Source: Anaerobutyricum hallii (lineage in GTDB: Bacteria > Bacillota > Clostridia > Lachnospirales > Lachnospiraceae). From it: 64,000 nt of DNA. Where the stretch lies: assembly GCF_900209925.1 (NCBI RefSeq), contig NZ_LT907978.1, positions 1,955,001 to 2,019,000 on the forward strand. The letters are read 5' to 3'. This document shows, piece by piece, positions 1 through 64,000 of the stretch. The number at the start of each line of letters is the position of its first letter. Positions within the stretch are counted from its first letter, which is position 1. Below the pieces are notes generated by a model. The model saw nothing but the letters and a program-made list of their open reading frames with translations. It made no database searches and was not told where the DNA came from. A program made the translations under genes and the position numbers.

Positions 1-305
1 TTTGTAAGATTTGGTTTTTCTACAGCTGCAATTGCATCTTTCTGCATTGGAATTCTGCAGTTACGGTTATTACCAAACTCAACGATAACGGTGTCATCCA
101 TAATATCAATAATCACACCATAGAATCCACTTGTTGTTAATACGCTATCTCCAGCCTGCATTCCTGCATGCATCTCGTCTGCTGCCTTCTGTTGTTTTTT
201 CTGTGGACGAATTGTCATAAAGTAAATGATTGCTCCAAACAGAATTACATATGCAACAATCATAGTGATAGATGAGCCTGCGCTCGCACTCTGTGCTAAT
301 AACAT
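1..305 (-). CDS. yajC: Preprotein translocase subunit YajC (3' end beyond window)
   Basis: YajC is a small single-pass membrane protein that associates with the SecDF part of the Sec translocon. About 101 codons are visible and the C-terminus runs off the window. One hydrophobic segment (about residues 12-30) is followed by the family's basic RPQKKQQ motif, then a small beta domain with GDSVLTTSGFYG. The ATG at 305 follows GGAGG at good spacing. The gene lies downstream of tgt on the same strand, the usual tgt-yajC order. Confidence 0.95.
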   Translation of the reverse strand, partial: MLLAQSASAGSSITMIVAYVILFGAIIYFMTIRPQKKQQKAADEMHAGMQAGDSVLTTSGFYGVIIDIMDDTVIVEFGNNRNCRIPMQKDAIAAVEKPNLT

Positions 306-337
306 GTCTTTACCTCCATTATTCTTCTATAAATATG

Positions 338-416
338 ATGTTGGGGTCAAAAGGTATTTTGACCCCTTGATACCAGATTGCATCGGCTTTCTGACCTTTT
401 GACCCTGATATCATAA
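338..416. repeat. Intergenic palindrome, ATGTTRGGGTCAAAAGG family (copy 1)
   Basis: Imperfect palindrome between tgt and yajC. The ends read GATGTTGGGGTCAAAAGG and, inverted, CCTTTTGACCCTGATATCAT. A second internal GGTCAAAA/TTTTGACC pair sits next to the left arm. Related sequences occur at 27013-27095 and, partly, at 60861-60893. It begins a few bases after the tgt stop codon and could act as a transcription-terminating or mRNA-stabilising hairpin, but no long U-run follows. Confidence 0.7.
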
Positions 417-421
417 ATATA

Positions 422-1564
422 TTACCGGTATTCTTCTTCCGGTGTCAAAAAACCTTCTAATGTGGTTTTTTTGAACTCCTTATATCGATGTGCCTCAATC
501 GCTCCGCGTATTTCTTCCATTAAATGATTATAGAAATATAAATTATGCAGAACACAAAGGCGCATTCCAAGCATTTCCTTTGCTTTTAGCAAATGCCGAA
601 TATACGCTCTGCTATATGTCCGGCAAGCTGGACACTGGCATCCTTCTTCAATTGGCCGAGGATCTAATTCAAACTTCTTATTAAAAAGGTTTAATTTTCC
701 ATGATGTGTGTATACATGACCATGCCTTCCATTTCGAGAAGGATATACACAATCAAAAAAGTCAACCCCTCTGTCAACTGCCTCTATGATATTTGCCGGA
801 GTTCCTACTCCCATAAGATACGTAGGCTTTTCTTCTGGCAGATATGGTACAACTTCATCTAAAATGTGGTACATTTCTTCATGTGTCTCACCTACTGCAA
901 GACCACCTATCGCATATCCATCTAAGTCTAATTCTCTGATTCTCTTAGCATGTTCTACACGTATATCTGCAAATATACCACCCTGATTAATTCCAAAAAG
1001 CATCTGATGAGGATTCACCGTGTCTGGAAGACTATTTAACTCCTTCATCTTTATCTTACATCGCTCTAACCATCTCGTCGTTCTGTCTACAGAATTCTGG
1101 ATATAAGTTCTGTCTGCACGACTTGATGGACATTCATCAAAGGCCATGGCAATCGTCGAACCAAGGTTTGATTGAATCTGCATACTTTCTTCTGGACCCA
1201 TAAAAATGTGATGACCATCAATATGTGACTGAAAATATACCCCTTCTTCTTTTATCTTACGAAGACCGGACAATGAAAACACCTGAAATCCACCGGAATC
1301 GGTAAGAATCGGTTTATCCCAGCCCATAAATTTATGAAGACCGCCAAATTCTTTAATCAACTTGTCCCCTGTTCTTACATGCAAATGATACGTATTTGAT
1401 AATTCTACCTGTGTTCCAATTGTGCGAAGATCATCTGTGCTGACAGCCCCCTTGATTGCTCCTACTGTTCCTACATTCATAAAAACAGGAGTCTGTATCG
1501 TACCATGGACTGTCTCAAACTCTCCCCGTTTAGCCATACCATCTTTCGTTAATAACTTATACAT
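422..1564 (-). CDS. tgt: Queuine/preQ1 tRNA-guanine transglycosylase
   Basis: Exchanges the wobble guanine (G34) of GUN-anticodon tRNAs for preQ1, the first tRNA-level step of queuosine synthesis. The 380-residue length is normal. Visible signatures are the N-terminal KRGEFETVHGTIQTPVFMNV strand, the LTDSGGFQVF segment (about residues 87-96) with a catalytic Asp, the DCVYPSRNGRHGH loop (about 272-284) with the nucleophilic Asp, and the zinc ligands CQCPAC plus a downstream His. It is followed by yajC. The start matches family N-termini. Confidence 0.97.
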   Translation of the reverse strand: MYKLLTKDGMAKRGEFETVHGTIQTPVFMNVGTVGAIKGAVSTDDLRTIGTQVELSNTYHLHVRTGDKLIKEFGGLHKFMGWDKPILTDSGGFQVFSLSGLRKIKEEGVYFQSHIDGHHIFMGPEESMQIQSNLGSTIAMAFDECPSSRADRTYIQNSVDRTTRWLERCKIKMKELNSLPDTVNPHQMLFGINQGGIFADIRVEHAKRIRELDLDGYAIGGLAVGETHEEMYHILDEVVPYLPEEKPTYLMGVGTPANIIEAVDRGVDFFDCVYPSRNGRHGHVYTHHGKLNLFNKKFELDPRPIEEGCQCPACRTYSRAYIRHLLKAKEMLGMRLCVLHNLYFYNHLMEEIRGAIEAHRYKEFKKTTLEGFLTPEEEYR

Positions 1565-1632
1565 ATACTCTCCTTAACTTTACACATAAATTTGATTTTA
1601 TCATAAACAAAGCAAATGTACAACCTTTATCC

Positions 1633-2742
1633 TTACTTTTTATCACTTCTATAAAAGTTTTTCACACCTTCAAGACTGCTTCCCATATTTTGAAGCAGCA
1701 GATCAAGTACAGTTACTGCAGCCATAGTTTCCACCACTACTACCGCTCTTGGAACAATAATCGGGTCATGTCGTCCATGAATTACAATCTCGGTATCTTC
1801 TCCCTCTCGGTTTACGGTCTGCTGTGGCTGTGCAATCGATGGAGTTGGTTTAAATGCTGCACGAAATATAATCACAGAGCCATCACTCATTCCACCAAGT
1901 ATCCCGCCTGCATGATTCGTTTTCTTTTCAATCTTTCCATTATGATTATAAAAATCATCATTATTTTCAGAACCAACACTTTGCGCCGCTGCAAATCCAT
2001 CTCCAATTTCAAAACCTTTTACTGCTCCAATAGATAAAATTGCTTTGCCAAGATTTGCACTTAATTTATCAAATACTGGTTCTCCAATTCCTACCGGCAT
2101 TCCTGTAATCACGCACTCTACAATACCGCCACTAGAATCCAGTTCCCTCATCTTCTCCTGAAGATAGGCTTCTGCCTGTGCTGCTGCCTGTACATCAGGC
2201 ATATATAAAGCATTTTTATCTCTTTCTTCTTTTGAAAATCTGCTGCTGTCAATCTGAACTGGTCCTACTGCCTTTGTATAAGCAAATATTTCGATTCCTA
2301 ACTCTTCTAACACTTTTGCTGCCACTGCACCAGCTGCTACTCTAGCCGTTGTCTCTCTTCCTGAAGAACGTCCACCACCGCGATAATCACGAAAACCATA
2401 TTTCTTATCAAATGTATAATCTGCATGTCCCGGACGATATACATCTTTAATTTCCGAATAATCTTTTGAATGCTGATCTTTATTGAACACTGCCATCGAA
2501 ATTGGTGTTCCTGTTGTCTTTCCTTCAAAAACACCTGATAAAATCTCTACCTGATCATCTTCTTTTCGCTTTGTTGTATACTTTGACTGCCCAGGCTTTC
2601 TTCTATTTAGATATTTCTGTACATCTTCTTCGCAAAGAGAAAGACCTGCCGGACAGCCATCCACCACAACACCAACTCCCTTTCCATGTGTCTCTCCCCA
2701 TGTTGTCATACGGAACAATGTCCCAAATGTTGAACCTGCCAT
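1633..2742 (-). CDS. aroC: Chorismate synthase
   Basis: Converts 5-enolpyruvylshikimate-3-phosphate to chorismate using reduced FMN, the last step of the shikimate pathway. It has 369 residues. The N-terminal signature TTWGETHGKGVGVVVDGCPA, the RPGHADYTF loop, the GGRSSGRETTARVAAGA FMN/phosphate-binding segment and the C-terminal GRHDPIIVPRA motif are all present. The ATG at 2742 follows GGAGGAATAT. It stands alone, transcribed toward tgt. Confidence 0.97.
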   Translation of the reverse strand: MAGSTFGTLFRMTTWGETHGKGVGVVVDGCPAGLSLCEEDVQKYLNRRKPGQSKYTTKRKEDDQVEILSGVFEGKTTGTPISMAVFNKDQHSKDYSEIKDVYRPGHADYTFDKKYGFRDYRGGGRSSGRETTARVAAGAVAAKVLEELGIEIFAYTKAVGPVQIDSSRFSKEERDKNALYMPDVQAAAQAEAYLQEKMRELDSSGGIVECVITGMPVGIGEPVFDKLSANLGKAILSIGAVKGFEIGDGFAAAQSVGSENNDDFYNHNGKIEKKTNHAGGILGGMSDGSVIIFRAAFKPTPSIAQPQQTVNREGEDTEIVIHGRHDPIIVPRAVVVVETMAAVTVLDLLLQNMGSSLEGVKNFYRSDKK

Positions 2743-2863
2743 ATATTCCTCCTGCTAAAATCACATCATTAATTGTCCTTAATATTACTCACTCTTTTTT
2801 ATTATTTTATACCGCCATACTATTCATGATTCCACTTTTCGTAAGCCTTCATACTTTGTCTGT

Positions 2864-3610
2864 TTATTCTTCTTCTAACATAAACATTAGTACAGAAAGT
2901 AATGCCATTCCGGCAGTTTCAGTACGCAAAATCCGATGGCCAAGTGTAATCGGTTCTGCACCGGCTTCCATAGCAAGAGAAACCTCCTCCTCTGGAAATC
3001 CACCTTCCGGTCCAATATATATTCCCAAACTCTTTTTACCCTTTACGGATTCTACTACTTGTCTTGAATGTACGATTCCTTCTGCATCCTCATAAGGAAT
3101 CAGTAACATATCCATACTTTTTCCATACTCTACCGCTTCCTTAAACGACATTACTGACTTTACTTCTGGAATCATTCCTCTTTTCGACTGTTTCGCTGCA
3201 CTTTTTGCAATCTCATTCCAACGCTGTACTTTTTTTGCTGCCTTCTTTGCATCAAGCTTCACAACTGCTCTTTTCGTAGCCATTGGCACAATCTCTGCAA
3301 CACCAAGCTCTACTGCTTTTTGAATGATCAGCTCCATTTTATCGTTTTTAGGAAGTCCCTGAAAAAGCGTAATCTTTACAGGAAGTTCCCGAGATTCTCC
3401 ATTAATATCAACAATAACTGCCTTTACAATATCTGACTGCATATCCTCTATGCTGCAAATATATTCCTTTCCCTTTTCCTCACAGCAAAGAGAAATCTTC
3501 TCTCCCTTTTTCATCCGAAGCACATTACGAATATGATTCACATCCTGTAAATCTGTAATCCAGACTTCCTTTTCTTTAACACTAGCAGGTTGTATAAAAA
3601 ACTGATACAT
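2864..3610 (-). CDS. rsmE: 16S rRNA (uracil1498-N3)-methyltransferase RsmE
   Basis: SAM-dependent SPOUT-fold enzyme that methylates U1498 of 16S rRNA. The PUA-like N-terminal part begins MYQFFIQPA. The C-terminal knot carries IYIGPEGGFPEEEV and LGHRILRTETA, the SAM-binding trefoil signatures. I chose the ATG at 3610 (248 residues) because CGGAGG precedes it at ideal spacing. A longer reading to 3757 adds 49 residues unlike the family that run into repeat DNA. In many Firmicutes rsmE follows prmA, but here it is detached from the dnaJ-prmA group. Confidence 0.95.
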   Translation of the reverse strand: MYQFFIQPASVKEKEVWITDLQDVNHIRNVLRMKKGEKISLCCEEKGKEYICSIEDMQSDIVKAVIVDINGESRELPVKITLFQGLPKNDKMELIIQKAVELGVAEIVPMATKRAVVKLDAKKAAKKVQRWNEIAKSAAKQSKRGMIPEVKSVMSFKEAVEYGKSMDMLLIPYEDAEGIVHSRQVVESVKGKKSLGIYIGPEGGFPEEEVSLAMEAGAEPITLGHRILRTETAGMALLSVLMFMLEEE

Positions 3611-3686
3611 AAATTCCTCCGTTCCATTCTCTGCCTTTTTAAGACATGCATATATCATAACTTCTTTCAAAAAATATGTCAATTTA

Positions 3687-4270
3687 CTATTTAATTCATT
3701 TAGAAGAAAACAGACGAAAATAAAAAGAATAGACCATAACAAATGTAAAGATATCACTGCGTAGAAAATGCCTGTTCGGCATTTTTACTTGCTCTCACAT
3801 TACATTTATTATGGTCTATTCTTTTTATTTTCTGTGTTTTGGCTCTACGTGAATGAATTCAATAGTCTTTGGGAAGATAAAGGGGAGAGATCAGAAGTCT
3901 ACTACTTGTTCGGAAGATATCTCGCCAGAAGAGAAAAATGATATATTGCGACAATATAATAATAAAATTATTATGTAAAGTAATAGCTTGCGGTATCATC
4001 TTATCATCAGTGAAACTTGAAAAAGGTTCAGCAAAGTGAAAATGACATCAGAATAAGCCACAACCTTCTGTCCCCTTCTCTCCTCAAAAACTATTGCATT
4101 CATTCCTTCTGGAGCCAAAACACAGAAAAAAGAAATAATACCATATCCCAGATGCGGCTTCGGAGCGTGTTTAAGATGCGGACAAGCATCTTAAATACAG
4201 CGACTACAGAGCAGATGGGATATGGTATTATTTCTTTTTTCGTCTGTTTTCCTCTAATGAATCAAATAGT
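3687..4270. repeat. Two-hairpin composite element, copy 1 (HP1 3718-3831, HP2 4126-4240)
   Basis: Outer inverted repeats (3687-3717 and 4241-4270) read roughly ACTATTTRATTCATT then GARGAAAACAGACG. The first hairpin (3718-3831) starts right after CAGACG and ends right before CTGTGTTTTGGCTC. The second (4126-4240), on the opposite strand, has the same two boundaries. The hairpins differ. HP1 has apex AATGCCTG-TTCGGCATT and HP2 has the TTTAAGATGC/GCATCTTAAA apex. The 3832-4125 spacer is itself an inverted repeat (GTGTTTTGGCTC, GAATGAAT, CAATAGT inverted on the right). The right end abuts the nagA stop codon. I found no coding potential. Confidence 0.8.
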
Positions 4271-5508
4271 TATCTTCCACTTTTTATTACTTTTTTTAAT
4301 GTGAGGTTCTGATCAAGGAGAAGGATATCTGCTTTTTTCCCAATGCTGATTGAGCCTCTTTCTTCGTAGATTCCAAGACTGATGGCAGGATTTTTTGTAG
4401 CACAGGCTACGGCTGTTTCCAGCGGGATTCCCATCTGTGTAACTGCTGTTCGCATGCAGTCTGCAAGATTTGTTACAGAACCTGCTAATGCCCCATCGGA
4501 AACGAGAGTTGCTCTGTTCCCTGTTACTTTTACATCTAGTCCTCCTAATGTATACTGTCCATCTGGCATTCCCGTTGCTCTCATACTATCACTGATAAAT
4601 ATCATACGTTCCGCACCCATCATTTTAAATGCTGCTCTTATCATAGATGGATGAATATGCACTCCGTCGCAAATAATTTCGGACATGGCATGTTCATTGT
4701 CAGATGCTGCACCGACAACTCCTGGTTCTCTGTGTGTAAAACCAGTCATTGCATTAAATAAATGTACTACATGATTTGCTCCCGCTTCCAACGCTTCCTT
4801 TGCTATTTCATAAGATGCATTGGTATGTGCTAATGAAATATTTACTTTGTCTTTCATGTTCTTGATAAAAGAAACTGCGTTTGCACTTTCTTCTGGTGCA
4901 ATCCCCAGAAATTTAACGAGATAATCTGATGCATCCAAAAATCGCTGAGCGATTTCTTCATTACATGGGATAATATTCCGTTCATCCTGTGCACCTTTTT
5001 TAATCGGACTGATAAATGGTCCTTCCATATTAATACCAACAAAGTCTGCTCTCTTTTTATCGTTCTTTGTTTCTATCTGATCGATATCTTCACATTCTTT
5101 TTTATAGTCTGCCGCTGTTTTTAAAATGCTCTCCAGTTCTTCTACCGGAAGAGTCATTGTAGCCGGGGCAATTGCAGTAACACCAACGCTTGCTTCGTAC
5201 TCTGCAATGCGGCGAATCGCTTCTTTGTCTCCATCACAAAAGTCATCCCCCATACATCCATGGAAATGCAGATCGATTAATCCCGGAATGGCATAAGTTC
5301 CCTTTCCGTCTATTACATACTCTGTTATTACATTCTCTGTCAGTTTTTCTTTCTGTGCGGAGGAATCTGCTGTCATATTCATTTTTTTAAATGTGATTTC
5401 TTTTTCCTTTTCGGTATACACAGCTGTAATGGTATCTCCTTGTGTGATAATACCACCTAAAACGAATTTCCCGGATTCTGTATATACTTTTACATTATCA
5501 ATTATCAT
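4270..5508 (-). CDS. nagA: N-acetylglucosamine-6-phosphate deacetylase
   Basis: Hydrolyses GlcNAc-6-P to glucosamine-6-P and acetate, feeding NagB. An amidohydrolase-superfamily beta-barrel is followed by a TIM barrel. Metal and active-site motifs are PGLIDLHFHGCMGDDF, the GPF segment in NMEGPFISPIKKGAQ, SLAHTNASYE, HLFNAMTGFTHREPG and FISDSMRATGMPDG. I start at the ATG at 5508 (MIIDNVKVYTESGKF, 412 residues), 13 bp after the rpiR stop. A longer reading overlaps rpiR and adds non-homologous residues. It is slightly long for the family owing to a charged insert around residues 35-60. Third gene of nanE-rpiR-nagA. Confidence 0.95.
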   Translation of the reverse strand: MIIDNVKVYTESGKFVLGGIITQGDTITAVYTEKEKEITFKKMNMTADSSAQKEKLTENVITEYVIDGKGTYAIPGLIDLHFHGCMGDDFCDGDKEAIRRIAEYEASVGVTAIAPATMTLPVEELESILKTAADYKKECEDIDQIETKNDKKRADFVGINMEGPFISPIKKGAQDERNIIPCNEEIAQRFLDASDYLVKFLGIAPEESANAVSFIKNMKDKVNISLAHTNASYEIAKEALEAGANHVVHLFNAMTGFTHREPGVVGAASDNEHAMSEIICDGVHIHPSMIRAAFKMMGAERMIFISDSMRATGMPDGQYTLGGLDVKVTGNRATLVSDGALAGSVTNLADCMRTAVTQMGIPLETAVACATKNPAISLGIYEERGSISIGKKADILLLDQNLTLKKVIKSGR

Positions 5509-5521
5509 AGTTATAATCTTC

Positions 5522-6361
5522 TCACTTTCTTTCGATTTTTTCTGTATAAGATTTTTCCAAAGCCTGCAATGTCCGTTCATGCAATATTTTTTTCTTTGTT
5601 TCATCTCGTTCTACATAATAAGAATAAATAATATCTGTCATGATCAGAATCGGAAATTGTGGCGAAATTACATTTCCATGATTTAAATGAAGTAAAGACG
5701 GAACTAATACAACTTCTGTACAAAACTCTTTATAATCATCTCTGTTGTTCGCAGTAAATAAGATTGTTTTAGCTCCTCGCTTTTCCGCTTCTTTTAAAAG
5801 AAAAATAATTTCTTCTTTTTGCCCACCGATACTAAATCCAAAAACAAGGCTATCTTCATCCTGAAACACAGCCCGCATACGCATCAAATCAGTATCTGTA
5901 ATCGAGTCCACATCTACACCAATACGCATAAAACGAATTTCCATTTCTTTTGCAGCAAGACCTGAACTTCCTTTCCCACATACCAGAACTTTCTTTGCCT
6001 TATTCAGATAATTTCCAATTCTTTCAATCTGTTTTTCATCCACGAGGCTATATGAAGAATTTAAAAGTTCCTGATATGCATTCAATATCATCAATGTATT
6101 GCCTGCCATCGTTTCCTTTTTCTCTACAAAATTCTCCTCATACTGATAAATAAATTCCCGATATCCACGATATCCACATTTCTGTGCAAATCGGGAAAGA
6201 GAGGCTTCTGAAACAAAAAGTTTCGATGCTACTGTCTTTGCTGAAAAATCTGCCTTTTTCTGATTATTTATAAAGAAATCAGCAATCGATTTCTCAACTG
6301 TTGTAAACTTATTATAATTAGACTCTATAACCGGAATAACTGATTTAAAATAATGATTCAT
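5522..6361 (-). CDS. MurR/RpiR-family transcriptional regulator
   Basis: 279 residues. An N-terminal RpiR helix-turn-helix (about 1-80, with VASKLFVSEASLSRFAQKCGYRGYREF) is followed by a C-terminal SIS domain (about 115-260, with KVLVCGKGSSGLAAKEMEIRF) that in this family senses phosphosugars. It starts 3 bp after nanE and ends 13 bp before nagA, so all three are probably co-transcribed. The family commonly controls sialic-acid, GlcNAc and MurNAc catabolism. Two TGAAAGT..CTTNC palindromes at 7456 and 7507, ahead of divergent nagB, are plausible operators. Confidence 0.93.
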   Translation of the reverse strand: MNHYFKSVIPVIESNYNKFTTVEKSIADFFINNQKKADFSAKTVASKLFVSEASLSRFAQKCGYRGYREFIYQYEENFVEKKETMAGNTLMILNAYQELLNSSYSLVDEKQIERIGNYLNKAKKVLVCGKGSSGLAAKEMEIRFMRIGVDVDSITDTDLMRMRAVFQDEDSLVFGFSIGGQKEEIIFLLKEAEKRGAKTILFTANNRDDYKEFCTEVVLVPSLLHLNHGNVISPQFPILIMTDIIYSYYVERDETKKKILHERTLQALEKSYTEKIERK

Positions 6362-6364
6362 TGT

Positions 6365-7066
6365 TTACTTTCCAATCACTTCCACAAAAGACTTCGTAAT
6401 AAGCTGTGGTCTTGTGATGATTGATCCAACAACAACACTATATGCCCCCAGCTCCAAAACTCTTTTTGCTTTTTCTGGTGTATTGATATTCCCTTCTGCA
6501 ATGACCTTATGTTTTACTTTAGAAACAATTGTTCTCAAAATCTCAAAATCATTTTCTTCAATCTTATCTCCCTCACTCTGCTTTGTATAACCGACCATAG
6601 TTGTTCCGATAAAATCAAAACCAAGTGTATCTGCATGAACCGCTTCTTCTACAGTGGAACAATCTGCCATAAAAAGCTGGTTAGGATATTTTTTCTTTAC
6701 TTCGTGAAAAAACTCATCTAACGTCTTCCCTTCCGGTCTTGCAGAACTCGTTGCATCCATCGCTATAATCTCCGGCTTTACTTCCATCAGCTCATCAACT
6801 TCTTTCATCGTAGGGGTAATATAAATTTCGCTATCCTCATAATCCCTCTTTACAATGCCGATAATCGGAAGTTCTACCTGCGTCTGAATTTCTTTAATAT
6901 CTTCCTTTGTATTTGCACGAATACCACTGGCTCCGCCAACTTTTGCTGCTAATGCCATCCTTCCCATAATAAAAGAGGAATGTAGAGGTTCCTCAGGAAG
7001 AGCCTGACAGGATACAATTAATTTCCCTTTTAAATTTTCAATCTTTTCTTTTATATTTATATTCAT
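6365..7066 (-). CDS. nanE: N-acylglucosamine-6-phosphate 2-epimerase (ManNAc-6-P epimerase)
   Basis: TIM-barrel epimerase converting ManNAc-6-P to GlcNAc-6-P in sialic-acid degradation. The 233-residue reading from the ATG at 7066 begins [14 protein letters not shown] and has the family motifs [61 protein letters not shown] and [14 protein letters not shown]. An upstream extension to 7276 runs through a long palindromic repeat and is unlikely to be translated. AGGAAAGGA lies about 14 bp upstream, a little far. nanA and nanK are not in the window. Confidence 0.94.
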
Positions 7067-7096
7067 AATCTTTAATCTATTCCTTTCCTGCTTCAT

Positions 7097-7263
7097 TCTA
7101 GAGCGTGTTTGAAAAATGCTTTCTGCAAGATGTGCGTTACAATTTGTGGGAGATTTTACCTGAATGAGGGCGGCGTAGCGGGCTACGTCAACTGAATGAA
7201 GGCAAAATATACCGCAAATTGGGGCGTGCAGATTGTAGGAATGGTTTTTCAAACACGCTCTAG
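7097..7263. repeat. Long imperfect palindrome upstream of nanE
   Basis: About 167 bp bounded by CTAGAGCGTGTTTGAAAAA and its inverse TTTTTCAAACACGCTCTAG. Inside are further complementary blocks: CAATTTGTGG/CCGCAAATTG, ATTTT/AAAAT and a GCGTAGCGGGCTACGT apex. It lies between nanE and the nagB control region. The end sequence is of a type I associate with dispersed Lachnospiraceae repeats, but I cannot confirm that here. It is non-coding, and either a MITE-like element or a long 5' leader hairpin for nanE. Confidence 0.7.
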
Positions 7264-7325
7264 TCTCGTTATTCATAATTTCTTTTATTTAGAAACTTCC
7301 AATGTATTTTCTAAACGTATTTTCC

Positions 7326-7362
7326 ATTGGTAATTTATATTAGTAATTTATATTGGTAATTT
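7326..7362. repeat. Short tandem repeat ATTRGTAATTTAT x2.8
   Basis: Two complete 13-bp units (the second with A for G) and one partial unit in the nanE/nagB intergenic region. This could be slippage-prone DNA or clustered regulator sites. No function is assigned. Confidence 0.8.
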
Positions 7363-7455
7363 CTCTCCTGACTTCGTTATTTATTGAGTAAAAAATATTA
7401 TTTCCCGCTTAGTATAATCCTTTTCAAAATTATTTTCAAATATTTTTATTATTTC

Positions 7456-7469
7456 TGAAAGTACTTTCA
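7456..7469. promoter_or_regulatory. Candidate RpiR operator (perfect palindrome)
   Basis: TGAAAGTACTTTCA is a perfect 14-bp palindrome about 70 bp upstream of the nagB -35. The half-site TGAAA/TTTCA resembles operators reported for RpiR-family regulators, and an rpiR gene lies beside it. A second copy is at 7507. Confidence 0.6.
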
Positions 7470-7506
7470 ATCGCAATTCTTTTTTGTAATTCTTCTTATC
7501 AAAAAC

Positions 7507-7520
7507 TGAAAGTAGCTTCC
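7507..7520. promoter_or_regulatory. Second candidate RpiR operator
   Basis: TGAAAGTAGCTTCC matches the 7456 palindrome at 11 of 14 positions. It ends about 16 bp before the nagB -35 box, a position suited to control of initiation. Confidence 0.5.
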
Positions 7521-7536
7521 ATATATTTTTATTCTA

Positions 7537-7564
7537 TTGCTTTTTACTTTTTTCTGGGTATACT
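7537..7564 (+). promoter_or_regulatory. nagB promoter
   Basis: TTGCTT and TATACT separated by 16 bp give a sigma-A-type promoter. AAGGAGAG follows at 7590 and the nagB ATG is at 7607. Confidence 0.65.
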
Positions 7565-7606
7565 AAAGACACAAATGAGAACAAATTTTAAGGAGAGTAT
7601 GCTATT

Positions 7607-8332
7607 ATGAGAATTTGTAGAGCAACAGATTATAACGATATGAGCAGAAAGGCAGCTCAGATTATTTTGGCACAGATTATTATGAAACCTAATTGTGTCC
7701 TTGGTTTAGCTACCGGTTCTTCTCCAATAGGAACTTACGAGCAGTTAATCGAATGGTACAATAAAGACGAGCTTGATTTTTCTGAAGTAACTAGTATCAA
7801 CCTTGATGAATACAAAGGATTAAGTCCAGAAGACCCGCAAAGTTACCGCTATTTCATGAACACCTATTTATTTGACCATGTCAATATCGATAAAAATCGT
7901 ACTTTTGTTCCAGACGGACTCGCCACAGATTCAGAAAAGTCCTGCGCTGAGTACAATGCGAATATCCTCAAACAGGGTGGTATTGATCTGCAGCTTCTCG
8001 GAATCGGAAGAAACGGACACATCGGTTTTAATGAGCCAGGTACGGTATTTAAGAAAGAAACGCACTGTGTAGATCTTACAGAAAGTACAATCGAGGCAAA
8101 CAAACGTTTCTTTGCTTCCGAAGCTGATGTTCCACGCCAGGCATATTCTTTAGGAATTAAAAATATCATGCAGGCAAGAAAGATTCTTGTTGTTGCAAGT
8201 GGGGAAGACAAGGCAGATGCTTTATACAATGCCGTTTATGGCGAAATTACTCCTGAAGTGCCAGCCTCAATCCTGCAGCTTCATAACGATGTAATCATCG
8301 TAGCCGATGAAGCAGCATTAAAAAGATTTTAA
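7607..8332 (+). CDS. nagB: Glucosamine-6-phosphate deaminase
   Basis: Isomerises and deaminates glucosamine-6-P to fructose-6-P and ammonia. The 241-residue length is typical. Motifs present are LGLATGSSPIGTYEQLI, the SINLDEYKGL active-site segment, LGIGRNGHIGFNEPG and IMQARKILVVASG. It is transcribed away from nanE-rpiR-nagA from its own promoter. Together the four genes convert ManNAc-6-P or GlcNAc-6-P to fructose-6-P. Confidence 0.97.
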   Translation: MRICRATDYNDMSRKAAQIILAQIIMKPNCVLGLATGSSPIGTYEQLIEWYNKDELDFSEVTSINLDEYKGLSPEDPQSYRYFMNTYLFDHVNIDKNRTFVPDGLATDSEKSCAEYNANILKQGGIDLQLLGIGRNGHIGFNEPGTVFKKETHCVDLTESTIEANKRFFASEADVPRQAYSLGIKNIMQARKILVVASGEDKADALYNAVYGEITPEVPASILQLHNDVIIVADEAALKRF

Positions 8333-8346
8333 TTGTTATAGATTCT

Positions 8347-8439
8347 GATTAAAAAACGCTACGTCATAGCTTTGATCTGTACCTAGGATTCTGGATACAG
8401 ATCGCTTTCGCAAGCTATCTCGTAGCGTTTTTTCTAATC
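8347..8439. terminator. Bidirectional hairpin between nagB and trpS
   Basis: Outer arms AAAAAACGCTACG and CGTAGCGTTTTTT with inner pairs ATAGCTT/AAGCTAT and GATCTGTA/TACAGATC. The A/T-rich feet give a U-run in either direction, so it can end both convergent transcripts. Confidence 0.85.
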
Positions 8440-8453
8440 AATCTGATCAAAAT

Positions 8454-9515
8454 TTAATTCAATGCAAAATCTCCATCAAAATAATTAATCTTCATTGCTT
8501 CACGTACATCATTCAATGTCTCGGCTGCTTTCTTTTCAGCAACTTTGGAGCCTTCATGTAAGATATCATATACATCTGGAATACGCTGTTCCCACATCTT
8601 TCTTCTCTCACGAATCGGTCCAAGTTCCGCTTCTAATACTTTATTTAAGAACTTCTTCACCTTAACATCACCAAGTCCACCTCTTTGATAATGTTCTTTC
8701 AACTCATCAAGGTTCTGGTAACCAGGAAGGAATTCTGCGAAATATTCATCTTTGCAAAATGCATCTAAATAAATAAATACCGGATTGCCTTCTACCTGAC
8801 CAGGATCTTCTACACGAAGGTGATTTGGATCTGTAAACATAGACATAACCTTTTTCTTTACTACGTCTGCTTCATCAGAAAGATAAATACAGTTTCCAAG
8901 TGACTTACTCATCTTTGCCTTTCCATCAATGCCAGGAAGACGAAGACAGGCTTTATTAGATGGGAGAACGATCTGTGGATCTGTTAGCGTCTCTCCATAC
9001 ACACTATTAAACTTATGAACGATTTCTTTACACTGTTCGATCATCGGCATCTGATCTTCTCCTACAGGAACTGTAGTCGCACGAAAAGCAGTAATATCTG
9101 CTGCCTGACTGATCGGATAACAGAAGAATCCTACAGGAATACTCGCTTCAAAGTTTCTCATCTTAATCTCAGACTTAACAGTTGGATTTCTCTGTACGCG
9201 GGCAACTGTAACAAGGTTCATATAATAGAAAGTAAGCTCTGTAAGCTCAGGAACCATGGACTGAATGAAAATCGTTGACTTTTCCGGATCAATACCACAT
9301 GCTAGATAATCTAATGCTACCTGAATAATATTCTGACGTACTTTTTCCGGATGTTCTGCATTATCTGTAAGTGCCTGCGCATCTGCAATCATGATATAAA
9401 TTTCATCATAGTCTCCGGAATTCTGTAATCTGACTCTCTCTGATAATGAGCCTACATAGTGTCCTACATGAAGACGACCCGTTGGACGGTCTCCAGTTAA
9501 AATTACTTTTTTCAT
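8454..9515 (-). CDS. trpS: Tryptophanyl-tRNA synthetase
   Basis: Class I aminoacyl-tRNA synthetase charging tRNA-Trp. It has 353 residues, with the HIGH-equivalent near [17 protein letters not shown] and the KMSKS loop in [14 protein letters not shown]. The ATG at 9515 follows AAGGAGAAAC. It lies 82 bp downstream of lepA, too close for a T-box leader of its own. A palindromic hairpin at 9545-9593 fills that gap. Confidence 0.97.
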
Positions 9516-9544
9516 TATATAGTTTCTCCTTCATATATTTATCT

Positions 9545-9593
9545 GCTCTTGAAATTTTTCTGTGCTTCATTTAGCGGAGAAAGACTTCAAGAG
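9545..9593 (-). repeat. 5'-UTR palindrome upstream of trpS (diverged family member)
   Basis: Arms CTCTTGAAGTCTTT and AAAATTTCAAGAG enclose a loop with AAATGAAGCACAGAAA on the minus strand. The loop resembles that of the palindromes upstream of argD (AAATCAAGCACAAAA) and argC. It ends 29 bp before the trpS start. Confidence 0.5.
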
Positions 9594-9597
9594 AAAA

Positions 9598-11412
9598 TTA
9601 GTCTTCATCAAGTTTCAATACACTCATAAATGCCTGCTGTGGTATCTCTACATTACCAACCTGACGCATTCTCTTCTTACCTTCTTTCTGCTTTTCAAGA
9701 AGCTTCTTCTTACGGGAAATATCACCGCCATAACATTTGGCAAGTACATCTTTACGGACAGCTTTTACTGTTTCGCGGGCAATAATCTTGCTTCCAATTG
9801 CTGCCTGTATTGGAACTTCAAATAAATGTCTTGGGATTTCTTCTTTTAACTTTTCACAAATCTTTCTTGCTCGCTCATACGCTGTAGAAGAGTGGACGAT
9901 AAAAGAAAGTGCATCGACTGTCTCACGATTAATGAGGATATCTAACTTCACAAGTTCTGAACGCTGGTATCCTTTCATCTCATAATCAAACGAAGCATAT
10001 CCTCTGGAACGGGATTTTAATGCATCAAAGAAATCATAAATAATTTCATTAAGTGGCAGTTCATATTTCAAAAGCGCTCTGGTTTCTTCCATATATTCCA
10101 TGGAAATATATGTGCCTCGGCGTTCCTGACAAAGCGTCATGATCGCTCCTACATATTCTTTCGTTACCATAATTTCTGCAGATACAATCGGCTCTTCCAT
10201 GTATTCAATCGTAGATGGGTCTGGAAGATTTGTCGGATTAGTCAGATCAAATACGGTTCCATCTGTCTGATGCACTTTGTAAATAACACTCGGTGCAGTT
10301 GTTACTAAGTCAAGATTATATTCTCTCTCTAATCGTTCCTGAATAATCTCTAAATGTAAAAGACCTAAAAATCCGCAACGGAAACCAAATCCAAGTGCTA
10401 CTGATGTTTCCGGCTCATACTGGAGTGATGCATCATTAAGCTGTAACTTTTCTAAAGCATCTCTTAAATCTGGATATTTCGCTCCATCTGCCGGATAAAT
10501 TCCGCAAAATACCATAGGGTTTACTTTTTTATAACCAGGCAAAGGCTCCTTACATGGATTGTCTGCATCTGTGACCGTATCACCCACACGAGTATCCTTT
10601 ACATTTTTAAGACTGGCGGTAACATAACCAACCATTCCGGCAGAAAGCTCATCACATGGGAAGAACTGACCTGCACCAAAAGTACCGACCTCCACAACTT
10701 CTGCTTTCGCACCAGTTGCCATCATCAGCATATTCGTACCTTTTTTAATGGTTCCTTCCATAATACGGGCAAAAATGATAACTCCTTTATAAGAGTCATA
10801 TACACTGTCAAAAATAAGTGCCTGTAATGGATTCTCAGGGCTTCCTCCCGGTGCCGGAATCTTCTCTACAATCTGTTCGAGTACCTGCTCGATATTGATT
10901 CCATTTTTCGCAGAAATCTTCGGAGCATCCTCCGCTTCAATTCCAATTACATCTTCAATCTCTTCCACTACACGCTCTGGATCCGCGCTCGGAAGATCAA
11001 TCTTATTGATAACCGGCATAATTTCAAGGTCGTGATCTAATGCCAGATAAACATTAGCAAGAGTTTGTGCTTCAATTCCCTGCGCCGCATCAACGACAAG
11101 AACCGCTCCTTCACAAGCTGCAAGACTTCGACTCACCTCATAATTAAAATCGACATGACCCGGTGTATCGATTAAATTAAATATATATTCTTCTCCGTCT
11201 TCTGCATGGTATACAATACGTACTGCCTGAGACTTGATCGTGATTCCACGTTCTCTTTCTAAATCCATGTTATCAAGAACCTGGTTCTGCATCTCTCGAT
11301 CTGTCAGCAGTCCGGTTTTTTCAATAATACGATCTGCTAAAGTTGATTTGCCATGATCAATATGTGCTATAATACAAAAATTTCTTATTTTACTCTGGTC
11401 AATTCCAGCCAA
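9598..11412 (-). CDS. lepA: Elongation factor 4 (LepA GTPase)
   Basis: Ribosome-associated translational GTPase related to EF-G. Motifs are [14 protein letters not shown] (G1), [22 protein letters not shown] (G3) and [10 protein letters not shown] (G4). The C-terminal LepA domain ends in a basic tail. I place the start at the TTG at 11412 (reading [13 protein letters not shown], 604 residues) because AGGAGG sits exactly 8 bp upstream and homologues begin there. A longer ATG reading from 11493 would run through a palindrome. Confidence 0.95.
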
Positions 11413-11436
11413 GGTAGTTTCCTCCTGTTTTATAAT

Positions 11437-11493
11437 ATGTGCTCCCGAAGTCTTCACCTCACTTACTTTTGTGAGAAGATTCCAAGAGTACAT
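11437..11493 (-). repeat. 5'-UTR palindrome upstream of lepA (TGTACTC family)
   Basis: On the minus strand the arms read ATGTACTCTTGGAATCTTC and GAAGACTTCGGGAGCACAT. It ends 24 bp upstream of the TTG start. The arms match the palindromes at 31484, 32853 and 36175. Confidence 0.65.
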
Positions 11494-11624
11494 TCATTTT
11501 ATCTTATCCGTCCTATTCTATCATGAGTTTCCTGCCTTTGCAATTTTTTATTCCTAATCCTGATACAATTTCAACGCAATGGACGTATTATCAATTTATT
11601 TATGTATTATTTCACTGCTTTTTA

Positions 11625-12632
11625 TTACTGATTGGACAATTTGACAAACTCATCCAGTCTTTCTTTTGCCTTCCCGCTATCAATCAGTTCGGCGGCAAGT
11701 TTCACTCCATCTTCTAAAGTCGAAACCTTTCCGGCAACATAAAAGCCTGCGCCGGCATTCATTAAAACAGCTTCCCTTTTAGGGCCTTTTTCCCCATTTA
11801 AAATTGCCAAAGTAATCTTTGCATTTTCTTCTGGGCTTCCACCGACAAGTTCTTCCTTACTACATTTTTTAAATCCAAACTGCTCCGGCTCAATTTCATA
11901 CGAGCGGAATATTCCATCTTTAATCTCACAAACAGTTGTCCTGGCACTCATAGAAATTTCATCGAGACAATCCTGACCGTAGACTACCATAGCATTTTTT
12001 ACACCTAAATTAAAAAGGACTCTTGCAAGAGGTTCTACCAGATTCTCATCATAAACACCCATAACCTGCATGTTTGCGCCTGCAGGATTAGAAAGAGGTC
12101 CTAAAATATTAAATACCGTACGGATTCCAAGTTCTTTTCGAACATTTGCCACATAACGCATCGCTGTATGATACTTTTGTGCAAAGAGGAAACAGATATC
12201 TATATCTTTTAACATCTGTGCACTCTGTGCCGGAGAAACGGTAATATTTACACCAAGAGCCTCTAGCACATCCGCCGCTCCACTTTTACTTGAAGCTGCT
12301 CTGTTTCCATGTTTTGCAACCGGAACCCCGCCGGCAGAAATGACAAGCGCGGCAGTTGTAGAAATATTAAAAGAATTAGAGCGGTCTCCTCCTGTTCCTA
12401 CGATTTCTAATACATCCATATCATTAAGAAGTCTTGTACAATGCGTCCGCATTCCTGCTGCAGAAGCAGTAATCTCATCAATCGTTTCTCCCTTCATGGC
12501 AAGGGCTGTAAGATAAGCACTCTTTTGAATATCGTCTGCTTCTCCCGTCATAATCTCATCCATGACAGTCTGTGCCATTTCATAACTTAAATCTTCTTTT
12601 TTACTTAATTTGATAATTGCTTCTTTAATCAT
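11625..12632 (-). CDS. trpD: Anthranilate phosphoribosyltransferase
   Basis: Transfers phosphoribose from PRPP to anthranilate in tryptophan synthesis. The 335-residue reading from the ATG at 12632 begins [20 protein letters not shown] and follows AGGAGG. Motifs are the [23 protein letters not shown] site, [35 protein letters not shown] and the [10 protein letters not shown] segment. A long T-box leader precedes it. No other trp biosynthesis gene is adjacent, only lepA downstream and then trpS, so it appears as a solitary trpD. Confidence 0.95.
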
Positions 12633-12703
12633 AATGCTACCTCCTTCTTCTGCTGTCAATGTTGCCATACGGATTTCTGGATGGAAGCCTTCCCGACTAA
12701 AAT

Positions 12704-13037
12704 AAAACAAAAAAATCCGCCCATGACAACGTATTACTACTTTGTCAAGGACGGGTGTATTATCAAAATAAATTCATCTCAAAAACTTATTCTTTCACAT
12801 CCGCGGTGCCACCTTGATTCACAAAATGTGCGCTCTGAAGGATACCATCATATCCCCGGCAACTGACGTATGCCCTCACGTCACAGTGTACTAAGTAAAA
12901 GATACCTTTGACTGTGCCCTCCGCGGTCCATTTAATAATCTGCGTTCCACCCGGCTCTCACCTTTCCGGACTCTCTGTGCGTGCACAACTATTTTTATCT
13001 CCGCTTCAACAGTTTGACTTGAAAAATTAAATTTTCT
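12704..13037 (-). ncRNA. T-box leader, tryptophan specifier
   Basis: About 330 nt upstream of trpD. The T-box sequence AAGGTGGCACCGCGGA (12799-12814) can pair with the 3' end of uncharged tRNA. A GGGTGGAACGCAG segment and a following specifier region contain UGG (12928-12930) in AAA-UGG-ACC, consistent with Trp. An intrinsic terminator follows (arms CCCGTCC and GGGCGG plus TTGACA/TGTCAA pairing, 12717-12756, then a U-run). Uncharged tRNA-Trp would favour the antiterminator and allow trpD transcription. Confidence 0.93.
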
Positions 13038-13043
13038 GATATT

Positions 13044-13072
13044 ATTAAAGCATACTCCTTATCATTTGTCAA
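13044..13072 (-). promoter_or_regulatory. Promoter of the T-box/trpD transcript
   Basis: TTGACA (13067-13072) and TTTAAT (13044-13049) with a 17-bp spacer. The -35 box lies just past the spoIIP stop codon. Confidence 0.7.
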
Positions 13073-13073
13073 T

Positions 13074-14294
13074 TTATTTTTTATAGGATTTTTCTCCTGA
13101 CAAAAGCCGATATAACATCTCCGCCAATGGCTTCATTGCATTTTCTGCCTCTTTTACAGTATTATTCTGCGCTCCTACTTCTACAAGCATCGCCCGTTTT
13201 ACCAGGTGGAGATTATAGCGATAGCCTTTTATATATATTTTTCTTGTCAGGTCTGGATAATATTTCCCACATAAAAGCTGCATTTGTAAACTAAATGCCA
13301 GATTGCCTTCTTTATTTGGATTATAGAGATATCCGATATCTCCTTTTTTTGCAAGACGGCTGACCCCATTAAAAAACATAATCTGCGCTGTGGACTTTCC
13401 ATTAATTTTGGTCCGAAGATGAATACTACTTTCTACCGAATCTCTGTGAAGATCAATGACTACTTTTACAGAAGGATTCTTTTTCAGTGCTGCTTCCACA
13501 CTGTCACCTGCAAAATTGTAGGCAGCATTTCGATCAAGCTGTCCGTCAACCATATCATACACTGATGTGTCATGTATTGTTTTGATTCCATAAACGGTTT
13601 CCAATTCCTTTTGTAATGCTGTTCCCACTTCAATGACAGAACCTTCCTCTCCATTTACCTTTTTATATGTCTCACTCCCATGTGTATGATAAATAAGTAC
13701 CAGTGGTTCTCCTTTCCCAGGCTTTGCAGACAAATCTGTTTTTACAAGTTTTATCCCGTTTAGTTCTTGTTTTGTCATAGATGTCGTTTCATCAACAATA
13801 TAAAAATGTTCTAATAAAAAAGAATAGCTTGCCAGTTCTTTTATCGTATAAGTTCTTCCTGTGCCAGTCTGCTTCATTTTACCTGGATCTTTCTTTTTTT
13901 CTTCTACAGACTGATCGTCTGATTCTGTAAAATAGCCTGGTACGTTATCACTATATTTTGCCTTGTAGTACCCTTTCCCCTTCCAGTAATCAAGAGCAAA
14001 CCGTTGAATCGGAAAAAGCTCTGTCTGCATTCCATTTCGAAAAAAAGGAAGCAGCAGCCGTTTTTCCCCTCCGTATGTATCATATCCAAGAATCGGTGCT
14101 ATCCCATATTTCCCCTTTTGTATTCCGTTTTCAAAAAATTCTCGGAATACTTCTGTATGTATGGGAACACTTTCCCATAAAGAAAGTGTCCTTCTTTTTA
14201 CCTTTCCGCTTCCACCGGATAAAAATAACCCCCATAATAAAACAAAAAGAACAAACAATAACCCCTCTATTGTTTTTAAATTCTTCTCCCGCAT
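13074..14294 (-). CDS. spoIIP: Stage II sporulation protein P
   Basis: Membrane-anchored cell-wall amidase/endopeptidase of the DMP engulfment complex that thins septal peptidoglycan after asymmetric division. An N-terminal membrane anchor (about residues 8-28) is followed by a linker and the catalytic SpoIIP domain with LIYHTHGSETYKK, VVIDLHRDSVES and LVEVGAQNNTVKEA. The ATG at 14294 (406 residues) sits 4 bp after GGGAGG, and a TTG 12 bp upstream is less likely. It follows gpr, the usual gpr-spoIIP pair. Confidence 0.95.
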   Translation of the reverse strand: MREKNLKTIEGLLFVLFVLLWGLFLSGGSGKVKRRTLSLWESVPIHTEVFREFFENGIQKGKYGIAPILGYDTYGGEKRLLLPFFRNGMQTELFPIQRFALDYWKGKGYYKAKYSDNVPGYFTESDDQSVEEKKKDPGKMKQTGTGRTYTIKELASYSFLLEHFYIVDETTSMTKQELNGIKLVKTDLSAKPGKGEPLVLIYHTHGSETYKKVNGEEGSVIEVGTALQKELETVYGIKTIHDTSVYDMVDGQLDRNAAYNFAGDSVEAALKKNPSVKVVIDLHRDSVESSIHLRTKINGKSTAQIMFFNGVSRLAKKGDIGYLYNPNKEGNLAFSLQMQLLCGKYYPDLTRKIYIKGYRYNLHLVKRAMLVEVGAQNNTVKEAENAMKPLAEMLYRLLSGEKSYKK

Positions 14295-14405
14295 AGTACC
14301 TCCCAATCAACATACAACTTCTAGCAGTTTTTGCAAACGCAGCATCAGCTTGTATCAAAAATCAAAATAATTCTCATAATATAAACTTATGCTTGTCCTT
14401 TTTGA

Positions 14406-15344
14406 TTATGAAGTTCTACTTGAAACAAATTGATTGATTCCTTCTGAAAGCGTATAGCTGATTCTCTTCACTGCCTCATCAATTTCTTTCGGTGTCACAA
14501 AAAGCTCCCATAATTTAGCATCCAAAATCTTCCCTAAAAATCGATACTTTTCACTTTCCGGCCAAGAAGAAAATGTATCTTCCATTTTTTCGCCCTGTGA
14601 AGCACAAAAAGAATCCATAATATCACATGCCAGTGACGGAATAGAAATCACAGTAGGGACACCAAGCGCGATTACCGGAACGCCCATTGTTTTTTCCGTA
14701 ATCTCATTTCTTTGATTTCCTACCCCTGATCCCGGTGCAATCCCCGTATTGCTGATCTGAATTGTCCGGTTTAAACGTTCTGAACTTTTAGCCGCTAACG
14801 CATCAATTACAATTAGCGCATCCGGATGAATCTTTTTCACGATTCCCTCCACGATTTCTCCCGTTTCCATTCCTGTCTGTGCCATCACTCCCGGTGCCAG
14901 CGCCGCTACTACCGGACATCCTTCCACTTCCTTCCAGCCTTTCAAATGTCTCGTCACAAAAAGATTTTTTATCACGAGTGGTCCCAGTGCATCCGGTGTC
15001 ACTTCCCCATTTCCAAGTCCTATAAATAATAATTTTTTTCTTCCCAAAAGTAATTTTGCAAGACGTTTTGCAAGATGATTGCTCATTTCCTCATGAAATC
15101 CTCCATCATTTCCTGCCATATTTTCTCCCTCAAGCGTTATATAAATTCCCTGTGGCTTCCCAAGCTGTTTCTCTCCGGCTTCGTTTTCAATCTTAATCAC
15201 CGTTTCCTTAAGCCCCTTTTTTCCAATCTCCTTGTGGCTGACGGTAATTCCTTCAAAAAACTGCTCTCTTTCACAAGATTCCTCCAGCTCATCCTTCAAT
15301 TCCAATGCCAAATCTGTATGAGAAAAAGAATGTAAAATATTCAT
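14406..15344 (-). CDS. gpr: Germination protease GPR
   Basis: Aspartic-type endopeptidase that degrades small acid-soluble spore proteins at germination. It is made in the forespore as a zymogen. It has 312 residues. The N-terminal propeptide contains RTDLALE-like HTDLALELKDEL, followed by LFIGLGNGEVTPDALGP, ALAPGVMAQTGMETGEIV, VIDALAAKSSERLNRTIQ and PGSGVGNQRNEI. The ATG at 15344 follows GGGAGG. It lies upstream of spoIIP and implies a sporulating organism. Confidence 0.96.
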   Translation of the reverse strand: MNILHSFSHTDLALELKDELEESCEREQFFEGITVSHKEIGKKGLKETVIKIENEAGEKQLGKPQGIYITLEGENMAGNDGGFHEEMSNHLAKRLAKLLLGRKKLLFIGLGNGEVTPDALGPLVIKNLFVTRHLKGWKEVEGCPVVAALAPGVMAQTGMETGEIVEGIVKKIHPDALIVIDALAAKSSERLNRTIQISNTGIAPGSGVGNQRNEITEKTMGVPVIALGVPTVISIPSLACDIMDSFCASQGEKMEDTFSSWPESEKYRFLGKILDAKLWELFVTPKEIDEAVKRISYTLSEGINQFVSSRTS

Positions 15345-15475
15345 GAATACCTCCCAAAATCTGTAATATACGTTTTTTACACTAACTATATTATTCTGAC
15401 CAAACCCTTTTAAATATTATGTAAAAAAACAAAAAAAGTATTCAAAAAATCTATTTTACCAAAATAAGAGGAAAC

Positions 15476-15515
15476 AAAAAAAGCACACTATCGCATCTGT
15501 AAAGATAGTGTACTT
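15476..15515 (-). terminator. Terminator after prmA
   Basis: On the minus strand AGTACACTATC pairs with GATAGTGTGCT and is followed by TTTTTTTG. It starts about 30 bp after the prmA stop and closes the hrcA-prmA group. Confidence 0.85.
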
Positions 15516-15543
15516 TTACTTATATTTTTAATAAATTGATAAA

Positions 15544-16509
15544 TCAAGCTTTTTTAGCTGTGATGCTTACCCAGTCTTTCATATGATTAATCTCAAGGAT
15601 TTCAAAATGATTGGCAAGCATTGCTTCCTTTACTGCCTCTTCCATCGTATTGATGATTCCGGAAGTGATAAAAACACCGTCATCCTTCAATAGTGGAGCG
15701 ACAATTCCAGAAAGTGGAATGATAACATCTGCAAGAATATTTGCTACAATAACATCATATTTCTTTCCATTGTTTTTCTCATAAAAACTATCTGCTTCTT
15801 CTTTATCAAGAATATTTACCTGCTGGACCTCTGCCTGTTCAGATACCTCATTAATGGCAAAGTTCTCATTCGTTGCTCGAATTGCATTCGGATCAATATC
15901 CGTTGCCATCGCGTGATGCGCACCTAATTTTAATCCGATAATAGAAAGGATACCGCTTCCCGTTCCAACATCAAGAAGTTCTGTATCTTTTTTAATATAT
16001 TTTTTAAGCTGAGAAATGCAGAGCTTTGTTGTCTCATGAGATCCGCTTCCGAATGCAGTTCCAGGATCAATCTCTATTACAATATCATCATCTTTCTTAT
16101 CAGAAAGGGTCTCCCAGGTTGGCTTGATCACAATATTATCGTCTAAACGAAATGGTTTAAAGAATACTTTCCAGTTATTGATCCAGTCTTCTTCTTCTGT
16201 TACGCCTAAAGTGATCTCCCCGCTTCCCATTGGTAAAAATGCAGATAATTCTTCGATTTTTGCTTTTATTTTAGCAATAACAGCCTGTAAATCTTCTTTC
16301 TCATCTACATAGCAGGAAATACGAGCCTTACCATCATCCGGTGCAATCTCATCTGGAAGAAGATCTACATACATAATCTTTCTGTCCTCTTCAGATAATG
16401 GCACATGATCTTCGATTTCGACACCTTCCATTCCCATCTCAGAAAGCTCATAGCTCAACATATCCTCTGCTGCAGTTGTTGTTTCAATAGTGAGTTTATT
16501 CCACTTCAT
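15544..16509 (-). CDS. prmA: Ribosomal protein L11 methyltransferase
   Basis: Trimethylates L11 using SAM. It has 321 residues with an N-terminal substrate-recognition domain. The methyltransferase core carries IEIDPGTAFGSGSHETT, LLDVGTGSGILSIIGLKLGA and VIVANILADVIIPLSG. It starts 11 bp after dnaJ, in the conserved hrcA-grpE-dnaK-dnaJ-prmA order. Confidence 0.96.
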   Translation of the reverse strand: MKWNKLTIETTTAAEDMLSYELSEMGMEGVEIEDHVPLSEEDRKIMYVDLLPDEIAPDDGKARISCYVDEKEDLQAVIAKIKAKIEELSAFLPMGSGEITLGVTEEEDWINNWKVFFKPFRLDDNIVIKPTWETLSDKKDDDIVIEIDPGTAFGSGSHETTKLCISQLKKYIKKDTELLDVGTGSGILSIIGLKLGAHHAMATDIDPNAIRATNENFAINEVSEQAEVQQVNILDKEEADSFYEKNNGKKYDVIVANILADVIIPLSGIVAPLLKDDGVFITSGIINTMEEAVKEAMLANHFEILEINHMKDWVSITAKKA

Positions 16510-16520
16510 AAGCTTTCCTC

Positions 16521-17693
16521 CTACTTCTTAAAGAAACCTTTTTTCTTATGTTTTTCGTGTTTTTCGTGCGGAGCTTCTTCTTTCTTTTCGGAAGGGGCTA
16601 CTTCTCCCATTGCTTCCTGGAAGTTACGAAGCGCCTCTTTCTGTGCTGCATTCATTTTTTCAGGAACCTGCACAACAAATTTGACGATATGGGTTCCACG
16701 AATATTTCGGTTTCTAAGGGTAGGAACACCTTTTCCTTTCAGACGAATTGTTGTATCTGTCTGTGTTCCCGGTTTTAAAGTATACTCATAAGGGCCATCT
16801 ACGGTATCAATCTTAATCGTTCCACCAAGCGCTGCCTGTGCAAATGTGATTGGCTCTGTAGAGTAGATATCATATTCCTGTCTCTGGAACTTAGGATGAC
16901 GGGATACGGTTACATTAACAAGTAAATCTCCTCTTGGTCCGCCATTAATACCTGGTTCTCCCTTTTCACGAATTCTTACACTCTGACCATTGTCGATACC
17001 TGCTGGAATCGGCACTTTAATTCTTTTACGAACCTTAATGTATCCCGTACCGGAACAGTCACTACACTTGTTACGGATAATCTGTCCGCTTCCGTTACAA
17101 TCCGGACAAGTCTGAACATTACGAACTGTTCCAAACATAGACTGCTGTGTAAATACAACCTGACCGGTTCCTTTACATTTCGGACAGGTTTCCGGACTTG
17201 TGCCTGGTTTCGCTCCACTTCCGTTACAAGTCTTACATTCTTCTTTTAATGTAATCTCCAGTTCTTTATCTACGCCGCGAATGGCATCATCAAAAGTGAT
17301 ACGAACACCGGCACGAAGATTCGCTCCCTGTCTTGGTCCGTTTCTTCTGGCATCGCCGCCTCGTCTGCCTCCGCCAAAGAAATCTCCGAAAATATCTCCA
17401 AAGATATCTCCCATGTCTCCTCCGAAATCAAAACCGCCAAAACCACCGGCTCCACCGCCACCCTGCTCAAATGCAGCATGACCGAACTGGTCGTATTTAC
17501 TCTTCTTTTCCGGATCACTAAGTACTTCATAAGCTTCTGCAGCTTCTTTGAACTTCTCCTCTGCCTCTTTATCTCCCGGATTCATATCCGGATGATACTT
17601 CTTTGCAACCTTTCGATATGCACGCTTAATTTCCGTCTCTGACGCATTCTTATCTACGCCTAAGACTTCATAATAATCTCTTTTTTCTGCCAT
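16521..17693 (-). CDS. dnaJ: Chaperone DnaJ
   Basis: Hsp40 co-chaperone that stimulates the DnaK ATPase. The 390-residue reading from the ATG at 17693 ([15 protein letters not shown]) follows GGAGG. Domains are the J domain with HPD (about 5-70), a Gly/Phe-rich linker (about 75-115), four zinc-binding CxxCxGxG repeats (about 150-215) and C-terminal client-binding domains. The tail is rich in Lys, His and Glu. A 289-bp gap holding a palindromic repeat separates it from dnaK. Confidence 0.97.
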
Positions 17694-17819
17694 TTTATCC
17701 TCCAACCTGGTGTACTCTATCATTCATAAAGTTTTATGTTCCTGAATAGTTAAGATACCATAGGTGTTTTGAAAAATCAAAATAATTATGAATGATACAA
17801 TACACTGGGAACTTTTTGT

Positions 17820-17883
17820 TCAAGTCGAGCAGCCCTGTCACTCACCACCTGAAAGAGGTGGGAGTCTTCTCGACTGAGATAAA
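17820..17883 (+). repeat. Palindromic repeat CAAGTCGAGC...CGACTGAGATAAA (copy 1)
   Basis: About 63 bp with outer pair AGTCGAG/CTCGACT and inner hairpin CCACCTgaaagAGGTGG. Nearly identical copies occur at 23398-23458 (inverted) and 60792-60839. The form recalls end hairpins of IS200/IS605 elements or their gene-less derivatives, which is inference only. A separate CACCTGTaaaaACAGG hairpin lies at about 17905. Confidence 0.75.
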
Positions 17884-17982
17884 CAAATTTCCCCTTTCTC
17901 TCCCACCTGTAAAAACAGGCAGGAGTAAGAAAGAGGAATATTTACATTTTAAACAAGTGTTATAAAACACATTTCTATCTGT

Positions 17983-19884
<1,902 letters not shown>

Positions 19885-19895
19885 CTAAAATATGA

Positions 19896-20495
19896 CTAAT
19901 TAACTACTTTTACCATGCTGTGACGAAGAACTCCATCTTTGTACATATATCCTTTCTGGAACTCTTCAGATACAAGGTTCTCACCCATCTCTTCATTCTC
20001 TTCATGCATAACTGCATTATGAAAATCTGGATTAAATTCCTTTCCTACAGCATCCATCGGTTTTACACCGATTTCTTCAAGTACGGTAATCATCTGCTGA
20101 TAAATCTTGATAAATCCCTGAGCAAATGCCCCTTCCTTCTCTTCTTCTGAAAGAGCATCCAAACCTCTTTCAAAATTATCAACAACCGGAAGTAACTTTG
20201 CAAGAACCTCTTTCGCTCCTACATCATACATATGGCTCTGCTCTTTTGCATTTCTCTTTCTGGCATTCTCAAATTCTGCCATCAGACGCTGATATTTATC
20301 TGTCATCTCTGCTGCCTTTTCTTCACTCTTTTTTAATTCAATTTCAAGAGCGGCTGCAGACTTCTTTTTCTTTTTCGTCTTGGTTTCTTTTGTCTCTTTG
20401 GCTTCCGTTCCGTCCTCCGTCGTTGTTTCTTCCGGAGTCTCTCCCTTCGCCTCTTCTACGATACTTTCGTCGGATACTTTTTTTTCTTCTTCCAC
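19896..20495 (-). CDS. grpE: Nucleotide exchange factor GrpE
   Basis: Drives ADP release from DnaK. It has 199 residues. An acidic, Lys/Thr-rich disordered N-terminus (about 1-55) is followed by the long dimerising helix (AAEMTDKYQRLMAEFENARKR) and the C-terminal beta domain (PDFHNAVMHEE, YMYKDGVLRHSMVKV). It starts 15 bp after hrcA. Confidence 0.97.
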   Translation of the reverse strand: MEEEKKVSDESIVEEAKGETPEETTTEDGTEAKETKETKTKKKKKSAAALEIELKKSEEKAAEMTDKYQRLMAEFENARKRNAKEQSHMYDVGAKEVLAKLLPVVDNFERGLDALSEEEKEGAFAQGFIKIYQQMITVLEEIGVKPMDAVGKEFNPDFHNAVMHEENEEMGENLVSEEFQKGYMYKDGVLRHSMVKVVN

Positions 20496-20510
20496 TTAAG
20501 TACCACCTTT

Positions 20511-21560
20511 CTATGATTTATTATTAAAAATCTCATCTAAATCATCGGTTAGATTTCTGAGAGTATTTACAACCTTTCGGTAATCCATTCGTTTCGGTCC
20601 GATAATTCCGACCGTTCCTGTTCCGCCTTCCTTCAATTCATAAGTGGCAGTTACGATACTGCAATCCCTTAAAGACTGTACCTGCGTCTCGTTACCGATA
20701 TAAACCTGTATGCCATGTTTTTCTTCCTGATTCACTGTATCATCCACAAGCTTTACAAGCTGCTTCTTCTCCACTAATGTATCAAGAAGTGCTGTTGTAT
20801 GCTCAGGATTAACAAGCTCAGGATACTTAAGCATATTCGTTGCTCCGCTGGTATAAATCTCCATGTTGTCTGCTTCGTGAATTGCCTCTACAATTCCACT
20901 GAAAACTCCTTCTAAAATATCTGCATGCATCCCTGCCTGCACCTTCATCATATGAACTAACTCGATATTAATATCATTCAGTGTCAGTCCTTGAAGAAAA
21001 GAGTTCAACAAAATATTAAGTTTTAAAATCTCGTCATTTCCAAGTGGTTCATCCATATTCATGAGTACGTTCTTTACCGTATCATTCCCAACTACGATTA
21101 CTACCAAAAGCCTCTGTGTATCCACCATAGAAAGCTGAATAAACTTAAGCTTCGATTCCTTAATCTGTGGTGTGGAAATCAATGTAGCGTAGTTCGTGTT
21201 CGCTGCAAGTAAATCTGCAACGTTCTTCAGAACCTCTTCCATGCGATCCATCTTATTAATCAGATCCTGATGTTCCTTCTCCCTCTCGGTTTCCCTGATT
21301 CGAATCTCATCATTCTCTTCCATCAGACAGTTCACATAATAACGATATCCTAAATCTGAAGGAATCCTTCCGGCAGAAGTATGTGGCTGGAGGATATATC
21401 CAAGTTCTTCGAGATCCGCCATCTCATTACGAATCGTTGCTGAACTCAAATGTAAATCAGAATCTTTGGCAATCGTTCTGCTTCCTACCGGATCTCCGGT
21501 CTCTAAGTAAGTAGAAATAATTGCTTTTAAAATTTTCATCTTACGTTCATCCAGTTCCAT
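20511..21560 (-). CDS. hrcA: Heat-inducible transcription repressor HrcA
   Basis: Repressor of class I heat-shock genes that binds CIRCE and is kept active by GroEL. It has 349 residues. The N-terminal winged helix (LDERKMKILKAIISTYLETG, SSATIRNEMADLEELGYI) precedes the GAF-like HrcA domain, and VGIIGPKRMDYRKV lies near the C-terminus. It heads the operon and is autoregulated through the CIRCE at 21586. Confidence 0.97.
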   Translation of the reverse strand: MELDERKMKILKAIISTYLETGDPVGSRTIAKDSDLHLSSATIRNEMADLEELGYILQPHTSAGRIPSDLGYRYYVNCLMEENDEIRIRETEREKEHQDLINKMDRMEEVLKNVADLLAANTNYATLISTPQIKESKLKFIQLSMVDTQRLLVVIVVGNDTVKNVLMNMDEPLGNDEILKLNILLNSFLQGLTLNDINIELVHMMKVQAGMHADILEGVFSGIVEAIHEADNMEIYTSGATNMLKYPELVNPEHTTALLDTLVEKKQLVKLVDDTVNQEEKHGIQVYIGNETQVQSLRDCSIVTATYELKEGGTGTVGIIGPKRMDYRKVVNTLRNLTDDLDEIFNNKS

Positions 21561-21585
21561 CTCTTACTCCCTTCCTTCTTAGTTA

Positions 21586-21612
21586 TTAGCACTCATCATT
21601 ATCGAGTGCTAA
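21586..21612 (-). promoter_or_regulatory. CIRCE operator
   Basis: TTAGCACTC, nine bases, GAGTGCTAA: a perfect match to the CIRCE inverted repeat bound by HrcA. It lies 26 bp upstream of the hrcA start and downstream of the promoter's -10, so it is within the transcript. Confidence 0.97.
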
Positions 21613-21626
21613 TATCTACATTCATT

Positions 21627-21655
21627 AAGTTATCACTATCTGCAATCCTTGTCAA
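21627..21655 (-). promoter_or_regulatory. hrcA operon promoter
   Basis: TTGACA (21650-21655), a 17-bp spacer and TAACTT (21627-21632), immediately upstream of CIRCE. Confidence 0.75.
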
Positions 21656-21686
21656 GTATATTTTCGATTTTTTTCTTAAAATCTTT

Positions 21687-22877
21687 TTACAACATAAAAT
21701 CACAGAAAATATAATCGCTCACATCGATTCCTGCATCTGTAAGACGAAGCATTTCCCCATTTTTTATCCATTCAAGCAGATCAATCTTTTCATATTTAGA
21801 TATCACTTCTCCGTACACGTCCATGATATTTTTATGAAAACACTCCCTGAACTCTTTTTTAGAAATGCCAGCTCGTTTGCGCAGCCCTAAAAACATAAAT
21901 TCTTCTATTTTATCTTTTTGGCTTAATACAGTATAATCTTCCCTCATCATAAAAGGAACATACGGCTCTTTTTTATAATGTTCCAAGTTTCTCTCATTTG
22001 AAAAACGAGTTCCTTCAAAATAAGAAGATGCGCCAAGCCCAAAGCCAATATATGGAACCCCGCTCCAATATCCAAGATTATGAATACATTCCTTTCCTTT
22101 TAATGCATAATTAGAAATTTCATATCTGTCATATCCGTTTTCTGCAAGAATCTCCTTTGTAAACTGATACATTTCGCGGTCTGCTTCTTCATTCGGAATC
22201 TTTTTATGAATCTCTTCTGATTCGTAAAAAGGGGTTCCTTCTTCTAAAATAAGACTGTATGCAGAAATATGCTCCGGTCGCAATGCCATTACTTTTTCAA
22301 GCGTTTTCTTATAGATACTCATCGTCTGGCCCGGAAGACCACTCATCAGATCAATATTAATATTTTCAAATCCAGCCTTTCTAGCCAGCTCATAATTTTT
22401 CAAAAACTCTTCCCATGTATGAATTCTTCCTAATAAATACAGGCAGGAATTATCTGCACTTTGCAATCCCATACTCAGACGGTTTATACCAGCATCTTTA
22501 TATGCAGAAAGATTTTTCTTTGTAAGAGTTCCCGGATTCGCCTCCATTGTAATCTCTGCTTCCTCTTTTATAAGAAAATATTTCTGAACCACCTGCATAA
22601 TATTCTTTATCTGATTGCCAGAAAGAAGAGATGGGGTACCTCCTCCTATAAAAATACTTCTTACCTGATAAGTATCTTTATTATTTAAAATATCATTTAA
22701 AACTATACCTGTCTTCTCTATCTCTTTTACCAAACATCGAACATACTCTTCCCTGTCTTCTGCACTTGAAGGAAAAGAAAGAAAATCACAGTAGTTACAC
22801 TTCTTTATACAAAATGGAATATGGATATATAATTCCAAGTCTTTTCGATTCTCACATATCTCACACATTGCACCCAT
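21687..22877 (-). CDS. hemW: Radical SAM heme chaperone HemW (coproporphyrinogen oxidase-like)
   Basis: Heme-binding radical SAM protein long annotated as oxygen-independent coproporphyrinogen III oxidase. It has 396 residues. The radical SAM signature CIKKCNYCDF sits near residue 23. Further motifs are IFIGGGTPSLL, ITMEANPGTLT, INRLSMGLQS and the HemN C-terminal domain (EFMFLGLRKRAGI). The Cys before the CxxxCxxC motif that marks true HemN is absent. It lies upstream of hrcA, as in many Firmicutes. Confidence 0.92.
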   Translation of the reverse strand: MGAMCEICENRKDLELYIHIPFCIKKCNYCDFLSFPSSAEDREEYVRCLVKEIEKTGIVLNDILNNKDTYQVRSIFIGGGTPSLLSGNQIKNIMQVVQKYFLIKEEAEITMEANPGTLTKKNLSAYKDAGINRLSMGLQSADNSCLYLLGRIHTWEEFLKNYELARKAGFENINIDLMSGLPGQTMSIYKKTLEKVMALRPEHISAYSLILEEGTPFYESEEIHKKIPNEEADREMYQFTKEILAENGYDRYEISNYALKGKECIHNLGYWSGVPYIGFGLGASSYFEGTRFSNERNLEHYKKEPYVPFMMREDYTVLSQKDKIEEFMFLGLRKRAGISKKEFRECFHKNIMDVYGEVISKYEKIDLLEWIKNGEMLRLTDAGIDVSDYIFCDFML

Positions 22878-22951
22878 AAATGATCCTTTCCTTTTAAATT
22901 TAAAAACGTTATCTCAGTATAACATATTTCAAAAAAAAATTCATTTTACGC

Positions 22952-22980
22952 TTGACAAACTGCTCGAAAATCAATAGAAT
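22952..22980 (+). promoter_or_regulatory. rpsT promoter
   Basis: TTGACA (22952-22957), 17 bp, TAGAAT (22975-22980). A leader of roughly 90 nt precedes rpsT. Confidence 0.75.
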
Positions 22981-23079
22981 ATAGAAGTATGTTTACATTA
23001 GATTGTCCGTGTCCGAAATAATGCAAAACAATATAAACATAATAATAATTATAAGTAATAATATTTGGAGGTGTACAGA

Positions 23080-23343
23080 TTGGCTAACATCAAATCTGCA
23101 AAAAAAAGAATTTTAGTTATCGAAACAAAGACATTAAGGAACAAATCTATTAAATCTAAAGTAAAAACTTGTATTAAGAACGTAGAAGTTGCTGTAGCAA
23201 AAGGTGACAAAGAAGCTGCACAGGCTGCTTTAACAGTTGCTATTTCTGAAATCAACAAAGCTACTTCTAAAGGAATTTTCCACAAGAATACAGCAGCAAG
23301 AAAAGTTTCCCGTCTTACAAAAGCGGTTAACGGAATTGCTTAA
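23080..23343 (+). CDS. rpsT: 30S ribosomal protein S20
   Basis: Primary 16S rRNA-binding protein. It has 87 residues and is highly basic (ANIKSAKKRILVIETKTLRNK... NTAARKVSRLTKAVNG). The start is the TTG at 23080, preceded by TTGGAGG. An upstream in-frame TTG at 23065 would overlap the ribosome-binding site. A TTG start is used by several rpsT genes and can be linked to autogenous control. Confidence 0.96.
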   Translation: MANIKSAKKRILVIETKTLRNKSIKSKVKTCIKNVEVAVAKGDKEAAQAALTVAISEINKATSKGIFHKNTAARKVSRLTKAVNGIA

Positions 23344-23360
23344 TTAAAATAAAACATTTA

Positions 23361-23397
23361 TCTCCGAAAAGAGCGGCTGCTTTTCGGAGATTTTTTT
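23361..23397 (+). terminator. rpsT terminator
   Basis: TCTCCGAAAAG/CTTTTCGGAGA stem followed by seven T. Confidence 0.95.
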
Positions 23398-23458
23398 ATC
23401 TCAGTCGAGAAGACTCCCACCTCTTTCAGGTGGTGAGTGACGGCTGCTCGACTTGAAT
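23398..23458 (-). repeat. Palindromic repeat CAAGTCGAGC...CGACTGAGATAAA (copy 2, inverted)
   Basis: Same sequence as 17820-17883 in opposite orientation, with the CCACCT/AGGTGG hairpin and the AGTCGAG/CTCGACT outer pair. It directly follows the rpsT terminator and lies between convergent rpsT and holA. Confidence 0.75.
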
Positions 23459-23489
23459 TTATCTTGTTATTTTGCCAAATTGTATGATA

Positions 23490-24476
23490 TTAGGGCAAAA
23501 GTAATTTGCAAATCAGAGCTTCTACTCCAATCTGATCTCCTATTTTTCCGGTTTTAATGTCTTCTTCTATCTGAATACATTCCTCGATACATCTTTCTAA
23601 TGTTTTTTCTCCATAACCTCTTAGCTGCTGTTCATTTTTTCGAATGGCAAATCGTGGGATTCCAGCGGTTTTGGCGATGGCATCATCTGGTTTGCGAAGT
23701 GTGCGCATATTGGAAATAATATGAAGAATCCGATATTGACGCACGATCAGAAATAAAATATGCATTGGCGGTTCTTTTAAAAGAATAAGATCATTATAAT
23801 ACCCAAGTGCCGCCGGCTTATTTCCTCTGGCAATGGCATCTACAAGGTCAAATATTTTATCCTGTACTTCCCCGGATGTAATCGCATCAATATCTTCTTT
23901 TGTAATTTCTTCTTTTTCTCCGACATAGGCGATTAACTTATCTGTTTCATTCTTTATCTGAAACATATCATCTCCAACTTTTTGTAGAAAATATATTGCA
24001 TCATTTTCTCGAATCTGCTTCTTTTCCTTTCCAAGCAAAGCTGCAATCCAGCGCAGAAGAACTTTTTCTGTTTGATTCTTTTTCAAAAATTCTCCAATAT
24101 AACCATTCTTTTTTATCCACTTGTATACTTTAGAACGTTTATCCACTTCTGATTCGCATATAAGAATACAGGTCGTTTCCGGCATATTATCCATAATATT
24201 CACAAATTCATCTTTTCCTGTTTTTAAGATTCCTGTTCCATCTAAAAGCAAAAGACGTTTTTCGCTAAAGAACGGATAGGTAAATGCCAGTTCCTGCAAG
24301 GTATTGATATCTACTTTCGCATCGGTAAATTCTGCGTAGTTCATCGTATCACCTTCTCTGATCATTCCATTCTTCAGCATATGCTTTGCCTGAAGGATAA
24401 GATATGGTTCATCTCCAGTCAGAAGATAGACTTTATAAAAAGATTTTTCTTTTATCTGTTTTTTTATTTCTTTCAT
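23490..24476 (-). CDS. holA: DNA polymerase III subunit delta
   Basis: Clamp-loader subunit that opens the beta clamp. It has 328 residues, with an N-terminal AAA+-like fold without a Walker A motif (FYKVYLLTGDEPYLI), LLLLDGTGILKTG, and the C-terminal collar domain with KIFDLVDAIARGNKPAAL. It lies 19 bp downstream of comEC, the usual comEC-holA pair. Confidence 0.93.
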   Translation of the reverse strand: MKEIKKQIKEKSFYKVYLLTGDEPYLILQAKHMLKNGMIREGDTMNYAEFTDAKVDINTLQELAFTYPFFSEKRLLLLDGTGILKTGKDEFVNIMDNMPETTCILICESEVDKRSKVYKWIKKNGYIGEFLKKNQTEKVLLRWIAALLGKEKKQIRENDAIYFLQKVGDDMFQIKNETDKLIAYVGEKEEITKEDIDAITSGEVQDKIFDLVDAIARGNKPAALGYYNDLILLKEPPMHILFLIVRQYRILHIISNMRTLRKPDDAIAKTAGIPRFAIRKNEQQLRGYGEKTLERCIEECIQIEEDIKTGKIGDQIGVEALICKLLLP

Positions 24477-24495
24477 AAAAATAAATTCCTCGTGT

Positions 24496-26952
24496 TCATT
24501 GATTTTTAAAATAATTTATCTGATACTTTTGCCCGTTACTCTCGATATGAATCGCACCTCCCCATAAAGTTCCGTAAATATCTGCTCCATTTTTTTGCAG
24601 TCTTTTTATGGTTTCCTTATGTGGATGCCCATATAAATTATTTTTTCCGGCTGACAATATTGCTTTTTGAGGATGCACCATTTTTAAGAATAAATCTGTC
24701 GTAGAATTCTTTGAGCCATGATGCGCTGTTTTTAAAATAGAAACAGGTGACGGTACCTCTTTCATGAACAATGCTTCCTGTTCTCCTGGCAGATCACCTG
24801 TAAACAGCATCGTAAACTTTTCATATGAGAGAGCAAATACTATAGAACCACTGTTAACATCTTCATCATCCCATCCTTTTACTGGATGAAGACAAGATAG
24901 GCTTATTCTGTCAAGCTTTATAATATCTCCCTTACTTATTTTTAAAACATTGGCGTTACTCTTTTTTATAACTTCCAATATATTTTTCTTGCTTTCTCTG
25001 TCTTTTTCCTGTACTTCCCTTTTTTCTGTCTTTTGTTCAGGGAAACGCATCGCTAACGTATCCGGAAGAATAATATTTTTCACAGGATACTCTTCTTCTA
25101 ACAATTCTCTTATCCCCGAAATATGATCCTCATCCGTATGGGTTATTATAACATAATCTAGATGATCTGTTCCATAATATTTCAAGGCAGGAAGAATCGT
25201 ATAGTCTGCAATATGTTTCGTTGATGTACTGCCCCCATCAATCAATACGGTTTCGTTTGCAGGGGTTTTTAAAAAAATACATTCTCCCTGACCTACATCA
25301 AGCATACTGATCTGTAAAGGAGGCACCGGTCTGCAGAATCTTCCTGCAATCAAGATAAGTATAAAAACACATCCCACACTCCATAAACGATAATACCAGC
25401 AAATAAACAGACACAACTCTGCCAGATAAAAAAGGAGAATCTTCCCCCATGATGGACACCCTGTTACAATAACGGCACCCGGCATCTTATGAATAAACTG
25501 GAATATCACATGAAAGCCTCTTAACAATAGGACTGCGGGGATACATCCTGCCATGCCTGCCCATAGCTGAAACAATCCCACGACTCCACCTGTAATCGCA
25601 CTAAGCAAAAGCGGGCTCATTGCCGGAATTACAAAAAGATTCAGCAAAACACTATATGGACTCCACTGATAATAAAACCGTAGCAATAACGGACCAATTA
25701 CCATAGAAATAATAACACTTGTAAAAAAAGCCTGCCTTATTCTTTTTTTCCACTTGCTTTCTATTAAGAATTCACCCGGTATCAATTTACTTTTTCTTCG
25801 TTTTTCCTCCAGTTCTTTCGCAAAAGGAACAATCATTCCAATGGCAAAAATAGAAGTAAATGAAATAATACATCCACTTTCCAGAATTCTCAGTGGACTG
25901 TCATATAACATTAATATTCCCGCCAGACTCATAGAAGTAACCATATCATATTCTGCTCCGAAATACTGTGCCAGCAAAAAAACCAAAAACATAATGGCTG
26001 CCCGGAAAACAGAATTTCCAAAACCGGTCATAATCGCATAGAATAACAGAACAAAGCTTGAACAGATACATGAAACAGCATAACTAAACTTTCTTTTTCT
26101 TAAAAAACGAAACAACATTCCTCCAACGATAGAAACGTGAAGCCCGGAAACGGCCAGCAGATGCGCCACTCCATTTTCTTCATATAAACGTTTCTCTTCA
26201 CTAGACAGTTCTGTCTTATCTCCCAGAAACATTGCTTTTAATAAACCATATTCATTTTCAGAAAGTATATAGCAATAAACTGCATCCATTCTTTCTCTTA
26301 CCCTGCCTGCCATCCGATATACCGACAAAGGCCGTTCCTTCTTTCTGCTAATCGCCTTTCCAAAGAACTGATAGCGGATTCCCAAGGAATAATAATATGT
26401 TCTTGCATCAAATTCTCCTGGATTAGAAGTTTCTTTGATTGCACTCAGTCTGCCTGTACAACTGATCTGATCTCCCGGATAAATCTTCTTTTCAGATACT
26501 TTAATCTTTAAAATACGACATTTCGCCCTTAATTTATAATTTTCAAAAAAATAACTTCCTTTTTTATACTTTAAAGAACCCTTCCCTTCTTCCCAAAATG
26601 AAACTTCACTTAATGTAAGCTGGTACTCCCCTTCCGCTGTTTTCTTTACAAACTCTACATTTCCGCTTAATGTACCATCAATCTCTCTTTTCGCAAGCAT
26701 CTGATCTGCCGTATCCGGGTATTCTGCTCTAAGAAGCAAAAGACCTCCGGCAAAAAATAAACCATAAAATATAATTGCATATATAAAAAGAGGGCTCCGT
26801 TTTCTTTTTATTCTCTGATACAATCCAAAACAGATTAAAATAAGAATAAAAAGAAACAAAGCCATCACAAAAAAACCTGTCCTGTTTAAAGAAATGGCTA
26901 CAGCCTCTCCAAGCACAAGCCCCATAAAAAACAGAAAAAATGGTCTTTTCAC
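24496..26952 (-). CDS. comEC: ComEC/Rec2 family DNA-uptake channel protein
   Basis: Polytopic protein proposed to form the channel for single-stranded DNA entry in competence. It has 818 residues with N-terminal membrane helices, an OB-like segment, the Competence domain (about 230-500, GLLKAMFLGDKTELSSEEKRL, HLLAVSGLHVSIVGG) and a C-terminal metallo-beta-lactamase domain (DVGQGECIFLKTP, YVIITHTDEDHISGI, LKTAHHGSKNST). It appears full length, so DNA uptake could be functional. Other com genes are not seen, apart from the ComEA-like protein at 30251. Confidence 0.95.
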   Translation of the reverse strand: MKRPFFLFFMGLVLGEAVAISLNRTGFFVMALFLFILILICFGLYQRIKRKRSPLFIYAIIFYGLFFAGGLLLLRAEYPDTADQMLAKREIDGTLSGNVEFVKKTAEGEYQLTLSEVSFWEEGKGSLKYKKGSYFFENYKLRAKCRILKIKVSEKKIYPGDQISCTGRLSAIKETSNPGEFDARTYYYSLGIRYQFFGKAISRKKERPLSVYRMAGRVRERMDAVYCYILSENEYGLLKAMFLGDKTELSSEEKRLYEENGVAHLLAVSGLHVSIVGGMLFRFLRKRKFSYAVSCICSSFVLLFYAIMTGFGNSVFRAAIMFLVFLLAQYFGAEYDMVTSMSLAGILMLYDSPLRILESGCIISFTSIFAIGMIVPFAKELEEKRRKSKLIPGEFLIESKWKKRIRQAFFTSVIISMVIGPLLLRFYYQWSPYSVLLNLFVIPAMSPLLLSAITGGVVGLFQLWAGMAGCIPAVLLLRGFHVIFQFIHKMPGAVIVTGCPSWGKILLFYLAELCLFICWYYRLWSVGCVFILILIAGRFCRPVPPLQISMLDVGQGECIFLKTPANETVLIDGGSTSTKHIADYTILPALKYYGTDHLDYVIITHTDEDHISGIRELLEEEYPVKNIILPDTLAMRFPEQKTEKREVQEKDRESKKNILEVIKKSNANVLKISKGDIIKLDRISLSCLHPVKGWDDEDVNSGSIVFALSYEKFTMLFTGDLPGEQEALFMKEVPSPVSILKTAHHGSKNSTTDLFLKMVHPQKAILSAGKNNLYGHPHKETIKRLQKNGADIYGTLWGGAIHIESNGQKYQINYFKNQ

Positions 26953-27012
26953 TTATTCTCCCTTTATTGGTTCATCGCAAATCACCTATATGTATACCTG
27001 ATCTGCGGTCAA

Positions 27013-27095
27013 TATTATGATGTTAGGGTCCCAAAGTCAAACACCTTATCGTACAAGCACGAACGGCGTTTTGACCTTTTGACCCTGACATCATA
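27013..27095. repeat. Intergenic palindrome, ATGATGTTAGGGTC family (copy 2)
   Basis: Outer arms ATGATGTTAGGGTC and GACCCTGACATCAT, with inner AAAGTCAAAC and GTTTTGACCTTTT. It fills the gap between the GerMN gene stop codon and comEC. It is related to 338-416. Confidence 0.75.
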
Positions 27096-28097
27096 TTATT
27101 TACATAAAGAAAAATTACTTGTCAGAAACGTATCGAACTTTTCAAATTCATTTAACTTACTGACTCTTTTCCCATCAATCGTAAACTGAACCTGATAAGC
27201 AGTATCTAGATCAGTAAGAGTATTCACCATCGCATACACCGTAATCTTTTCCTTTACATCTGCTACAGCATTCTCTATATCACTGCTCAAATCCACATAA
27301 CAGGTATTATTCATAATCTGCGTCTGATTCACATGAAAATCCTGTGAGAGTGGACTCTTCAAATTCTTCTTTGAAGCCGGAGGATTCTTCAGCATAAGAA
27401 GAACCTGCGTTTCAAGTGGAACATTATTCTTTACTTCCACTTCTCTAAAACAGGAAATAAGCTTATCTCCTGTCTTATTCGTATAATATAGTTTTACTTT
27501 TTTCTTTTCTGAATAAATACTCTTCTCTCCATCATCTGTCAAAAGAGTATCTTCATTCATCAGCCCTACCGGAACTTTGTCTGTATCTAATAAACTAGAA
27601 CCATTGACAGAAAAAGTAATCCCTTCAACTCCTTTAATCTGAAGCAGCGACTTCACAACAGATGTACGAAGTAATACTTCCTTTACATGACTAAGCTGAC
27701 CATAGGCTGCACCAAAGTCTATATTCTCCTTTCCGTTTTCCAAAGGCGAAACATCATTTACTGCAATCCCATCAAAAATGGATGCCTTATACTCACTTGT
27801 ATTATTCCCCTCTGTATCGGAAAGTTTATAAAGCACTTCATAAGATGCCTTTACCGAATCATTCGGATTCTGTAAAGTATACGGAACCTTTTTAAATCCA
27901 TCTTCTTCTGCATTCAGATAATATAAGTTAATTGTATTCTTATCTTCTGCCGCTTCTGTTGTTATCCCTTCCCCGCTGTCCGTCTTTTCCTTTGATGCTG
28001 CGGAAGATGCCGTATTGCCACCGTATCCACACAAAGTACTTAATAAAAGCAGACTCAGGAAAAATAACAGATATCCTTTTCTCTTTAATCTTCTCAT
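27096..28097 (-). CDS. GerMN-domain lipoprotein
   Basis: 333 residues. A signal-like N-terminus ends in LSTLCGYGG, a loose lipobox (the residue before Cys is Leu rather than Gly or Ala). A Ser/Glu-rich linker is followed by two GerMN-like domains, the second with TQVLLMLKNPP and YVDLSSDIENA. GerMN domains occur in GerM (sporulation/germination) and LpqB-type envelope proteins. It starts 11 bp after the sensor kinase and is probably its co-transcribed envelope partner. Confidence 0.85.
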   Translation of the reverse strand: MRRLKRKGYLLFFLSLLLLSTLCGYGGNTASSAASKEKTDSGEGITTEAAEDKNTINLYYLNAEEDGFKKVPYTLQNPNDSVKASYEVLYKLSDTEGNNTSEYKASIFDGIAVNDVSPLENGKENIDFGAAYGQLSHVKEVLLRTSVVKSLLQIKGVEGITFSVNGSSLLDTDKVPVGLMNEDTLLTDDGEKSIYSEKKKVKLYYTNKTGDKLISCFREVEVKNNVPLETQVLLMLKNPPASKKNLKSPLSQDFHVNQTQIMNNTCYVDLSSDIENAVADVKEKITVYAMVNTLTDLDTAYQVQFTIDGKRVSKLNEFEKFDTFLTSNFSLCK

Positions 28098-28108
28098 GTG
28101 TCTGTCTC

Positions 28109-29566
28109 CTATCCAATATAATTGAGAGGGATACGGATAATAAATGTTGAACCCTCTCCTTCCTTGCTGTGAACACGAATGGAACCTTTATGCATTAAAA
28201 TAACATTTCTTGTTATAGCAAGACCAAGACCGGTACCGCCTGTTTCTCTTGAACGTGCCTTATCTACCCGATAAAAACGTTCAAAAATCTGTTCCTGACA
28301 ATCTTCCGGAATACCACATCCCGTATCTTTTACACGAATATAAAAGAACTTATGATCCGCATTCAGTGAAACATCTACACTTCCGTTATCATCATTATAC
28401 TTTACAGCATTCTCAATAAGATTATTGCATGCCAGAGAAAGCTTTACCTCATCTACTTCTGCTATTACTTCACGCATCGTCTCCAAACGAATCTTAATGC
28501 CTCTCTTTTCCGCAATAGGAGAAATCCTCTTTAACAACACCTCTAACAGATCATTAATCTTTACAGAGGAAATATTTAAATTTGCCTGCGTTTTATCCAT
28601 CTTCACTAATGTAAGCAAATCTGTAATGATCTGATTCTCCCTGTCAATCTCATGAACAATATCATTCATAAATTCTTCATAAAGCTCCACTGGAACATCT
28701 GGCTGCATCAACAGGGAATCTGCCAGAATCTTCATAGAAGTGATCGGTGTCTTTAATTCATGAGAAACGTTCGATACAAATTCCTGTCTTGTATTCTCCA
28801 GTTCCTTATATCGATTAATAATCTTATTAAAAGTAGAGGAAAGATTATAAAATTCTCTAAAATTCTCTTCAACCAATCCTTCTTCCTGATGTCCTGCTGC
28901 AATAATATCAAGTTCATTTTGCATTCTTCGAAAACTATTACGAATGAGAAGTGCAACGAGAACACTAAAAATTATTGTAATGATTATAAAAATACCAAGA
29001 AGATTATCTCTCTGATCATATAGATATTCCGACATCTCATTACAATTATGCAGCGAAACAACTGCAATGATCAATCCTCTTATATCTGGCTTTTCACTGC
29101 TCTTATCCTCTATGGGAAGAATAATCTGAAGATATTGATCCCCTATATATCGGTAGGAAACTTTTTCACCGTTCATAGCATGAATCGTCTCTTTTGTAAC
29201 AAGGTACTTTCCACAGTTACGATTATATGTGTCAGCAAGAATCTTAAAGTGGCTGTCTATTAACAGAATCCTCCCCTCAAGATTATTGGCAAGCTGCTCC
29301 ACTTCAAATATACTCGCCCCAGACTCTCCCGAAAGACTGCTCATATTATAATTTCGGAATCCGTTATTTACAATCTGATTAGAAAGTACGGCACACTGCT
29401 TTTGTGTGTACCGTACTCTCTGATCAATCGCCTTTTTCTCATAATAATTGATCTGACTTGAAATTCCCACTATCAAAAAAATATTAATCAGGAAAAATGT
29501 TAAGATTCCGACTACCTGATATAATGAAATATAGCGGAAAACTCTCCTTATACTAATCTTGGAAAT
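28109..29566 (-). CDS. Sensor histidine kinase (start uncertain, possibly ATT)
   Basis: Membrane kinase with an extracytoplasmic sensor (about residues 45-185 counting from the upstream start), a second membrane helix, a HAMP-like linker, HisKA with FVSNVSHELKTPITSMKILADS and HATPase_c with NLIENAVKYN, DTGCGIPE and GGTGLGLAI. The first canonical in-frame start is the TTG at 29476, but it falls inside the first membrane helix. Upstream codons (YQVVGILTFFLINIF) complete a normal helix back to a stop at 29575, with no ATG, GTG or TTG. ATT at 29566, after GGGGTAGGA, is the best candidate. It overlaps the end of the response regulator gene. Confidence 0.85.
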   Translation of the reverse strand: MSKISIRRVFRYISLYQVVGILTFFLINIFLIVGISSQINYYEKKAIDQRVRYTQKQCAVLSNQIVNNGFRNYNMSSLSGESGASIFEVEQLANNLEGRILLIDSHFKILADTYNRNCGKYLVTKETIHAMNGEKVSYRYIGDQYLQIILPIEDKSSEKPDIRGLIIAVVSLHNCNEMSEYLYDQRDNLLGIFIIITIIFSVLVALLIRNSFRRMQNELDIIAAGHQEEGLVEENFREFYNLSSTFNKIINRYKELENTRQEFVSNVSHELKTPITSMKILADSLLMQPDVPVELYEEFMNDIVHEIDRENQIITDLLTLVKMDKTQANLNISSVKINDLLEVLLKRISPIAEKRGIKIRLETMREVIAEVDEVKLSLACNNLIENAVKYNDDNGSVDVSLNADHKFFYIRVKDTGCGIPEDCQEQIFERFYRVDKARSRETGGTGLGLAITRNVILMHKGSIRVHSKEGEGSTFIIRIPLNYIG

Positions 29567-30242
29567 AGTATCCTACCCCCCATTTTGTATGAATATAAAG
29601 CGGCTCACCCGGATTCTTTTCGATCTTTTCACGAAGCCTTCGGATATGTACGTCCACTGTACGAACATCCCCCGGATAATCATACCCCCATACAATATTG
29701 AGCAGATTCTCTCTGCTGTAAACTTTGTTAGGATGGAAAGAAAGAAGTTCTAACAAATCATATTCTTTGGCGGTAAGTTTCACTTCACTTCCCTCAACAA
29801 ATACTCTTCTGCTGTCGCAATCTATCTTCAATCCATTCTTCTCAAATACTTTCTTCTTCTCATCTTCTGTTACTCTCTTGGAGCTTCTGCGCATGATGGC
29901 CTTAATTCTGGCCTTTACTTCAAGAATATTAAATGGTTTTGTAATATAATCATCTGCTCCATACTCCAGACCGAGAATCTTGTCCATGTCATCACCTTTT
30001 GCTGTCAGCATGATAATTGGCATATTAGAAAATTCCCGAATCCTCTGGCAGACTTCAAACCCATCCATCTTCGGAAGCATCACATCAAGAAGAACAATAT
30101 CGTACTCTGTCTTCTTAGCCATCTCAAGGGCTTCTTCCCCATCATAGGCGCAGTCAACTTCCATATCATCCTGTACAAGAGAAAATTTAATTCCCTTTAC
30201 AATCAGACGCTCATCATCGACAACCAGCACTTTTTTTCCCAT
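29553..30242 (-). CDS. OmpR/PhoB-family response regulator
   Basis: 229 residues. The receiver domain (VLVVDDERLIVKG, phospho-acceptor Asp in DIVLLDVMLPKMDG, TAKGDDMDKI, conserved Lys in DYITKPF) is followed by a winged-helix output domain (LTAKEYDLLELLSFHPNKV, YPGDVRTVDVHIRRLREKIE). It is of the WalR/PhoP type. It precedes and overlaps the sensor kinase. Confidence 0.95.
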   Translation of the reverse strand: MGKKVLVVDDERLIVKGIKFSLVQDDMEVDCAYDGEEALEMAKKTEYDIVLLDVMLPKMDGFEVCQRIREFSNMPIIMLTAKGDDMDKILGLEYGADDYITKPFNILEVKARIKAIMRRSSKRVTEDEKKKVFEKNGLKIDCDSRRVFVEGSEVKLTAKEYDLLELLSFHPNKVYSRENLLNIVWGYDYPGDVRTVDVHIRRLREKIEKNPGEPLYIHTKWGVGYYFQD

Positions 30243-30250
30243 AACACACC

Positions 30251-30952
30251 TCAGTTAACTGTAATTAAATCTTTTATTCGATTAAAAATGCCATCTCCTA
30301 TTCCAGCGACATCTTTAATTTCCTCTATGGAAGTAAAGGTTCCCTTTTCTTCCCGGCGGGCAATAATCGCATCTGCTCTTGATTCTCCAATCCCCGGCAG
30401 GGTTACCAGATCCTCTTTCGATGCTCTATTAATGTTCACCGTATCTTTTCTTTGGGAAGCTGACAAATCTTTTTGTGAAGATTGCTCTTCATTAAGCGCT
30501 TCCTTCGCCTCATCTTTTGACGGAACATAAATCTGCATTCCATCCTGAAGAACTTCCGCCAAATTCCATGCTGTCTGATTCGCTTTCTCCGAAAAACCTC
30601 CGGCGGCATTGATCGCCTCCTGCGTTCTCGCACCAAAATGTAACGAATATACTCCCGGCTTCTTCACACATCCACAGACGTGAACATAAATCTCTGTCTC
30701 TTTCGTCTGCTCTGTATTCCATTCTGTCTTTCTTTCTGCCCTTACAATAGCTGTAGAATCTATACTTTCTTCCTCTCTTACAGGAACAGAAAAAGAACAG
30801 CCTGACAAAATAATCATTACGATTCCAAGTGCTGTGCTAATCAACCTTCTCACTATACTCCGTCTCAAATCAGGAATTCTCCTCCTTACTGAAACAGTTC
30901 CGGAATATTTCTTCATATTCCGCAGAAAATGTTGCCTTTGCATATTGTCCAT
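30251..30952 (-). CDS. ComEA-like SLBB and helix-hairpin-helix lipoprotein
   Basis: 233 residues. A basic N-terminus and hydrophobic segment end in lipobox IILSGCS, then a linker, an SLBB domain (YVHVCGCVKKPGVYSL, TAWNLAEVLQDGMQIYVPS) and a C-terminal double helix-hairpin-helix (VNINRASKEDLVTLPGIG, IEEIKDVAGIGDGIFNRI). This matches ComEA, the surface DNA receptor for competence. It ends 8 bp before the response regulator. The start is uncertain since no strong ribosome-binding site precedes the first ATG. Confidence 0.85.
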   Translation of the reverse strand: MDNMQRQHFLRNMKKYSGTVSVRRRIPDLRRSIVRRLISTALGIVMIILSGCSFSVPVREEESIDSTAIVRAERKTEWNTEQTKETEIYVHVCGCVKKPGVYSLHFGARTQEAINAAGGFSEKANQTAWNLAEVLQDGMQIYVPSKDEAKEALNEEQSSQKDLSASQRKDTVNINRASKEDLVTLPGIGESRADAIIARREEKGTFTSIEEIKDVAGIGDGIFNRIKDLITVN

Positions 30953-31011
30953 AGTCTTATTAATAATACCGAATATCTAAAAAAAACACAAGAGGATATG
31001 ACAATTTTCTT

Positions 31012-31452
31012 TTACTCTCTTGCTTTAAATAGAATGATTCCTGCAAGAAACAGTCCCGTTCCTAATAATTTCATCCAATCAAATCCACTTTTTTCCACTC
31101 CAAAGATTCCGAATACTTCAATAAGATATGCCACAATAAGCTGTGCCGCCACAATAAGCATCACTGCTTTTGCCGGTCCTAACGCTGACATCCCTGCAAT
31201 TACAGTAAATGTAATAAATGCCCCTATAACCCCTCCTAAAAGATAATATTTCGGTTCTACTGTCAAAATTTCTATTGGCGGATTCTTTTTTCTTTCTTTA
31301 AAAAACCATATAATAAGACAGACAAGAAAACCCGTACACTGCACAAAAGAATTGGTAAGCCATGTCCCTGTCTGCTTCGTTACTTCTGTGTTAAAAACTC
31401 CCTGAATACTCATAAGCGCTCCGGATAGCAGCGCTGCAATAATTCCAAACAT
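31012..31452 (-). CDS. DMT-superfamily small transporter (YdcZ/DUF606 type)
   Basis: 146 residues with about five hydrophobic segments. The first contains AALLSGALMSIQGVFNTEV, and the GGVIGAFITFTVIAGMSALG loop is typical of the YdcZ family. The substrate is unknown. AGGTTTT-type spacing precedes the ATG at 31452. A TGTACTC-family palindrome sits 31 bp upstream. Confidence 0.85.
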   Translation of the reverse strand: MFGIIAALLSGALMSIQGVFNTEVTKQTGTWLTNSFVQCTGFLVCLIIWFFKERKKNPPIEILTVEPKYYLLGGVIGAFITFTVIAGMSALGPAKAVMLIVAAQLIVAYLIEVFGIFGVEKSGFDWMKLLGTGLFLAGIILFKARE

Positions 31453-31483
31453 AAAAAACCTCCATACTTTTTCCTTTATTTTT

Positions 31484-31524
31484 ATGTACTCACAAAATCA
31501 AGCACAGAAAGATTCCCTGAGTAC
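31484..31524. repeat. 5'-UTR palindrome upstream of the ydcZ-like gene (TGTACTC family)
   Basis: ATGTACTCACAAAATCAAGC on the plus strand with GAGTACC at the far side. It is nearly the same as the argC-upstream copy but in the reverse orientation relative to its downstream gene. It also lies about 50 bp past the argD stop. Confidence 0.65.
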
Positions 31525-31573
31525 CTTTCTTTTAGTATGGAGATTTTTTACTTTTTTATACGATATTTAATTT

Positions 31574-32785
31574 TTACTGAATTCCATTCTCTTTCAATGT
31601 TTCCGTAAGAATGGCAATCATTTCATCCACATCTTTCTTCTCAATAACCAGCGGCGGAACAAAACGAATAATATTGGCTCCTGCTGAAATAATAACCAGA
31701 CCCTTTTTCAAAGCAGTAACAATAATATCCCCAACAGGTTTTTCAAATTCAAGTCCCTGCATCAGACCAACACCACGATGTGCTTTAATCTGTGCAAACT
31801 GATTATTCACTTCTTCAAGCTTTTCATATAAATAGGCTCCCACTTCATTCACGTGAGATACGATATCCCTTTCTTCAAACTGACGGAATACTTCACACAC
31901 CGCTGCTGTTGCAAATGGATTTCCACCGTAAGTTGTTCCATGATCTCCTGGCACTAAGGCATGAGAAGCTTTCTCATTTGTTACAAAAGCTCCTACCGGA
32001 ACACCACAGCCAAGTGCTTTGGCAAGTGCCATAACATCCGGTTTCACTCCATAAAGATCATGAGCATACAAAGAACCGCATCTTCCCATACCACACTGTA
32101 CTTCATCAAATATAAGCAGGATATCTTTCTCATCGCAAAGTTTTCTAAGTCCTTCTAAAAACTCTTTCTTTGCTGGATAAATTCCGCCTTCACCCTGAAC
32201 AACCTCACAGATAATACCGCATGTCTTATCAGTAATCTTAGACTTTACATCATCAAGATCGTTAAAATCTGCAAATACTGCACGCATTTCTACCGGTACA
32301 AAACCATCCTGATAATGTGCATTGCCTGTTACAGATAATGCTCCCTGACTTCTTCCATGAAAAGAATGATTCATAGCAATAAATTCATAGTCTTTGGAAG
32401 GATCTTTTAAATAAGCATACTTTCTTGCCACTTTTAAAGCACCCTCAATCGCTTCTGTACCGCTGTTTGTAAAGAATACTTTAGACATTTTTGAAGTCTT
32501 AACGATTTTCTCTGCGGCATCGATCGCCGGTTGATTATAATAAAGATTAGAAGTATGTAAGATCTTGTCAATTTGTTCTTTTAATGCATCATTGTATGTT
32601 TTATTATTATATCCTAATGCAAATACTGCAATACCTGCTGCAAAATCAAGATATCTCTTTCCATCCATATCATAAAGACAAACACCGTCTCCTTTTTCAA
32701 ATACAACCGGATATCGATTATATGTTTTTAAAATATAATCTTCTCCCTTTTGCATATATTCCTGCATCTTTGTCATACTGTTCAC
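31574..32785 (-). CDS. argD: Acetylornithine aminotransferase
   Basis: PLP enzyme converting N-acetylglutamate semialdehyde to N-acetylornithine. It has 403 residues, with FFTNSGTEAIEGALKVARKY, MNHSFHGRSQGALSVTG, LIFDEVQCGMGRCGSLYAHD and the PLP lysine in MALAKALGCGVPVGAF. Last gene of argC-argJ-argB-argD, separated from argB by 122 bp holding a palindrome. Confidence 0.96.
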   Translation of the reverse strand: MNSMTKMQEYMQKGEDYILKTYNRYPVVFEKGDGVCLYDMDGKRYLDFAAGIAVFALGYNNKTYNDALKEQIDKILHTSNLYYNQPAIDAAEKIVKTSKMSKVFFTNSGTEAIEGALKVARKYAYLKDPSKDYEFIAMNHSFHGRSQGALSVTGNAHYQDGFVPVEMRAVFADFNDLDDVKSKITDKTCGIICEVVQGEGGIYPAKKEFLEGLRKLCDEKDILLIFDEVQCGMGRCGSLYAHDLYGVKPDVMALAKALGCGVPVGAFVTNEKASHALVPGDHGTTYGGNPFATAAVCEVFRQFEERDIVSHVNEVGAYLYEKLEEVNNQFAQIKAHRGVGLMQGLEFEKPVGDIIVTALKKGLVIISAGANIIRFVPPLVIEKKDVDEMIAILTETLKENGIQ

Positions 32786-32852
32786 TCCTCACTTAATTTA
32801 ACCACTGTAAAGTATTTATATAATTGTTTGAAGTTCTGTTTTTTATTCTATA

Positions 32853-32901
32853 ATGTACTCTCGGAATCGTTTTGTGCTTGATTTAGACTCCGAGAGTACA
32901 T
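32853..32901 (-). repeat. Palindrome between argB and argD (TGTACTC family)
   Basis: Perfect arms ATGTACTCTCGGA and TCCGAGAGTACAT around a loop with AAATCAAGCACAAAA. It ends 67 bp upstream of the argD ATG and 6 bp after the argB stop. Confidence 0.8.
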
Positions 32902-32907
32902 CTTATA

Positions 32908-33804
32908 TTAAAAAAGAGGCTCTTTTAAAATAGCAGTACCAATACCCTTTTCTGTAAAGAACTCCAAAAGAAGGCAATGTGCCACGCGGCCATCTAAGAT
33001 ATGTACTCTTGAAACGCCCTGTTCAATCGCATCAATACAGTTATTGAGTTTTGGAAGCATCCCTCCCCCAACTACACCATTCTCAATAAATTCTTTTGCA
33101 GATTTAATATCCATCTCAGAAATTAATGTCTTTTTATTCGTTGGATCAATAAAGACCCCTTCAATATCTGTAAGAAATACTAACTTTTCTGCATTCATCG
33201 CTTTTGCTACACCACAGGCAGCATCATCTGCGTTGATATTGTACGCATTAAATTCATCATCAAGACCAATTGGTGCAATTACAGGAATAAAATCATTATC
33301 CATTAATGTATTTAAAAGATCTGTATTTACTGTAGAAACTTCACCTACAAATCCGATATCCTTTCCATCTGGCATCTTCTTGTTAACACGAATCATATTT
33401 CCGTCTTTACCACAAAGACCTACCGCATTGACACCCATCTTCTGCATCAGACCAACAAGTTCTTTATTTACTTTATTAAGAACCATCTCCGCAACATTCA
33501 TGGTATCTTTATCTGTCACACGAAGACCATTATAAAATTCTGGTTCTTTTCCACTGAGTTTTACCCACTTACTGATTTCTTTTCCACCACCATGAACAAT
33601 GATCGGACGCATACCAACTAACTTAAGCAAAGCAACATCTTTAATTACGTTCATTTTTAACTGATCATCAAGCATGGCACTTCCACCATACTTTACAATA
33701 ATTGTTGCTCCATTAAAACGACGGATATAAGGTAACGCTTCAATCAGCGTATTCGCTTTTGTCATAATTTCATCTACATTGTTGTTGATTTCCATTTCTG
33801 TCAT
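32908..33804 (-). CDS. argB: Acetylglutamate kinase
   Basis: Phosphorylates N-acetylglutamate, the second step of arginine synthesis and usually the arginine-inhibited step. It has 298 residues, with [31 protein letters not shown], the [15 protein letters not shown] nucleotide site, LTDIEGVF and [17 protein letters not shown]. An N-terminal helix of the type seen in arginine-sensitive hexameric enzymes is present. It starts 15 bp after argJ. Confidence 0.96.
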
Positions 33805-33819
33805 ATCTCTATCTCCTCT

Positions 33820-35046
33820 TTATGAACGGTAGTCTGCATTAATTTTTACATATTCGTAAGTAAGGTCGCATCCCCATGCGGTTGCTTTTTCCTCTCCGGC
33901 ATGAATATCGAGAATCGCCTTCACCGGATCTGCTGAAAGAATCTGTGTTGCCTTTTCTTCACTGTAATCCGTTGCAATACCATCTTTTACAATAGCAAGG
34001 CTTCCTTCTTCACTCTCTAAAACAATATCTACTTTCCCTGGATCAAATGTTACTCCACTGTATCCCATCGCACAGAGAATTCTTCCCCAGTTAGCATCCT
34101 TTCCAAATACAGCTGCCTTTGTTAAAGTCGAACATACAACAGCCTTACTGATAATCTTCGCATCCTCCTTTGTTGCAGCCCCATTACAGGTTACTTCAAA
34201 AAGACGGTTACATCCTTCGCCATCTCCTGCAATCTGTTTTGCAAGATATTCCATAACGTAAGCGAGTGCTGCCTTAAATTCTTCAGCGTCCTCATTCTCT
34301 TCTGTAATTACCGAATTCTCTGCCATACCATTACAAAGTACAAGGCAGGTATCATTCGTTGAAGTATCTCCATCTACGGAAATCATATTGAAGGTATCCT
34401 CTACAATCTCACTTAAAAACTGCTGTAAAAGCTTCTGATCAATTGCCGCATCACTTGTAATAAAGGAAAGCATGGTTCCCATATTTGGATGAATCATACC
34501 AGCACCTTTACACATACCGCCAAGTGTTACTGTCTTTCCGCCGAGCGTACATTCTACTGCGATTTCTTTCTTGCAGGTATCTGTTGTTAAAATAGCTGTT
34601 GCGGCATCCTCTCCAGCTTCCTTTCCATAAGCAAGCTGTGGAACCAGCATCTCAATTCCTTTTTCGACAACATCCATCACCAGCTGTGCTCCAATTACTC
34701 CGGTAGAAGCTACCAGCACATGCTCTGGTGCTACGTTAAGAAGTTCTCCTGCCTTCTGTGCTTCTTTCTTACAATTCGCAAGCCCTTCTTCTCCTGTACA
34801 CGCATTCGCAATTCCACTGTTTACGACAACGGCCTGTGCCTTTCCTTCCTTATATACAACATCTCTATCCCAAAAAACCGGAGCTGCTTTCACAACATTC
34901 TTTGTAAATGTTCCTGCACAAACTGCTTCTTTTTCAGAATAAATCATTGCCATATCTTTATTTGTCTTTCCTGCCTTAATCCCGGCACGAAGACCTGCTG
35001 CTTTATATCCCTTTGCGGCAGTAACGCCACCTTCTATCACTCTCAT
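33820..35046 (-). CDS. argJ: Bifunctional ornithine acetyltransferase/N-acetylglutamate synthase
   Basis: Recycles acetyl from acetylornithine to glutamate, and can also use acetyl-CoA when bifunctional. It has 408 residues. The autoprocessing site is at KGAGMIHPNMGTMLSFITSD (cleavage before Thr). VVVNSGIANACTG and SVDGDTSTNDTCLVLCNG are also present. Its presence and the lack of argA/argE nearby indicate the cyclic arginine pathway. Confidence 0.96.
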   Translation of the reverse strand: MRVIEGGVTAAKGYKAAGLRAGIKAGKTNKDMAMIYSEKEAVCAGTFTKNVVKAAPVFWDRDVVYKEGKAQAVVVNSGIANACTGEEGLANCKKEAQKAGELLNVAPEHVLVASTGVIGAQLVMDVVEKGIEMLVPQLAYGKEAGEDAATAILTTDTCKKEIAVECTLGGKTVTLGGMCKGAGMIHPNMGTMLSFITSDAAIDQKLLQQFLSEIVEDTFNMISVDGDTSTNDTCLVLCNGMAENSVITEENEDAEEFKAALAYVMEYLAKQIAGDGEGCNRLFEVTCNGAATKEDAKIISKAVVCSTLTKAAVFGKDANWGRILCAMGYSGVTFDPGKVDIVLESEEGSLAIVKDGIATDYSEEKATQILSADPVKAILDIHAGEEKATAWGCDLTYEYVKINADYRS

Positions 35047-35111
35047 AATAACCTCCAGCTTCAGAATATATTTACCTTATATGTTTACCTTGTAAAAATC
35101 AAAATAATTGT

Positions 35112-36152
35112 TTATGGGAATACAGGAGGCATTAAAAGTCCTTCTGTTTCCGGCAGACCAAATAATAAATTCATATTCTGCACAGCCTGTCCGGCTGCAC
35201 CTTTTACAAGATTATCCATCGCACCCATCATAATGACACGATGTGTTCTCTCATCTAACTTCACATTGACATCTACATAATTACTTCCCTCTACCCAGCG
35301 GGTTTCCGGACATACACCTGCATTTAAGAAACGTACAAACTGTTCATCTTTATATGCATCTTCATAAATCTTACGAAGCTCTTCTTCCGTAACATCCTTA
35401 ACCAGATTTGCATAAGCTGTTACTAAAATACCTCTGTTCATCGGAACAAGATGTGGCGTAAAGTTAATAACCGCTTCCTGTCCGGATGCATAAGATAACT
35501 GCTCCTCAATCTCCGGTGTATGACGATGTGTTGCTACACCATACGCCTTAATACTCTCATTAACCTCACAGTAAAGATTCGCAACCTTAGCTCCTCTTCC
35601 AGCTCCAGATGTTCCAGACTTTGCATCTACGATCACTGACTTCATATCAATAAGCCCTGCCTTAGCTAACGGATAAATAGAAAGGAAAGAACAGGTCGGA
35701 TAACATCCTGGATTTGCGATCAATCTGGCATTCTTAATCTTATCTCTGTTCACTTCACAAAGCCCATAAACAGCTTCTTCAATAAACTGTGGACTCTGAT
35801 GTTTGATTCCATACCACTTCTCATATGTGTCTACATCTTTAATACGGAAATCAGCGCTCAGATCAATAATCTTTACCTTAGATAATACATTCTCACTTAC
35901 TAAAGAAGAACAAAGCCCCTGCGGAGTAGCCGTAAATACAACATCAACCTCCTCACAAAGCTGCTCTAAATCTTCTCCTTTACAAATATCCGGCACCAGC
36001 TGGAACATATTCTGAAATACACTCGCATATGCCTGATCTATATAACTTCTAGAACCATACCACTTAATCTCTACATCTTTATGTCCAAGTAAAATGCGGA
36101 CAAGCTCCTGTCCTGCATATCCTGTCGAACCAATAATACCAGCTCTTATCAT
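35112..36152 (-). CDS. argC: N-acetyl-gamma-glutamyl-phosphate reductase
   Basis: NADPH-dependent reduction to N-acetylglutamate semialdehyde. It has 346 residues, with the Rossmann start IIGSTGYAGQELVRILLGH, catalytic Cys in ANPGCYPTCSFLSIYPL, and THRHTPEIEEQLSY with HLVPMNRGIL. First gene of the argCJBD operon, divergent from argG. A TGTACTC-family palindrome sits 22 bp upstream. Confidence 0.97.
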   Translation of the reverse strand: MIRAGIIGSTGYAGQELVRILLGHKDVEIKWYGSRSYIDQAYASVFQNMFQLVPDICKGEDLEQLCEEVDVVFTATPQGLCSSLVSENVLSKVKIIDLSADFRIKDVDTYEKWYGIKHQSPQFIEEAVYGLCEVNRDKIKNARLIANPGCYPTCSFLSIYPLAKAGLIDMKSVIVDAKSGTSGAGRGAKVANLYCEVNESIKAYGVATHRHTPEIEEQLSYASGQEAVINFTPHLVPMNRGILVTAYANLVKDVTEEELRKIYEDAYKDEQFVRFLNAGVCPETRWVEGSNYVDVNVKLDERTHRVIMMGAMDNLVKGAAGQAVQNMNLLFGLPETEGLLMPPVFP

Positions 36153-36174
36153 TCTTTATCATCCTTTCTCTTTA

Positions 36175-36218
36175 ATGTACTCTCAGAGTCTTTCTTTCAC
36201 TTGATTTTGTGAGTACAT
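36175..36218 (-). repeat. 5'-UTR palindrome upstream of argC (TGTACTC family)
   Basis: On the minus strand ATGTACTCACAAAATCAAGTG then GACTCTGAGAGTACAT. It ends 22 bp before the argC ATG, overlapping the region where the leader and ribosome-binding site lie. Confidence 0.7.
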
Positions 36219-36518
36219 TTTATTCTTAGCATCCTTATCATTCTTTTTACTCTTTGTAGTCATCTTTTATATCAGATGTGAGATGATGCGCATCTCGCAG
36301 CAAGAATGCCAAGACATTCTTGAATATACATAATCTATATATGAAAACTGCAAATCAATTTCAGTTTTCTATTATCCCACAAAGTTTTCCAAAAAACAAG
36401 AGGCATCATTTTGCATATTTGTTTGCATATTTATTCGGAATTTTTCATAATTATACAGCTAAAAAGCAATTTATGCAAGTATTAATTAATTTTTATTAAT
36501 AATATGCAAAAAAAGCTC
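36219..36518. other. argC-argG divergent control region
   Basis: This stretch without a gene has two adjacent small hairpins (GAGATGatgCGCATCTC-like at 36281-36297 and CAAGAATG/CATTCTTG at 36301-36322). It also has an AT-rich part with TTTGCATATT at 36410 and 36422 and its inverse AATATGCAAA at 36501. These spaced repeats could be ArgR/AhrC operators, but they do not clearly match the known ARG-box consensus. Confidence 0.4.
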
Positions 36519-36547
36519 TTGCATTTTCCTTTATAATGACGTATAGT
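36519..36547 (+). promoter_or_regulatory. argG promoter
   Basis: TTGCAT (36519-36524), 17 bp, TATAGT (36542-36547). AGGAGG at 36582 precedes the ATG at 36597. Confidence 0.75.
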
Positions 36548-36596
36548 ATATAAGACAATTTAATCATCTGATGAAAAATTTAGGAGGATATATAGA

Positions 36597-37826
36597 ATGA
36601 GTAAAGAAAAAGTAGTTTTAGCCTATTCCGGTGGTCTTGATACTACCGCAATTATCCCTTGGTTAAAAGAAACATATAATTATGATGTAATTTGCTGCTG
36701 CGTTGACTGTGGACAGGGCGAAGAACTTGACGGATTAGAAGAACGTGCTCTCTACTCCGGTGCTTCTAAGTTATATATAGAAGATATTACAGACGATTTC
36801 TGTGAAAACTACATTATGCCATGCGTACAGGCAGATGCCGTATATGAGAACAAATACCTTCTCGGTACTTCTATGGCACGTCCTGGAATCGCAGCGAAAT
36901 TAGTTGAGATCGCACGTAAAGAGAATGCCGTTGCAATCTGTCATGGTGCTACCGGTAAAGGTAATGACCAGATTCGTTTTGAACTTGGTATCAAAGCTTT
37001 AGCTCCTGACTTAAAGATCATCGCTCCATGGCGTGATGACAAGTGGCAGATGGATTCTCGTGATGCAGAGATTGAATACTGTAAAGCACATGATATTCAC
37101 CTTCCATTCTCTGTAGATAACAGCTACAGCCGCGACCGTAACTTATGGCATATCAGCCACGAAGGTCTTGAACTTGAAGATCCTGCCTGTGAACCAAACT
37201 ATGATCACTTATTAGTATTAGGCGTTTCTCCAGAAAAAGCTCCTGATGAACCAGAATATCTTACAATGACTTTTGAAGCCGGCGTTCCTAAAACAATCAA
37301 CGGCGAAGAAATGAAAGTTGCTGATATCATTCGTAAATTAAACGAATTAGGTGGAAAGCATGGTATCGGTATCGTTGATATCGTAGAGAACCGCGTTGTT
37401 GGTATGAAGTCACGTGGTGTTTATGAAACTCCAGGCGGAACAATCCTTATGGAAGCACACCGACAGTTAGAAGAACTCGTACTTGACCGAGATACTATGG
37501 CAGTAAAGAAAGACATGGGTAATAAGCTTGCTCAGGTTGTATACGAAGGAAAATGGTTCACACCACTTCGTGAGGCAATCCAGGCATTTGTAGAATCCAC
37601 ACAGAAATATGTAACTGGTGAAGTTAAATTCAAGCTTTACAAAGGTAACATCATCAAAGCTGGAACAACTTCTCCATACAGCCTTTACAGCGAAACACTC
37701 GCATCCTTTACAACAGGCGATCAGTACGATCACCACGATGCTGAAGGATTCATCACATTATTCGGTCTTCCATTAAAAGTTCGTGCAATGAGAATGCAGG
37801 AATTAGAGAAAAACCACAGTAAATAA
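36597..37826 (+). CDS. argG: Argininosuccinate synthase
   Basis: ATP-dependent joining of citrulline and aspartate. It has 409 residues, with the pyrophosphatase-loop motif VVLAYSGGLDTTAIIPWL, GATGKGNDQIRFE, and IIAPWRDDKW with SVDNSYSRDRNLWHIS. Transcribed divergently from argCJBD. argH lies 11 kb away on the same strand. Confidence 0.97.
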   Translation: MSKEKVVLAYSGGLDTTAIIPWLKETYNYDVICCCVDCGQGEELDGLEERALYSGASKLYIEDITDDFCENYIMPCVQADAVYENKYLLGTSMARPGIAAKLVEIARKENAVAICHGATGKGNDQIRFELGIKALAPDLKIIAPWRDDKWQMDSRDAEIEYCKAHDIHLPFSVDNSYSRDRNLWHISHEGLELEDPACEPNYDHLLVLGVSPEKAPDEPEYLTMTFEAGVPKTINGEEMKVADIIRKLNELGGKHGIGIVDIVENRVVGMKSRGVYETPGGTILMEAHRQLEELVLDRDTMAVKKDMGNKLAQVVYEGKWFTPLREAIQAFVESTQKYVTGEVKFKLYKGNIIKAGTTSPYSLYSETLASFTTGDQYDHHDAEGFITLFGLPLKVRAMRMQELEKNHSK

Positions 37827-37835
37827 TTCTGGTTT

Positions 37836-38187
37836 GCTGCAGGCAGGGGAGACGCTCCCAAAGAAAGAAGCCACCCTATATTTGTGACTCTATCACTGCG
37901 GGTTGGATGTGCGCTAAACGGCTCACATCCAATCCTCGTTCTAAGGTCACAAATATAGGGTGGCTTCTTTCTTTGGGAGCTGTGTTTTGGCTGAAGCAAA
38001 ATCAAACATTCATGTTGAAGAATTTGAGGATTCACTTCCCCTGACATTCTATATCTCCAGTCTTCTCCCCTCCAAATCCTTCCAACTGATTTTTGAGCTG
38101 CCAACAAGCAGAACTCAGGAAAATAAATAAAGCATATTTGTGGCCTCGGAGCAATTTTTTTCCTGAGTTCGTCTGTCTTGCAGCTTC
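37836..38187. repeat. Two-hairpin composite element, copy 2 (HP1 37855-37979, HP2 38112-38169)
   Basis: Outer inverted repeats contain GCTGCARG and end in AGACG (37836-37854 and 38170-38187). HP1 has a 34-bp stem beginning CTCCCAAAGAAAGAAGCCAC with an inner GGTTGGATGTG/CACATCCAATCC stem, and ends exactly before CTGTGTTTTGGCTG. HP2 is shorter (AACTCAGGAAA/TTTCCTGAGTT) and carries GCTCCGAGGCC, matching the loop motif of other copies. The spacer is an inverted repeat around TTGGC, AAAATCA and ATTTG. The right end abuts the stop codon of the recombinase-like gene, and the left end starts 9 bp after argG. Confidence 0.8.
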
Positions 38188-38599
38188 ACAAGTTATTTTT
38201 CTCGATGTAGATATCTATATATTTCATCGCATCTCTTCCATGATCAGCTGTTAAAAATTCCATTCCCTGTGAGCGAACATATTTATAGAACTTAATTAAA
38301 AGCTCTTCATTGATCGTAATGTTATTCAGCCCATAACACATCACTACATCTAACTCTTTTTTCTCTATCGCTTCCATGATACGGCGAAAGCCTGGTCTGT
38401 CTGTATTTTCTGAATCATATTGTCCAAAATCTGTATAATGAAGGAACTCACAATTCTCTTTTCCATAGATTTCTTCCGCTACTTCATGGCATTTTTCATA
38501 GGATTCTACCATCTCTTGAATAAAATGTCTGTAACATAGTTTGCAGGCCCCTCTATAGTATTGATAATGATAAATACCTATTCTCTTTTTCATTTTCAT
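38186..38599 (-). CDS. Serine-recombinase-like catalytic-domain protein without DNA-binding part
   Basis: 137 residues resembling the resolvase N-terminal domain (YDSENTDRPGFRRIMEAIEKKELDVVMCYGLNNIT... FLTADHG) with its D-V-V-x-x-Y-x-L pattern. The usual Y-x-R-x-S nucleophile motif reads YHYQYYRG, with no Ser at that place, and no helix-turn-helix or zinc region follows. Likely a recombination-inactive relict or a small protein re-used for another role. Its stop codon overlaps the hairpin element. Confidence 0.55.
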   Translation of the reverse strand: MKMKKRIGIYHYQYYRGACKLCYRHFIQEMVESYEKCHEVAEEIYGKENCEFLHYTDFGQYDSENTDRPGFRRIMEAIEKKELDVVMCYGLNNITINEELLIKFYKYVRSQGMEFLTADHGRDAMKYIDIYIEKNNL

Positions 38600-38740
38600 T
38601 CCACCCCGTCCATTTATAATAAAAAAAATAATTATTATTTATTATAAAACAGCAGGTAATCTAATATAGATACAGATTCACACAAAATCTGGGAAATATG
38701 TGGAGTGAGATAAAGGAACAGACAAAGCCCAAGAATTATG

Positions 38741-39019
38741 TTAACAAAAATATTTTATTTCACCAAAACGGTTAATCCATTCGTTTATGATATCATCACT
38801 GTTTGCAGCTATCATCCGCATTAATTTTTTTAATATTCTTTCAGGAATCTGTGAATTATTATTAGAAAGAATTACATTCCCAGTGCTGGTAATCCAAATT
38901 TTTGTTGCGGTGGATTTAGCTCGCCCTTCAGATATATGGACATGAATAGGTTCTAACGGGTCACCTTCATTAGACCAAAAATAAATACTGTATGGTCCAA
39001 TTCTAAGAAGTTGCGGCAT
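38741..39019 (-). CDS. DUF4160 domain protein
   Basis: 92 residues with the DUF4160 pattern IYFWSNEGDPLEPIHVHI near the N-terminus and a short helical tail (IINEWINRFGEI). It overlaps the preceding DUF2442-like gene by 17 bp, so the two are translationally coupled. Such pairs are widespread and have been suggested to be toxin-antitoxin-like, but the function is not established. The 38600-38740 gap downstream shows nothing clear. Confidence 0.85.
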   Translation of the reverse strand: MPQLLRIGPYSIYFWSNEGDPLEPIHVHISEGRAKSTATKIWITSTGNVILSNNNSQIPERILKKLMRMIAANSDDIINEWINRFGEIKYFC

Positions 39020-39275
39020 TTAAAACGCCCCCTTCTTGCGAAAACTCTATAATAAGATGAGCATTTTTACGAATCAACTGTTTAAAATAGGATATTTCTG
39101 TATCACTATATCCTTCAATATTTTCCCATTTATAGGCTGGCAACCAACATGTTGCATTATGGAATCCACCTACTTCATCTGGAGTTTCAATATACACTTT
39201 TACACTACCATCTGCCTTCATCTCAGAATGAGTGATTTCCGTATCATCATTCAGCGTCATAAAAGGATACATCAT
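39003..39275 (-). CDS. DUF2442-like small protein
   Basis: About 90 residues. The central TEITHSEMKADGSVKVYIETP and CWLPAYKWENIEGYSDTEI are followed by LIRKNAHLIIEFSQEGG, the usual end of DUF2442-type partners of DUF4160. The start may be the first or second Met. It forms an overlapping pair with the DUF4160 gene. Confidence 0.75.
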   Translation of the reverse strand: MMYPFMTLNDDTEITHSEMKADGSVKVYIETPDEVGGFHNATCWLPAYKWENIEGYSDTEISYFKQLIRKNAHLIIEFSQEGGVLNAATS

Positions 39276-39350
39276 AAATATCCCTCCCTTCTATCTGTTA
39301 TATTTATTGTAATATAAGTAATAATACATTGCAACAACTCAAATCTAAAT

Positions 39351-39417
39351 CCTGATTGAACAACATCGCGACGTGATGGCTTAGGAAAGCTATGGCACAA
39401 CGATGTTGCTCAATCAG
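39351..39417. terminator. Long hairpin overlapping the 3' end of the HTH gene
   Basis: CCTGATTGAACAACATCG pairs with CGATGTTGCTCAATCAG, with a smaller TGATGGCT/AGCTAT-like inner stem. The right arm includes the stop codon of the neighbouring gene. The T-run lies on the plus-strand side (ATTTTTT), so it works best as a plus-strand terminator. The AATCCTGATT start matches the ends of the composite hairpin elements. Confidence 0.6.
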
Positions 39418-40111
39418 ATTTTTTGCTATTGTTTTCTTCTTCCCATTCTTCCTTTCTCGTTTTTGATTGTATAACTGCCACGCCAACTACTATAATAAAT
39501 CCAATGATTATTTCAAGACCTATTGCAATACTTTCCCCAATACTCATACCTTGAAATATATTCATTCTTTCCTTTGATGCTATTGGAAATACCACCCACA
39601 AGAATCCTACAGCCGCTTCTATTCCCTGTATCCATTTATTTGAATTACGCAACCTTCTTTCTGGCATTTTTTTATCAAGATAACACATACAGAAAAAAAC
39701 TACTGCTGCCAAGATCCAGTAAATTATATTTATTCTATTAATAGAAGGCCATTTTTCAGATAATTGAAATGGCAGCATGAGCAATTCCAAGCTCACAAAT
39801 TCGAGAATATAGATTACTGCCTGTACTCCATAAAGCTGTTTTTCATCAAGGGAGGCAAGTAACATTTTTTCTGTCTCTTTTTTATATTCTTTTTCCTGTA
39901 TTTTTTCTCCCGCAAAGAATTCGCCAATACTTATATTCAATTCTTTGCAAAGAGATTCTATAATTCCTACATCTGGTATAGAGCGTCCATTTTCCCACTT
40001 TGAAACCGCCCGGTCTGTTACTCCTAATTTTTCTGCCAGTTCTTTTTGTGTCAAATTTAGATTCTTTCGATTTTGTGCTATGAACCTTCCTACTTTTATT
40101 GGCTCAACCAT
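39410..40111 (-). CDS. XRE-family HTH regulator fused to membrane domain
   Basis: The 233-residue reading from the ATG at 40111 (MVEPIKVGRFIAQNRK) follows GGGAG. The N-terminal HTH_3 domain (LTQKELAEKLGVTDRAVSKWENGRSIPDV, about 1-65) is followed by about four hydrophobic segments (residues 95-215) and a charged tail. This architecture is common in Clostridia and suggests a regulator tethered to or sensing the membrane. The target is unknown. Confidence 0.88.
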   Translation of the reverse strand: MVEPIKVGRFIAQNRKNLNLTQKELAEKLGVTDRAVSKWENGRSIPDVGIIESLCKELNISIGEFFAGEKIQEKEYKKETEKMLLASLDEKQLYGVQAVIYILEFVSLELLMLPFQLSEKWPSINRINIIYWILAAVVFFCMCYLDKKMPERRLRNSNKWIQGIEAAVGFLWVVFPIASKERMNIFQGMSIGESIAIGLEIIIGFIIVVGVAVIQSKTRKEEWEEENNSKKSD

Positions 40112-40239
40112 ATTTTCACGCTCCCATAAAATGATAGTATTTATTTCCAAATTTATATTTAGAAACCTGTTTTCGATATAAATATCCTAACACATTTATA
40201 GGAAAATCGCACTCTACTATCAGTTGAATCCTAATTTGC

Positions 40240-40301
40240 ACAGCAAATGATTTAACTATTTTGATTTTTTCTTCGGGTAAATATTTCCTTCTCTTGGACA
40301 T
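40240..40301 (-). pseudogene. Truncated IS3-family transposase OrfA fragment
   Basis: About 20 residues, MSKRRKYLPEEKIKIVKSF, match the start of IS3/IS150-type OrfA helix-turn-helix proteins. The reading then loses similarity and runs into unrelated DNA. No OrfB is present. Confidence 0.6.
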
Positions 40302-40355
40302 AAAAAAATCCTCCTAAAGTAGATTTGGTTATTTGCCTTGTCTACTTTAGGGGGA
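40240..40355 (-). mobile_element. IS3-family (IS150-like) end remnant
   Basis: CCCCCTAAAGTAGACA at 40339-40354 (minus strand) resembles an IS150-group terminal repeat, followed by a CTACTTTAGG inverse at the ribosome-binding site and the OrfA fragment. Only one end survives, an abortive or decayed insertion. Confidence 0.5.
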
Positions 40356-40402
40356 TTATATCCGTATCCTCCGGAGAACTTTCTTAAACTCTTAAATAAT
40401 TA

Positions 40403-42439
40403 TTATTTTACTGTCACTTTACATTTAACTGTCTTACTTCCAGACTGCACAGTAATCACAGCGTTACCCTTTTTCTTTGCTTTTACAACACCCTTTGAAG
40501 TAACCGTCACAATCTTTTTATTGCTGGATTTATATTTCAATTTCTGAAGACTTGTCAATGGTGCTACCGCTGCTTTTAATGTTACTGTCTGATTCTTTTT
40601 CAGTTTCAGATTCTTAGACATTCCTGTGATTTTTGCAGTTTTTACTGCGGCTTTCTGAACAGTAATTGTAATTTTTTTCTTTAATCCACTCTTTAAAATT
40701 ATGGTAATTGTTGTTTTACCCTTTTTTCGTCCTGCTACAAGAGTACAGGTTCCATTAGGCTTTCCAGAAACTTTTACAACTTTTGTATTACCAGACTTCC
40801 AGGATGCTACAGAATCTCCATTTGCAAGACCGCTAACTTTCAGGACAGTTGTTTTCTGTTTTATTTTTAACGGAAGCTTTGCTGCATTTACTTTCATTGT
40901 TGCTGCAAGCTTCTTTCCATTGTTTCTCGTCTCTTTATATCCGCACACATTACAAGTACGAATCTGTACTTCCGGTGAAAAAACAGTAGCATCCTTTATT
41001 GTTTGCCAGGAAGAAAATTGATGCGCTCCGATTCGTACTACTTTTTTTGTTTCGCCGCATCTCCTGCATTTCAGATTCTGTAACCCTTCTTCCTTACACG
41101 TTGCTTTTTTCTCACTGACAACTTCCCAGTCATGTCCCTGTGCCGGCAGTGTTTCTTTTAATTGTATATAACCACAATCCTTACACTTCGTTACTCTTTC
41201 TCCAGGCTCCGTACATGAATTTGTATAAGTATATGTATAAGTTACAAAGGTATGTTTATGATCTGCTGTGTATTCGTAATAAACCGTTGCATTGTAAAAG
41301 TTGTTCTGATTCAATCCGGCAGCTATCCATTCTTCTCTTGTTCCAGTATATCTGATTGTTTTTATTGGTCTATAATCTGTAAAAATATTTTCACCGAGCG
41401 CTGCACTTTTAGGAAGTGTTATCGTCTCAAGACTTTTACATTCAGCAAATGCATGCTTTCCAATGCTGGAAACACCCTCATCTATCACAAGTTCTTTTAG
41501 ATTCTCGCAGCCATAAAATGCATACTCGCCAATTGTTTTTACTGTGCCCGGAATATTTAATGATGTCACTCCGTTACAACCCTGGAATGCACTGTTACCA
41601 ATAGTAGTAACATTCTCAGGCAATACAATGTTTTCCAAACTACTACAATGATAAAATGCTATTTTACCAATACTGGAAACTTTTGAAAAATCAAACTTTT
41701 TCAAACTTGTACACTCAAAAAAAGCCCCTTCCTGTATTAATAATTTTCCAGGTATATCTGCTTCGGTAAGCTTAGTACAATTCAAAAAAGCATAATTTCC
41801 AAGTAATGCCATATCTGATTCTTTTACTTTTACACTTCCAAGACTTGTACATCCCTCAAATGCATTCTTACTTACTGCAAGACTTCCTGTAAATTCTACA
41901 CTTTCAAGACCAGTACAATCTTTAAATACACATTCACCAAGCTGAAGCACTTTTTTACCAGCAGCATTTACTGCACCTGTTGCTGTGATACTTTTAATTT
42001 GCTTACATCCTTCAAAAGCAGAATTGCTAATCTTAGAAAGCACTCCCTTTATCGTAACAGTCTTAAGATTTGGGTAATTCATAAAATTTCTTTCTCCAAG
42101 AGTAGTAATTCCATCACCTATGATTACATCTGTAATCTGTTCTTTATAATAAAACCATGGTGACCAATCCGGAGTAGCTCCCGTTCCCTCAATTACAAGT
42201 TTTCCACTGTCATAGACACTCCATGTGATATCAGAATCATCAAGCTGATCCCTATACATAAGATTTCCATACTCTGAAGCTTCACTGCCCCCGCTCTTTT
42301 CTGTGTCACCTGACATAAGCTTCGTATTTACTATGTTACCCTGCTTTACATTCGCAAATACTGCTTCTCCTGGCGCTACAGCCAAAAGCATTGCTGCTGA
42401 TAAACTCACTGCCATCATCTGTTTTAGTTTTAGTCTCAT
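40403..42439 (-). CDS. Secreted BspA-type leucine-rich-repeat protein with Ig-like tail
   Basis: 678 residues from the ATG at 42439 after GGGAGG. A signal peptide (about 1-31, ending AVFA) is followed by a spacer, then about ten LRR_5 repeats (residues about 80-350: SAFEGCKQIKSI, YAFLNCTKLTEA, SAFQGCNGVTSL, YAFYGCENLKEL). A middle region has three CxxC-containing modules (CTEPGERVTKCKDCGY, ATCKEEGLQNLKCRRCG, RTCNVCGY). The C-terminal part has two Ig-like beta domains ending in SNKKIVTVTSKGVVKAKKKG. Likely an exported surface or matrix-binding protein. No LPxTG or SLH motif is seen. Confidence 0.9.
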   Translation of the reverse strand: MRLKLKQMMAVSLSAAMLLAVAPGEAVFANVKQGNIVNTKLMSGDTEKSGGSEASEYGNLMYRDQLDDSDITWSVYDSGKLVIEGTGATPDWSPWFYYKEQITDVIIGDGITTLGERNFMNYPNLKTVTIKGVLSKISNSAFEGCKQIKSITATGAVNAAGKKVLQLGECVFKDCTGLESVEFTGSLAVSKNAFEGCTSLGSVKVKESDMALLGNYAFLNCTKLTEADIPGKLLIQEGAFFECTSLKKFDFSKVSSIGKIAFYHCSSLENIVLPENVTTIGNSAFQGCNGVTSLNIPGTVKTIGEYAFYGCENLKELVIDEGVSSIGKHAFAECKSLETITLPKSAALGENIFTDYRPIKTIRYTGTREEWIAAGLNQNNFYNATVYYEYTADHKHTFVTYTYTYTNSCTEPGERVTKCKDCGYIQLKETLPAQGHDWEVVSEKKATCKEEGLQNLKCRRCGETKKVVRIGAHQFSSWQTIKDATVFSPEVQIRTCNVCGYKETRNNGKKLAATMKVNAAKLPLKIKQKTTVLKVSGLANGDSVASWKSGNTKVVKVSGKPNGTCTLVAGRKKGKTTITIILKSGLKKKITITVQKAAVKTAKITGMSKNLKLKKNQTVTLKAAVAPLTSLQKLKYKSSNKKIVTVTSKGVVKAKKKGNAVITVQSGSKTVKCKVTVK

Positions 42440-42530
42440 TTCTTTCCTCCCTGGATATATCAAAGATATCCTTTATTTTTTATATTTATTATATTATAAA
42501 TATAAATGTATTTCAATAATTTAACATGAC

Positions 42531-42750
42531 AATCCTGACCTGTAGATTTGGTGTAGACGAAAAAAGAAAAAATACCATATCCCATCTGCTCTGTAGTCGC
42601 TGTGTTTAAGATACTTGCTCGCATCTTAAACATGCTCCGAAGCCACATCTGGGATATGGTATTTTTTCTTTTTTCTGACTATGCTAAATCCACAGTTGGA
42701 CAACGTGGAATGTACCAGAAGGATATGACTTTCCGGGAAATTAAAGTCTA
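42531..42750 (+). repeat. Single-hairpin element, copy 3 (HP 42560-42674)
   Basis: The left terminal repeat AATCCTGACCTGTAG...GTAGACG (42531-42559) is followed by a hairpin with outer stem AAAAAAGAAAAAATACCAT and an inner stem around TTTAAGAT/ATCTTAAA. It ends before CTGACTATGCTAAATCC. The right flank to about 42750 matches the spacer sequence of copies 4 and 6 (TTTCCGGGAAATTAAAGTCTAA) and includes the last codon and stop of the flavoprotein gene. No inverted partner follows, so this is a solo half-element. Confidence 0.75.
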
Positions 42751-43280
42751 ATAGAATATCCCATATCATAGGCTTTTTTAAAAACACTTTGATTCTCGAC
42801 CAATCCAGCATCCATCACGTTTGCTGCATATATCTTTCCTGCAATCTTATATTCTTCCAGATGCTCTACAAAACCATTCAGATCACCAAGCGATCTTTCA
42901 ATAATGTCCTCACCCAAACCAGCCGATATAATGTAGTAAATCTCTTTTTTACCAAGATGCTGCCAGATAGGATAAGTACGGTCAATAAAGGTCTTCATCT
43001 GGGCACTGATTCCATAAAAATAAACCGGTGTAGCCAGTACAAGTACATCTGCTTTCTGAAACATTTTTAGTATCTCAGCCATATCATCTTTTAATACACA
43101 GGTGCCACCATTTCTCATACAGCCGTCACAGGCTCTGCAAAAACCTATATTCTGCTCCATGATGCGTACGAGTTCCACCTGATGTCCTTTTGCTTCTGCA
43201 CCTTTTTTAAACTGCTCACACAAGATTTGTGAATTTCCTTTTTTTCTTGGCGAACTTGAAATAATCAATACATTTTTCAT
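42741..43280 (-). CDS. Flavodoxin-fold iron-sulfur flavoprotein / NADPH-FMN reductase family
   Basis: 179 residues. FMN-phosphate loop SSSPRKKGNSQILCEQF at the N-terminus, Cys-rich insert GFCRACDGCMRNGGTCVLKDDM (about 48-69) typical of archaeal/clostridial Fe-S flavoproteins, and the ATPVYFYGISAQMKTFIDRTY FMN-binding motif. Probably an electron carrier or reductase. The last residue and TAA stop lie in the flank of the hairpin element, so the C-terminus may have been re-made by its insertion. The 43281-43519 region upstream shows no clear feature. Confidence 0.85.
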   Translation of the reverse strand: MKNVLIISSSPRKKGNSQILCEQFKKGAEAKGHQVELVRIMEQNIGFCRACDGCMRNGGTCVLKDDMAEILKMFQKADVLVLATPVYFYGISAQMKTFIDRTYPIWQHLGKKEIYYIISAGLGEDIIERSLGDLNGFVEHLEEYKIAGKIYAANVMDAGLVENQSVFKKAYDMGYSIRL

Positions 43281-43519
43281 TCGTTTTCCTTTCCTACATA
43301 CTGATTTACAAACTTTTTATAACTTATCTTTCCAGATACTATAGATTTGATACTACATTGATTGGATTCCCTCAATATAACTTACACCCATAAACCCACC
43401 TCTATATTTTCCATTCAAATATATTTTGATTATATCACGATTCCCTTAGATTGAATATCTATAATTTTTAATACTTTCCATAAAATAGAAAAGAAAACAT
43501 TCTACCTCTCTCAACCTAA

Positions 43520-44155
43520 AATCCTGATTTGTAGACTTAATGTAGACGAAAAAAGAAATAATACCATATCCCATCTGCTCTGTAGTCGCTGTGTTTAAAA
43601 TGCTCATCCGCATCTTAAACACGCTCCCAAGCCGCATCTGGGATATGGTATTATTTCTTTTTTCTGACTACTTTAAATCCACAGTTGATGAAAATGGGGA
43701 TTCTCCAAAAGATTATGAATTCTCGGGAAATTAAAGTCTAAAAGATTGACACATTTCTTCTGAAAGTTTCCATCTGAATAGAAATCGTAGACTTTTGGAG
43801 AATCTCCTCGTTTTTTAAGGAAAAAATGGAGCGTTTGGCGCAACGGAACAAAATCAAACTTATAAAAATTTTCTTTTCTTTAGATACCTTAATGCAATTC
43901 AGCAACATAGAACAATTTAAATGTCAGTCCTTTAGAAATTAATTTCCCGGAATGTCATAAGCTTCTGGTGTAGTCCATGTTATTAAACTGTAGATTTAGA
44001 ATAGTCAGAAAAAAGAAACAAATAATACATCCCAGATGCGGCTTGGGAGCGTATTTAAGATGCAGGTGAGCATCTTAAATACAGCGACTACAGAGCAGAT
44101 GGGATGTATTATTTGTTTCTTTTTTCGTCTATTACCAAATCTACAAATCAGGATT
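43520..44155. repeat. Two-hairpin composite element, copy 4 (HP1 43549-43663, HP2 44009-44125)
   Basis: Outer inverted repeats AATCCTGATTTGTAGA...TAGACG at 43520-43548 and 44126-44155. Both hairpins share the CATCTGCTCTGTAGTCGCTG...GCTCCCAAGCCGCATCTGGG core. The outer stems differ (GAAATAATACCATATCCC against GAAACAAATAATACATCCC), yet each pairs perfectly with its own partner arm. The inner stem of HP2 is GTATTTAAG/CTTAAATAC where HP1 has GTGTTTAAA-type pairing. The spacer ends form a roughly 95-bp inverted repeat (CTGACTA..TAAATC..ACAGTT, GGGAAATTAA). It also contains a truncated arm of the large hairpin of copy 5 (43815-43905). Confidence 0.82.
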
Positions 44156-44555
44156 TAAAAACTACCTCTCTTATAACATCATCCATCCAAATACATAACG
44201 GAGTGACAAAAAACCATATAATAAGAAATGGAATACAAATCTGCCCCCGGTAATTAAAAGGCACTTTTGAGTAATCCCATACATGAAGCTTCAAATAAAT
44301 ATTCACAATGACACCCGTTAAATATTCATAAGAAATAATAATAAGACTCCCCAGTATCATTTGCAAAAGAAAAGAGGGATGCCATTTTTTACCTTCATTT
44401 AATAATCCAATCGTATAAAAAGATAATCCCCCACAAATAATCATAGATATATGAGAATAACCCCGATATAGAATCTCAAAATTAAAATATACCATTCCTC
44501 CAAAACTAATAAGAAATAATGGCTGCACTATTTTTGTTATCACAAAATGTCTCAT
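44148..44555 (-). CDS. CmpB-type putative ABC-transporter permease-like membrane protein
   Basis: 135 residues with four hydrophobic segments and the family pattern YEYLTGVIVNIYLKLHVWDY followed by VPFNYRGQICIPFLIIWF. The function is unknown despite the Pfam-style name. The stop codon TGA comes from the terminal repeat of the adjoining hairpin element (AAATCCTGATT), so the native 3' end may have been replaced. Confidence 0.8.
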   Translation of the reverse strand: MRHFVITKIVQPLFLISFGGMVYFNFEILYRGYSHISMIICGGLSFYTIGLLNEGKKWHPSFLLQMILGSLIIISYEYLTGVIVNIYLKLHVWDYSKVPFNYRGQICIPFLIIWFFVTPLCIWMDDVIREVVFKS

Positions 44556-44556
44556 T

Positions 44557-44605
44557 CTCTGCCGCTCCTAAAACACAATTTTTATTGTGAATAGTATTGG
44601 CAGAG
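44557..44605 (-). promoter_or_regulatory. 5'-UTR hairpin of the CmpB-like gene
   Basis: CTCTGCC/GGCAGAG with inner CACAAT/ATTGTG. The 3' arm lies next to the start codon and the AGGAG sequence is inside the loop side, so folding could limit initiation. Confidence 0.4.
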
Positions 44606-45098
44606 TGGAATTTTCTATACGAAAAAAGAACAAATACTATATCCCATCTGCTCTGTAGTCGCTGTATTTAAGATGCTCATCCGCATCTTAAACACGCTCC
44701 CAAGCCGCATCTGGGATATAGTATTTGTTCTTTTTTCTGTCTAATTTAAATCCACAGTTAGCAACATGGACTGTGCTCCTTATTTTTTAATTCATTTGTA
44801 GAATTGATTAGACAGCCGCTGTAATAGAACTTTCTACTGAATTGTAAGGAAATTATGGTAAAGAAAAGAGAATTTTTATAAGTATTGCATTTTGTGACTT
44901 TGCGCTGTGGAATTTTGACTCTGAAAACTTCGGACTTGTTTTTCCGAAGTTTTCGTTTTTCGAGGCAAAATGAAACGTTTAGCGCAACGGAACAAAATCA
45001 AACTTATAAAAATTCTCTTTTCTTTAGAAACCTCAATCCAATTCAGTTAAGTAATCTCCCTTCAGCGGCGTCTGTTTCAACCCCTACAAATCAGGATT
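44606..45098. repeat. Two-hairpin composite element, copy 5 (HP1 44622-44736, HP2 44816-45068)
   Basis: HP1 is of the copy-4 type with outer stem GAACAAATACTATATCCC. HP2 is a large 253-nt hairpin with the same boundaries (CAGACG before, CTG after on its own strand). Its feet are CCGCTG/CAGCGG, a long arm AAAGAAAAGAGAATTTTTAT pairs across, and the apex is AAAACTTCGGA/TCCGAAGTTTT. The short spacer pairs as CTGTCTAAT/ATTAGACAG. The right outer repeat (45069-45097, CGTCTG...CTACAAATCAGGATT) ends exactly at the stop codon of the ABC ATPase gene. The left outer repeat is decayed. Confidence 0.78.
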
Positions 45099-45819
45099 AT
45101 AGTACTTTGGAAAGAAATTCCTGTGTTCTTGCTTCTTTCGGATTATCAAAGATATCCTCCGGTGTTCCCTGTTCAAGAATTCTTCCCTCATCCATAAACA
45201 TAACGCGGGTTCCAACTTCTTTTGCAAATCCCATCTCGTGGGTTACTACTGCCATTGTCATTCCCTGATCGGCAAGGTTTTTCATTACTTCTAAAACTTC
45301 TCCTACCATTTCAGGGTCAAGGGCGGATGTTGGTTCATCAAAGAGCATCATTTTCGGCTTCATCGCAAGAGAACGAACGATGGCAATTCTCTGTTTCTGT
45401 CCACCGGATAACTGTCCCGGATAAGCGTCTGCTTTTTCTTCTAAGTTAACTAATTTAAGAAGTCTAAGAGCTTCTTCTTTTGCTTCTTCTGGCTTCATTA
45501 ACTTCAGACGTACCGGTGCAAGTGTAATATTTTCCATGATTGTCTTATGTGGGAAAAGGTTGAAATGCTGAAATACCATTCCCATATGCTGACGAACTTT
45601 ATTAATGTCTGTTTTAGGATCTGTAATATCAATACCATCAAAGATAACCTGTCCGGATGTCGGACGCTCTAAGAGGTTCATACAGCGTAAAAATGTAGAC
45701 TTACCGGAACCGGATGGTCCAATGATAACTATTTTTTCACCAGGGGCGATATGTTCATTAATATCATTTAATACCTGATGACTTCCAAAAGATTTATATA
45801 AATTTTTAACGGATATCAC
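45097..45819 (-). CDS. Polar amino-acid ABC transporter, ATP-binding protein
   Basis: 240-residue GlnQ-type ATPase. Walker A is [15 protein letters not shown], the Q-loop region [13 protein letters not shown], the signature [17 protein letters not shown], Walker [14 protein letters not shown], and the H-loop [12 protein letters not shown]. It overlaps the permease gene by 14 bp. Energises import of the substrate bound by the protein encoded at 46694. Confidence 0.95.
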
Positions 45820-46537
45820 TTTCTCTCAGTCTCCTTTCCAGTTTGCCCATAAGCCATGTAAAGAACATAACAATTACAAGATAAATAACCGCTACAATTA
45901 ATAACGGCAGCATTGCATCATAAGTTATACCACGTATAATATCCCCGCCTCTGGTTAACTCGTTAAGACCGATATAACCACAGATGGATGTTTCTTTTAA
46001 TAATGTGATCATTTCATTTACCAATGCCGGAAGACAGTTTTTGATTGCCTGTGGCATGATAATCTGTAACATGGTATCTGTATAGCCAAGTCCTAAGGAA
46101 CGTCCTGCTTCCATCTGTCCTTTATCAACAGACATGATACCTGAACGGAAAATTTCTGCAACATACGCCCCGGAGTTCACACCAAATGTGATAACCGCTA
46201 CCATAACTTTATTGTTAGAAGATGCTAAAACAATAAAGAACATGATCAATAACTGTACCATCGTTGGCGTACCACGAATAACTGTCAGATATACTCGACA
46301 GATCAGGTCTGCCAGCTTGATCAGAAAACTTCCAAAACCTTTGCTCTGATCTTCTTTCAGCTGATCGTGTGTTGTACGTATCACCGCAATGACTGCTCCA
46401 AGAACTAATCCCAGAATCAATGCAAGGAACGTTACTTCCAATGTTACTTTAAGACCATCTGTAATGTACTTCCAACGCTGATCTGCAATAAAGTCCAATA
46501 TAAACTTTGCTTTTATGCCTGAAAACCACTCACTCAA
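45806..46537 (-). CDS. Polar amino-acid ABC transporter, permease
   Basis: 243-residue HisM/GlnP-type inner-membrane subunit with about five membrane helices and the EAA loop [25 protein letters not shown]. Coupled to the ATPase gene by overlap. Confidence 0.94.
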
Positions 46538-46602
46538 AATCTCAACCTTCTCTTTCTTAAATATTCATTCGTATTTACCTGTTACTTTATAAAACAAAAG
46601 AG

Positions 46603-46626
46603 TACCCGGGACAACTGCCCCGGGTA
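46603..46626 (-). terminator. Intercistronic hairpin between binding-protein and permease genes
   Basis: TACCCGGG and CCCGGGTA around eight bases, then CTCTTTTG on the minus strand. Probably a partial terminator or stabilising hairpin that keeps binding-protein mRNA above that of the permease and ATPase. Confidence 0.7.
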
Positions 46627-46693
46627 TAGAAAGCGGTATACACTGCTTCCTGCTTTTTCATATCATAGCTACAATCTCCGTAACTACGTATAA

Positions 46694-47494
46694 TTATTTG
46701 ATGTATTTGTCAAGAATCTTCTGGATAGTTCCATCTTCTTTCAGCTCTTTTAATGCTCCGTTTACTGCGTTAAGTAAATCCGTATTGCCTTTCTGAATTG
46801 CTGCTGCATAATCTTCCTGAACATAATCTGTGTCAAGAATCTGTAAACCATCTGTTGTCTTTACAAAAGCTTTAGCTGGCTGGTTATCAATGATTACTGC
46901 ATCAATCTTACCGCTTGTAAGAGCCATAACTGCGTCAGCACCTTTGTTGTACTCTTCTACGTTTTCTTCGCCAAAGTCATCCTTTGCGTAGATGTCACCA
47001 GTTGTTGCTAACTGCACACCAATCTTTTTACCTTTTAAGTCATCAATAGACTTAATGGAAGAACCTTCTTTTACGATAACGGACTGAATACCTGTTGCAT
47101 AACTGTCAGTGAAGTCAACAGACTGCTTTCTCTCATCTGTTACAGTCATACCTGCAAGACCTAAGTCTGCTTTACCGGACTGTACTGCTGTGATGATAGA
47201 GTTAAATTCCATATCCTGAATCTCCAACTTCAGTCCTAATTTATCTGCAATCGCTTTTGCGATGTCAGCATCAATACCAACAATATCATTACCCTCATAA
47301 GATTCATATGGTGGGAATGTCGCATTGGTTGCCATTGTTAAAACACCATCTTTTGCTGTCTTTACTGTAGCTGTTCCATTAGCAGAAGTACTGGATTCTG
47401 CTGACTTTTTGTCGTTGCTGCTACCGCATCCAGCTAACATGGATACAGACATAACAACTGCAAGCGCAACGGCTGCTAATTTTTTCATCTTCAT
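46694..47494 (-). CDS. Polar amino-acid ABC transporter, substrate-binding lipoprotein
   Basis: 266 residues. Signal peptide with lipobox SMLAGCGSS (lipidated Cys about 23), then a two-lobed SBP_bac_3 domain with TNATFPPYESYEG, VGIDADIAKAIADKLGL, DFTDSYATG, GKKIGVQLATTGD and AVIIDNQPAKAFV. The conserved ligand Arg/Asp pattern fits amino-acid binding, but the exact amino acid cannot be read from the sequence. Confidence 0.95.
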   Translation of the reverse strand: MKMKKLAAVALAVVMSVSMLAGCGSSNDKKSAESSTSANGTATVKTAKDGVLTMATNATFPPYESYEGNDIVGIDADIAKAIADKLGLKLEIQDMEFNSIITAVQSGKADLGLAGMTVTDERKQSVDFTDSYATGIQSVIVKEGSSIKSIDDLKGKKIGVQLATTGDIYAKDDFGEENVEEYNKGADAVMALTSGKIDAVIIDNQPAKAFVKTTDGLQILDTDYVQEDYAAAIQKGNTDLLNAVNGALKELKEDGTIQKILDKYIK

Positions 47495-47533
47495 TTTTCT
47501 CTCTCCTTTGTTTCATTTCATTACAAGTTTTTC

Positions 47534-47578
47534 TAAAAAAATTTGCGTATTGCAAGAAAGCTACGCAAAGCTTTCTTC
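47534..47578 (-). promoter_or_regulatory. Possible attenuator upstream of the amino-acid importer
   Basis: On the minus strand AAGAAAGCT and AGCTTTCTT can pair. Alternatively TTGCGTA (in the loop of that hairpin) pairs with TACGCAA, followed by ATTTTTTT like a terminator. The two folds exclude each other. A 29-codon open frame (47650 to 47561) rich in Leu, Phe, Trp and Tyr ends inside the first hairpin. Promoter-like boxes within this region make the leader-peptide reading uncertain. Confidence 0.35.
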
Positions 47579-47694
47579 TAAATATAAAAAATACCACAAA
47601 CCGAATAAAAACACAAGTGCTTCCTGCATATTCTTTGAATAAATATTCATCAAACTTACTTTGAATTAATAAAATGAACATGTACTATGCATTT

Positions 47695-48672
47695 TTATAC
47701 TTTTCTTCGGATATCCGGAAGCTGCGCTAATACAATCGCAATAAACATAAGTACACAGCCGATCAATTCTCTTGTTGTAAGAACCTGATGCAGGAATACA
47801 TATCCTGAAAGTGCAGAAAATACAGATTCCAAACTTAAAATAAGTGCTGCTACTGTTGGATTCAACCCCTTCTGTCCTACAATCTGCAAAGTATAACCTA
47901 CTCCGGTTGACATAATACCTGTATAAAGAATCGGTCCTGCCGCACTTAAAATCATTGCTATGCTCGGATTTTCAAATAGAAGCATGAACACAGCACCAAG
48001 TATCCCACCGGTAAGGAACTGGATACAGGACATTTTTACACCATCTACAAATGGATTATAATGATCGATTGCAAGAATCTGGCCTGCATACAAGACCGAA
48101 CAGCATAAAATAAGTGCATCTCCTCTTTGTATCGTCAATTTCTGTGTAATACATAAAAAATATAATCCTGCTAATGCAATGACTACACTGATCCATGTAA
48201 GAATTCCGCAATATTTCTTAAAGAACAAACCGATAAGCGGTACGATAATGATATAAAATGTTGTGATAAATCCAGCTTTTCCTACTGTCGTATACTGAAT
48301 TCCTGTCTGCTGAAAACAGTTGGCAAAAAACAGAAAAATACCACAGACAATGCCGCCTTCTATAAGCTGTTTGTTTTTCCAACTTAGTCTTTGTTTCTCC
48401 TCCGTCTCTATATGAAGAATATTCTCAGAATTCACTACATCTGCACTTTCATTCTGACTTTTTTTCCGGATACCGTCAAGTACTATAATAACCGGGATCA
48501 AAAACAAACCACCGATTACAGAGCGCAGGCAAATAAATGTAAATGGCCCGATATAATCCATACTTACACTTTGTGCCACAAAAGCCGCACCCCAGATCAT
48601 GGCTGTCAGAAACAGAAAAAATGTATTTCGCAATTTATGTGTCTTCACTTGCGCTTTCATTTGTGCTTTCAT
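47695..48672 (-). CDS. EamA/DMT-family transporter
   Basis: 325 residues, about ten membrane helices in two EamA repeats (FLFLTAMIWGAAFVAQSVSM at the start; ILYTGIMSTGVGYTLQIVGQ, AALILSLESVFSALSG in the second). A hydrophilic insert lies at about residues 70-95. Probably exports a metabolite or amino acid. The substrate is unknown. Divergent from argH. Confidence 0.9.
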   Translation of the reverse strand: MKAQMKAQVKTHKLRNTFFLFLTAMIWGAAFVAQSVSMDYIGPFTFICLRSVIGGLFLIPVIIVLDGIRKKSQNESADVVNSENILHIETEEKQRLSWKNKQLIEGGIVCGIFLFFANCFQQTGIQYTTVGKAGFITTFYIIIVPLIGLFFKKYCGILTWISVVIALAGLYFLCITQKLTIQRGDALILCCSVLYAGQILAIDHYNPFVDGVKMSCIQFLTGGILGAVFMLLFENPSIAMILSAAGPILYTGIMSTGVGYTLQIVGQKGLNPTVAALILSLESVFSALSGYVFLHQVLTTRELIGCVLMFIAIVLAQLPDIRRKV

Positions 48673-48776
48673 CTTCCATCAACCTCTTTTCCTCTCAAAT
48701 TCTTCTGCAAATAGCAAAGATAGGACAGATTATACTCCAATCTCATATCAGAGACAAGATTTTTCTTCCTTTTTCC

Positions 48777-48805
48777 TTGCCAGTTATCATATTTTCATGT
48801 AGAAT
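48777..48805 (+). promoter_or_regulatory. argH promoter
   Basis: TTGCCA (48777-48782), 17 bp, TAGAAT (48800-48805). AGGAGG at 48841 precedes the ATG at 48853. Confidence 0.7.
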
Positions 48806-48852
48806 ATTCATTTAGAACACTTTTAGAAATTATATAATCAGGAGGAAGTTTT

Positions 48853-50238
48853 ATGGCTCAATTATGGGGCGGACGATTTACAAAAGAAACCGATAAACTG
48901 GTTTACAATTTTAATGCGTCCATCAATTTTGATAAGAAGTTTTATAAACAGGATATGGAAGGAAGTATTGCTCACGTAAAGATGCTTGCTAGTGTTGGTA
49001 TCCTCACAGAAGAAGAAAGAGATCAGATCATTACCGGTATCGAAGGTATTCTTCGTGATGTAGAGAATGGTTCTCTTATTATTACGGAAGAATATGAAGA
49101 TATCCACAGTTTTGTAGAGGCTGTACTTACAGAGCGTATTGGCGATGTCGGAAAGAAGCTTCATACAGGAAGAAGCCGAAACGATCAGGTTGCTCTTGAT
49201 ATGAAGTTATATACAAGACAGGAGCTTCTTTCTATCAGAGAGCTTGTTCTTGAACTGATCAAGACATGCCAGACTTTAATGGAAGAAAATATTCACACCG
49301 TTATGCCTGGATTTACTCATTTACAGAAGGCACAGCCGTTAACACTCTCTCACCATGTCGGTGCATACATGGAAATGTTTAAAAGAGATTATTCCCGCTT
49401 AAGTGACATTTATGACCGCATGAATTACTGTCCGTTGGGTTCCGGTGCATTAGCAGGAACTACCTATCCATTAGACAGAGAAATGACGGCAGAACTTCTT
49501 GACTTTTATGGCCCTACTTTAAACAGCATGGATTCTGTATCTGACAGAGACTATGTTATCGAACTGTTAAGTGCACTTTCTACAATTATGATGCATTTAA
49601 GCCGTTTTTGTGAAGAAATCATTCTCTGGAATTCTAATGAGTACCGTTTCATTGAGATTGATGATGCTTACAGTACCGGAAGCAGTATTATGCCACAGAA
49701 AAAGAACCCGGATATTGCAGAATTAATCCGCGGAAAAACTGGTCGTGTTTATGCAGCTTTAACATCTATTTTAACTACTATGAAAGGAATCCCTCTGGCA
49801 TATAACAAAGATATGCAGGAGGATAAAGAACTCACTTTTGATGCATATGACACTGTAAAGGGCTGCCTTGCTCTCTTTAACGGTATGTTAAAGACAATTA
49901 CTTTCCATAAAGACATCATGGAGCAGAGTGCCAAACATGGCTTTACAAACGCTACCGATGCAGCAGATTACCTTGTAAATCATGGGGTTCCATTCCGCGA
50001 TGCTCATGGAATCGTGGGACGTCTTGTACTGTATTGTATTGACAAAGGAATTGCTCTTGATGATATGAGTCTTGAAGAATATAAAGCAATCAGTCCTGTA
50101 TTTGAAAATGACATTTATGAGGCAATTGATGTTCATACTTGTGTTGACAAGAGAAATACTATCGGTGCCCCAGGTCCAAAAGCAATGGAACAGGTCATCG
50201 CGATCAATAAAAAATGGATTGAAGAACACGAAGAGTAA
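48853..50238 (+). CDS. argH: Argininosuccinate lyase
   Basis: Cleaves argininosuccinate to arginine and fumarate. It has 461 residues, with LWGGRFTKETDKLV, KLHTGRSRNDQVALDMKLY, THLQKAQPLTLSHH and the superfamily signature GSSIMPQKKNPDIAELIRGK. It is 15 bp upstream of the NSS transporter gene, which is probably co-transcribed. Confidence 0.97.
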   Translation: MAQLWGGRFTKETDKLVYNFNASINFDKKFYKQDMEGSIAHVKMLASVGILTEEERDQIITGIEGILRDVENGSLIITEEYEDIHSFVEAVLTERIGDVGKKLHTGRSRNDQVALDMKLYTRQELLSIRELVLELIKTCQTLMEENIHTVMPGFTHLQKAQPLTLSHHVGAYMEMFKRDYSRLSDIYDRMNYCPLGSGALAGTTYPLDREMTAELLDFYGPTLNSMDSVSDRDYVIELLSALSTIMMHLSRFCEEIILWNSNEYRFIEIDDAYSTGSSIMPQKKNPDIAELIRGKTGRVYAALTSILTTMKGIPLAYNKDMQEDKELTFDAYDTVKGCLALFNGMLKTITFHKDIMEQSAKHGFTNATDAADYLVNHGVPFRDAHGIVGRLVLYCIDKGIALDDMSLEEYKAISPVFENDIYEAIDVHTCVDKRNTIGAPGPKAMEQVIAINKKWIEEHEE

Positions 50239-50253
50239 ACAGGGAGAATAACT

Positions 50254-51636
50254 ATGAAACATTCAAAAAAGTCACATAAAGAGGGACGAGGAAGTTTTTC
50301 CGGCCGTATCGGCTATGTGCTGGCCGTTGCCGGTTCTGCTGTAGGTCTTGGAAACATCTGGCGTTTTCCATACCTCGCTGCAAAATATGGAGGAGGAATC
50401 TTTCTTTTAGTTTATCTCCTTTTAACTGTATCTTTTGGATATGTTCTTATTATGTCCGAAACAGCTCTTGGGCGTATGACTAAAAAAAGTCCGGTAGGTG
50501 CATTTGCTTCTTTTGGTAATAGCTTTCCTTTTAAACTTGGAGGCTGGCTCAATGCGGTTATTCCTATCCTGATCGTTCCTTATTATAGTACGATCGGCGG
50601 ATGGGTTATCAAATATCTTGCTGAATATCTAAAAGGAAATGTGCAAGAAGTTGCACAGGATGGCTACTTTACCGGATTCATCACAGATTCTTTTCAAACA
50701 GAACTGTGGTTCCTTGTTTTTGCAGTCCTGATCTTTATTATCATCCTTGGCGGCGTAAGAAATGGAGTAGAACGAATGTCTAAAATCATGATGCCGATTC
50801 TTGTACTTTTAGCAATCGTTGTAACAATTTATTCCGTTACACGTCCGGGCGCATTAGCCGGAGTAAAGTATTTCTTAATTCCTAACATGAAGAATTTTTC
50901 TTTTATGACAATTGTTGCTGCAATGGGTCAGATGTTTTATTCTCTTTCCATTGCTATGGGAATCCTTTACACCTACGGTTCTTATACAGATAAAGATATG
51001 GATCTTGAACAATCCACAACACAGATTGAAATCTTTGATACAGGGATTGCAATACTTGCCGGATTAATGATCATTCCTGCTGTTTTCTCTTTCTCTGGTG
51101 GAAATCCTGAAAACTTACAGGCCGGACCATCCCTCATGTTTATTACTTTACCAAAAGTATTTGCCAGTATGGGAATCGGTACCGCAGCTGGTATCCTGTT
51201 CTTTGTACTCGTGCTGCTGGCAGCTCTTACAAGTGCAGTATCTTTAATGGAAACCTGTGTATCTACTTTTGCAGATGAATTTCACTGGAGCCGTAAAAAA
51301 TGTTGTGTATTCATGGCTGTTGTTATGATTGTTCTTGGTTCCGCATCTTCTATGGGATACGGTGCCCTTGATTTCATTCAGATCTTCGGAATGGCATTCC
51401 TTGATTTCTTTGATTTCCTTACAAACTCTGTAATGATGCCGCTTGCTGCTTTAGCAACCTGCTTCTTAATCCTCAGGGTTGTTGGATTTAAGAAAATCTC
51501 AGAAGAAATCGAACAGTCTTCTTCTTTCCGCAGAAAGAAGTTATACACTGTCTTCCTTAAATATTTCGCACCAATCTGCCTGATTATTATTTTGTGCAGT
51601 TCTATCGCGAATGTATTGGGAATTATTTCTATGTAG
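50254..51636 (+). CDS. Neurotransmitter:sodium symporter (NSS) family transporter
   Basis: 460 residues, eleven to twelve membrane helices. The first helix carries the LeuT-type sodium/substrate site AVAGSAVGLGNIWRFPYLA, followed by NGVERMSKIMMP and SLSIAMGILYTYGSY. Bacterial members take up amino acids with sodium. Placement after argH hints at a link to amino-acid nutrition, but the substrate is not determinable. A short sequence (TTATTTCTATGTARGC) is duplicated across the stop codon. Confidence 0.93.
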   Translation: MKHSKKSHKEGRGSFSGRIGYVLAVAGSAVGLGNIWRFPYLAAKYGGGIFLLVYLLLTVSFGYVLIMSETALGRMTKKSPVGAFASFGNSFPFKLGGWLNAVIPILIVPYYSTIGGWVIKYLAEYLKGNVQEVAQDGYFTGFITDSFQTELWFLVFAVLIFIIILGGVRNGVERMSKIMMPILVLLAIVVTIYSVTRPGALAGVKYFLIPNMKNFSFMTIVAAMGQMFYSLSIAMGILYTYGSYTDKDMDLEQSTTQIEIFDTGIAILAGLMIIPAVFSFSGGNPENLQAGPSLMFITLPKVFASMGIGTAAGILFFVLVLLAALTSAVSLMETCVSTFADEFHWSRKKCCVFMAVVMIVLGSASSMGYGALDFIQIFGMAFLDFFDFLTNSVMMPLAALATCFLILRVVGFKKISEEIEQSSSFRRKKLYTVFLKYFAPICLIIILCSSIANVLGIISM

Positions 51637-51686
51637 GCTTATTTCTATGTAAGCTAATGTAGACTACTATAAATAAATACAAAAAA

Positions 51687-51762
51687 TATAGCAGGGGTTC
51701 CAATAAAGTATATGGACTCCCTGCTATAGGATTAGGGGCCGTTTTGTACAGCCCCTTTTTAC
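51687..51762 (+). terminator. Tandem hairpin terminator after the NSS gene
   Basis: First stem TATAGCAGGG/CCCTGCTATA, second AGGGGC/GCCCCT followed by a T-run. The second is a classic intrinsic terminator. Confidence 0.9.
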
Positions 51763-51796
51763 ATATATTTTTTAATTTAAATGTGGAATGATTGGA

Positions 51797-52528
51797 TTAT
51801 ATGGCTTCTCGAAATCCATCTTCTGTACTTTCTTTTAAAAGAAGATACTGCTTCTGATTAATTTCGATATCGTTGCCTTTTCGGGAAATATATCCCTCAT
51901 TGATAAATTTTCGCAAACACCGGTTCACTGTTCTGACGCAGATCCCTGTATAATCCGAAAGGTCTTGTCGAACAAAGCTAATTCGTAAAACACCATTTTG
52001 TGCATATTTTTCATGCCAGTCTACGAATAACCAGGCCAGGCGATTTGCTCCTTGTAAAAATAAAAAGTCTCTACTGCTACATGCCTGGGAAAAAAGATAT
52101 TCTCCCATCAGTTTTGATACCTGCTTCAATGCTATAATATCTGTATGAATCCATCGCTCAAACTTATTTTTCGGTACTTTAACCAGAAGGCAATCGGTGA
52201 GAGTCTGAAGAGTATGACAGTGTTCTTCTACTTCCATCAGGACTTCCATAGCTCCATAAGCATACATTTTTGTAAAAAGCCTATGGTTATATGACATACC
52301 ATGAATATTATTATCTGTTACTTTTACTAGTCCTTTTCCAATAAAATAAATGGTATTAATTTTTTCTCCTTCATGAAAAACCGGCGTTCCTTTTTTCACC
52401 TCTTCTACGGTAATGGCATTAAGCAGCCAATCCGGAGCCGTTTTAAAGTACAAGGAAAATTCCTCCTTTTTGTCAGAATCAACCTTTGTCAAAAAAGGAA
52501 CGGTTTCCTTTGAACACGTTTTACCCAT
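51797..52528 (-). CDS. Crp/Fnr-family transcriptional regulator
   Basis: 243 residues. The cyclic-nucleotide-binding-like beta roll (about 25-145, VFHEGEKINTIYFIGKGLVKV) lacks an obvious Fnr-type Cys cluster. The C-terminal winged helix (about 165-235) has DLSDYTGICVRTVNRCLRKF. It starts 30 bp after the MATE gene at the end of the pyrimidine-degradation group, so it may be its local regulator. Confidence 0.9.
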   Translation of the reverse strand: MGKTCSKETVPFLTKVDSDKKEEFSLYFKTAPDWLLNAITVEEVKKGTPVFHEGEKINTIYFIGKGLVKVTDNNIHGMSYNHRLFTKMYAYGAMEVLMEVEEHCHTLQTLTDCLLVKVPKNKFERWIHTDIIALKQVSKLMGEYLFSQACSSRDFLFLQGANRLAWLFVDWHEKYAQNGVLRISFVRQDLSDYTGICVRTVNRCLRKFINEGYISRKGNDIEINQKQYLLLKESTEDGFREAI

Positions 52529-52558
52529 TTTACCACACCCTTACTCCCGACAGGTGGT

Positions 52559-53902
52559 TTATTTTTCCTGCCGTTCTACTTTTTTCATAATGAAAAAGCA
52601 ACAAATACAAGTCACTATTTCTGCAGCAGGGAATGAAATCCAGACACCTGTCATTCCCCAGCATCGACTGAATAGCCACATGAAAATATATAACATTACC
52701 AGCTGTCTTAATAAATTAATCACTATACTATAACGAATCTGATTTACTGATTGAATATAGGAAGCAACCATCGTTGCAATACCGTTAAAAAGATAACCTG
52801 TCGTCATAATGCGTAAAGCTGGCACACCAAAAGACATCATTTCTTCTGATGCCATGAAGACTTTTAAAATCTCTTTTGGAAAAAGAGAAAGAATCAACTC
52901 CCCTGTTCCCATAAACAGCATAGCAATGACAGTTCCCCATATCATAGTTTTTTTCAGCCGCTCTTTATTTCCTGCACCAAAGTTAAAACTCATAATAGGA
53001 ATACAACCCTGGATCAGACCGTTTACTGTCATAACGACCAACTGCTGCGCTTTAAAATATGCACCAAAGAAGGCAACCGCAGTCATGGAATATGCAGCTA
53101 GAAAACTGTTGGTAAAAGTCACCATAAAGGCGCCTAATGCGTTCATAATAAATGAAGGCATCCCGCATCGAAAAATATTTATCCAGACAGCCGGATTCAA
53201 TTTCCATCCTTTTGTCTTGATTTTTACCTTTTGTTTGGTAAACAATAATACATAAAAAGCAATCAGCATGGAAACGGTATATCCAAGTACTGTGGACACT
53301 GCCGCTCCTTTTATTCCCATAGCTGGGAAAGGTCCCAGACCAAAAATGAGAATTGGATCAAAAATAAAATTAAATACAACACCTGCCGTCTGAAATGCCA
53401 TTGGTGTCAGCATATTGCCGGTACCTTGAAGAATTTTCTGAATGGCAATATGCACCATATTCGGTATTTGCAAAAATACGCATATCTTCATATATTGCAT
53501 ACTTAACGCATATATCTCTTCATCTTTAATAAAAATATGAAAATATGGTTCAAGGATCAGATAAAAAATAACATTCAGCAGAATACCAAAAAGGAAAGAA
53601 AGCAGCAGTCCATGACTAACAATATTATTGGCCTCATCCTGCTCTTTTCGTCCAAGATACCTGGCCACCAAAACGTTTATGCCCACACCTGTACCAATGG
53701 AAAATGCCAGCATCAGTGTAGTCAGTGGAAAAGAAAATGATACTGCAGTCAATGCTTTTTCACTGATTTGTGCCACAAAGAGACAGTCCACAAAATTGTA
53801 GGTATATTGCAAAAACATAGAAAATAGCGGTGGCAGCGACATTTGCATGATAAGAGGAACAATGGCTTTCGTTCCCATTTGATTTTCCTGTTGATGCTCC
53901 AT
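52559..53902 (-). CDS. MATE-family efflux transporter
   Basis: 447 residues from the ATG at 53902 (MEHQQENQMGTKAIVPLIMQ), twelve membrane segments, with the MATE N-half pattern QMSLPPLFSMFLQYTYNFVD and GVGINVLVARYLGRKEQDEAN. It overlaps the end of the upstream hydrolase gene by less than a codon or two of leader and has no strong ribosome-binding site, suggesting translational coupling. The ligand may be a drug or a metabolite. Confidence 0.9.
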   Translation of the reverse strand: MEHQQENQMGTKAIVPLIMQMSLPPLFSMFLQYTYNFVDCLFVAQISEKALTAVSFSFPLTTLMLAFSIGTGVGINVLVARYLGRKEQDEANNIVSHGLLLSFLFGILLNVIFYLILEPYFHIFIKDEEIYALSMQYMKICVFLQIPNMVHIAIQKILQGTGNMLTPMAFQTAGVVFNFIFDPILIFGLGPFPAMGIKGAAVSTVLGYTVSMLIAFYVLLFTKQKVKIKTKGWKLNPAVWINIFRCGMPSFIMNALGAFMVTFTNSFLAAYSMTAVAFFGAYFKAQQLVVMTVNGLIQGCIPIMSFNFGAGNKERLKKTMIWGTVIAMLFMGTGELILSLFPKEILKVFMASEEMMSFGVPALRIMTTGYLFNGIATMVASYIQSVNQIRYSIVINLLRQLVMLYIFMWLFSRCWGMTGVWISFPAAEIVTCICCFFIMKKVERQEK

Positions 53903-53910
53903 CTTTTTAA

Positions 53911-55167
53911 CTATTTTGCATCGCATTTCAGTACAGCGTTTAAGAGTACGGATGCCCCCTGTGTACACTGCTGTACGGAAGTAAATTCTGGTTCACAATG
54001 GGAATGTCCGTCTTTTGAAGGAACAAAAATCATTGTTGTTGGCATCATATATGCGCAGAACTGTGCATCATGACCCGCACCAGAGTTGATTCTCTGATGA
54101 GAATATCCCAGTTCTTCTACGGATTCTTTTACATAACCAACCAGTTCTTCGTTGAAATACACCGTATCACGTGTCCATGCCGGTTCGTATTCTACTTTAC
54201 ATCCTACGATTTCTTTTGGCATGTTTTCAATAATTTTCACTACCTGTTCAATTACCTTTGGATCTTCATGTCTTGCATCAATAGAGAAATCCACGTAATC
54301 AGGAATAACTGTATGCACATTTGGATGAAGAGCAATTTCGCCTGTTGTATATACCAGTTCCGGATCAAGTTTATCTAATTCATCATGAAGATACTGTAAG
54401 ATTTTTGCTGATGCATATAATGCGTCATGACGATATTTCATCGGTGTTGTTCCCGCATGATCAGCCTGTCCATAAGTTTTAATTCTGTAGCAGATCATAC
54501 CCAGTACACAAGTAACTACACCAACATCATTATTCTCTGCCTCAAGGATAGGCCCCTGTTCAATATGTAATTCAAACATTGCTTTATAATCTTTTGGATT
54601 TAAGCGGTTTGCCTCTGGTCCTTTGTACCCGGATGCTTCAAGAGCTGCTCCAAATGTTTGTGTCGGATCCAGAATAGACTTGGAATTGAGCATATCCTCG
54701 TGCACGAATTTATAACGGATATCCTCTGGCAGATAATCATAGCACAAAACACCAGATGCCATCATTGATGGTGGGTATAAAGAACCTTCTTCGTTAGTCC
54801 AGATCATAGCTGTAATATTATGTTTATGTGGAATTTTCTCTGCTGCGATGGTTTCAAGAACTTCCATAGCACCCATAACACCGAGAATACCGTCATAGTT
54901 ACCACCATTTTTTACAGAATCACAATGGGATCCCATAACGATACCTGGAAGATCAGGTTCTGAACCTTTTAATGTCGCATATACACATGCCATATCGTCT
55001 GTTTTAATTTCAGCTCCAATTGCTTCCATTCTTTTTACGAACTCTGCTCTTGCCTGCAATGCTTCCGGAGACAGAGAATATCTTGTAATTCCACCATGTC
55101 CAGCATCACCAAATGTGCTAAATGTTTTTATTTTATCACCCATACGTTCTTCACTACATGTATACAT
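53911..55167 (-). CDS. M20-family N-carbamoyl amino-acid amidohydrolase (beta-ureidopropionase-like)
   Basis: 418 residues, AmaB/HyuC/AllC-type dinuclear metallohydrolase. Metal ligands are seen in VMGSHCDSVKNGGNYDGILG (His and bridging Asp), WTNEEGSLYPPSM (Glu pair), HIEQGPILEAEN (His) and the late GAGHDAQFC (His). The dimerisation-domain substrate loop is at AGTTPMKYRHDAL. In this operon the fitting reaction is N-carbamoyl-beta-alanine to beta-alanine, CO2 and ammonia. Allantoate or N-carbamoyl-L-amino-acid hydrolysis are alternatives. The ATG follows GAGGAGG. Confidence 0.88.
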   Translation of the reverse strand: MYTCSEERMGDKIKTFSTFGDAGHGGITRYSLSPEALQARAEFVKRMEAIGAEIKTDDMACVYATLKGSEPDLPGIVMGSHCDSVKNGGNYDGILGVMGAMEVLETIAAEKIPHKHNITAMIWTNEEGSLYPPSMMASGVLCYDYLPEDIRYKFVHEDMLNSKSILDPTQTFGAALEASGYKGPEANRLNPKDYKAMFELHIEQGPILEAENNDVGVVTCVLGMICYRIKTYGQADHAGTTPMKYRHDALYASAKILQYLHDELDKLDPELVYTTGEIALHPNVHTVIPDYVDFSIDARHEDPKVIEQVVKIIENMPKEIVGCKVEYEPAWTRDTVYFNEELVGYVKESVEELGYSHQRINSGAGHDAQFCAYMMPTTMIFVPSKDGHSHCEPEFTSVQQCTQGASVLLNAVLKCDAK

Positions 55168-55203
55168 TTTAAATTCCTCCTCTATTTTTATAATTAAAAT
55201 TAA

Positions 55204-55653
55204 TTATACTATTTGTTTTTTATGTTTAAAAAAATACCTTCTCAAAGCTTTCCAAAAATCCATGGCTAAAATCAGTCCCGCCGCAATGGATACTGAAGTA
55301 ACCAATGCTTCTAATGCATATTCTTTTCCAAGACTCCTGTTACTCTGGCAAAAATAGTACATCGTATGATATAAAGCCGCCCCCGGAATCAGGGGAATAA
55401 TTCCTACTGCGATATAAGCAGTTCTTGGCATTTTAGTATAGATTGCCATAATTTCTATATAAATTCCAAGAACTGCTCCGGAAATCAAAAACTGGACACT
55501 ATAGGAAGAAATGAACAAGCCGGAAAATATATAAACTGCCCAGGCTAATCCTCCTCCTAATGCCGTAACTAAAACCTGTTTGCCTCTCAAATGAAACAAC
55601 AGAGCAAATCCTACGGAACCAAAAAATCCGCTGATAATCTGTATCCAGTTCAT
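55204..55653 (-). CDS. ThrE-like exporter, small subunit (threonine/serine exporter C-terminal part)
   Basis: 149 residues, about five membrane helices, with SGFFGSVGFALLFHLRGKQV and GIIPLIPGAALYHTMYY, the ThrE_2/DUF3815 signature. It pairs with the next gene upstream. In Corynebacterium the two parts are fused as ThrE. Confidence 0.88.
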   Translation of the reverse strand: MNWIQIISGFFGSVGFALLFHLRGKQVLVTALGGGLAWAVYIFSGLFISSYSVQFLISGAVLGIYIEIMAIYTKMPRTAYIAVGIIPLIPGAALYHTMYYFCQSNRSLGKEYALEALVTSVSIAAGLILAMDFWKALRRYFFKHKKQIV

Positions 55654-55665
55654 TTTCTCTCTCCT

Positions 55666-56430
55666 TTACCCCAGCAGTACGTTTACAAAGACAAAACCTG
55701 TGGCAACTACAAGACTCAACATGATTGCCTCCGTAAATCTTGTAAGTCCAGACAGCATATTGTTAGAAAAAAACTCCTGTATGGCACAGGTAAATATTAC
55801 ACCAGGAATAAAAATCATAATATTACCAATACTTACCAATTCGGAGGAAATTCCTACTCCTATCCTCGCTGCTAAATTTGAAAGAAATCCCGCTGATGCC
55901 GCACACAGAAATACCTGTACGAAACGATTCAATTCTTTATTAAGCAGAAATTGATCAATCGGTGCGATCAGTACACCAATCAGAGCAGAAACAAGAGCAT
56001 CCACGATACTTCCACCGAAAAAAATCGTAAAAGATAAAGAAATTAATGCAAAAATAAACATTTTACTATAAAGAGAACTGGCACTTGCCTGATCAATAGT
56101 TTCCAAACGGATTCTCGCTTCTTTTAACTCGATTTTTTCTGCACAAATATCTCTGGACAATGTATTTAACAAGGTCAGTTTATGCATATTTCTATCAAAT
56201 TGATCCACACGTCTGATTTCCGTCAATCCCGGAAGATTTTCTCCCGAGATTGTCACTACAATAACATAAGTAATTGCAAAACATTCAATCGCTTCTGCAC
56301 CCAATACACGACACATGCGTTCAATGCTGTCTTCTACACGACCAATTTCCGCTCCCGAAGATAACATTTGTTCACCTATATCCAGTATAATCTGTAAATT
56401 TTCTCTCGCTGTTGCCGCCCGTGTATCCAC
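55666..56430 (-). CDS. ThrE-like exporter, large subunit (DUF1212)
   Basis: 254 residues. A soluble N-terminal part (LDIGEQMLSSGAEIGRVEDSI, residues about 10-115) is followed by five membrane segments. DUF1212/ThrE family. Placement between hydA and the amidohydrolase suggests export of an operon product, such as beta-alanine or beta-aminoisobutyrate. Confidence 0.88.
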   Translation of the reverse strand: MDTRAATARENLQIILDIGEQMLSSGAEIGRVEDSIERMCRVLGAEAIECFAITYVIVVTISGENLPGLTEIRRVDQFDRNMHKLTLLNTLSRDICAEKIELKEARIRLETIDQASASSLYSKMFIFALISLSFTIFFGGSIVDALVSALIGVLIAPIDQFLLNKELNRFVQVFLCAASAGFLSNLAARIGVGISSELVSIGNIMIFIPGVIFTCAIQEFFSNNMLSGLTRFTEAIMLSLVVATGFVFVNVLLG

Positions 56431-56461
56431 TTTGTCTCCTTTTTATCTAAAGCTGTCCTGC

Positions 56462-57841
56462 TTATTTTTTCGGACTACGTTTTATATACTGACCCATACC
56501 AGGCTTACCAACGAATTCTCCATTATCATAAACGAGCTGTCCTCTTAAGTAAGTCTGTACCGGATAACCATGCAGCTGTTTACCTTCCCAGATTGTATGA
56601 TCATAATCGGAATGCATAGAATCAAGCGTGATGGTAAAGTCTTTGTCTTTATCATAAATAACGATATCTGCATCTTTTCCAACAACTAAAGAACCTTTGT
56701 TGTCACAGCCGAAAATTTTAGCTGGTGTAGTAGCGCAAAGTGCTACTACTCGCTGGAAAGAAATCTTTCCTGTATTTGCTGCATCAAGCATGTATGGATA
56801 CAGATTTTCCACGCCGGCACAGCCATTTGGAATTTTGGTAAAGTCGTCTTTTCCCCAGTCTTTTTCATAACTCTGGAATGGACAATGATCGGTAGCAACC
56901 GTATCAATAAGACCTGCTTTTATTGCCTGCCATAATGCATCCTGACTTTCCTGTCCCTTTATCGGAGGAGAACATACAAAGTTTCTTCCATCTTCTCTCT
57001 TATAAACATCACAGGTAAATTCTAGATACTGTGGACAAGTTTCCACGTAAACTTCTGCACCCTGACGTTTTGCTTCAATACAGGCTTCCAAACCTTCTTT
57101 ATCTGCCATATGAACGATATATAACGGCGCATCAAGATGTTTAGCCCAGTGAACGGCACGTTTATCTGCTTCCGCTTCTACAAACTCCGGACGACTCAAA
57201 TAATGATACCAGGCACTTGTCTTTCCTTCTTTCAGGAATTTTTCTATATTCAGATCAATAAGATCCGGGTTTTCTGCATGCACGTTAATCATCGCACCCA
57301 GTTCTTTGGCACGAATAAGTAATCTGGCAAGAGTCGCATCATCGACCATCATTCCTTCTTTTTTGTAAACGAGGAAACATTTAAAACTTGTGATACCTTC
57401 TGCCACTGCCTGTTCCATCTCTTCTAGAATCTCTCCATCATTTAAATTGGTAATACAGCAATGCATCGCATAATCAACACAGGCATCCTGTTCCAGAATT
57501 TCTTTTTTGGAATTTACCAGACCAAGGATTGTTTCTCCTGCATGCTGCACAGGATAATCGAAGATCGTTGTCACACCACCACAGGCTGCTGCTCTTGTAC
57601 CTGACAGATAACTGTCAGCAGAAACTGTTCCACCAAAAGGCATCTGTAAATGTGTATGTACATCCAAAGCACCCGGAAGCACCAGTTTTCCATTGACGTC
57701 GCAGACTTTTTCCGCCTCTGCTTCATCCATATTCAATTCCATAGCTGCAATCTTTCCATCTTTTACGGCAACATCACAGGCATACATATCTGTTGTAGTA
57801 ACGACAACACCATTTTTAATCAGTAAATCATATTTTTTCAT
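56462..57841 (-). CDS. hydA: Dihydropyrimidinase (D-hydantoinase family)
   Basis: 459 residues from the ATG at 57841. A cyclic amidohydrolase opening dihydrouracil or dihydrothymine to N-carbamoyl-beta-amino acids. Zinc ligands are in GALDVHTHLQMPFGG, the carboxylated Lys in TSFKCFLVYKKEG, His in MINVHAENPDL and YIVHMADKEG, and Asp in VATDHCPFQ. It is flanked by preA upstream and the exporter pair downstream. A GTG two codons earlier is a less likely start. Confidence 0.93.
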   Translation of the reverse strand: MKKYDLLIKNGVVVTTTDMYACDVAVKDGKIAAMELNMDEAEAEKVCDVNGKLVLPGALDVHTHLQMPFGGTVSADSYLSGTRAAACGGVTTIFDYPVQHAGETILGLVNSKKEILEQDACVDYAMHCCITNLNDGEILEEMEQAVAEGITSFKCFLVYKKEGMMVDDATLARLLIRAKELGAMINVHAENPDLIDLNIEKFLKEGKTSAWYHYLSRPEFVEAEADKRAVHWAKHLDAPLYIVHMADKEGLEACIEAKRQGAEVYVETCPQYLEFTCDVYKREDGRNFVCSPPIKGQESQDALWQAIKAGLIDTVATDHCPFQSYEKDWGKDDFTKIPNGCAGVENLYPYMLDAANTGKISFQRVVALCATTPAKIFGCDNKGSLVVGKDADIVIYDKDKDFTITLDSMHSDYDHTIWEGKQLHGYPVQTYLRGQLVYDNGEFVGKPGMGQYIKRSPKK

Positions 57842-57870
57842 GACCACTTTACCCCCTGTTTATTTTTGTT

Positions 57871-57890
57871 GCAGCCCAATATTGGGCTGC
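57871..57890. promoter_or_regulatory. Perfect palindrome between preA and hydA
   Basis: GCAGCCCAATATTGGGCTGC is a perfect 20-bp palindrome, followed on the minus strand by hydA 30 bp later. A second small hairpin (GTCTCTTTTAAGGAGAC, 57906-57922) lies next to it. This could be a regulator site within the operon or an mRNA-processing hairpin. Confidence 0.6.
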
Positions 57891-57925
57891 GAACAATCAT
57901 AAATCTGTCTCTTTTAAGGAGACGA

Positions 57926-59182
57926 TTATTCATATTTTGTTTTCAGAATAACATCATGTTCTTCTCTACCCGGTTTGAAAACAACTTCTCCCGGTGTGAT
58001 ACAATGCATTACCGGACAGACATTTAAGCATAAGTGACATCCTACGCACTTGTCTTCTAAAAGTTTTGGTTTTCTTGTCTCCTGATCAAACTCGATTGCC
58101 TGATGACCACCATCAAAGCAGGATACATAACATCTTCCACAACCCACACACTTTTCTGTATCAAACTGTGGCAGGATACGGAAGGAACGATCAAGTTCGT
58201 CTGCTCCCTTAATACTTGGCAGAGCTCTTCCTACTAAATCCTGCAATTTATCAATACCATTTCTTTCCATATAGTGAGACAGACCACTGATCATATCTTC
58301 AACAATACGGTAACCATACTGCATGATGGCTGTAGTACACTGTACATTTTCACAACCTAACAAGATAAATTCTAAAGCATCTTTCCATGTTTCTACACCG
58401 CCCATACCGGATAATGGAATGTCTACCAGCTTAGGATCATGTTTAAGATCAGAAACAAAACGAAGAGCGATTGGTTTTACTGCTGCTCCTGAATAGCCGG
58501 ATACTGCAGATTTACCGTTAACTACCGGCATACCAGAGTTGAGATCTAAATCTATGTTACTGATAGATTTTACAGTATTGATGGCAGCAAGACCTTTTGC
58601 TCCACCTTCCACTGCTGCGATAGCCGGAAGTTCCATATTGGTAATATTTGGTGTCATTTTTGCAATTACAGGAAGATGGGTATTTGCAGTTACTACTTCA
58701 CAGTAATGTTTTACTAGTTCTGGTCTTGTCCCTACGTCAGATCCCATAGTAGAGGAAGTCATCTGTGGACAGGAGAAGTTACATTCAATCAGGTCAACAC
58801 CCACTTCTGTTACTGCCTTTGCCAGATAAGCCCATTCATCATCATTACTTCCCATGATACTGGCAACAATAACTTTGTTTGGATAATCCTGTTTTAATCT
58901 GCGCATATATTCAAGGTTTACTTCCAGTGGCTTATCCGATATCTGTTCCATGTTTTTAAACCCTAACCAAGGTGTTCCTTCTTTTGTAGTGATATCAAAA
59001 CGCGGAGAAATTTCATCCGGGATATAAACACCAATCGATTTATAATAAATTCCACCCCAGCCTGCTTCCAGAGCTTTTGCACACATTTCATAATTACTTC
59101 CTACCGGTGAAGAAGAAAGGAAAAATGGATTTTCACATTTCACACCTAAAAAATCAATGGATAAATCTTTTTTTAATGCCAT
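57926..59182 (-). CDS. preA: NAD-dependent dihydropyrimidine dehydrogenase, subunit PreA
   Basis: 418 residues. The dihydroorotate-dehydrogenase-like FMN barrel ([37 protein letters not shown] with the active-site Cys; [16 protein letters not shown]) is followed by a C-terminal 2x[4Fe-4S] ferredoxin domain ([27 protein letters not shown]). Reduces uracil or thymine with electrons passed from PreT. It starts 13 bp after preT. Confidence 0.95.
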
Positions 59183-59195
59183 AGTCGTATTCCCC

Positions 59196-60404
59196 CTATT
59201 TTAAATCAGCTGCAATTTTTGCTGCTGCTTCTTTTCCATCTGCTACTGCCTCTACTACAGTACGTCCTCTGCCGTAAAGCATATCTCCGCCAAGATATAC
59301 ACCGTCTGCTGCTTTCAATTCTGCATATTCTTCTGTCTGTTCCTGTCCGATAGCAAAAATAATCTGATCTGCTTTAAGTACTAATGAAGAATATCCATCA
59401 CGTCCAGCTGCTTTTAATGCAGTAACTTTTCCGTTTTCTCCCACGATTTCTGTTGGCGCAAACTGAGTAAAAATTGGAACACCCATGTTCTGTACTGTAG
59501 TTACTTCTTCCATATTTGCCGGTGCTTCTTCAATCGTACGACGATAAACAATTGTTGCATTTGCGCCTAACTGTTTTGCTGTAGATACGCAGTCCATTGC
59601 AACGTCTCCACCACCAATCACAATAACATTTTCACCCAGTTTAAATTCTTTACTTCTGCTTCTTGCTGCTTTCAGGAAGTCAATCGCATTTTCTACACCT
59701 TCAAGATCTGCTCCTGGAACGTCAACCATTTTAGATTTCCAAAGACCAACACCTACAAATACTGCATCGTATTCCGCTTTTAACGTTTCCAGTTCAGCTA
59801 AATCTACTTTATGATCACATTCAAATTTCACTCCAGCTTGACGGATTGTCTCTAAATCAAAATCTACAACATCCTGTGGAAGTCTTGATGGGGTAATACC
59901 GTAAGTAAGCATTCCACCAACTTTTTCATTTGCTTCAAATACAGTTACATCAAATCCCTCACGAGCCAGTTCACGAGCACAAGCTAAAGAAGAAGGTCCA
60001 CCACCGATACAGGCAACTTTTTTGCCATTTGCTTCGCCTGGTTTTATAAAATTCATCTGCTCTTCTTTTTCCTGTTCAACTAAAAATCTCTGTAATTTAC
60101 CAATATTGATTGGCTTGTCAATTCCACAACGGCTGCATGCCTGTTCACACATCTGATCGTAAGGACACACATCTGCACAACATCCTGCTAATGGATTGTT
60201 TTCACGAATTGTTTCTGCTGCGCCCCAAACGTTTCTAAACCTCAGTGAGCGAATAAATTTTGCTGGATCTGTTCCTGCCGGACATCCTTTGCTACATGGG
60301 GCATCGTGACAAAGAAGACAACGAGAAGCTTCCTCCATGGCTCTTCTTAAGTCATACCCTTTTTCTAATTCCTGGTCGTATGGTTTGATGATTGTTTTAC
60401 TCAT
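59196..60404 (-). CDS. preT: NAD-dependent dihydropyrimidine dehydrogenase, subunit PreT
   Basis: 402 residues from the ATG at 60404 ([19 protein letters not shown]), which follows AGGCGG. N-terminal cysteine-rich 4Fe-4S region ([35 protein letters not shown]), then a glutamate-synthase-like FAD/NAD oxidoreductase ([50 protein letters not shown]). Transfers electrons between NAD(H) and PreA. First gene of the pyrimidine operon. Confidence 0.95.
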
Positions 60405-60703
60405 AATGTAAAAACCGCCTTTCTCCATTTTTCCTTTTATGTTTTCCTTATTATTTGTTTCCACATTGCCTGTTTCCATAGGGGAATACATTGTTAATAA
60501 TTTAATGAAAACTTATTCGGTAGTTCCTTATGTACTCATTTTAATACATACAGTTTTGGGCAAGTAAAGAGGTTTTTTTCTTTTTTTCGTTTTTTTATTG
60601 TGCATATCGCATAAAACTCTCCACCTATGGACGGTTTTCTCTCCATATTTCCATTATAAATACATTTGGTCATTTATCGTTTTTTTGTCAAACTTTCTCT
60701 TTT
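60405..60703. other. Upstream region of the preT operon
   Basis: About 300 bp without a gene, very T/A-rich, presumably holding the preT promoter. I could not fix convincing -35/-10 boxes or a regulator site. Confidence 0.5.
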
Positions 60704-60839
60704 TCAAGTCGAGCCGCCGCGAGACTTGGCGCGTGATTCTCGCGGAGCGTTTTCTTAGTCGGAGATTGGACTTCCACTGAGACAAATTTGCTGTCACTCA
60801 CCACCTGAAAGAGGTGGGAGTCTTCTCAACTGAGATAAA
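60704..60839 (+). repeat. Palindromic repeat CAAGTCGAGC family (copy 3, tandem of two variants)
   Basis: The left part (60704-60786) keeps the TCAAGTCGAGC and CTGAGACAAATTT ends but has a different interior with a CGCGAGA/TCTCGCG hairpin. The right part (60792-60839) is the standard CCACCT/AGGTGG form seen at 17820 and 23398. Shared ends with swapped interiors suggest two related elements recombined side by side. Confidence 0.65.
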
Positions 60840-60860
60840 TATGTTTCTTCTATAACTAAT

Positions 60861-60893
60861 GATGTTAGGTTCAAAAGGCATTTTGCTGTAGCT
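60861..60893 (+). repeat. Partial copy of the ATGATGTTAGGGTC palindrome family
   Basis: ATGATGTTAGGTTCAAAAGG matches the left arm of 27013-27095 and 338-416. The complementary right arm is missing. Confidence 0.55.
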
Positions 60894-60939
60894 AACGCTA
60901 CTCCCGTAATTCTGAAACAATCATTCAAGATTTTTCATA

Positions 60940-60996
60940 TAAAGAAAAAGCCGGTTTTGTAAAAGGAGCTTTTATTCTCTTTCACAAAACCAGCTT
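60940..60996 (-). terminator. Terminator of the merR-type gene
   Basis: AAGCTGGTTTTGT pairs with ACAAAACCGGCTT on the minus strand and is followed by TTTTC. Confidence 0.9.
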
Positions 60997-61002
60997 CTAA
61001 AT

Positions 61003-61875
61003 TTACCTAGGTTTCTTTTTTCCCTTAGGTTCTTTAATCGGCACGATGATTCTTGTAATATGTTCTTCCACATTAGCTGTATCTATAGGAGAAACAAGGA
61101 ATTCTTCCATAACATCTCCGCATATTTCATAATTATTTTCATCAATCCAACGTTTTAATGCGATATAGGTTTTAAAAATATTTTCATAATCTCCCCTATA
61201 AATTGCTGTCGCTGCTGTAAACCCTCCAAAACTATGGATATTTTCATTGACAGAAGGGTCTTCTTTTACCTGAATGGAAAATTCGATATCACAGTCCTTA
61301 GAAAAAAACTGTCCGAACATCTCAGTGTGGAAGGTTACATAAATAGGACCGGCGATTTCAAGCCCAAGATTAACCGCCTCTTCATTAATGGTAATCCAGC
61401 GTTCCAGACTGACTTCCTCATTACGGTATGATTTAATGATGGAACGAGATCCTAAAACATGAATTGGCGGAATCTCTTCTATTTTATATTCTTCTTCATC
61501 CACCCGGTCATGCAGATAATTCTGACCTTTAATAAAACGTTCCAGCAAACATTCATTTTCCCGTCGTCTCTTTTCCAATTCAGCAATCTCAGCATCAATT
61601 TCATTAAGATGTATATAAATGCTGTCCAGATAATAATCCATAGTATTATTACTGATAATTTCTTTAATATCTTTTAAATTAAATCCAAGAGAACGGAATT
61701 GGCGAATCATAAAAGCAGTAATTAACTGTTCTTTGCTATAATATCGGTAATTGCTTGTTTCCTTTCTTATTTGTGGTACGAGTAATTTAATTTCATCATA
61801 ATAACGCAGGGTTTTAACCGGAATTTTGCAAATACCTGATACCTGCCCGATTGAATAGTATTTCTTTTCTTCCAT
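61003..61875 (-). CDS. MerR-family transcriptional regulator with GyrI-like effector domain
   Basis: 290 residues. N-terminal MerR winged helix (YSIGQVSGICKIPVKTLRYYDEIKLL, YYSKEQLITAFMIRQFRSLGFNLKDI), coiled-coil linker (about 85-125) and C-terminal GyrI/BmrR-type ligand-binding domain (about 135-280). BmrR relatives respond to hydrophobic cations. It lies between the preT operon and etfA. Its target is not clear. Confidence 0.92.
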   Translation of the reverse strand: MEEKKYYSIGQVSGICKIPVKTLRYYDEIKLLVPQIRKETSNYRYYSKEQLITAFMIRQFRSLGFNLKDIKEIISNNTMDYYLDSIYIHLNEIDAEIAELEKRRRENECLLERFIKGQNYLHDRVDEEEYKIEEIPPIHVLGSRSIIKSYRNEEVSLERWITINEEAVNLGLEIAGPIYVTFHTEMFGQFFSKDCDIEFSIQVKEDPSVNENIHSFGGFTAATAIYRGDYENIFKTYIALKRWIDENNYEICGDVMEEFLVSPIDTANVEEHITRIIVPIKEPKGKKKPR

Positions 61876-61992
61876 AGGATATCACTCCATTGCCAATTTT
61901 ATCTTATTAAACTGTTGTGGTTCTATTCTACCTGTAAACTCCCATACTTCATTAATTTTTCACAAAATCTGATGGCTGACAGGTGTATATGT

Positions 61993-62033
61993 ATAAAGAA
62001 GAGCTGCCTGAACATCAAGCAACTCTTCTTTAT
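61993..62033. terminator. Hairpin terminator downstream of etfA
   Basis: ATAAAGAAGAG/CTCTTCTTTAT stem with an 18-base loop containing CTGCCTGAACATCAAGC. It can serve the etf transcript, which passes through the hairpin element first. Confidence 0.7.
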
Positions 62034-62085
62034 AATAGATTTGATTTAATTATAACAAACTCTACTGGCAATGACAAGCGTAAAC

Positions 62086-62485
62086 TCTTGATTTGTAGAT
62101 TTAAGGTAGACGAAAAAAGAAAAACTATCCTATCCCATCTGCTCTGTAGTCGCTGTGATTAAGATGCTCATCCGCATCTTAATCACGCTCCCAAGCCGCA
62201 TCTGGGATAGGATAGTTTTTCTTTTTTCTGACTAATCTAAATCCACAGTTTGGCAACACGGGAATTCTCCAGAATGTTATGGCTTTCCGGGAAATTAAAT
62301 TCTAAAGGATTGACATTTCATATGGAGCCAACAAACAGAAAAGCGGAAATTTTATATAGAATAGAATATGATGTCGGAGCAAATAAAAATGCCGGTCAGG
62401 CATTTTCTATGCCGCGACTATCTTCATATTCTATTCTATATAAATTTCTGCTTTTCGTCTGTCTCTCTTTACAGATCAGGATTCT
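62086..62485. repeat. Two-hairpin composite element, copy 6 (HP1 62113-62227, HP2 62339-62455)
   Basis: Outer repeats CTTGATTTGTAGATTTAAGGTAGACG (left, first half) and CGTCTGTCTCTCTTTACAGATCAGGATT (right). HP1 has the copy-4 core with a new outer stem (AAAAACTATCCTATCCC) and inner stem GTGATTAAG/CTTAATCAC. HP2 is of the copy-1 type (AATGCCTGACCGGCATT apex) with its own outer stem (AAATTTATATAGAATAGAATA). The right outer repeat contains the last codons of etfA: AAT CCT GAT CTG TAA. Confidence 0.82.
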
Positions 62486-63500
62486 CTTTAATCTGCTCTA
62501 TCATTGCCGGAATAACCTTATGAAGATCACCTACAATACCATAATCGCAAACTTCAAAAATAGGTGCTTTTGGATCTTTATTAATAGCTACAATATATTT
62601 CGATTCGCTCATACCTGCCAAATGCTGGATTGCTCCAGAAATACCACAGGCAATATAAAGATCCGGTCTTACTGTAGTTCCTGTTTGTCCCACCTGATGG
62701 CTGGCATCAATCCATCCTGCTTCTACACAGGCACGAGAAGAACCAACAACGCCACCTATCGTATCTGCCAGTTCCTGGACTAAAGCAAAGCCTTCTGCCG
62801 TCTTTAATCCACGACCGCCGGAAACCACAATCTTTGCATCTACCAGATTCACCTTCTTCTGATCAGCTACGATTACCTGTTCCAGATTAGTCCGGATATC
62901 TTCTTTCGTTAATGCCGGAACAATCACTTCTACCTCACCTGTTTTTTCTTCATGGAAATGTGCTTTCTCCATTACTCCAGGACGTACAGTAGACATCTGT
63001 GGACGGTTTTTCGGACAAACGATCGTTGCCATAAGATTACCGCCAAAAGCCGGTCTTGTCATCAATAATTTATTATCTGTCTCATCAATTTCCAATTTGG
63101 TACAATCCGCAGTCAAACCTGTTCCCAGTCTTGCGGCAAGGCGTGGTCCGATATCTCTCCCAAGAGAAGTTGCTCCTACAAGAACAATCTCTGGTTTTCT
63201 TTCATTAATTAAATCTGCAAATGCCTTCACATAACCATCTGTGGAAAAATCTTTTAACAATGGACTTTCTACATAACAAACTTTGTCTACGCCATAATGA
63301 AGAAGTTTTTCTGTTTCTTCTTTCATTTCATAACCACATACAGCTACTATAAGTTCTCTACTTAAAATATCAGCCAGCTTTCTTCCTTCACCGATTAATT
63401 CGATAGTTACTGGTTCGATTTTCCCATTTCTTTGCTCTGCAATGATCCAGACATTTTTATAATCATTCAGACAAATATTCTGATTTACTTTTGCTCTCAT
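62469..63500 (-). CDS. etfA: Electron transfer flavoprotein, alpha subunit
   Basis: 343 residues. An N-terminal domain is followed by the FAD-binding C-terminal domain with VVSGGRGLKTAEGF, GSSRACVEAGWIDASHQVGQTG and ACGISGAIQHLAGM. Works with EtfB to pass electrons, typically to or from acyl-CoA dehydrogenases. Whether it bifurcates cannot be told here. The C-terminal NPDL and stop codon coincide with the terminal repeat of the adjoining hairpin element. Confidence 0.95.
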   Translation of the reverse strand: MRAKVNQNICLNDYKNVWIIAEQRNGKIEPVTIELIGEGRKLADILSRELIVAVCGYEMKEETEKLLHYGVDKVCYVESPLLKDFSTDGYVKAFADLINERKPEIVLVGATSLGRDIGPRLAARLGTGLTADCTKLEIDETDNKLLMTRPAFGGNLMATIVCPKNRPQMSTVRPGVMEKAHFHEEKTGEVEVIVPALTKEDIRTNLEQVIVADQKKVNLVDAKIVVSGGRGLKTAEGFALVQELADTIGGVVGSSRACVEAGWIDASHQVGQTGTTVRPDLYIACGISGAIQHLAGMSESKYIVAINKDPKAPIFEVCDYGIVGDLHKVIPAMIEQIKENPDL

Positions 63501-63513
63501 GTCTGTTCACCTC

Positions 63514-64000
63514 CTAAAATAATTTCAGCGCCGCGAGCTTATCCATCAAAGCTTTTGCTTTTTCTTTTTCGTTCATTCCTTCGATAATTTCACTTTGTTT
63601 GTCTTTTACTGGAACAAAGGAACGATATACGTTTGTCGGTGAACCTTTTAATCCAATCTGTGTCGGATCGATCGAAAGATCTGCAAAAGTCAGCACATGG
63701 ATATTGTCCGTTTCTTCATCATAAGCTCTGAAAATATCTGCCACTGTCGGGAATCTCGGATCATTGAGTTCTTTAATGGCAGTGATAAGACATGGAGTCT
63801 GTACATGGTAAACGAGGTCCGCATTTTCAGTAAATCTGGTTACACGAAGAGCATTCTCTTCCGGTTTGATTTCTTTGGCATAAGTCACCTGTGGGATTCC
63901 TAAAAATTCTGCAATTTCCGGTCCTACCTGTGCGGTATCTCCATCAATAGCCTGACGCCCGCAAAATACGATGTCATAATTTCCTATTTTTTCAATAGCT
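63514..64000 (-). CDS. etfB: Electron transfer flavoprotein, beta subunit (5' end beyond window)
   Basis: About 162 C-terminal codons are present. The frame stays open to the window edge and includes CGRQAIDGDTAQVGPEIAEF, the ETF-beta nucleotide-binding signature, then the DLSIDPTQIGLKGSPT region near the C-terminus. It is 13 bp upstream of etfA. Confidence 0.95.
   Translation of the reverse strand, partial: AIEKIGNYDIVFCGRQAIDGDTAQVGPEIAEFLGIPQVTYAKEIKPEENALRVTRFTENADLVYHVQTPCLITAIKELNDPRFPTVADIFRAYDEETDNIHVLTFADLSIDPTQIGLKGSPTNVYRSFVPVKDKQSEIIEGMNEKEKAKALMDKLAALKLF

Follow-up and report, generated by a model that had tools for sequence, protein, structure and literature searches.

The 64,000-nt stretch of DNA analysed in this study (hereafter the window; bases 1955001-2019000 of a genome that forms one contig of 3,515,670 bp) carries six copies of a hairpin with a common core, members of a high-copy superfamily whose long outer stems vary in sequence from copy to copy while the opposite arms change in a compensatory manner. 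On balance, we incline to the view that these hairpins form non-autonomous, REPIN-like mobile doublets, under selection for the folded - strand, which would have spread separately in two sister species.

The core CATCTGCTCTGTAGTCGCTG of the hairpin family F1 occurs exactly six times in the window (mean of 0.01 in shuffled sequences), which bears out the original prediction of six hairpins with a common core. A seventh match, at 27645, has three mismatches and surrounding sequence without the arms, and was rejected. The outer arms of the six copies are 26-27 bp long, perfectly paired and different in sequence from copy to copy. The inner stems had also been predicted to change in step, but this holds only for the copies at 44008 and 62112, which are fully paired. 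Those at 4125 and 44621 read GTATTT/AAACAC, a half-changed state found at that inner-stem pair in 27 of 155 copies genome-wide, and when the whole 12-bp stem is considered, one A.C is present in each of the copies at 42559 and 43548 as well (i.e. four of the six window copies carry one A.C).

As shown in Table 1, the hairpin is built, from the outside to the inside, of an outer stem (stem II), an asymmetric internal loop, an inner stem (stem I) and a terminal loop of six. GACG precedes stem II and CTG follows it, and the F1 arms terminate in A and T runs. The internal loop contains TAGTCGC on the left and, in most forms, GCTCCGA on the right; it is near-invariant across the 155 parsed F1 copies, although this invariance is somewhat overstated, since the copies were gathered through near-matches to the loop itself. 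A similar loop motif, combined with unrelated stems, is present in the families F2, F3 and F4 of the same genome, and a cross-family alignment does not bring the F1 and F2 inner stems into register. In copies from Anaerobutyricum hallii, a further flanking stem (III) was recognized by eye, e.g. around GATTTG/CAAATC. Comparison of the window with Rfam gave 0 matches at the gathering score; with E values of up to 5 allowed, one locus gave eight weak matches (E 0.045 to 5), all far below the gathering score.

Table 1. Hairpins of the window, the parts of one F1 copy and the ends of one doublet (positions are those of the window)
Feature	Position	Strand	Remarks
F3-type hairpin, same superfamily as F1	3716-3832	+	
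F1 hairpin	4125-4241	-	~28 nt past stop of ORF 4270-5604(-); convergent with 3716-3832
F1 hairpin	42559-42675	+	
Left end of inverted doublet	43520-43535	+	forms a perfect 16-bp terminal inverted repeat with 44140-44155
F1 hairpin, left member of doublet	43548-43664	+	
Stem II (outer stem), left arm in the copy taken as an example	43548-43573	+	base-by-base pairing with 43639-43664
Left side of conserved internal loop, TCTGTAGTCGCTG	43579-43591	+	columns near-invariant in 155 parsed copies; similar motif in other families
Inner stem and terminal loop (stem I)	43592-43621	+	covaries, many A.C cells; example copy with one A.C
Conserved internal loop, right side: CGCTCCCAAGCC (other copies: CGCTCCGAAGCC)	43622-43633	+	
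Right arm of outer stem (stem II)	43639-43664	+	pairs with left arm
F1 hairpin, right member of doublet	44008-44126	-	~20 nt past stop codon of ORF 44148-44555(-)
Right end of inverted doublet 43520-44155	44140-44155	-	
F1 hairpin	44621-44737	+	absent from matching A. hallii contig
F1 hairpin	62112-62228	+	convergent with 62351-62444
F2-type hairpin, same superfamily as F1	62351-62444	-	~25 nt past stop of ORF 62469-63500(-)

A search of the whole genome for the core, with up to three mismatches, yielded 187 matches (107 + 80), compared with 0 for a reversed-pattern control. Twelve of 170 raw contexts were unparsable; they included chance core matches, truncated copies and, twice, one locus (L127). 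Parsing gave 155 copies, of which 150 had both outer arms alignable (the other 5 were left out of the arm count). The 150 copies display 74 distinct left arms, and 58 of their 3910 outer-arm pairs (1.5%) are non-Watson-Crick, in an untrimmed count in which all copies look imperfect owing to the last column, and a few of the mismatches at the ends are artefacts. Unpaired changes as frequent as paired ones, named in the original prediction as the contrary outcome, were thus not observed. When the last two columns were trimmed, 109 of the 150 copies were perfect (58 haplotypes) and 41 were imperfect, and therefore the exact inversion of the arms, true of all six window copies, does not extend to the genome as a whole. 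In 10 of the 41 imperfect copies each arm was found elsewhere as a perfect arm, which makes these copies look like recombinants.

Covariation was analyzed in an alignment of 97 genomic copies (92 distinct; length 122), obtained from 100 of 102 matches to a regular expression in which the core was fixed, as were the runs of A and T, and complementarity was left free. Changes on both sides were detected in 18 of 41 pairs (shuffle mean 8.8, with 0 of 500 shuffles as high), the number of cells with double changes was 199 (48.3 in shuffles) and the covariation score reached 0.161 (0.050 in shuffles). Since the covariation exceeded every shuffle and every slid register, the compensatory change is real; as to the two mechanisms that had been put forward for it, selection on the fold is favoured, and block replacement is not favoured as the main route.

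This selection looks strand-specific. The mismatches of the outer stems, read on the + strand, comprised (i) 30 A.C, 13 G.T and 15 others in F1, and (ii) 34 A.C, 17 G.T and 27 others in F5, the family described below. Pooled, A.C accounts for 64 of 94 and G.T for 30 (binomial p 0.0006, for copies that are not independent). An A.C on the + strand is a G.U on the - strand, and standard pairs make up 99.2% of the cells on the - strand vs 97.88% on the + strand. The F1 inner stems display a similar tendency (84 A.C, 15 G.T and 15 others); however, the A.C count comes mostly from two polymorphisms (pairs 20/47 and 26/41), and site by site the strand bias of the inner stem is less clear-cut. On inspection by eye, A.C also occupies the corresponding place in most of the listed F5 cores. 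The predicted RNA fold was lower for the - strand in 91 of 92 F1 and 79 of 91 F5 copies, and with DNA parameters the - strand folded better in 92 of 92 F1 copies. Both the mismatch types and the folding energies indicate that the - strand, which is antisense to the abutting gene, is probably the folding strand, as RNA or as single-stranded DNA. Against this stands the non-independence of the copies, owing to which the bias could rest on a few ancestral changes.

The F1 pattern is replicated in A. hallii by the family F5, with different sequences. F5 was the dominant family among the A. hallii sites listed (~95 of 100 listed sites, by eye), as F1 was the commonest form, by eye, among the sites listed from the genome of the window. 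Among 91 F5 copies fetched, 86 had a measurable stem; in these, 78 of 2727 outer-stem pairs (2.9%) were non-Watson-Crick, with a further 23 gap columns, and there were 44 perfect copies and 76 distinct left arms. Perfect F5 arms of equal length differ on average by 7.8 to 12.3 of 30-33 pairs. Paired with the right arm of another copy, an F5 left arm showed 46% mismatch, vs 6% with its own right arm, in a count extended beyond the stem ends. The five F5 copies with stems shorter than 24 columns count against perfect pairing; they include at least one apparent chimera of two arm types (L366).

The distribution of the superfamily was analyzed with the loop motif TAGTCGC-N25-48-GCTCCGA, a search that misses forms with another right side, e.g. 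GCTCCCA. It gave 183 matches in A. hallii and 167 in the genome of the window, as against a maximum of 2 (up to 4 for the reversed control) in 294 other genomes of the bacterial family. Of 24 genomes from the genus, many being incomplete, one further genome had 1 match and 21 had none. The 22 other genomes with 1-2 loop-motif matches were taken as chance, because the reversed control reaches 4; single cores with two mismatches in eight other family genomes were likewise taken as chance. Thus, within the genomes searched, the hairpin superfamily is restricted to two species. The exact core 20-mer is present in three contigs of Anaerobutyricum hallii DSM 3353, and matching flanks are ~85-97% identical; the genome of the window is therefore that of a close sister of A. 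hallii, for which A. soehngenii would be a candidate. It is worth mentioning that 12 of 100 listed A. hallii motif sites begin no more than 600 bases from the start of their contig, and draft assemblies may therefore break at these hairpins and undercount them. None of the viral contigs contained the F1 core; one contained an F5 core, inside a 622-aa ORF and with no superfamily hairpin, and was rejected. No match was obtained in plasmid and phage collections or by distant blastn with the doublet.

Individual places were compared between the two species. At 2198.1 kb (L029; A. hallii C62) the insertion is common to both, its two flanks being 94% and 85% identical, and two stem base pairs have been changed on both arms between the species; one mismatch is left in the A. 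hallii copy and two in the other. An F1-like copy is also common at 2029.7 kb (L273; A. hallii C28), where the internal and terminal loops differ between the species and the inner 16-bp arms are the same but for one change, unpaired, in the innermost pair in the genome of the window; there is no paired change. With one copy showing paired changes and one an unpaired change, the two common copies are too few to decide. The left arm of L273 is interrupted by ~60 bp that its A. hallii counterpart lacks, inside which lies a small hairpin, CCACCTGAAAGAGGTGGG, that we take to resemble an IS605-type end. The hairpin at 44621 in the window is absent from the matching A. hallii contig, but the places compared (44621 and 2029.7 kb) yielded neither a target-site duplication nor a clean empty site for an entire doublet.

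The F1 copies are usually found in inverted doublets. Of 74 copies with enough flank, 54 have a partner from the superfamily in convergent orientation at a distance of up to 900 bp (median 414 bp); the other arrangements comprise divergent partners (2), partners in the same orientation (6 downstream and 4 upstream) and no partner (16), and the partners may belong to another family. The doublet spacers hold further repeated stretches (window positions 43801-43850 and 44966-45000 both contain GCGCAACGGAACAAAATC in similar surroundings), and the intergenic regions thus look like mosaics of several repeat families. Promoters in the region 43500-44180 numbered 2, vs 2.2 expected.

The placement of the copies relative to genes raises the question of whether they are host 3' UTR or bidirectional terminator elements, kept for expression and homogenized by gene conversion, and not mobile. 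We regard this as somewhat unlikely, and a terminator role would in any case be compatible with mobility. In its favour is the position at gene ends: open frames of at least 120 codons, taken from stop to stop, end no more than 35 nt before GACG in 90 F1 and 18 F5 copies, and the stop codon is often the element's own. Between two ORF neighbours (n=125), 59 F1 copies lie in convergent, 38 + 24 in tandem and only 4 in divergent arrangement, with a + gene to the left of 97; 6 more copies were called inside small ORFs. A + gene to the left was also found for 15 of 18 F5 and 11 of 14 F2 copies, but for just 3 of 9 F3 copies, which break the stop-codon rule. Much of this orientation rule is, however, explained by the geometry of inverted doublets. 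The A and T runs that close the F1 arms are in its favour as well, but a T run directly following the stem, present in F1, is not constant in the printed F5 stems, and a terminator scan of 43500-44180, with a loop limit of 8 that excludes such hairpins, gave 0 sites. The antisense orientation of the better folding strand and the difference in copy families between two close species also argue against a terminator role as the whole explanation.

As regards the way in which the stems change, the original prediction had allowed for block replacement by template switching, which as the main route found no support. Of the 48 minimum-spanning steps that connect 49 perfect 25-bp arms, 41 were single base pairs. 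Across 101 perfect copies, mutual information was no more than 0.12 bit for 12 of 15 pairs of variable stem positions, and 12 of 15 showed all four main-allele combinations (two of them with one combination seen once); positions 9, 10 and 15 were linked. Such mostly single-pair steps at largely unlinked positions argue against the replacement of long blocks. The completed steps comprised 20 transitions and 21 transversions, as compared with 19:5 in single-mismatch copies (Fisher p 0.02), and with transversions as common as transitions, a purely wobble-mediated route fails to explain all of the steps.

Many of the steps thus did not pass through a wobble, which is in favour of arm-to-arm copying at the DNA level. 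In this process a new mutation would be carried from one arm into the other by a short template switch, or else through the mismatch repair of an extruded hairpin, and no product would be under selection. Arm-to-arm copying has reportedly been described in work on quasipalindromes also. As the sole explanation we consider it unlikely, but it may contribute alongside the mobility of the doublets. The mechanism itself has been published (PMC8794818), and a fast-changing block is consistent with it: in 15 copy pairs with a mean tail divergence of 2.6%, differences affect 10.7% of the base pairs in the variable block, compared with 2.3% in the internal loops. This discordance could reflect arm copying, fast compensation or the exchange of whole hairpins between copies. 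A mismatch bias tied to the element strand would not be expected from a symmetric DNA process. A block signature was also lacking, although isolated single-pair changes are termed uninformative on this mechanism in PMC8794818. The internal loops stay asymmetric in the parsed F1 copies, partly by construction, since these were parsed via near-matches to both loop sides. Symmetric loops were found at only one place among the 12 unparsed contexts (L127, at ~1176.8 kb, both strands), and its two arms differ, which speaks against copying. At L127, two F1 left halves that differ in their arms face each other; its interpretation as a template switch was rejected, and in comparison with A. hallii it is better read as a probable deletion between convergent hairpins at their inner stems.

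We return to the reading of the hairpins as REPIN-like mobile doublets. Mobility is suggested by (i) the different dominant families of the sister species, (ii) the unoccupied site and (iii) doublets with inverted ends, and the conserved loops, combined with stems that are free in sequence but pair, point to recognition of a folded strand. According to this model, inverted doublets of two hairpins, usually ~400 bp apart, would be dispersed as non-autonomous elements; the - strand would fold, as RNA or single-stranded DNA, and a protein or RNA partner would read the conserved internal loop, whereas the stems would mainly have to pair, their sequence thus drifting by single paired steps. The unpaired arm change of the 2029.7-kb copy and the equal numbers of transversion and transition steps count against it. 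As for a mobilizer, none was found: six of seven Y1 transposase matches had no superfamily hairpin in the ~1.5 kb of fetched flanks, and one had two such hairpins at 1 to 1.4 kb. This last match (L230, at ~794 kb) lies beside a 379-aa ORF that by eye resembles TnpB. A bolder proposal, which we put forward as doubtful, is that of a new class of Firmicutes mobile site: a gene-end inverted pair of long hairpins, one folded strand of which would be recognized by an enzyme through a conserved internal loop, the stems being only spacers that would drift by coupled steps faster than neighbouring unpaired DNA.

It is a standing question how long stems can change in sequence and yet stay perfectly paired (PMC8794818), and more than 100 parallel copies per genome in two sister gut bacteria provide a natural test set for it. 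With an independent family in the sister species, compensation, arm copying and recombination become separable by strain comparison. Should a protein read the internal loop, a gut bacterium would harbour a new structure-reading recombinase, or else an RNA partner. Among the titles of open-licence papers listed, none dealt with these repeats in Anaerobutyricum or Eubacterium hallii.

Several known systems resemble the hairpins in part. In integrons, the bottom strand of attC sites folds, the stem sequence is variable and the site lies beside a stop codon. A dispersed folded-strand recombination site working like attC would have these features in common with our hairpins (position beside a stop codon, folding of the - strand, free stem sequence and conserved unpaired features) but is very improbable, given that the R boxes (RYYYAAC left and GTTRRRY right) are both present in 1 of 155 copies, with 0.8 expected from shuffles, and that the copies are scattered doublets, not cassette arrays. 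In the template-switch model for the maintenance of RNA hairpins, paired changes are proposed to arise in one event and the informative cases are multi-base clusters (PMC8794818), unlike the mostly single-pair steps found here.

Bacterial MITEs (Correia/NEMIS, ERIC, RUP, YPAL) are 100-200 bp long and their transcripts form long hairpins (PMC2229807). Copy-specific paired stem changes are not described for them in the available text of that paper, where the word 'compensatory' occurs 0 times. As to terminal inverted repeats, a MITE feature, a perfect 16-bp repeat lies at the ends of the doublet 43520-44155, and one other doublet (L131) has similar ends. The CGTC-tagged palindromic repeats also have GACG/CGTC beside the stem at one end, and no dedicated transposase is known for them according to the available text of PMC3733652; however, their stems are of 8-9 bp, their loops of 4-5 bp, and they occur in five other phyla (PMC3733652). 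The four common bases may be a coincidence.

The closest likeness is to REP/REPIN elements, which are also high-copy extragenic hairpins, often in inverted doublets (as here in 54 of 74 F1 copies), with conserved stem irregularities. REPs are 20-40 bp long (PMC3733652), in contrast to ~120 bp for our hairpins, and their GTAG tag at the stem base is not constant here: the four bases ending at the A of ACG read TAGA in 99, CAGA in 38 and otherwise in 14 of 151 copies. A Y1 (RAYT) gene flanked by copies was likewise not found among the seven Y1 matches. In one group, TnpA_REP needs folded single-stranded DNA and a bulge or irregularity (PMC8266576). Although defining features of REP and of attC were looked for and not found in the hairpins, the recognition of REP by TnpA_REP may, by analogy, be regarded as the nearest working model for them.
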